Assembly: GCA_036346225.1 (NCBI GenBank)
Contig: JARFIW010000170.1
Coordinates: 12,874,501 to 12,938,500 of the forward strand
DNA: 64,000 nucleotides
Reading direction: 5' to 3'
From: Platerodrilus igneus
Taxonomy: Eukaryota > Arthropoda > Insecta > Coleoptera > Lycidae
Shown here in pieces: positions 1 to 64,000 of the stretch (positions are counted from its first letter, which is position 1; each line of letters begins with the position of its first letter). The translations under genes were made by a program, and so were the position numbers. A model generated the notes under the pieces. The model was not told where the DNA came from, ran no database searches, and worked only from the letters and a program-made list of their open reading frames with translations.

Positions 1-2
1 CA

Positions 3-1796
3 TATTACCGACGTTTTATACTTGGGTTTGCGAACATTGCCAAACCGTTAACAAAATTAACCGCAGATGGACAAGAATATGATTGGAATGACGACTGCAA
101 CAGAGCATTTGAACAACTGAAACGGCTACTAGTTACAGCACCAAATTTGAGTTATCCACGGATGGAGGGGAAATTTGTGTTGGATACCAATGCCAGTAAC
201 ACAGCTATAGGAGGCGTTCTTTCTCAAGTGCAGGACGGACAAGAAAAAGTTATTGGGTATTTCAGCAAGGTCTTGTCACGGCCAGAAAGGAACTATTGTG
301 TGACAAGAAGGGATCTGTTGGCCGTCGTCAAATCCGTAGAGCACTTTTATAAGTACTTGTACGGCCGTAAATTTCTGTTGAGAACAGACCATGCTGCACT
401 GAAATGGTTACTGCAGTTTCGAAATCCTGAAGGGCAAGTTGCAAGGTGGATAGAGCGGCTGCAGGAATATGACTTTGACACAGAACATCGGGTAGGAACT
501 AGCCATCGGAATGCAGACGCTTTGTCAAAGAGACCTTGTCCAGTAAACTGCAATCATTGCTCCAAGATGGAAGAGAAAATAAGTGTCATCCATAGAATGA
601 CGGTAACCGATGATACTTGGCAACTCGAAAGAATACGAGAAGACCAGGAGAATGAAGCCGAATTGGGACGTATTATTGAGTGGAAAAATAGAGGACAACG
701 ACCAGCTTGGGAAGAAATTAGTATTTTAAGTAGGAGCCTGAATGCATACTGGGCACAGTGGGACTCCTTGATGATGGAAAATAGAATCTTGAAACGACGC
801 CTGGAATTTGAAGATGGAACTAAGAGACTTCAAGTGATAGTGCCGAGAAGCAGAGTGCCGGAAGTGTTGCAGCACTTGCACGATGGTATTTCCGGAGGGC
901 ACTTTGGCGTGAAAAGAACTCTCGAGAGAGTGAGAGAAAGATTCTATTGGCTGAACTGCAAAGATGATGTGAAGAAGTGGTGCCGGAAATGTGAATTGTG
1001 TGCCTCTGCAAATGGCCCGAAAGTCCCAATGAGACAGTATAACGTGGGGAATCCTTTTGAGAGGGTAGCCATTGATATAGCTGGTCCGTTTTCTGAATCA
1101 GAGAAAGGAAATAAATACATCTTGGTTGCAATGGATTATTTTACCAAATGGCCGGAGGCATATGCTATACCTAACCAAGAAGCCGAGACGGTTGCAGATG
1201 TGCTAGTCAGGGAGTTGTTTTGTCGTTTTGGAGTTCCGTTGGAATTACACTCCGATCAAGGTCGAAACTTCGAATCGGCGTTGTTTCAAAACGTCTGCAA
1301 GCACCTTGGAATCAGGAAGAATAGAACCACGCCACTTCATCCCCAATCGGATGGAATGGTTGAAAGAATGAACAGGATGTTAGGGAAGTACCTGACCAAA
1401 GTTGTCTCTGAACACCAACGAGACTGGGACCAATATTTACATTTGTTCCTACTGGCGTACCGATCTTCGGTACATGACAGCACAGGATACTCGCCCGCTT
1501 GCGTAATGCTAGGACGTGAATTGCGGCTACCATGTGATCTTCAGTTTGGATTTAAACCTGGAGAAAAGATCGCAGGTGAAGATTACGTTAGTAAGCTTCG
1601 TGAAAGATCAAATAGCATTCACGAAAACGTCCGAAAGAATATCCAGACAGCAAGCGATGGAATGAAATCACAATATGACACGAGAGCACAAGAAGGTGGT
1701 TATCAACCTGGAGATTTGGTGTGGTTGTATAATCCACAAAGAAAACGGGGTTGTCGCCAAAATTACAAAGACAATGGGAAGGCCCGTACGAAGTGA
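3..1796 (+). CDS. Ty3/gypsy pol, 5'-truncated: RNase H and integrase
   Basis: Open from the window edge (frame of base 3). It starts at the end of the reverse transcriptase thumb/connection (YYRRFI..FANIAKPL) and runs through the RT-linked RNase H (IGGVLSQ, then YCVTRRDLLAVV and TDHAALKWL) into an integrase. The integrase has an HHCC zinc-binding region (HDGISGGHFG .. CRKCELC) and the DDE triad context VAIDIAGPF, LHSDQGRNF and DGMVERMNR, so D, D and E are all present. The first RNase H aspartate, expected in DASN, reads NASN here (AAT), which would impair RNase H. The frame ends at 1796 only because of a one-base loss in a G run near 1748; integrase sequence continues in the next frame (1751-2593). 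Family assignment is firm; activity of this copy is unlikely. Confidence 0.92.
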   Translation, partial: YYRRFILGFANIAKPLTKLTADGQEYDWNDDCNRAFEQLKRLLVTAPNLSYPRMEGKFVLDTNASNTAIGGVLSQVQDGQEKVIGYFSKVLSRPERNYCVTRRDLLAVVKSVEHFYKYLYGRKFLLRTDHAALKWLLQFRNPEGQVARWIERLQEYDFDTEHRVGTSHRNADALSKRPCPVNCNHCSKMEEKISVIHRMTVTDDTWQLERIREDQENEAELGRIIEWKNRGQRPAWEEISILSRSLNAYWAQWDSLMMENRILKRRLEFEDGTKRLQVIVPRSRVPEVLQHLHDGISGGHFGVKRTLERVRERFYWLNCKDDVKKWCRKCELCASANGPKVPMRQYNVGNPFERVAIDIAGPFSESEKGNKYILVAMDYFTKWPEAYAIPNQEAETVADVLVRELFCRFGVPLELHSDQGRNFESALFQNVCKHLGIRKNRTTPLHPQSDGMVERMNRMLGKYLTKVVSEHQRDWDQYLHLFLLAYRSSVHDSTGYSPACVMLGRELRLPCDLQFGFKPGEKIAGEDYVSKLRERSNSIHENVRKNIQTASDGMKSQYDTRAQEGGYQPGDLVWLYNPQRKRGCRQNYKDNGKARTK

Positions 1797-2593
1797 TGAA
1801 AAGGATTAATGATGTAGTGTACCGGATCAGAAGATCTCCCCGTGGTAAACCGAAAGTGGTACACTTTGACCGTTTAACATCCTACGCTGGCAACAACCAG
1901 GAAGGCTCGAATAAAGAGAATGGCATTCGACAAGTTATTACTCATAAGCCAAATGTAGATTTCGAGAGTTTTATGGCGGCGTATGGTGGTTCCGCTAAGG
2001 CGAGATTTGGCGTTGTTGTTGAAAAACAGCAAGACCTGTTTAGAGCACCAGAAGAGTACTCCCTTGCACATTGCGTAGCTCAAGATCTGGAAATGTCAAG
2101 GGGAATAGCTGTTGTTTTCAAGAAAAAGTTTGGATGTGTGGATGAATTAGTACAACAGCAGCCAACTGTAGGAAAAGCTTTGGTTCTTCAGGATAAAAAT
2201 CGTTATGTTTACTATCTGGTCACCAAAAATTCTTCATGGCAGAGACCTAGTTATGGACATCTATGGGAGGCTTTGCTGAATCTTAAAGCTCAGATGATGG
2301 AAAATGGAGTAACGAAACTAGCGGTGCCCAAGCTAGGTTGTGGACTGGATCGCTTAGATTGGAGGATAGTCCGAAATATGCTAGAAGTAGTTTTCCAGGA
2401 AACCAACGTCCAGGTCCTTGTTTGTTGTTATCAGCCGGTTGCCTACCAAGACCAACAAAAGAGTGTTGACTGTTATTTCCAACGACGCGGTGGATGCATC
2501 AGAGGAGATAGCTGCCGATACCGTCATCATTCATCGAATTGGCGCCAAAATGTATTTACAGTTACGAGACGTAACGGTTTTAAAGAGGGGTAG
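1751..2593 (+). CDS. gypsy integrase C-terminus fused to TARG1/OARD1-like macrodomain and CCCH zinc finger
   Basis: The 280 codons divide into three parts. Residues 1-45 are the usual gypsy integrase tail (SPKLQRQWEGPYEV .. VYRIRR .. VVHFDRL), which completes the protein begun at 3-1796. Residues about 92-227 match the TARG1/OARD1 class of macrodomains, which remove ADP-ribose from proteins: DLF.AP..YSLAHCVAQD, SRGIAVVFKKKFG, YYLVTK, PKLGCGLDRL. In human TARG1 the catalytic residues are a lysine in the TK motif and an aspartate in GCGLDRL; both are kept here (K159 and D200). Residues 241-259 form a C-x7-C-x5-C-x3-H zinc finger, a type common in RNA-binding proteins. The frame stops just before the 3' LTR, so the extra domains are the natural C-terminus of the pol polyprotein and not a neighbouring gene. 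The apparent start is only a frame entry after the indel; no separate start is argued. Confidence 0.85.
   Translation: MSPKLQRQWEGPYEVMKRINDVVYRIRRSPRGKPKVVHFDRLTSYAGNNQEGSNKENGIRQVITHKPNVDFESFMAAYGGSAKARFGVVVEKQQDLFRAPEEYSLAHCVAQDLEMSRGIAVVFKKKFGCVDELVQQQPTVGKALVLQDKNRYVYYLVTKNSSWQRPSYGHLWEALLNLKAQMMENGVTKLAVPKLGCGLDRLDWRIVRNMLEVVFQETNVQVLVCCYQPVAYQDQQKSVDCYFQRRGGCIRGDSCRYRHHSSNWRQNVFTVTRRNGFKEG
2021..2431 (+). other. macrodomain region (ADP-ribosyl hydrolase type) inside gypsy pol
   Basis: This is the sub-region of the preceding reading frame that carries the macrodomain. The catalytic lysine codon is at 2225-2227 and the catalytic aspartate codon at 2348-2350, by motif alignment with TARG1. 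There are no stops or frameshifts inside it, in contrast to the break just upstream and to most transposon genes in the window. Confidence 0.82.
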
Positions 2594-3190
2594 TGTTGCA
2601 AGCTACTATTAGGCAACCCGTCAAACACACAAGCGTTGTAGGGTCTGCATAGTCTTGAGGATTCTAGAATGCTTCTAGCAATCAAACACACAAAACGCCG
2701 CCAGCACTGTTCATTCTCACCAGACCTGGAAGCTTCTCGTAATTACCAGAAGATGAGTCATATCTTTAAATCTGAGTATATATAAGACCGCTAAGAAATG
2801 CAAGGGTCAGTCTATACTGGAATGTCTAATATAAATTATATCGTGTATAGTGAATGTAGTTGAGCTTTGAGTGTATATACATAAATGTTATATGAGCTAA
2901 ACGTGTCTATTGTACATGCAGCTTGTAGTATACATAAATAGATAGAGCTTGGATTGAATAATAGTTGTGTTAGTGTTGTTAATGGACCTATGGTAAAGAA
3001 GTTAGTTTAAGAAGATATTAGTGCTTGTAAATTCATTAGTGTAATAGTGCTTCATTGTTAAGTGTCCTGAAAACATCTATAAATAAGCCATATACTGTTA
3101 ATTAGACTTGAGAACAGTGAGTAATAAAGACTAATGTTATTACTTGTTTTTTAAATTAAAGGAACGCGGTAGCAGTAGCCTGCTTCAATA
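2594..3190 (+). repeat. probable 3' LTR of the macrodomain gypsy element
   Basis: A purine-rich tract (AAAGAGGGGTAG) directly after the pol stop is followed by TGTTGCAAGC, the expected TG start of an LTR. Inside are a TATA-like box (TATATATAAG, about 2776) and AATAAA at about 3124, consistent with promoter and polyadenylation signals. The right end (near 3190) is a guess because no second LTR copy is in the window. Confidence 0.55.
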
Positions 3191-3594
3191 TAATATTTTT
3201 TAGTTATAAAACTTCAGTGTTATGTTTATACCTGCACAAGTACGCCGTTTTTCTTTTTTGGATGTATCTAAAAATAGGATACCTTTCAATCTGCCCGAGT
3301 TGAACTATATTAGTATAAATGTATTGTAGAGAAAAATAGTAGTAGTAACAGTTCTGTTTAAAAAAAAATTCAGTTTGTTAATAACATACCAGTTAGTTTA
3401 TTTGAGAAATGTATAACAAAACTTTTATTTAAAATTGTCAATGTTTATGGCTGTTTACTAAATCACTTAATAATTCAAACATGTAAAAGATATTGTAAAA
3501 ACATGTAAAAATATTAATAAATAGACTGTGATTGCTAAATGATTTATGGTTTTTTCATAATTTGTAAAGGTACAGTAATAATAATAAAGTAATT

Positions 3595-4035
3595 ATAATA
3601 ATCTTATGCTGTTTGAGAGTGGATTGTATTTGACTATCTTATCATGAAGTATAAGGCAATGACAAGATGTATTTGGCAAAACGTTTCTGCTAGTTTCAAA
3701 TTCTAATCTAATATCGACAGTACCAGATTTTAACGCTTCGTTTTGTCTAGAACAATCTATAACTACTAATGGTGCAATACTTCGTAAATCTTCAGGATTA
3801 AAAAGTGGTTCATTTTCCTTTTCGTAGTATGATTGCTGAAACTGAGCATACATCTCATATAACAACGCAGTCTGTTTATTCTCGAACTTCAAATTTAAGT
3901 TATCGTACGGGAAAATTTCTGAATTTAAATATAGTTTCATGTTGGTTAAATAGCAATGATCAAAACGACTGTAGTTGCTCATGTATCTATTTTTCGGTTG
4001 GTTTGGAAACCAACAATCACAAATCTTGGTTTTTC
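3595..4035 (-). pseudogene. C-terminal fragment of an unidentified, possibly capsid-like, element protein
   Basis: Minus-strand reading gives segments such as KLYLNSEIFPYDNLNLKF, APLVVIDCSRQNEALKSG and CLILHDKIVKYNPLS, ending at a stop near 3595. I recall proteins of this appearance as multicopy uncharacterised proteins in insect genomes, and suspect the C-terminal part of a jelly-roll capsid-like protein of a Polinton- or virus-like element, but cannot confirm it. Upstream, a match (FVIVGFQTNRK) lies in another frame, so a one-base indel breaks it near 3985. The fragment ends where the gypsy fragment on the opposite strand begins (about 4036), so the two are fused head to head and a chimeric plus-strand frame (3956-4672) crosses the join. 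Confidence 0.4.
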
Positions 4036-4036
4036 T

Positions 4037-4891
4037 AATTGTGTTAAAAGTTATAAAGTACAAAAAATTTGGTTTAACGCAAAATATCACCCCCAAGTAA
4101 ACCCTACCGAGAGAGTAAATCGAGTGTTAATTACCGCTATCTCTTCCTATATTAATTCAGACCATACTACATGGGATGAACATATCTTTAAAATTGCCCA
4201 AGCTTTGCGTACATCTAAACACGAAGCAACCCAATTCACTCCGTCTTTTCTTGTTTTTGGAAGATATACCCCAATCGATGGGAGTTACTATGGTTTAGTG
4301 CCTGACGATACTAACGTAATCGAATTTGACGATAAAGTACGTTGGGACAAGGACCAACAGTCATTACCTTCTATCTTTAACGACGTTAGAAAAAATTTGT
4401 TAAAAGCTTACGAAAAGAGTAAGGACCATTATAACTTACATAAACGAAATATTTCCTTTGCCTTGGGCGAACAAGTTTGGAAAAAGAACTATGTCTTATC
4501 GGATGCATCTAAGAAATTTTCTTCAAAATTAGCCCCTAAATTCATTCTTTGTAAGGTCACTCGTGTTATTAGTCCCCTTATCTACGAACTTCAGGATGCT
4601 GAAGGAAAACGCCAAGGCAGGTGGCATATTAAAGACCTTAAGCCATTCTCTGCTGACCCAAATGCTACTTAAGTTTTTCACGTTCCATTCTCCTCACGAT
4701 TTACCTAATATTTTTCTGTTTTCACCATCAATTAGTATCTTTAATTACTTAGTCCTTCTCTTATACACCTACGTTTTATACATTTAACTCATTTACCTTA
4801 AACCCTTTGCTTCTGGTTGACTTTTCCTTGACTATACCGTTAGTTATATATCACTTCATTCTCTACACCCCCAAATATAACTCTGTGCTAA
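4037..4891 (+). pseudogene. 3' fragment of gypsy family 2: integrase end and 3' untranslated part
   Basis: The frame to 4672 reads FNAKYHPQVNPTERVNR .. LVFGRYTPIDG .. AEGKRQGRWHIKDLKPF and is nearly identical to the end of the complete element on the minus strand at 10264-10900. Similarity continues past the stop to about 4891 and matches 10045-10263 reversed. The 5' part of pol is missing. Where the complete copy has lost one base after PIDG, this fragment keeps the intact frame, so it records the ancestral sequence at that point. Confidence 0.85.
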
Positions 4892-4894
4892 ATG

Positions 4895-5085
4895 TATTCA
4901 AATCAAAGATTAATAAATCAAAGTCACCTTCAATCTGTGCTAAATGTCAAACTTAATTTTTTTTATTATTTTGACAACAATCCTAGGTCATGGATCGGAA
5001 TGTAAATAAAGACAATTTAAAAACTCTGAGTGGTTTAATACCCAACAAAAATTATGAAAAATACAAAACAAACCACAAGAAACAC
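4895..5085 (+). repeat. Penelope terminal-repeat fragment
   Basis: Carries the terminal-repeat blocks seen many times in this window: CCTAGGTCATGGATCG, then ACTCTGAGTGGTTTAAT and CAAACCACAAGAAACA. It is diverged from the other copies and abuts the gypsy fragment on its left. Confidence 0.6.
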
Positions 5086-5412
5086 AGGAGTACCATAATT
5101 TGGAGCTTTACACAATAAGGCGTGACAAGTTAAGACATCGAAAAGCGATTACTCGAGTGCAAAATTCTAAATACAGCTTATAGGAGTGTTTATGATGCTT
5201 GTCTTCTAGAAATTTTTGAAATAATTTTTCATAATTATAGTTTAATCTATTAATTCCTTTAGTCAATTAAGTCTTTTAGTAACCCTTAAAATAGTTCGGT
5301 AACTACTTAATTTTTTGGGATTACCGTTTTTTTTTTAGTTTAGTACTCAGAATTTTTTCATTATTTTGGAAGAGCAATGTGGTATCGTGAAAGTTTAAAA
5401 ATACGATGTGTT

Positions 5413-5500
5413 ACACACACACACACACGTGCACATTTGCTTGCTCGCTTGCTCACTCACTCACACACACACACACACACGAATTCACACACACTCGTTC
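5413..5500. repeat. CA-rich microsatellite
   Basis: Interrupted (CA)n runs with short TTGCTCGC/CTCACTCA variants in between. Open frames across it are low-complexity artefacts. From 5100 to 5410 and from 5500 to 5730 I see no recognisable gene. Confidence 0.9.
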
Positions 5501-5729
5501 ACCTATATATACATAATCATTTTTTCAAGGCGACTTGTGTTGTGCTCTTTTGTTTCATTCTTTATGCCTGCTCGATCTCAGACTGCCTTAGCGTAGGTAC
5601 ATATTCTTTCTTTCCCTTCTCCGTTATTGTACTTCTGTTCCTATCTTCCTGATCCGCTCCTCTTACGTGTGACATGTGCATAATGGCATCATATTCTAGT
5701 TTTCCATTGTGCTAGGATTTAAGCAAAGA

Positions 5730-6738
5730 TTGCACAACATGTAGATACTTCCTGTATGTTTGTTGTGGTTTGTTTAAAGTTTTTTTTAATCTTCTTTGAG
5801 AATTAAACCACTCATAGTTGTTAAAATCATCTTTATTTATGTTTCAATTCGTGAGCAAGGACAGTTGTCAAAATAATAAAAATTTCAAGTTTGACATTTA
5901 TGACATAAACTGAAGGTGACTTTGATTTATTAATGTTAGATATACTCCCTGTATGTTTGTTGTGGTTTGTTTAGTATTCTTCTTAATCTTCTTTGGGTAT
6001 TGAACCACTCATAGTTTTTAAAATTATCTTTATTAACGTTTCGATCCATAACCTAGGATCGTTTTCAAAATAATAAAAACTTCAAGTTTGACATTTATGA
6101 CACAAATCAATATAAAAAAACGACTACTTAAGCCTTTTAATAATGCAATTGCACACTTCTTTAATAACCATCCTCTAAATTGTATAAATAGAAACATGTT
6201 AAAAAATGTTTTCCAATTCCCAAGTTATTGAATTTTTACAATAAAAATTAATCAGCTGATTTCATGTTAAGCGTATTGGCTACCTAAAAAAGTCGGTCCC
6301 AGGCCGTAACACAAATTGAAGGCAATTATTCATTTAAATTTTAAAAATTTTTTCTTAGTGTACTCAAACCAAATATTTCAAACATCAATAAATCAAAGTC
6401 ACCTTCAATTTGTGTCATAAATGTCAAACTTGAAGTTTTTATTATTTTGAAAACGATCCTAGGTTATGGATCGAAACGTTAATAAAGATAATTTTAAAAA
6501 CTATGAGTGGTTCAATACCCAAAGAAGATTAAGAAGAATGTTAGATATATTTGGTTTGAGTACATTAGGCAAAAAATTTTAAGTTTCAAAGAATGAGTGC
6601 CTTCAATTTGTGTTGTGCTCTGGGAGCGACTTTGAGGTAGCCAATATGCTTAACGTGAAATCAGCTGATTAATTTTTATTGTTAAATTTCATATAAATTC
6701 AATAACTTGAGGATTGGAAAACATTTTTAAACATGTTT
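5730..6738 (-). repeat. Penelope terminal repeats (3' end of Penelope copy 1)
   Basis: Contains repeated and partly inverted blocks beginning CCTGTATGTTTGTTGTGG and containing ACCACTCATAG and GATCCATAACCTAGGATCG. Two blocks in one orientation (about 5741 and 5941) are followed by an inverted block (about 6360-6540). The piece 6541-6738 continues, after removal of the gypsy at 6739-17503, into 17508 onward: AACAT-GTTT joins CTATTTATACAATT, the uninterrupted order seen at 36048-36066. This is the 3' terminal repeat of Penelope copy 1, which reads on the minus strand. Confidence 0.75.
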
Positions 6739-7529
6739 TGTTATACGACAAACGGTAGTTAAAATTTAAAGTTCGATAATTACAACACCGGTAGCATGGT
6801 ATAAGAGACACTATCACAGTTGGCAACACCAAATCTTATACGGATTTCGGCGCGGTTCAACTACTGATGATGTCATCAATATTACGTAATACTACGCAAA
6901 TTTAAATAATTCAAAAACAAGGAAATAAGCACATGCAAATTAAGTAACGAATTACTTACATTAGGTATCCTGTTTCCGCCTGAAATCGCGCTCCGGTAGG
7001 CTTCTAACCACCCCAGTCGGGCTCCTCCCGGCGGAATTAAAGATGATACGCTGACGCTACCAAATGCGTACCAATCAGCACCGGCTAGCTGCGGTAGACA
7101 TGGAGGACATCCACAGGCATGAAGTTCGAAAGTCCTTAGGTGGCGGTAGATTTGTACCTATGTAGGGATTTGACAGGAAGGAGGTAAAGGTAGACAAACA
7201 AAAAGATAATTAGAGAAGGAACTACATAGGTAAACCCTAACGATACGTTACCAAAGATAGAAACGTGCACTTAACACGACGATATCAGGTAAAAAGCCAC
7301 GTTATCGCGAGAGAAGCGGAGAACTCTCCCCACCCCATTGTCTAGTATTGCCCTAACCCTCTAGGGATATGCACTCTTACGCAAACTCACTACTATTACG
7401 TACGGAAGCACCGCCCAGTTCATTTAAAAGTTCCCGCGTACCGCGTATTTGAAAATTATGGCGGGAAACTTCCGTATATCAAAAACTAAACTACTAACAC
7501 AATGTTAAAGTGACCCTTGGCACGTAACA
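6739..7529 (-). repeat. 3' LTR of gypsy family 2
   Basis: 791 bp, TG..CA ends. Nearly identical to 16152-17503 once the nested LINE is removed; visible differences are single substitutions. Confidence 0.93.
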
Positions 7530-10263
7530 ATCGCGACAAAGCCACAAAAGAAAAAACTTAAAAAAAGAAAAAGTCTGTTAGCATAGTAACAGCTTAAAAT
7601 CTAAGTCCTAACTACCCTATATAAACCCTAACTTAAAACCTACAAAATGTTTATATAAGGCGCCACCTGGTTTTTCGACCGATAACACGTCTACCGAATT
7701 ACCAGGAAACGGAATAGGTAGCCCGATAGTCTTTGACTACACTAATTACCGACAGCACAAATTTGTCGGGGAGCATGAAACACTACTTAAACTAAAACAG
7801 TTGCGACAAGTCGCCTAAACTATCTAAGCCTATCTAAACTTATCTAACTAAAGCTAACACAAAAGTTGTTAGGTGCAAACACACATGAGTGTTGCATTGA
7901 AACTATTCTTCCTTTGACAAGAAGTGCCCAAATTTAAAAAATGTTCCTGGAGTGCGTCACTTTGCACTCTAGCAAATTTTGTTACTGGTACTTTGGTTTT
8001 TTACAATGCACATTTAAAACTTGTCCATGACATAGTTGTGAATCAACAAATTTACCAAAAGTACCACCTACTAAATCCTTATATGCTAACCTAACAAATT
8101 ACATGTCTATATCGGGTTAGCTTTTTCACTTAAATTTCAGAGGAAAAAAATAATTCCCACGTCTGGTCATATATACCACACGTTAGGACGATAAAAAGAT
8201 AAAACAAGATCTCAAATTGATGTTAAAGATAGTAGATAAGATAATGACATTAAGCTTAAGTTGTTATCCTCAAAGGTAATAGACAAGATAACGGTATTAA
8301 GCTTTAGTTATTATTTGAGATACTCGATAAGATAACACGATATTAAGTTAAAGTGATTATAAGAGATAGTAGGTAAAGTGACATAAATTTAAAAAAGTTA
8401 TTACTAAAGATAACCTATAAGATAACGCGAAATAACTCGAAGTCATTCCTAACGGTAGTCGGTAAGATAACGATAAATTAAACCAAAATTATTACTAACG
8501 GTAGTCGGTAAGATAACGATACTAAACTAAAGTTATTACCAACGGTAATCAATAAGATAACGATATTAAACCTAAAGGTATTATCGAAGATAATAAAGAA
8601 GACAAAGATATTGGCCTAGTTATTACCCAAGACAATGAATAACAACAAAAGAGTGGCTCCAGTAGAGCCGTTGAAATGGGATTAACCCGTGCCCTCTAAA
8701 AAGAGAAACCCGTGAAGCAGGTCCGTTCACAAGAACAGCACGGGGGACCGGCAAAGACATTTGGGTGCATTCCTGCACCCGGCGTTGATCGATATCGGTG
8801 AAACTATCACCCGATATCCACACGGTATATAAGATATACACATTCACTCACACATTCACACACTCATACATACCTTCACTGCCAGAGCCCATGCACTGAC
8901 AGCGGCACCGCATGACCCCACGAAAGATTCGCAGAGACATGGTCCAGGTGTCTGTGGAAACCTCCCGCGCAACCACACGGTGACTAACAGAAATGAAAAG
9001 GCAGTAGAGAAACAGGAACGGTAAAAAAGAAGGAGGTTGGTTTTTTGGAGTGCATAAGAGGCACCTCCAGGTAGAAGAAAGTAGAGGAAGGGCTCGCATT
9101 GAGCAAAAGCGACAGAGGGAAAGGTGGATAGCAAAGCGCTACTCAACCAGCCAGTGTGACTAGTAGCTCGGAATGAGGGAACATCATTCTTATATGGCAG
9201 ACGGGTGTTCCGGGACAAGAACAGGTCCACCGAAAGAAGAATAAGGCATAGCGGAGATAGCGGGTTAAGAAAAAGTATAGTTTTTGGACAAGCGTCCGAG
9301 AGAAGGTAGAGAGTTGTCCCTATAAAACACAGTGTAGTCTGAAGGACCACCTGCGATATTAATTCGACAAGATAAGGTATACACATTTTTACAATTCACT
9401 AGACTCCTAAGAGAGCTAGTACGATCATTTTCCTAACGAGTACATTGATTACGATAAGAAAATCAGACAAAGGTAGACACAACAACTTAAAAGTATCATT
9501 ACAGATACAAACACACAAAAACAAACTGTTTTAAGGTAGTTTCTCAAAACGGTAGCACCCTAAACACACAAAAATGCCCAATTATAAGCAGTTGAATACA
9601 GATACACTGTCCCAATATGCTAAAACAACCGAGAATATAATAAGATAACCATAAAAAGCAATAGCACCTCACCACAAAGTTCAATAAAAAACAATAAAAA
9701 AAATGTTTATAAGTTATGTAGATTTAGTAGAAAAAGGAAAGAAATAATGATGTAGTACAATGTAGGCGACTGCAATAATTCAGAAGAAAAACACATGGAA
9801 TAGGCAATCCTAGTTCTTGCAACTGCGAATATGAACTATTTCTTTCAATGGCATAGATCGCGCGTGTCCTATGTGAGCTCAAAGAAGAAATCATCCACTC
9901 AACATCAGCTAAAACCAATCATAAAAATTCAATGAGTTATTTCAACCAAAGTTACGACAATTACCACACAAAATTAAATGACGTAAGAAAAACACTAAAA
10001 ACCAAATAATATGCAGTAGGAAGAGTTCGAGGGTTGATTAAATGAAAGGACAGAGTTATATTTGGGGGTGTAGAGAATGAAGTGATATATAACTAACGGT
10101 ATAGTCAAGGAAAAGTCAACCAGAAGCAAAGGGTTTAAGGTAAATGAGTTAAATGTATAAAACGTAGGTGTATAAGAGAAGGACTAAGTAATTAAAGATA
10201 CTAATTGATGGTGAAAACAGAAAAATATTAGGTAAATCGTGAGGAGAATGGAACGTGAAAAAC
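7530..10263 (-). other. long 3' untranslated region of gypsy family 2
   Basis: About 2.7 kb between the pol stop and the 3' LTR with no recognisable env or other gene. It contains a 45-bp tandem array (8200-8620). A hydrophobic open frame at 8856-9386 (minus) has no domain I recognise, and I do not call it a gene. Confidence 0.6.
8200..8620. repeat. tandem array, about 45-bp unit, about 9 copies
   Basis: The core ATAAGATAACG recurs at roughly 8235, 8281, 8326, 8370, 8415, 8461, 8506 and 8551, with a diverged copy near 8596. Spacing is 44-46 bp. The array lies in the gypsy 3' untranslated region, and stops in the frames checked argue against a coding repeat. Confidence 0.85.
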
Positions 10264-13200
10264 TTAAGTAGCATTTGGGTCAGCAGAGAATGGCTTAAGG
10301 TTTTTAATATGCCACCTGCCTTGGCGTTTTCCTTCAGCATCCTGAAGTTCGTAGATAAGGGGACTAATAACACGAGTGACCTTACAAAGAATGAATTTAG
10401 GGGCTAATTTTGAAGAAAATTTCTTAGATGCATCCGATAAGACATAGTTCTTTTTCCAAACTTGTTCGCCCAAGGCAAAGGAAATATTTCGTTTATGTAA
10501 GTTATAATGGTCCTTACTCTTTTCGTAAGCTTTTAACAAATTTTTTCTAACGTCGTTAAAGATAGAAGGTAATGACTGTTGGTCCTTGTCCCAACGTACT
10601 TTATCGTCAAATTCGATTACGTTAGTATCGTCAGGCACTAAACCATAGTAATCCCATCGATTGGGGTATATCTTCCAAAAACAAGAAAAGACTGAGTGAA
10701 TTGGGTTGCTTCGTGTTTAGATGTACGCAAAGCTTGGGCAATTTTAAAGATATGTTCATCCCATGTAGTATGGTCTGAATTAATATAGGAAGAGATAGCG
10801 GTAATTAACACTCGATTTACTCTCTCGGTAGGGTTTATTTGGGGGTGATATTTTGCGTTAAACCAAATTTTTTGTACTTTATAACTTTTAACGAAATTCT
10901 GAAAATCTTTAGAGATAAATTGTGCACCATTGTCACAAAGGATAATCTGGGGGACACCAAAGATAAGAAAGACATTCTGTTCTAGGAATTTAATTATAGC
11001 AGCGGAAGTAGCTTTACGTAAGGGTTGCACCATAACAAATTTAGAAAACCAATCGGTAACCACTAAAAGATATTGATTACCTCTTTTCGATCGGGGGAGA
11101 GGTCCTAATAAGTGAAGCGATATTAATTGAAAGGGATAAGATACACGTTTGAAGTTACCCATTAAACCAGGGCGAGCATCTTGTGAACTCTTATGGGAAC
11201 CACAAATTTTGCAGCTCTTGATATAGCGACAAACAGATTGCTTAAGTGTGGGCCAGTAATATAATTCAGATATTTTAGCGAGAGTTTTTGTAACACCAAG
11301 GTGTGCAGCAATGGGATCGTCGTGACATAATTTGAGCACCTCACTGCGATTTGCAGTGGGCACGACCAGTTTCCATTCAGGGATATTCGATATTTTATGC
11401 GGGGACAAAGATGCAAATTTATATAGTCTATTATTAGTTACACGAAAGGTAGGAAATTTGTCGGGGGTATCGGAAACTTTTTTAATCATATTGAGGTACC
11501 AGGTATCCAGAATTAAATTTGGAAGTTTAAGAGAAACGACGTCACGAGATAAGGCATCAGGTACGATATTTAATTTGCCAGGCCTATGCCTAACGTCAAA
11601 AGTAAATTGAGATATGCGCAAGTTCCATCTTGCCAAACGACCTGCGGGCTGTTTCAAGTTATTAAGCCAAGTGAGAGCTGCACAATCAGTGATTATGGTA
11701 AAGTGTGTACCTTCGACATATCCTCTAAGTTTCTCGATGCCAAAAATAACGCCCAATAATTCCCGTTCGGTAGCAGAGTATTTTTGTTCGGCAGAAGTTA
11801 AGGCACGGCTCGCATAGGCAATTGGATGTTCTAAACCATTGTTTACCTGGAATAACATTGTACCTAACCCAGTAAGTGAGGCATCGGTTTGTATAAAAAA
11901 CTTATCATCGAAATTTGGAGAGATTAAGATAGGTGCTGAAGTGATTAATGTTTTAATTTGTTCGAAAGCCTGTTGGGATTCTAAATTCCACTCGATAGTT
12001 TGGGATTTCTTTTTATTTTTAATTAAAGCGGTAATGGGTGCGGATATAGTTGAAAGATTGGGTAGAAAAATGCGATAATAGCTAATCATTCCAATTAAAC
12101 GTTTGATTTCGGTAACAGTTTTAGGTGTTTTAAATTTAGTAATAGCATCGACTTTAGCAGGATCTGTTCGTAAGCCTGTCCCATCGATAATAAAACCGAG
12201 AAATGTGAGGGATGAACGACAAAATTGAGACTTTTCCCAGTTTATCTTAAAACCTGCTGCGTTTAAACGTTCTGCAACTTCATTTAATGTGGCGATATGT
12301 TCATCGAAAGAACTTGAGATAACTAAGATATCATCTAAAAACACAAAGGCACATTCCTGGTGTAAGATAGGACCTAACGTTTGATCCATAGTACGTTGTA
12401 AAGTTTGTGGAGCGTTACAGAGACCAAATGGCAAAAAATTATATTCGAAAAGACCCCGGCCTGGAACACAAAAAGCAGTTTTTTGACGAGAAGATAAGTC
12501 GAGAGGTATCTGATAAAAAGCTTGTCTAAGGTCGATAGATGAGATAAATTTTGCGTTACGAAGCCTGCTTAAAATTGAGTCAGTTCTAGGTAGAGGGTAA
12601 GCATCTGAAACAGTCACAGAATTTAACTTTCTGCCATCGAAACAGACACGCCATTCGTCATTCTTTTTCCAAACTAGTAATACAGGAGAGGTCCACGGTG
12701 AATTTGAGGGAGAGATAACACCAGATTCTAACATTTTGTCTATTTCAGCATGTAAATGCTTTTGTAAGGCAGGCGATAAGGGATATTGACGTTGCTTAAA
12801 AGGGAGGGCATCACCTGTAGAGATAACGTGTGTTGCCGTTGTAACACAACCAAGTTCGGGGGTATTAAGTTTGCGAAATTTGTCGATTGTAGCGTTAAGG
12901 GTTACATTTTGGGAGTCAGTAAGAGAGATTTTGTTAGATATTCCTGTAGATGCACAGGAGTTCGTTTTAATAGAGGTTTGCCATGAAAAATCCTGAAAGT
13001 AAAGTGACAGATTAAAAAGTTTACAGAAATCAACGCCTAGTAGAAAGGGATACGCTAATGCAGGCACAATCAAAAATAAAACGTCACGTTCAAGAGATTC
13101 TACTCGAATTTTTAACTTAAGGAAACCAGTTACATGTATTTGATTATCGTCAGCTAAATTTATGGAAGTTTTTTCGGGAATAATTTGAATTTTGATATTT

Positions 13201-13570
13201 TGTTGAGATAATTGATGTAAACCTTCGTTATTTATAAGAGAACATGAAGAACCTGTATCCAATAAAGCAATTACATTTAAGGAACCTATTAAGATAGATA
13301 AGTGTGGACGGTTATCAAAGGGTTTTTTAACAAGTTGTGCAACGGCAGCAGTCTTTTTATGGTAAAAGGAATTGACGGTTTGTAACCACTTAGACCACTC
13401 GGCTGGAGTAGTATAGCATAATTCCTTTAATAAAGGTAAGGCATTTTGTACATTAATAGTAGCGGTATTATTATTAGATAAATTTAATGACGGTACAACG
13501 TTAGAAGTAGTTTTATAATTTGAATTTATTGGTGTCTGGGTCTGTTGAATGATTGGTGTTGAGGGCGATT
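10264..13570 (-). CDS. gypsy family 2 pol: protease, RT, RNase H, integrase (one frameshift)
   Basis: From the N-terminus: a leader overlapping the end of gag; an aspartic protease (ALLDTGSSCSLI, near 13270-13240); a reverse transcriptase (LRQAFYQIPL, LPFGLCNAPQT, FVFLDDILVIS); an RNase H (IQTDASLTGLG); and an integrase with HHCC finger (HDDPIAAHLG .. CKICGSH). The second and third DDE positions (LCDNGAQF and NPTERVNR) are present. The first reads SLHLLGPL where an aspartate before LLGP is expected (CAC for GAC), so the integrase is probably dead. A one-base loss near 10655 moves the last 124 codons into another frame; the truncated copy at 4037-4672 is intact at this point. The pol frame lies -1 relative to gag and is open across the gag stop, so a -1 frameshift is the likely expression route. 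Confidence 0.9.
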
Positions 13571-14587
13571 TTGGTTTCTTGAGATATTCACACCCTGATT
13601 TGAAATATCTCGACGGGAGTTTCCCGATACGTTAGGATTACAGTTGGTGCAGTTAGATTTGTAAATATTAGCGACCACAACCATAACAAAAATATTTCTA
13701 GGGTATGTGCAGACAGTATAGTTATGTCCACTTCGCTTGCAGTTCCAACAGGTAAGTGAGTTGTTAGTAACGGTAGGAGGAACGTTAAGTGTAGATACTT
13801 TACGGGAAGCTCGAACTTGGCAAGCTAAATCAGGTTCTAGAAGACCAGATAATTTCTCGGGTGGTGGTCGATATTTGTTAATTCTTGACCTCACTTCTTG
13901 AAGAGAACGACATAGGTCTTTAAAGTGGGCTAGCGAAGATATGGGCTGTAATGCCAAACGTTCTGAGAAATAGGGGTTTAAATTTCTAAGTAATTGATCG
14001 ATAATTTCGGATTCGGAAGGTTTTTTGTCGAGTCTGCTATATAAAGCTTCTAATGAGGTAATAAAAGAAACAACATTTTCGTCAGGACCTTGGGTTCGGT
14101 TACGTATTTCGTTCCAAAGGTCGTTAATATAGCCATAAGGTAGGAAGTCTCGTTTTAAACACGCAACTAACTCCTCCCAGGTAGAAATTTGGTCTCGTAT
14201 GTTTCTGTACCATATCAACGCTGAGTTTGCGAACAAGTCACCAGCTGAGACAAATAGGTCCTGGTCGGTACACCCGCGAGAGATTTTAAAATCATTGATA
14301 CGATCAAGAAAGGATGATAAAGAGACCTGCGAATCAAACCCTTCGAAAGTGAGACCCCATTTGTATACAGGTATAGATTTTCCTACAGGTTTGGGTGAAA
14401 CAAGAGCGAGATTTGAAAAGGGTGACGATATATCTACGTCTGCATTAGGATTAAGTCTTTCCAGGACAATTCCTTCAAGCAATAACACCTCGGACAACAA
14501 ACTTTGTTTAGATTGAGTCGCTTGGTCGTCGTTATATAAAGATAATAATTCGACACGTTGTTTGACGTGCATTATTCTTGAAGTCAA
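13526..14587 (-). CDS. gypsy family 2 gag
   Basis: A frame of 353 codons. The central part has capsid character (LFVSAGDLFANSALIWYRNI, LKRDFLP), followed by a nucleocapsid knuckle CWNCKRSGHNYTVC that fits C-x2-C-x4-H-x4-C. It ends in a basic, Asn/Gln-rich tail. The pol frame is already open over at least the last 45 bases. The size and order (gag, then protease-RT-RNase H-integrase) are normal for Ty3/gypsy. Confidence 0.88.
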   Translation of the reverse strand: MTSRIMHVKQRVELLSLYNDDQATQSKQSLLSEVLLLEGIVLERLNPNADVDISSPFSNLALVSPKPVGKSIPVYKWGLTFEGFDSQVSLSSFLDRINDFKISRGCTDQDLFVSAGDLFANSALIWYRNIRDQISTWEELVACLKRDFLPYGYINDLWNEIRNRTQGPDENVVSFITSLEALYSRLDKKPSESEIIDQLLRNLNPYFSERLALQPISSLAHFKDLCRSLQEVRSRINKYRPPPEKLSGLLEPDLACQVRASRKVSTLNVPPTVTNNSLTCWNCKRSGHNYTVCTYPRNIFVMVVVANIYKSNCTNCNPNVSGNSRRDISNQGVNISRNQNRPQHQSFNRPRHQ

Positions 14588-16151
14588 TCTCCTAGCTCGA
14601 TATTACTAGCAGCAGGATCCGTTCTATTTATTATACCCGATATATCATCCAAAGATAATTTAATTTCCGATACGTTAAGGGCCAGTCGCCAACGGGTTTC
14701 TTTAAGATAGCAACGCTTTTCGTTTCCTGTGCCAAAATGGCCCTGAGCTGAGATCTCCTATCATTCTGATTACTAGCTGCGATAATATTCCTACACTCCA
14801 GCTCGTAGATCAATTCGAGGGATTTTAAATGTGAAACGTTCATTGTGAATAGAATATTCAAGACACGATATATAAAATATAAAATAGTTAGGCAATTCGG
14901 GAGGTAATAAACGTTACAGCTACTTTAAGTTAGTACGGTACGGTATTTAGGGGTAAGAACTTGTTAGAAACGTCACCAATAAAGAATAATATGCTAATGT
15001 TAAAGCGTTAATCAATCAACACACTAAAGAAACACATTTAGGGTGTATGCAAGCAAAATCAATGTTCAATTAAATACATATTTTGTTGATAATTACAGAA
15101 AGGGGCTCCAAAATAGAAAATGCACGCAGGTGATATGTTATTTAACCTATAAAAACAACAACCTATAGTCAAACACTTCTTAAAAAGATGTAATAAGCAA
15201 TTTATTTCACTCAGTGTTTTTAAACACAAGATTTTCTTGTGAAGGTATTTGAGATATTGTTAATTGAAACAGTTTTTACAATGAAACGTAGAAGGATGTG
15301 CATTGAAGTTTCAAAACGGGCTTTAAGATTAAGAAAACGAACAAAGATATTTTAATAGGTAATTTTGTAAATAAACTGTATTTAAAGACATAAGGTAAGG
15401 TAAATGCTTAACAAGGGGATATCTTCTCGATAAGTCACAGAAAAAAGCCCTTCAATTTAGAAAATACACGCATGTAATGAATTATTTAGCCAATAACCAC
15501 AAAAATCCATACTTTAACGTTACATAAAAAGATATTAAAAGGCAATTTATTTCGATAACGTTTGTAACATAAGGTTTCTTTAAAAACGAGTTTAAATAAT
15601 AGTTAACAAGTGATTAAAACACTTTTTTTTTTTTAATAAACAAAGTAGAGAATCTTAGGTACAGTTTTTTTTATTATTTACGGCAAGGGTTATATTTTAG
15701 CTGATATAGGGTTTTTAATTGTTACAATAAACGGTATTTAAGAAATGCAATTGAAATATTTATTATACTTACTTGAAAAAGTAAGGTTATCCCATAAATC
15801 CTTGGAGTTTATTTAGACACTACACACATTTTTAGATACATAACACATATTTGCAGATAAGTGCAGTTTGAATTTCATTATAAAACTACAATAAGATACA
15901 TAGATTAGCAATTTGATAAAAGATACATGTTACAATAACCAAGTTTACATTACAAGCCTAATCTGTCAATTCTGAAAATATTCTAGTGAATTTTTCCAAG
16001 TTGCCAACATGAAATTAAAACTTCACAGATATCTTAGGTAAGATAGATCATAAAATTTAAGGAGATTATTTAAATGAAAAAACATGTTTAAAATTAATCT
16101 AAACATTCCATAGGTATAGTACCACCTAAATAACACGTTGGAGCGCTAAAT
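14588..16151 (-). other. gypsy family 2 leader between 5' LTR and gag
   Basis: About 1.5 kb of AT-rich sequence with no gene I recognise; a 76-codon frame at 14631-14861 is unsupported. Directly inside the 5' LTR (minus strand, two bases after its TAACA end) is TTAGCGCTCCAACGTG, where the tRNA primer-binding site should be. I cannot name the tRNA. Confidence 0.5.
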
Positions 16152-17503
16152 TGTTATACGACAAACGGTAGTTAAAATTTAAAGTTCGATAATTACAACA
16201 CCGGTAGCATGGTATAAGAGACACTATCACAGTTGGCAACACCAAATCTTATACGGATTTCGGCGCGGTTCAACTACTGATGATGTCATCAATATTACGT
16301 AATACTACACAAATTTAAATAATTCAAAAACAAGGAAATAAGCGCATGCAAATTAAGTAACGAATTACTTACATTAGGTATCCTGTTTCCGCCTGAAATC
16401 GCGCTCCGGTAGGCTTCTAACCACCCCAGTCGGGCTCCTCCCGGCGGAATTAAAGATGATACGCTGACGCTACCAAATGCGTACCAATCAGCACCGGCTA
16501 GCTGCGGTAGACATGGAGGACATCCACAGGCATGAAGTTCGAAAGTCCTTAGGTGGCGGTAGATTTGTACCTATGTAGGGATTTGACAGGAAGGAGGTAA
16601 AGGTAGACAAACAAAAAGATAATTAGAGAAGGAACTACATAGATAAACCCTAACGATACGTTACCAAAGATAGAAACGTGCACTTAACACGACGATATCA
16701 GGTAAAAAGCCACGTTATTTATTTATTTATTTATTTATATAAATTAATTACTTACAGGTAATACCCAAATAGTAATAATATACATGAAGAAATGAGCAAC
16801 ATAGTTAACACTTTACAAAATGGATAAAGATGTCTTCAAATATTTACACGTGACATTGAAAATATCGATATTGGATGGTATAGAAGCATTGTAAACTCCC
16901 ATTAACTTATCACTAAATGCACTAGCCCCATAGTTAGTACGATGACTACCGATGTAGAATAAATCATTACTCCTGGTGACTTTAACTGGTATCCGAAACT
17001 GCAGCATGCTTAGTAATTCCGGACAGTCAACTATGTCATGTAGCAATTTATAAAGAAATATTATAAACGCTGCAGTACGTCGAGCTAGCAGTGATTGATA
17101 ACCGACCAATCGACGCCGAATGTCATGTGAACTTTCGGCATACGGATATCTAAGCTTCCAGAGAATGAAATTAATGAACTTGATTTGTACACGCTCAATT
17201 TTCTGGATGTGAGTGGCATAATAAGGTGACCAAATGATGCAATTGTATTCTAAAATACTACGAACTAAAGAATTGTTATCGCGAGAGAAGCGGAGAACTC
17301 TCCCCACCCCATTGTCTAGTATTGCCCTAACCCTCTAGGGATATGCACTCTTGCGCAAACTCACTACTATTACGTACGGAAGCACCGCCCAGTTCATTTA
17401 AAAGTTCTCGCGTACCGCGTATTTGAAAATTATGGCGGGAAACTTCCGTATATCAAAAACTAAACTACTAACATAATGTTAAAGTGACCCTTGGCACGTA
17501 ACA
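16152..17503 (-). repeat. 5' LTR of gypsy family 2, interrupted by a LINE
   Basis: Matches 6739-7529 on both sides of a 561-bp insertion (LINE 16719-17274 plus one copy of its 5-bp target duplication). TG..CA ends are intact. Confidence 0.92.
16719..17274 (-). mobile_element. 5'-truncated LINE insertion in the gypsy LTR
   Basis: Flanked by the 5-bp duplication GTTAT (16714-16718, 17275-17279). On the minus strand it ends in an (AAAT)n tail, as expected of target-primed reverse transcription. It encodes the last 150 or so residues of a LINE ORF2 (LVRSILEYNCIIWSPYY .. IERVQ .. FILWKLRYPY), ending at 16813. It is related in sequence to the longer LINE at 21077-25310, so the same lineage was active after the gypsy inserted. 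Confidence 0.9.
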
Positions 17504-17629
17504 GTTTCTATTTATACAATTCGGAGGATTAATTAAAATTAAAGAAGTTTGTGATTTCGTTACTGTAAGACTTAAGCAGTCGTTTTTTTTATATTTATGT
17601 TGGTAGATTTTAACATGGTTCTGATGCGA

Positions 17630-17885
17630 TCCTATGACAGGTTTACACTTGTCAGACACCAATGTTGTTCTACGAATATTTTATGTGGTTCTGAGGTGAC
17701 CCTAAGGCCGATTTACACTTGTCAGATACCAACATTGTTCAACGAAGATTGTATATCGATCCAAAGCGACCCTATCGCGGGTATACACCTGTCAAATATC
17801 AATGCTGTTCAACAAAGATTGTATATGGTTCTGAGGTAACTCTATGGCGGGTTTACACTTGTCAGATTCCAATGCTGTTTTACGG
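17630..17885 (-). repeat. tandem repeat near the Penelope 3' end, about 65-bp unit, 4 copies
   Basis: Units of the form GGTTCTGAGGTGACCCTA..TTTACACTTGTCAGATACC..TTCAACGAAGATTGTATAT. The same array, inverted and with about 3 copies, lies at 25740-25960 after the GIY-YIG end of Penelope copy 2. It is therefore a fixed part of this Penelope family, between the stop and the terminal repeat. Confidence 0.8.
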
Positions 17886-20045
17886 GGGTTGCTAATATGC
17901 TTATTGTTATGTAATTATTGTCTGTATAAATAGAAATCATGTACGTAGACTGTGTTTCATGTTATCGCAAAGAAAACCCAGGACAAACTTGCAATGTTAC
18001 TTAGATATTAGGGGTATTTGATTTTCATTTGTTATTTCTTTTAGTAATGAAATCCATTGTTTACTGAAGTCACAGATTCGTTTGCTACGCAATTATTTTT
18101 ATGTAGGGTTATATAAGCTTCTTTGATTTTGCATTTTTAGTGGCTTTCTTCTTTGTCAATAATTTTTGCATCCTCCCATTTTATTTTATGACTGGAGTCC
18201 CATGCATGTTGACAAATTAGGGATTTTTCAAATTTTCTATTTTTTATATATGATCTATGTTCATTTAATCGAACTTCAAATGGTCTGGAATTTTTCCCAT
18301 ATAAAACTTGTTACATTTGCACGATATTTTGTAGATACAGTTTTTTGAACTTTGTATTGCGTTTTTGGGTTTTGTTTTTGTTATTTATGCTCTTGGTGTT
18401 GGTTCTAAATACTGCTTTAATTCTGAATTTGTTTCATATTCTTTGGATTTTTCTGAGAATCCTTTTACGTATGGTATTGAGAGCATTTTTTGGTGTGTAT
18501 TGTTGTTTTTGTTTTCTTCTTTATTTTTTAGGACTTCATTTCGTTCATTATTTTTTTAGGATACTTGTTTTTTTATTCGTGTACATATGATAAGGTCTTT
18601 CTATTTCTTTAAAATTTCTTCGTTTGATGATATTAATATTGCTCTATCATACATGGTTTTGATAATTCCTTGTTGACACAGCGTGGGTGGTTTGAATCGA
18701 ATTTCAAGTATCTGTTTGTGTGCGTTGGTTTTCTGAATACCGTTGTATTAATTTTTGTATCGTGTTTGCTAACTAGAATATCTAAAAACAAAAGTATTCC
18801 ATGTTGCTCTAATTCATATTTGAATTTAATAGTTGGTTCTATTTTGTTAATTGACTCCCAAAGTTTTTAATTAGTTTTGTATTACGAAGCCAAATAGCAT
18901 AAACATCATCTACGTATCTCCACTAGATTAGTGGTTTCAATTATTGTGTGAATATTACATCTTTTTCCAATTCCTCCATGAATATATTACTAAAGATTGG
19001 CGATAGTGGACTTCCTATTGCCATTCCGAAGCTTTGTTTGTAGAATTGGTAACTTATTTGAAAATATGTGGTATTGACGCATAAGCAAGTAATTCCACGA
19101 TCGATGATACACTTAGCTTTGTTCTTCCTTTAAGGTTGTCTTCTTTTTCTAGTTTGTTTTTTATAATATTACGCGTTTTGTTTACAGGAACATTTGTGAA
19201 GAGATTTACTACATCAAAACTTGCCATTGTGTGTGTATTTTCAATTTTTATGTTTGATAATTTTTCTAAAAAGTGGTTGTTTTTTTATGAAAAAAGTCCG
19301 TTTGCCTGCTAATGGATTTATAATTTTTTAGGAGAAATTTTGGTAAATTATGGCATGGTGAATCTATGAAGCTTACAATATGTCTCAAAGGAATGTCTGT
19401 TTTATGAATTTTTGATAGACCGTAAAAGTGAGGTGGTTTACTGTAATGTGGGACCAGTTTGCTTCTTTCTTTGTCTTTGAACTCATTTTAAATTCATATA
19501 GTTTTGTATATTTTATTTTCAATTGATTTTGTTTGCTCCGTTTCTAAACTGGTGTAATTCTGTGTTCAACAGTTCGTTGACTTTTGCGTTATAATCGTTT
19601 TTATCCATTACTACTGTTGCATTGCCTTTGTCAGCAGGTAGAATTATAATTGAGTTATGATTTTTTTAGATTACAAATTGCTTTTATTTCGTTACTACTT
19701 CCATTTGGTTTTATTTTGTGATTCTTTTCTATTTCGATTTTGCATCGTACTCTAAATTCGTTTGCTTGAGCCTGTTCGAGTTGATTTGCCGTTTTCTCAA
19801 TAAAACTGATTATTTCAAATGTCAGTATTGATTTTGGCGTTACTGCAAAGTTCAGGTCTTTTGAAAGGATTAGTTTTTCTATGTCATTTATAGTTCTGTT
19901 TGATAAATTTATCACGGTGTTTAGCATGATGTTGCCGTTTTCTAAAGTTTTAGTTTGCGTAATATTTTTCTCTATAAATACATTATTAAATTTCTTTATG
20001 AGAATTTCTTTTTTTTTAAATTCTGTTTTGTAGTAGGTTTTTGCA
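17886..20045 (-). pseudogene. Penelope-like element copy 1: RT plus GIY-YIG endonuclease, decayed
   Basis: Read on the minus strand from 20045. The N-terminal part (a frame at 19655-19927) contains DLNFAVTPKS, the Penelope N-terminal motif. It is followed by LPADKGNATVVMDK just left of 19655, by FGMAIGSPLSPIFSN near 19000, and by the RT active site YVDDVYAIW at about 18890-18920. After that come HPRCVNK and a GIY-YIG-type endonuclease tail near 18130-18330 (VTSFIWEKF, then a stretch matching HAWDSSH .. KQWI). Several frameshifts and stops interrupt it. Penelope elements carry exactly this RT plus GIY-YIG arrangement. Confidence 0.85.
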
Positions 20046-20049
20046 CTAA

Positions 20050-20990
20050 CTTGTAAATACTTCCTGTATGTTTGTTTAGCACTTTTCTTAATCTTCTTTG
20101 GGAATTAAACCACTCATAGTTGTTAAAATCATTGTTATGGCCCTGTCCTAAGTCACCGGCGTGGCAGTGGACACTAACTAGTACCTCGTAGGATACTACA
20201 GTGGTCTAGCCATTGCTAGACCTATCTACTCCATTGCGTGAGTCTAGGACTACCGACATGCTCTGACAGGAGAAAAATATTATAGGTTCAGGACGGTATA
20301 AGGAAACCGACACTGGGCACGGCGTATCTTATACCAGGATTCTCGGGGCATCGGCAATGGGCACGCGATGCTGAATGCCGGCTATGGGCACAGCAGTGGT
20401 AATAGCTGGCTTTGGACACAGAAAGAAAAAAGAGAGTAGACGTCGGTTATGGGCGCAATGTCTATGGGTTCGGAACACCGGCTGTGGGCACGGTGCGGTC
20501 GGTACTAACTATTCTACACTGGCTATGGGCACAGTAGTAAAAGAGCCTATAACTTTTCAAAGCAGACTGGTCTCTTTCGCAAAAGCACGCTGATTTATAA
20601 CGGTGCTTGGCCAACTCGATTTGTGCATTTATTCACCAAAAAAGTGGTATAACATGTAGTAGGCATACAATTAACTTATAACTACTTGAAACGTTGACGT
20701 TGGCAAATTGTCATTACATCATGTTTATTTACTTTTCGATCCATGACCTAGGATCGTTGTCAAAATAATAAAAATTTCAAGTTTGACATTGATGATGTAA
20801 ATCGAAGATGACTTTGATTTATTAATGTTTGATATATTTGGTTTGAGCACATTAGGCGAAAATTTTAAACTTTAGAAGAATGAGTGCCTTCAATTTGTGT
20901 TGCACTCTGGGAACGACAATACGCTTAATGTAAAATCAGATGATTAATTTTTATTGTTAAATTTCATATGAATTCAATAACTTGAGGATT
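20050..20990. repeat. Penelope terminal repeat, split by a solo LTR
   Basis: Begins CTTCCTGTATGTTTG and contains ACCACTCATAG, GATCCATGACCTAGG and AATTTGTGTTGCACTC. Minus-strand reading places it as the 5' terminal repeat of copy 1; it is inverted relative to the 3' repeat of copy 2 at 25980-26445. Positions 20133-20718 are a later insertion. Confidence 0.75.
20133..20718. mobile_element. solo LTR, 586 bp, of an unidentified retrotransposon
   Basis: Starts TGTTATGGCC and ends GTCATTACA, flanked by the 4-bp duplication TCAT (20129-20132, 20719-20722). Removing it restores the Penelope repeat. The interior is much more GC-rich than its surroundings and has irregular copies of a GGCTATGGGCAC motif (about six). 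There is no coding capacity. Confidence 0.85.
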
Positions 20991-20991
20991 A

Positions 20992-21076
20992 AAACAGTAT
21001 TTAGCACCAACAATACACTATGAGCACAATTAACAAAAACAAAACCCAAAAATGCAATACAAAGTTCAAAAAACTG
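20992..21076 (+). pseudogene. Penelope copy 2, 5' fragment left of the LINE
   Basis: CAGTATTTAGCACCAAC .. AACCCAAAAATGCAATAC .. TTCAAAAAACTG matches the minus-strand reading of Penelope copy 1 at about 18340-18420. The same copy resumes at 25311 after the LINE. Confidence 0.75.
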
Positions 21077-21314
21077 CATTTATTTATTTATTGTACAGCC
21101 ACAGGACAAATCCCAAATGGTACATTAACATATATACTAAGAACAATATAATAAATAGAAAGAATATAAAAATAATATTAATAATTAGTATAGTGTATAA
21201 GGGGCTTTAAACACTAAGGTTTGTACTTGTTTCTTGAACTGTTTAACTGTTACGTTGTATATGTTCATTTCAGGAAACTTTGCATCAACTTTATTGAAAT
21301 TGGCAACTAACTTA

Positions 21315-24057
21315 TTAATAAATGCTGAAAAACCGTGGTACGGTTTTGACGCTCAAAGTGTCCCGAGACAGTATTCTAAACATTATTTCTGTCAACAATT
21401 GTTCAGAATCTATGTAGCCATTTATTATTTTGTGTAAGAAAACGAGTAGAGCTGCCTGTCTACGCATTTCAAGGCTTTCTATACCTGCAAGTTGTAATCT
21501 CACATTGTATGTAAGGTTTTTGTAAGGGTATCCTAGTTTCCAAAGCAGAAACTTCATGAATGTGTTCTGCACTCTCTCTAAGCGGTTCTTGCTAGAGTTG
21601 TAAATTGGCGACATATAATACAATTGTACTCTAAGATACTGCGTACTAGACAGTTATACACTGTTTTTATTGCCTTAGCATCACTAATAGTTTCACAATT
21701 TCTTCTTATAAACCCTAGCATTTTAAATCCTTTTGCAATTACGTTATCTATATGATAATTAAAGTTGAGGTTTGGATCAAAAATAACCCCCAAATCGTTT
21801 ATCCTATCAACGGATTCCAGAGCACAATTATTGATTTTGTACTCATATGTTAAAGGCTCTCGCATTCGATAGAAACACATTACTTTGCATTTCGCTATGT
21901 TTAGCTTTAGGTGATTTGTATTGCACCATTCAATTAAACTGTTAATGTCATTCTGAATATTTTTACAGTCTTATAAGTTTCTGACAGTAGCAAAAATTTT
22001 CAGGTCATCTGCATATAGTAGACACCTGGATTGACTAAAAATAGACACAATATCATTGATAAATAACAAAAAAAGAATTGGACCAAGGTGTGATCATTGC
22101 GGTACACCTGAGAATACATGTATTTCTTTAGAAGTTACACCACATAGTTTCACATGCTGATGACGACCATGTAAGTACGATTCTATCCAGCCAAGATAAG
22201 AACCACTCACTCCTATTGCCTTTAACTTCTGTATTAATAATTTATGACAAACACTGTCAAATGCTCTTGACAAATCTGTATAAATTACATCAACTTGTGA
22301 TCCACTGTTTACCAAAAAGTTCTGGAAGATGGCCAAATTGGTGGCTGTTGAGCGGCTTTTATAGAAACCATGTTGCTGATTTCCTATCTGTTGCTTGTAA
22401 GTATAAAAAATTTCTTGTGAAATTATAGCTTCAAATATTTTAGCTATGACTGAGATTAGAGAAATTCCTCTGTAATTTTTTATTTCGTTCTTTGAACCTG
22501 ATTTGACAATCGGATAAATCATTGAAAGCTTCCATATTTGTGGAAAATATGCTTCACTAAATGATTTTTGAAATAATGTACAAAGTGGAGTCACTAAGGA
22601 TTGTTTACATTTTTTTATAAATACAGAAGGTATACAATCACAACCAGGGCTCTTACTACAATCCAGGGAAGCAATTATGTTTAATATTTCATCTTCGGTA
22701 AAGAAATGCATTGATAATGTGCCATTGATATTACTGGTTATATTGTAGAGTTCATTTCCATCATGTTGTGTGTAGCAGGATTGAAAATGTTCAGCAAAAG
22801 AATTTACTATTGCTACAGAATCTTCCATTGTAATATTGTTGTATACCATTAGTTTGGGTATACCTGATTTCTTTTTCATAGAGTTATATATGACCAAAAA
22901 TATTTTAGATTAGATGGTATCATTAATTCAGTGTTCGTTACGAATGTTAGGTAACACAAATCTATAATAAATTTACATTCCTTTTTAGCTTGCGAGTATT
23001 GGTTGTAGTCTGTTTGTAGACCGGTATGTCTGTATTTACTATATAGTTTATTTTTAAATGCCAACAGCTTTTTTAATTCTGGACTATACCATTTTGGAAA
23101 TTTGTTGTCTATAATAGTTTTGGATGGGACATATTTTCTTATGGCTAAGTAAATTATGTCATAAAACTTAAGTATTGATTCATCGATGTCCTTGCATTCT
23201 TTTAAAAAATTCCAATTAGTCTCTGCGAAAAAGTTATTTATTGCAACAAAATCAGCCTTATTAAATAGCCGAACAGTGGTTTTGACTTTATTACTCATTA
23301 TGGGTATAGCATTTGGACAAAAGAGTATTTCCAGTGCTGGATGATATACATCTAAAGAGTAAACAGCAAAAGATGATTTCATCACTAAAAAAGTCCATCT
23401 CATCACCAAGTACTAGATCTAAAACTCTTCCGAGGTTGTTAAAGATACCATTGTATTGTTGGAGGTCTAAGTAATAAATGCTGTTAACAATCATTTCTGA
23501 GGCAGGGCTCTCAAATTTTAAAGGTACTAATTGGCTATTTTCCAAGGACCACTGAATATCTGGACAATTGAAGTCTCCACATATAAGTAATTTATAGTCT
23601 CCATCGTGTGCCTCACATTTTCGATAGTATTTATTAGTTCCTGGTATACATGTGCCTGTAGGTTGGGTGGTATGTAAATAGCCCCAAGGATAAATTTGGT
23701 ATTCCCATATTTAACCTTTACCCAGACATCTTGAAACAACAGATTTTCATTGTGCTTCAGTTCCTCTATTGTAAAATTTAATTTTGTTGCTACAACTACC
23801 TCTCCTCCTCGACATTTAAGAGCAGTATAGTCTCTATCCTTGCGGTATACTTGGTAGTGATCTCCAAATAACTCTGAACTCAATATATCATGTGAAAGCC
23901 ACGTTTCTGTTAGGATTATAAAATCAAAGTCAGCAGATTGTATAGCTGTGGATACTAAATGTATTTTTGTTCTTAAGCCTCTCACATTTTGGTAGAAGAG
24001 GCTAAATTTGTGTGATAATGCTCTTGGTGCACGTACTGTGCTCTTATTATGAGGCAC
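21315..24057 (-). pseudogene. LINE ORF2: endonuclease and reverse transcriptase, frameshifted
   Basis: Segments in order: an apurinic-type endonuclease (FSLFYQNVRGLRTK, FIILTETWLS, GGEVVVA, LGAIYIPPN; 23527-24057); a linker (22876-23545); an RT (CSKSPGCDCIPSVFIKK, NYRGISLISVIAKIFE, YTDLSRAFDSVCH, VFSGVPQ; 22094-22897) and LLYADDLKIF (about 22000-22020); and a C-terminal part (INDLGVIFDPNLNF, LVRSILEYNCII, ERVQNTFMKFLLWKLGYPY). At least four frame breaks and one stop show it is dead. Confidence 0.88.
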
Positions 24058-24070
24058 AGCAGGTTTATTT

Positions 24071-25310
24071 TTATGAAAAATGAATTTCAGAGGCTTGTCT
24101 TCGAAAAATATATCGTCTTAGTAAAGCTCTTTTTGGCCAACTTTCTGGCTTTGTTACTACATCATAATCAGCAAAATCAACTCCAATGCGAAAGCATGCA
24201 AATGTACCACGAGTTTGCAAAGATTCACACGTGATAGATTTTCCTGGTAAGAGATTGGTTCGATGGAGTTGTACTGTTTCCAATGAAGTATTTTGTTTTA
24301 TTCGCCCTAGAAACAGCCACGCACGTTTATGTACTGCACATAGACCAGAATTAAGCTTGTTGTGGGAACCAGTATCAACAGCAACGATACGGGATTGTTT
24401 CCTACTTTGGCAATGTTTCTTTTGCACCGTAATATAATGATCTTCTTCTGGTTGACTTGCGAGTTGTCTATTTTCGTCTTCAATAGAGTTATGAACTGTT
24501 AGTGAGTTTCCATTTTTTGTGGTAATTTTGTTGTCGAGCTTATTAGTAGTTACATCCTTATTAAAAGTTTGCTTTTTAATCTGATTTTTAGTGTTTTGCT
24601 TTACAGCTGTTGTATACAATTTATTGTCTTTAGTTGAGAGTAAATGAGTTTTAACTTGAGATAGTTCAGTTTTACTTTCATCATAATTTTTATTCATATT
24701 ACTTTGGATATTTATTTCCATCACGTCTTGAATAGTAGTATTATCAACAGTCTCAATGTTTGTAAATACACTTTTATCTACAGCCTCAATATTTGTAAAT
24801 ACACTTCTATCAACCACATTGCATATTCTTGTTGGGTTCTCTTTATCACTTGTTAATAGTCTAATAAGGTCAATGTTGCTGTCCTTCAAAATTAATATTT
24901 CTGTTTTTAATTTCCTTATCTCTTGATACAATTTTTCTGTTTGATGGTTTATGAGATCTTGCAAAATAATAGCATAATCCTCACTTTTCAGAAACTGTAT
25001 TACATCATCTTTTAAGTCTACTTTATTGCTCTTTAGATTAGTTGATGAATTTCTAAAATCCTCTACTTTACTTAGTTCCAATTCACTCACATAACTGCCA
25101 TTTGTTGATAACCCTTTGATACACTGGTTACATTGATATATTAAATTATCACTTGTGGCTTGTTGATAGATGCCAAATCTTTCGCTGCATGATGAATGCA
25201 CCTTATTGTTGCACAAGCAACACTTTACAAATTTATTTATTGCCTTTTTCTTACAATATGAACATATATTTGACTGATCAGAAATAACATGTTGTTCACC
25301 GTCAGCCAAG
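24071..25310 (-). CDS. LINE ORF1 with N-terminal PHD-like zinc finger
   Basis: An open frame of about 410 codons. Near the N-terminus is a cysteine/histidine cluster (CSYCKKKAINKFVKCCLCNNKVHSSC .. CNQC, written with gaps) typical of the PHD-like finger in ORF1 of CR1/Jockey-related LINEs. Next comes a predicted coiled-coil part (LYQEIRKLKTEILILK) and a long polar stretch. The last part (FLGRIKQNTSLETVQLH) resembles the basic region of such ORF1 proteins. No convincing ATG is visible at the extreme 5' end, where the element meets Penelope sequence, so a few 5' codons may be missing. Confidence 0.7.
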
Positions 25311-25626
25311 AACAAGTTTTATGTGGGGGAAAGTTCCAGACTATTTGAAATTCGATTAAAAGAACATAAATCATATAAAAAAATTTGAAAAATCCATGAT
25401 TTACCGACATGCATGGGACTTCGGTCATAAAATGAAATTAAAGGACGCAAAAATTATTATTGACAAAGAACAAAACCACAAAAAACGCAAAATCAAAGAA
25501 GCTGCTTATATAACCCTACATAAAAATAACTGTGTAGCAAACGAATCCGTAACATTCAGTAAACAATGGATTCTATTACTAAAAGAAATAACAAATGAAA
25601 ATCAAATGCCCCCAATATCTAGGTAG
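25311..25626 (+). pseudogene. Penelope copy 2, GIY-YIG endonuclease C-terminus
   Basis: Reads TSFMWGKVPDYLKFD-like sequence in pieces, then the clean frame 25396-25626: RHAWDFGHKMKLKDAKII and SVTFSKQWILLLKEI. This is the C-terminal part of the Penelope GIY-YIG endonuclease. One frameshift separates the two pieces near 25395. Confidence 0.8.
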
Positions 25627-25739
25627 CATTGCAAGTTTTTACTCGGTTTCCTTGCAATATTAACATGAAATACAGTCTACATACATGATTTCTATTTATA
25701 CATACAATAACTAATTACATAACAATAAACATATTACCA

Positions 25740-26445
25740 ACCCCCATAGAACAGCATTGGTATCTGACAAGTGTAAACCCGCCATAGGATTTCTTCAGAA
25801 CCATATACAATCTTCGTTGAATAGTATTGGTATCTGATAAGTGTAAACCCACCTTAGGGTCAGCTCAGAACCATATAAAATATTCGTAGAACAATAATGG
25901 TATCTGACAAGTGTAAATCCGGAATAGCGTCGCCTCAGAACCATGTTAAAATCTACCAAAGATGTAGCCTAAATCATAATAAGCCCCCAATATAAATATT
26001 AAAAAAACGACTGCTTAAGCCTTACCGTAACGTAATCGCACACTTCTTTAATAACCATCCTCTCAATTGTATAAATAGAAAAATGTTAAAAAATGTTTTC
26101 AATCCTCAAGTTATTGAATTTATATGAAATTTAACAATAAAAATTAATCAGCTGATTTCAGGTTACGCGTATTGGCTACCTCAGAGTCACTCCCAGAGCG
26201 CAACACAAATTAAAGGCACTAATTCTTCTAAACTTTAAAATTTTCGGCTAAACTACTAAAACCAAATATATCGGACAGTAATAAATCAATCGCCTTCAAT
26301 TTATGTCATAAATGTCAAACTTGAAATTGTTATTATTTTGACAACGATACTAAGTCATGGATCGAAACGTAATTAAAGAGGATTTTAATAACTATGAGTG
26401 GTTTAATTCACAAAGAAAATTAAGAAAAATTGTACAACTTCTTGC
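25740..26445 (+). repeat. Penelope copy 2: tandem units then 3' terminal repeat
   Basis: 25740-25960 is the inverted counterpart of the array at 17630-17885. From about 25980 the terminal repeat follows (ATCAGCTGATTTCAGG, GTCATGGATCGAAACG, CTATGAGTGGTTTAAT), ending near 26445 in AAGAAAATTAAGAAAAATTG. Confidence 0.78.
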
Positions 26446-27211
26446 TGCTGGCGGGTATTCAAATTTGGTAGTTTTTGTCATGACTACTGCAATAATTAAC
26501 CTTAAACAAATTGTCAATGAATAGACACCAAAATGACAATGGTTGCCAAACTTTACCTGTTCATTTCAAAAACTATTTTGGCAAATGTCAAACTTCCAGT
26601 AAAATGTAAGGCGAGCATTTTTCACCAAAATATGCCCTCATTTGGAAAAGGAAAAACAGAGGTTTGGTAAAATTCCAAATTTCCAGGTAAAAAACTCGCT
26701 TTAATGACCAATGTGGTAACTTTGGGTGCAGCAGAGGAAAGTCAAATGTAGTTGCTACTAGATTCACTTTTTCTATGCTTAATTTATATAAATAAATAAT
26801 TATACATTTAATTTCATTATTTCAACAATCCATTCAAAAAACTAAAATCGGTTAGAGGGGGTAAGTGGTTTACACTCCTATCACGATAAGCTTTGATCTT
26901 ATCCACTTCTAAAAATGTTACGTTTATTCGAATAGTTGACTTTCTATAACTATATTTGTATCATACTGGCATTTGTAGTAGTCTTAAGACGTCTTAATAA
27001 TGCCGAATGTAGCCCATTCCTTGGTTTTGGGTATTGTGTTCGAAATCCATGGATATTATTCAAAACTTTTTTAAAGACTCATGCCTAGGCTATGCGTAAC
27101 AAACATAAGATATAGATTTAAGTATAATTAATATTAGACAAGAAAGTATACTAATAAAATAAAAAATAAAGACCCTAAAAGTAGACAAACTAGTATATAT
27201 AAAATTAAACC
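26446..27211 (-). other. downstream flank and probable 3' UTR of MCM3
   Basis: AT-rich with no further gene visible. A minus-strand AATAAA near 26920-26930 is a possible polyadenylation signal, about 280 bases past the MCM3 stop. There is no direct evidence of use. Confidence 0.35.
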
Positions 27212-59972
<32,761 letters not shown>

Positions 59973-60290
59973 GATTTAATTCTAGTTCAATACTGATTTA
60001 AATTTTTATTTAACTATATATTCTAATATAGCACACTTGTGGCGGGAAAAGTAAATTTGAGGTTACACCGTACTTCGTTGTTGTGAATAGCCACCCATCA
60101 ACCGATATTTATGTAAACCATAAACTAATAAATAGCGCAGCTCAACAATTATTTTAGCTTTGGTGGCAGTGGAATCAAACACCCATGTGGAATCTTACTT
60201 TGCTTCATTGAATTGATGCTTTATTTGACTGCCAAACACACAATTAACCTATTCAATGTTTTGATGCAATTTGAAACAATAATTAGTTAA

Positions 60291-60376
60291 CACTCCCTGT
60301 ATGTTTGTTGTGGTTTGTTATGTATTTTTTTTAATCTTTCTTGGGTACTTTAAAAACTCTGAGTGCTTTAAAAAAA
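60291..60376. mobile_element. short Penelope-derived insertion upstream of MCM3
   Basis: CACTCCCTGTATGTTTGTTG .. TTAATCTTTCTTGGG .. CTCTGAGTG, bounded by a 12-bp duplication with one mismatch (ATAATTAGTTAA 60279-60290; ATAGTTAGTTAA 60377-60388). It lies about 320 bp upstream of the MCM3 start codon, possibly within its promoter region. Confidence 0.75.
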
Positions 60377-60398
60377 ATAGTTAGTTAAAACTGTTAAC

Positions 60399-60699
60399 TC
60401 AAAAACAGAAAACATTTTTGCTGGAGGCATATTTTCGCAAAGGCCATTCTTTGAAAAGTGGAGATTGGGAGCAATTAACGGATGTTTGTCTTTGGAATTT
60501 ACTGAAAATATTTCCAGATGATATTGTTAATAATAGCAGCCTTTTACGTGATGAGAAAGTAATAGTGCAATATTTACGTGATATAGAATCCACGCAACAC
60601 GAAAAAGATGCAGATGAGCTTGCTGGAAGTGAAAATATGGAGGAAGTGAGAAACGCTATCGAAGAACAACTTTTAACTCCCACGATTCAATTAGGATAA
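60399..60699 (+). CDS. probable exon or fragment of an unidentified gene
   Basis: An open frame after an acceptor-like AAAAACAG at 60402-60409 reads KTFLLEAYFRKGHSLKSGDW, EQLTDVCLWNLLKIFPDDI, LRDEKVIVQYLRD and a Glu-rich end with EEQLLTPTIQLG and TAA. Codon use and composition look like host coding sequence, with no low complexity. There is no in-frame ATG near its start, and stops lie just upstream, so it is either a last exon or a truncated copy. I do not recognise the family. It is divergent to MCM3, whose start is about 430 bp away. Confidence 0.5.
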
Positions 60700-60719
60700 T
60701 GTTGAAATATTAACAGAGG

Positions 60720-63700
60720 AATTATTATAATATGTAATGCCGGGGAGTTGATTTAGCATACATTTTTTCTCCAGACAAGCATTGATTAATTTTAGTTAGT
60801 TCAGGAGCTCTAGCAAGAAATTCCGCAAATTTTTTTATAGAATATCAAGTAATTTATAGTTAATAGAGGGATTATTTTAATCTAATGTTAAATCATGACA
60901 AATAAATAAACCAAAAAGGCATCTAGTACATTTTTATATAAACAGCAATATCGAATGGATTTTACCCTAGTGATATTCAATTAAAGATATCATCAATAAA
61001 ACCCGGGACATTACTATCCACAATAATATTTGTATAAGTTTAAATGAAGTTCAAGAAACAGCAGCAACCTCAGGATCATAGAACGTTCTGAAGACATTCA
61101 ACTTAATCCTAAGAAACCTTTAGACATATAACGTATAAAATGGAATTCTAAAAGTTAACAAACTGGAGGGAGGTTATAGCATAACGATTAAGTTCGGAAG
61201 TGAACAAGAACGAAATTATACGTAATTAACCACGGACGCGTACGAAGGTCGTTGGCTCTTTGATGAAAACAAGAACGAAATGATAGTTTAATGGTAGGGG
61301 ACGTGTGTTTAAAGACTAAGGTCTCCAAACAGGTGGCCGATTTTAATTTGTTTTGGGATTTGCTAGATGAGACGGCCAGAAAGTTCAAACACGCATGTTT
61401 TGCATGGATTTAAATAGCGTTAGAGTTGAATAAAAAGGGTGATAAGTAAAGTTTTAATTAACAACTTTATGTTCAATAAATCACTGTAAAGAAGTGTCCT
61501 AACGTACCTAGAAAATAATCGGTACATCAGTGGAGTAACCTGGAAATCCTTAAGTTAAAAAAATTGTGAGTACTTCTCAGAGTTTTTCTTTTAATGTATT
61601 TTGGTTGACACTTAAACAATATGAACATACGAAATTGTAATCATAATTGTAATTGATTCGTAGAGCAATCGATTTAGTTATTTACAATTAAGTATAAGAT
61701 TATTAGAAGTTTAAAACTTTTAAAATGCCAAGAAGGGCGGGCGTATTAGGAGAAACACAAGTTTTAATTGTAATATGTATTTCTTCGTGTAAATTTCATA
61801 TTTTTACTAGACCTTAAACTAGCGGAAGTTAGGATTGAGCTATGTATTTCTAAGTCAGTTTGTTAAGAGCATTTTCAAGTAATAGGGACTTATAAAATAT
61901 TGTACAAAGCAATTTAGGAATCGAGTGCAATGGAGTGATAGCATTATTTTCAGTTTACGGAGTTGTGTTAATAGTACCTAGCCAGAGGAACTTAGATTTG
62001 GTTTAATTTTCTTTTAAGGTTAATTTACGAGCAATGATGAATTTACTTTTAATAGGATCTAAATTTGGATGGAATTTTATTTGCAGTTAGTCATAAGGTA
62101 TGTAAGATGATTATTGTGAGAGAATAATCAGTTACCTAAATGAAGTAATATATCCGAGAGGTGATTACTTTGAGAATTTCTGTAGTTGGATGGAAAGTCA
62201 AGAAGCAATTAGTAAAGTCTTTCAAACTAGTACTTTGAAGGAAGTTTAAATTTTGGCCTTTACATTTTTATTATGTTATCCATAGGAACCCATTCCCCAC
62301 TATTGCAAGCAAATCGGTAAACCTTTAAAAACTGTTACGCGGTTCCCACTTCTTCTGAAAAATTTGTAACGTCATTTTTACCCGTAACAAGTATTGTTAG
62401 CAAAAATCTTGATATGCAGTGTCAAGGCGTACTTCTTGTTATTATTTAAACCCGCCTTTAGCTATGTAGTGAACGAGGGGTTTGCGTCCCTTCCTTAACC
62501 TGTTGCGACCAGTAGTCGTCAGGCACTCGTGACATGAGCAACGCGCTCTTAGTATTGATGCACTCTAGCGTGTTTTAACGATATATATGACACGAAATTT
62601 ATGTAATCCGCGATTCTTTACTATGCTTTATATATTTTGTTTTGTGTGCTACAATGTTTGTGATCTAGCCCGTAAATAAAGGCATAAAATTAGCCGTACA
62701 TTTCTTTATTTGGAAATGACATCCTACCAGTGCGATATCAAGCAAACCCTTCTTCTTGATCCACTACAAGAAGGGTCTCCAATCAAAGCTAAAGAATTAT
62801 ATCAGAGGCATACAGAATCAACCTTCGCCATCATGCAGTGTATACCAAATTTTTCACTTCAAAATCTCAAATAACAACGACGTATTCGATCGTACTTTCT
62901 TCACTGAGATCCATGCAAACAGTTAAGTAGTTTTATAAAATATGTGAATGTGGATTTTTTGAATAAAATTCTAGCAAACTATTAATTTGGGTTTTTATTG
63001 ATCTCAATTTGAAGTTTGTAGTGTTTTTATTAAATTTAGGGGGGTTTCTACATAAAAATTCGAAGAAAAACCAGGTATACTACGTTCCCAAATAATTTTA
63101 TTAATATACAAATTTGTCACTTTCATAACAAAACTTACCACTAATCTGATGACATATTTCATCTTAAATCTTAATCTAATTAAACAGGCTTTAAATGGAA
63201 AAATTGGTGACGCCACCCTAAAATTAAAACCTTTCTCTTCTTTATTAGTTGTTCAGTGTTGAACCCATACAGCTGTGGTATAATTGCCGATTAATTAAAA
63301 GTGATGGTTGTATTTAAATTCAATATTTAACCATATGATGCTCTTCATAGTTAAAATAATAATTAAGCTTCTTTTCGTTGTAACCAGAGAGAACAGACTC
63401 TCCCTCGCCGTCTCCGTGGTCCTTGCGCTTCTCTTGTTACGAGCGCCTACTTAGTGCGATCGGCGTTTTCCGTCATACCACGACAACCCCAGCTATCGAA
63501 TATCCGGTTACGCATCACATTATTCAATTTTAAATATTGTACACAAATTTAGAACCACTACAAGTTTATGTTTATACTCTTATACATATCTTAAAATATA
63601 ACAAACATAAGCCGGTTATTTATGATAAAGCCACAAACTCTGTTCCTTTTTTTAAAGTAACTTTACGTACTCGATTGCAGAAGTTGTTTCTCCAGAAAGA

Positions 63701-64000
63701 AATGACGCTAATTTTGTATACTGTTTTACATAGCAACTGCAAGAAGTGGCTTCTAATGATACATACGTAATTAATATATCAATAATAACCTAACAAATAA
63801 TATGTCAAGTTGTAAAAAAAAGCGAAACAGTTACAATTGAACCAACTGCTTCCCTTCTTTTTACCATGATAAAATTGGGAGTTACGTTACAGATTATCTA
63901 GGTGAATAATCTGTGGTCACGTGTACTCAACATCCAATCAAAATGCGTATAGCAAAAGAATCATTTATACAATTGTTAATCTTAAACTGACGGTCAGCAA
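60720..64000. other. intergenic sequence, nothing recognised
   Basis: AT-rich without a supported gene or a known repeat. A hairpin (CCCTTCTT, then AAGAAGGG) lies at about 62738-62777. A less AT-rich patch lies at 63385-63490. Open frames at 61188, 63004 and 63537 are unsupported. Confidence 0.5.

What the first reader, a model, noticed from the sequence alone, without database searches (positions are those of the whole stretch)
1751..2593. A Ty3/gypsy polyprotein ends in a TARG1-like macrodomain plus a CCCH zinc finger
Seen: the frame that holds the integrase tail continues without a stop into a macrodomain with LAHCVAQD, GIAVVFKKKFG, YYLVTK and GCGLDRL, then C-x7-C-x5-C-x3-H, and stops at the LTR border. 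Known: macrodomains of the TARG1/OARD1 class remove ADP-ribose from proteins using a lysine and an aspartate; both are kept (K159, D200). Several RNA virus groups carry macrodomains that counter host ADP-ribosylation. Inference: this retrotransposon lineage captured a host deADP-ribosylase and may use it, with an RNA-binding finger, to evade PARP-type defence or to act on its own particles. I know of no described gypsy lineage with this arrangement, but cannot search.
Basis: partly seen in the sequence, partly recalled or inferred. Interest (0 to 1): 0.88.

Follow-up and report, generated by a model that had tools for sequence, protein, structure and literature searches.

The report
Retrotransposon carrying an ADP-ribose eraser
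A family of jumping genes (Ty3/gypsy retrotransposons), also seen here in beetles and a leafhopper, carries fused to the tail of its integrase a relative of the cellular enzyme TARG1, which removes ADP-ribose marks, plus a zinc finger; it may erase marks that a host puts on mobile DNA.

The parts
3..1796 (+). RNase H, integrase zinc-binding and integrase core part of pol (5' side cut by the window edge; the rest lies upstream on the same contig, in L009)
   Evidence: Open frame; Pfam RT_RNaseH, Integrase_H2C2, rve above cut-offs
1733..2593 (+). Open frame with integrase C-terminal domain, linker, macrodomain, CCCH finger and stop; in another frame than the integrase core in this copy
1781..1876 (+). 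Integrase C-terminal domain (Integrase_p58_C, PF22938)
   Evidence: 53.5 bits, cut-off 27
2009..2431 (+). TARG1/OARD1-type macrodomain (residues 92-232 of the frame read from 1736)
2225..2227 (+).
   Evidence: Model residue 164 in the ungapped match 92..232 = 12..152 of 4j5r, same pairing in the sequence alignment; K in 43 of 43 copies
2348..2350 (+).
   Evidence: Model residue 205; D in 42 of 43 copies, H in one
2471..2527 (+). CCCH zinc finger, C-x7-C-x5-C-x3-H
   Evidence: Sequence; sub-cut-off Pfam CCCH matches; ligands kept in 43 of 43 copies
2582..2590 (+). Polypurine tract just before the 3' LTR
   Evidence: Sequence; AAAGAGGGG stands before the 3' LTR in 19 of 19 copies with LTR pairs
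2594..3187 (+). 3' LTR of this copy (its 5' LTR lies outside the window, in L009)
   Evidence: LTR pair 97.2% identical over 598 columns

Best explanation
Shown: the feature is the C-terminal module of a Ty3/gypsy Pol protein (protease-RT-RNase H-integrase-macrodomain-CCCH), present at 150 or more places of this genome and in related elements of ten named beetle genera; the macrodomain is of TARG1 type, groups as one clade, and keeps the catalytic lysine and aspartate; variants shared by copies show purifying selection. Inferred: after Gag-Pol assembly the module sits in the particle beside integrase, RNA and cDNA and acts as an ADP-ribosylhydrolase that erases ADP-ribose placed on the element's RNA or cDNA (uracil, thymine or phosphate ends, known TARG1 substrates) or on its proteins, so that reverse transcription and integration go on. 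The CCCH finger would hold the enzyme on single-stranded RNA. This predicts an ADP-ribosyltransferase-based brake on retrotransposons in insects.
For: Fold and active site of TARG1. The next-nearest named folds are DarG macrodomains, which remove ADP-ribose from DNA. Among 175 macrodomain rows (174 database proteins and the window; 300 proteins examined) K is kept in 166 of 169 readable and D in 162 of 164; many rows are near-copies from one beetle, and among 29 dereplicated rows the figures are 27 and 28. Purifying selection on shared variants. Human TARG1 reverses thymidine-ADP-ribose in DNA, and its K84A mutant did not rescue (PMC8501950, passages); it reverses uracil-ADP-ribose in single-stranded RNA, and fly Targ1 and Targ3 act on a synthetic uracil-ADP-ribose probe (PMC13036486, passages); it reverses phosphate-end ADP-ribose on RNA (PMC11833690, passages). 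Tribolium has a few proteins grouping at the base of the PARP7/11/12/13 branch (PMC4245714, passages). An orchid Gypsy carries an m6A RNA eraser active in vitro (PMC9289625, passages).
Against: No activity, expression or substrate is shown. P0070 and P0071 have arginine at the lysine site and P0059 isoleucine; P0071 has glutamate and P0274 glycine at the aspartate site; one of 43 genomic copies has histidine there. Three relatives with a tail (P0016, P0024, P0033) have no finger, so the finger is dispensable somewhere. Support from mammals is indirect: ZAP/PARP13 restricts retrotransposons, but its long form has a PARP-like domain that cannot ADP-ribosylate (PMC4982230, passages). No insect ADP-ribosyltransferase acting on retrotransposons is known to me, and my search for PARP genes in this genome did not complete.
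Confidence: 0.5

Rival explanations
1. Reader, not eraser: the macrodomain takes the place of the chromodomain that chromovirus integrases carry at their C-terminus and steers integration to ADP-ribosylated chromatin, for example at PARP1-marked breaks.
For: It follows the integrase C-terminal domain directly, where chromoviruses carry a chromodomain (recalled). TARG1 has been solved bound to ADP-ribose (4j5s). A few members have lost the lysine.
Against: Catalytic K and D are kept in nearly every readable row, which binding alone should not need. A CCCH finger suggests RNA rather than chromatin (recalled).
Confidence: 0.25
2. Protein-directed counter-defence: it removes ADP-ribose from Gag, integrase or host signalling proteins, as alphavirus and coronavirus macrodomains are thought to do.
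For: Same fold class; alphavirus and coronavirus macrodomains are among the structural neighbours; TARG1 hydrolyses protein-linked ADP-ribose (recalled).
Confidence: 0.2
3. Passenger: a chance read-through or transduced gene fragment without function.
For: In most fetched copies the frame also runs on into the LTR, so a loose C-terminus is tolerated; the linker before the macrodomain is less constrained (shared 12 to 6).
Against: One clade with 100/99 support from several beetle genera and a leafhopper; active-site and zinc ligands conserved; shared variants depleted of amino-acid changes.
Confidence: 0.03
4. Assembly artefact or one-off fusion.
For: The window copy has a broken pol frame.
Against: 150 of 150 scored places in the same genome and proteins from other beetle assemblies.
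Confidence: 0.01

Closest known systems
Human TARG1 / OARD1 / C6orf130 (4j5r, 4j5s, 2eee)
   Same: Macrodomain fold, 0.8 A over 141 residues, 44% identity, lysine 84 and aspartate 125 equivalents kept
   Different: TARG1 is a small host enzyme; here the domain is fused behind integrase with a CCCH finger and forms its own clade, with R at position 122 in 162 of 171 readable rows where 8 of the 12 non-retroelement rows have A or G, 2 R and 2 K
DarG antitoxin macrodomain (5m3i, 5m3e, 5m31)
   Different: 25-26% identity; NCBIfam equivalog cut-off not reached (48.7 vs 250 bits); bacterial toxin-antitoxin context
Fish endogenous retroviruses with macro-domain or CNPase ORFs (Basta et al. 2009, known to me only through PMC4977317)
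   Same: LTR retroelement that took up a macrodomain
   Different: Fish retroviruses with an additional ORF, not the tail of a Ty3/gypsy pol; macrodomain class not stated in the passage seen
Orchid Ty3/Gypsy elements with an AlkB m6A RNA demethylase (PMC9289625)
   Same: Ty3/gypsy lineage that captured an eraser of an RNA mark, activity shown in vitro (passages)
   Different: Different chemistry, an additional ORF, plant host
Other Ty3/gypsy elements of arthropods and fish (some named 412, 297 or 17.6 by depositors)
   Same: Nearest integrases outside the clade
   Different: 108 of 121 integrase rows show no macrodomain; their tails after the core are 50-110 aa in 80 of 108, longer in 22, shorter in 6

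Membership tests
Ty3/gypsy LTR retrotransposon | Two direct LTRs around an internal region | tested here: met
   LTR pair found in 19 of 20 fetched copies including the window's, not in L014; 93.5-99.8% identical
Ty3/gypsy LTR retrotransposon | Pol order protease - RT - RNase H - integrase | tested here: met
   Pfam matches in that order in consecutive pieces of one copy, L024
Ty3/gypsy LTR retrotransposon | Short target-site duplication | tested here: met
   Four-base repeat at the automatically placed boundaries in 7 of 19 copies (L011, L022-L026, L028); not seen in the other 12, whose boundaries were not placed by hand
TARG1/OARD1 macrodomain class | Macro fold closest to TARG1 | tested here: met
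   Foldseek's first eight chains (six entries) are TARG1; same in VIA-align
TARG1/OARD1 macrodomain class | Catalytic lysine 84 and aspartate 125 | tested here: met
   K164 and D205 (4j5s_C prints a range shifted by 3, the other TARG1 entries and the sequence alignment agree); exceptions in a few relatives. K84 as catalytic is from PMC8501950; D125 is recalled
TARG1/OARD1 macrodomain class | ADP-ribosylhydrolase activity | not testable with these tools
   Needs protein assay
TARG1/OARD1 macrodomain class | Descent from a host OARD1 gene (donor identity) | tested here: inconclusive
   29 retro rows and 12 non-retroelement rows are two sides of one branch; tree unrooted; no beetle host gene was at hand
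CCCH zinc finger | C-C-C-H ligands with spacing x7-x5-x3 | tested here: met
   Sequence, 43 of 43 copies, 141 of 142 rows with letters at all four sites
CCCH zinc finger | Pfam curated cut-off | tested here: not met
   zf-CCCH 19.4 (window) and 20.0 (L024) against 20.5; the other CCCH models listed are also below cut-off
CCCH zinc finger | RNA binding | not testable with these tools
   Needs binding assay
DarG antitoxin | NCBIfam equivalog score | tested here: not met
   48.7 bits against 250

The most novel reading that the evidence does not exclude
An insect retrotransposon lineage encodes an eraser of nucleic-acid ADP-ribosylation that cleans its own RNA or cDNA, which would reveal an unknown ADP-ribosylation-based defence against transposons in beetles and relatives.
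Probability: 0.35. Interest if true: 0.92.

Novelty: new variant of a known kind. Interest (0 to 1): 0.82.

Why it matters
RNA viruses carry macrodomains that undo host ADP-ribosylation; for transposable elements the only precedent I met is the macro-domain ORFs of some fish endogenous retroviruses. A Ty3/gypsy family that keeps a TARG1-type domain with its active site across beetle genera makes a sharp, testable claim: ADP-ribosylation restrains mobile DNA in insects, perhaps as base or phosphate-end marks on RNA and cDNA, whose roles in animals are hardly known. It also suggests that some insect proteins named OARD1-like or C3H1-type are retroelement pieces.

Tried and rejected
Rejected: chance match, one-off or assembly artefact, passenger sequence. 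A scan of viral contigs with alignment A2 gave 26 pattern matches and no confirmed relative. No canonical slippery heptamer was seen in the 34 bases looked at around the gag-pol overlap of L024, L026 and L013. No Rfam family in the window at gathering scores.

Not answered or not done: the genome's own OARD1 gene and PARP genes, because the genome search was busy. The share of copies of this family that lack the module could not be measured, as every genomic copy was found with the module as query. Choosing copies by protein similarity may also lower amino-acid differences; the singletons in the same sample, and the integrase and RNase H segments, which were not in the query, are the controls. 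Five Fisher tests were made; the finger's p=0.042 would not survive a correction for that. Proteins first seen are in the residue counts but not in the macrodomain trees, which were built. The species of the window was not determined.

Literature: ten searches of open-licence PubMed Central papers, no preprints, few subscription papers. Eight were aimed at this fusion: macrodomain or macro domain with retrotransposon and gypsy, with LTR retrotransposon, with retrotransposon and polyprotein, with gypsy; OARD1 with transposable element; ADP-ribos with LTR retrotransposon and additional domain; Appr-1-p with retrotransposon; and a mixed one (33 papers, 15 listed). Searches were background (12 of 23 and 12 of 119 papers listed). 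None of the listings named this fusion; most listed papers were not opened. Opened: passages of eight papers and the abstract of PMC5408684. Basta et al. 2009 is not held and is cited only through PMC4977317.

Full report
Observation. Window 1-3187 is the 3' part of an LTR retrotransposon. The frame from 3 to 1796 has RNase H, the integrase zinc-binding domain and the integrase core; the frame 1733-2593 has the integrase C-terminal domain, a Macro domain above Pfam's cut-off and a CCCH finger just below it. In this copy the integrase core and its tail are in different frames, so this pol is broken. The stop at the LTR border is also peculiar to this copy: of 19 fetched copies with an LTR pair, the other 18 run on into the 3' LTR. 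tblastn finds no other copy of the module in the window.

The family in its genome. The genome has 2.71 Gb. A search with macrodomain plus finger scored 150 of 14381 first-look candidates; all 150 match at 92-100% identity, and by my count 18 lie in frames of over 800 codons. Of 20 copies fetched, 19 have LTR pairs with 283-602 aligned columns, 93.5-99.8% identical, the window's copy 97.2%. Four of the 20 have a pol frame of more than 1400 codons that ends in the module. In L024 and L026 gag comes first and pol follows in the -1 frame with a 13-base overlap of the open frames; L024's gag frame has a zinc knuckle, and its pol pieces give protease, RT, RNase H, integrase, macro and finger in order. 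A polypurine tract lies just before the 3' LTR.

Selection. In 43 copies (five loci dropped as duplicates of longer ones), variants seen in one copy only were compared with variants shared by two or more. Macrodomain: 80 nonsynonymous-or-stop to 36 synonymous among singletons, 16 to 25 among shared (p=0.0013). Finger: 16:5 against 3:6 (p=0.04, uncorrected). Integrase core: 202:87 against 46:60 (p=2e-6). RNase H: 91:44 against 20:26 (p=0.005). Scaled to opportunity, the shared class gives 0.21 for macro, 0.16 for the finger, 0.25 and 0.27 for integrase core and RNase H, and 0.65 for the short linker; macro singletons give 0.74. So the module is held about as tightly as integrase in the active lineage. 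Caveat: copies were picked by protein similarity to the module.

Relatives. Searching the whole 3' frame gave 62 proteins. Of the 22 that cover 80% or more of the query, 22 match my macro profile, 21 carry Pfam's integrase tail and 17 match the finger profile; they are predicted proteins, some from spliced gene models. A search with the integrase gave 1905 hits, 120 listed. Of 121 integrase rows taken from all fetched proteins plus the window, 13 (12 and the window) carry the macrodomain; they fall in one clade of 16 (99*). The other three rows of that clade (P0066, P0067, P0076) end 61-99 residues after the core, so the tree needs three changes, one gain and two losses or truncations; 108 rows in all lack the domain. 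A third search found 190 proteins of which 120 are listed, nearly all from Aromia moschata and Molorchus minor. Named bearers are Aromia, Molorchus, Exocentrus, Callosobruchus, Gonioctena, Diabrotica, Leptinotarsa, Harmonia, Pyrocoelia and Aquatica (beetles) and the leafhopper Macrosteles; the last, Leptinotarsa and Aquatica only as short proteins.

Origin. In a tree of 41 rows (rows 88% or more alike and the degenerate P0059 and P0019 left out) the 29 retroelement macrodomains are one side of a branch against 12 non-retroelement TARG1-type proteins, support 100/99. The 12 were set apart by me for lack of integrase sequence: three named OARD1, one mosquito protein and eight unnamed ones, two of them with an RWD domain. 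P0016, P0024, P0033 and P0042 form a subclade (99/92); the first three have tails without a finger, while P0042 and its near-copy P0039 end too soon to tell. A larger quick tree of 57 rows agrees on the main split (99*). This fits one capture; the donor cannot be named.

Catalytic residues. Over 175 rows (174 database proteins and the window) K is kept in 166 of 169 readable and D in 162 of 164. Exceptions are P0070 and P0071 (R) and P0059 (I) for K, P0274 (G) and P0071 (E) for D. The four finger ligands are kept in 141 of 142 rows with letters at all four. Many rows are near-copies from one species; dereplicated counts are 27 and 28 of 29.

How it may work. TARG1 removes ADP-ribose from thymine in DNA (PMC8501950), uracil in single-stranded RNA (PMC13036486, where fly Targ1 and Targ3 act on a synthetic uracil probe) and RNA phosphate ends (PMC11833690); all seen as passages. 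A Pol-fused copy would travel with RNA, cDNA and integrase. The best reading is an eraser that protects these. The main rival is a reader that steers integration, by analogy with the chromodomain of chromovirus integrases (recalled).

Known precedents. A review of fish endogenous retroviruses mentions additional ORFs for macro-domain proteins (PMC4977317, passage). Orchid Gypsy elements carry an m6A demethylase active in vitro (PMC9289625, passages). Bdelloid LTR elements capture other enzymes (PMC5408684, abstract). TARG1-like proteins occur in numerous viral genomes, few with all active residues (PMC4245714, passage). So the kind is known; this member, its place in pol, the finger and its spread were not found described in the searches made.

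Noticed in passing
P0039, P0042 (Macrosteles), P0059 (Leptinotarsa): Proteins named OARD1-like in public annotation fall inside the retroelement macrodomain clade; P0039 and P0042 also keep upstream residues like the integrase-tail linker, so they look like retroelement pieces rather than host OARD1.
   Followed up: partly
BFVD matches of the model: The best viral-structure match is Kadipiro virus VP8 (39% identity over 207 columns, rmsd 14 A, so not one rigid match); a thrips flavi-like virus protein matches at 33% over 140 columns, 1.4 A. Insect RNA viruses may also carry TARG1-like macrodomains.
   Followed up: no
window 10264-14602 (-) and 3950-4672 (+): A second, different gypsy-like element (gag-like and pol-like frames) and an inverted fragment with nearly the same integrase end; a 197-base unit repeats at 5745-6106.
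   Followed up: no
window 51415-52044 (-): A host-like open frame that reads as an MCM helicase exon, MCM3 by recall; not searched.
   Followed up: no
window 22094-24117 (-) and 45575-46333 (+): Fragments that read as non-LTR retrotransposon endonuclease and reverse transcriptase (by eye).
   Followed up: no
P0070, P0071: Two relatives have arginine at the catalytic lysine site, one also glutamate at the aspartate site: decayed copies or a change to binding only.
   Followed up: partly
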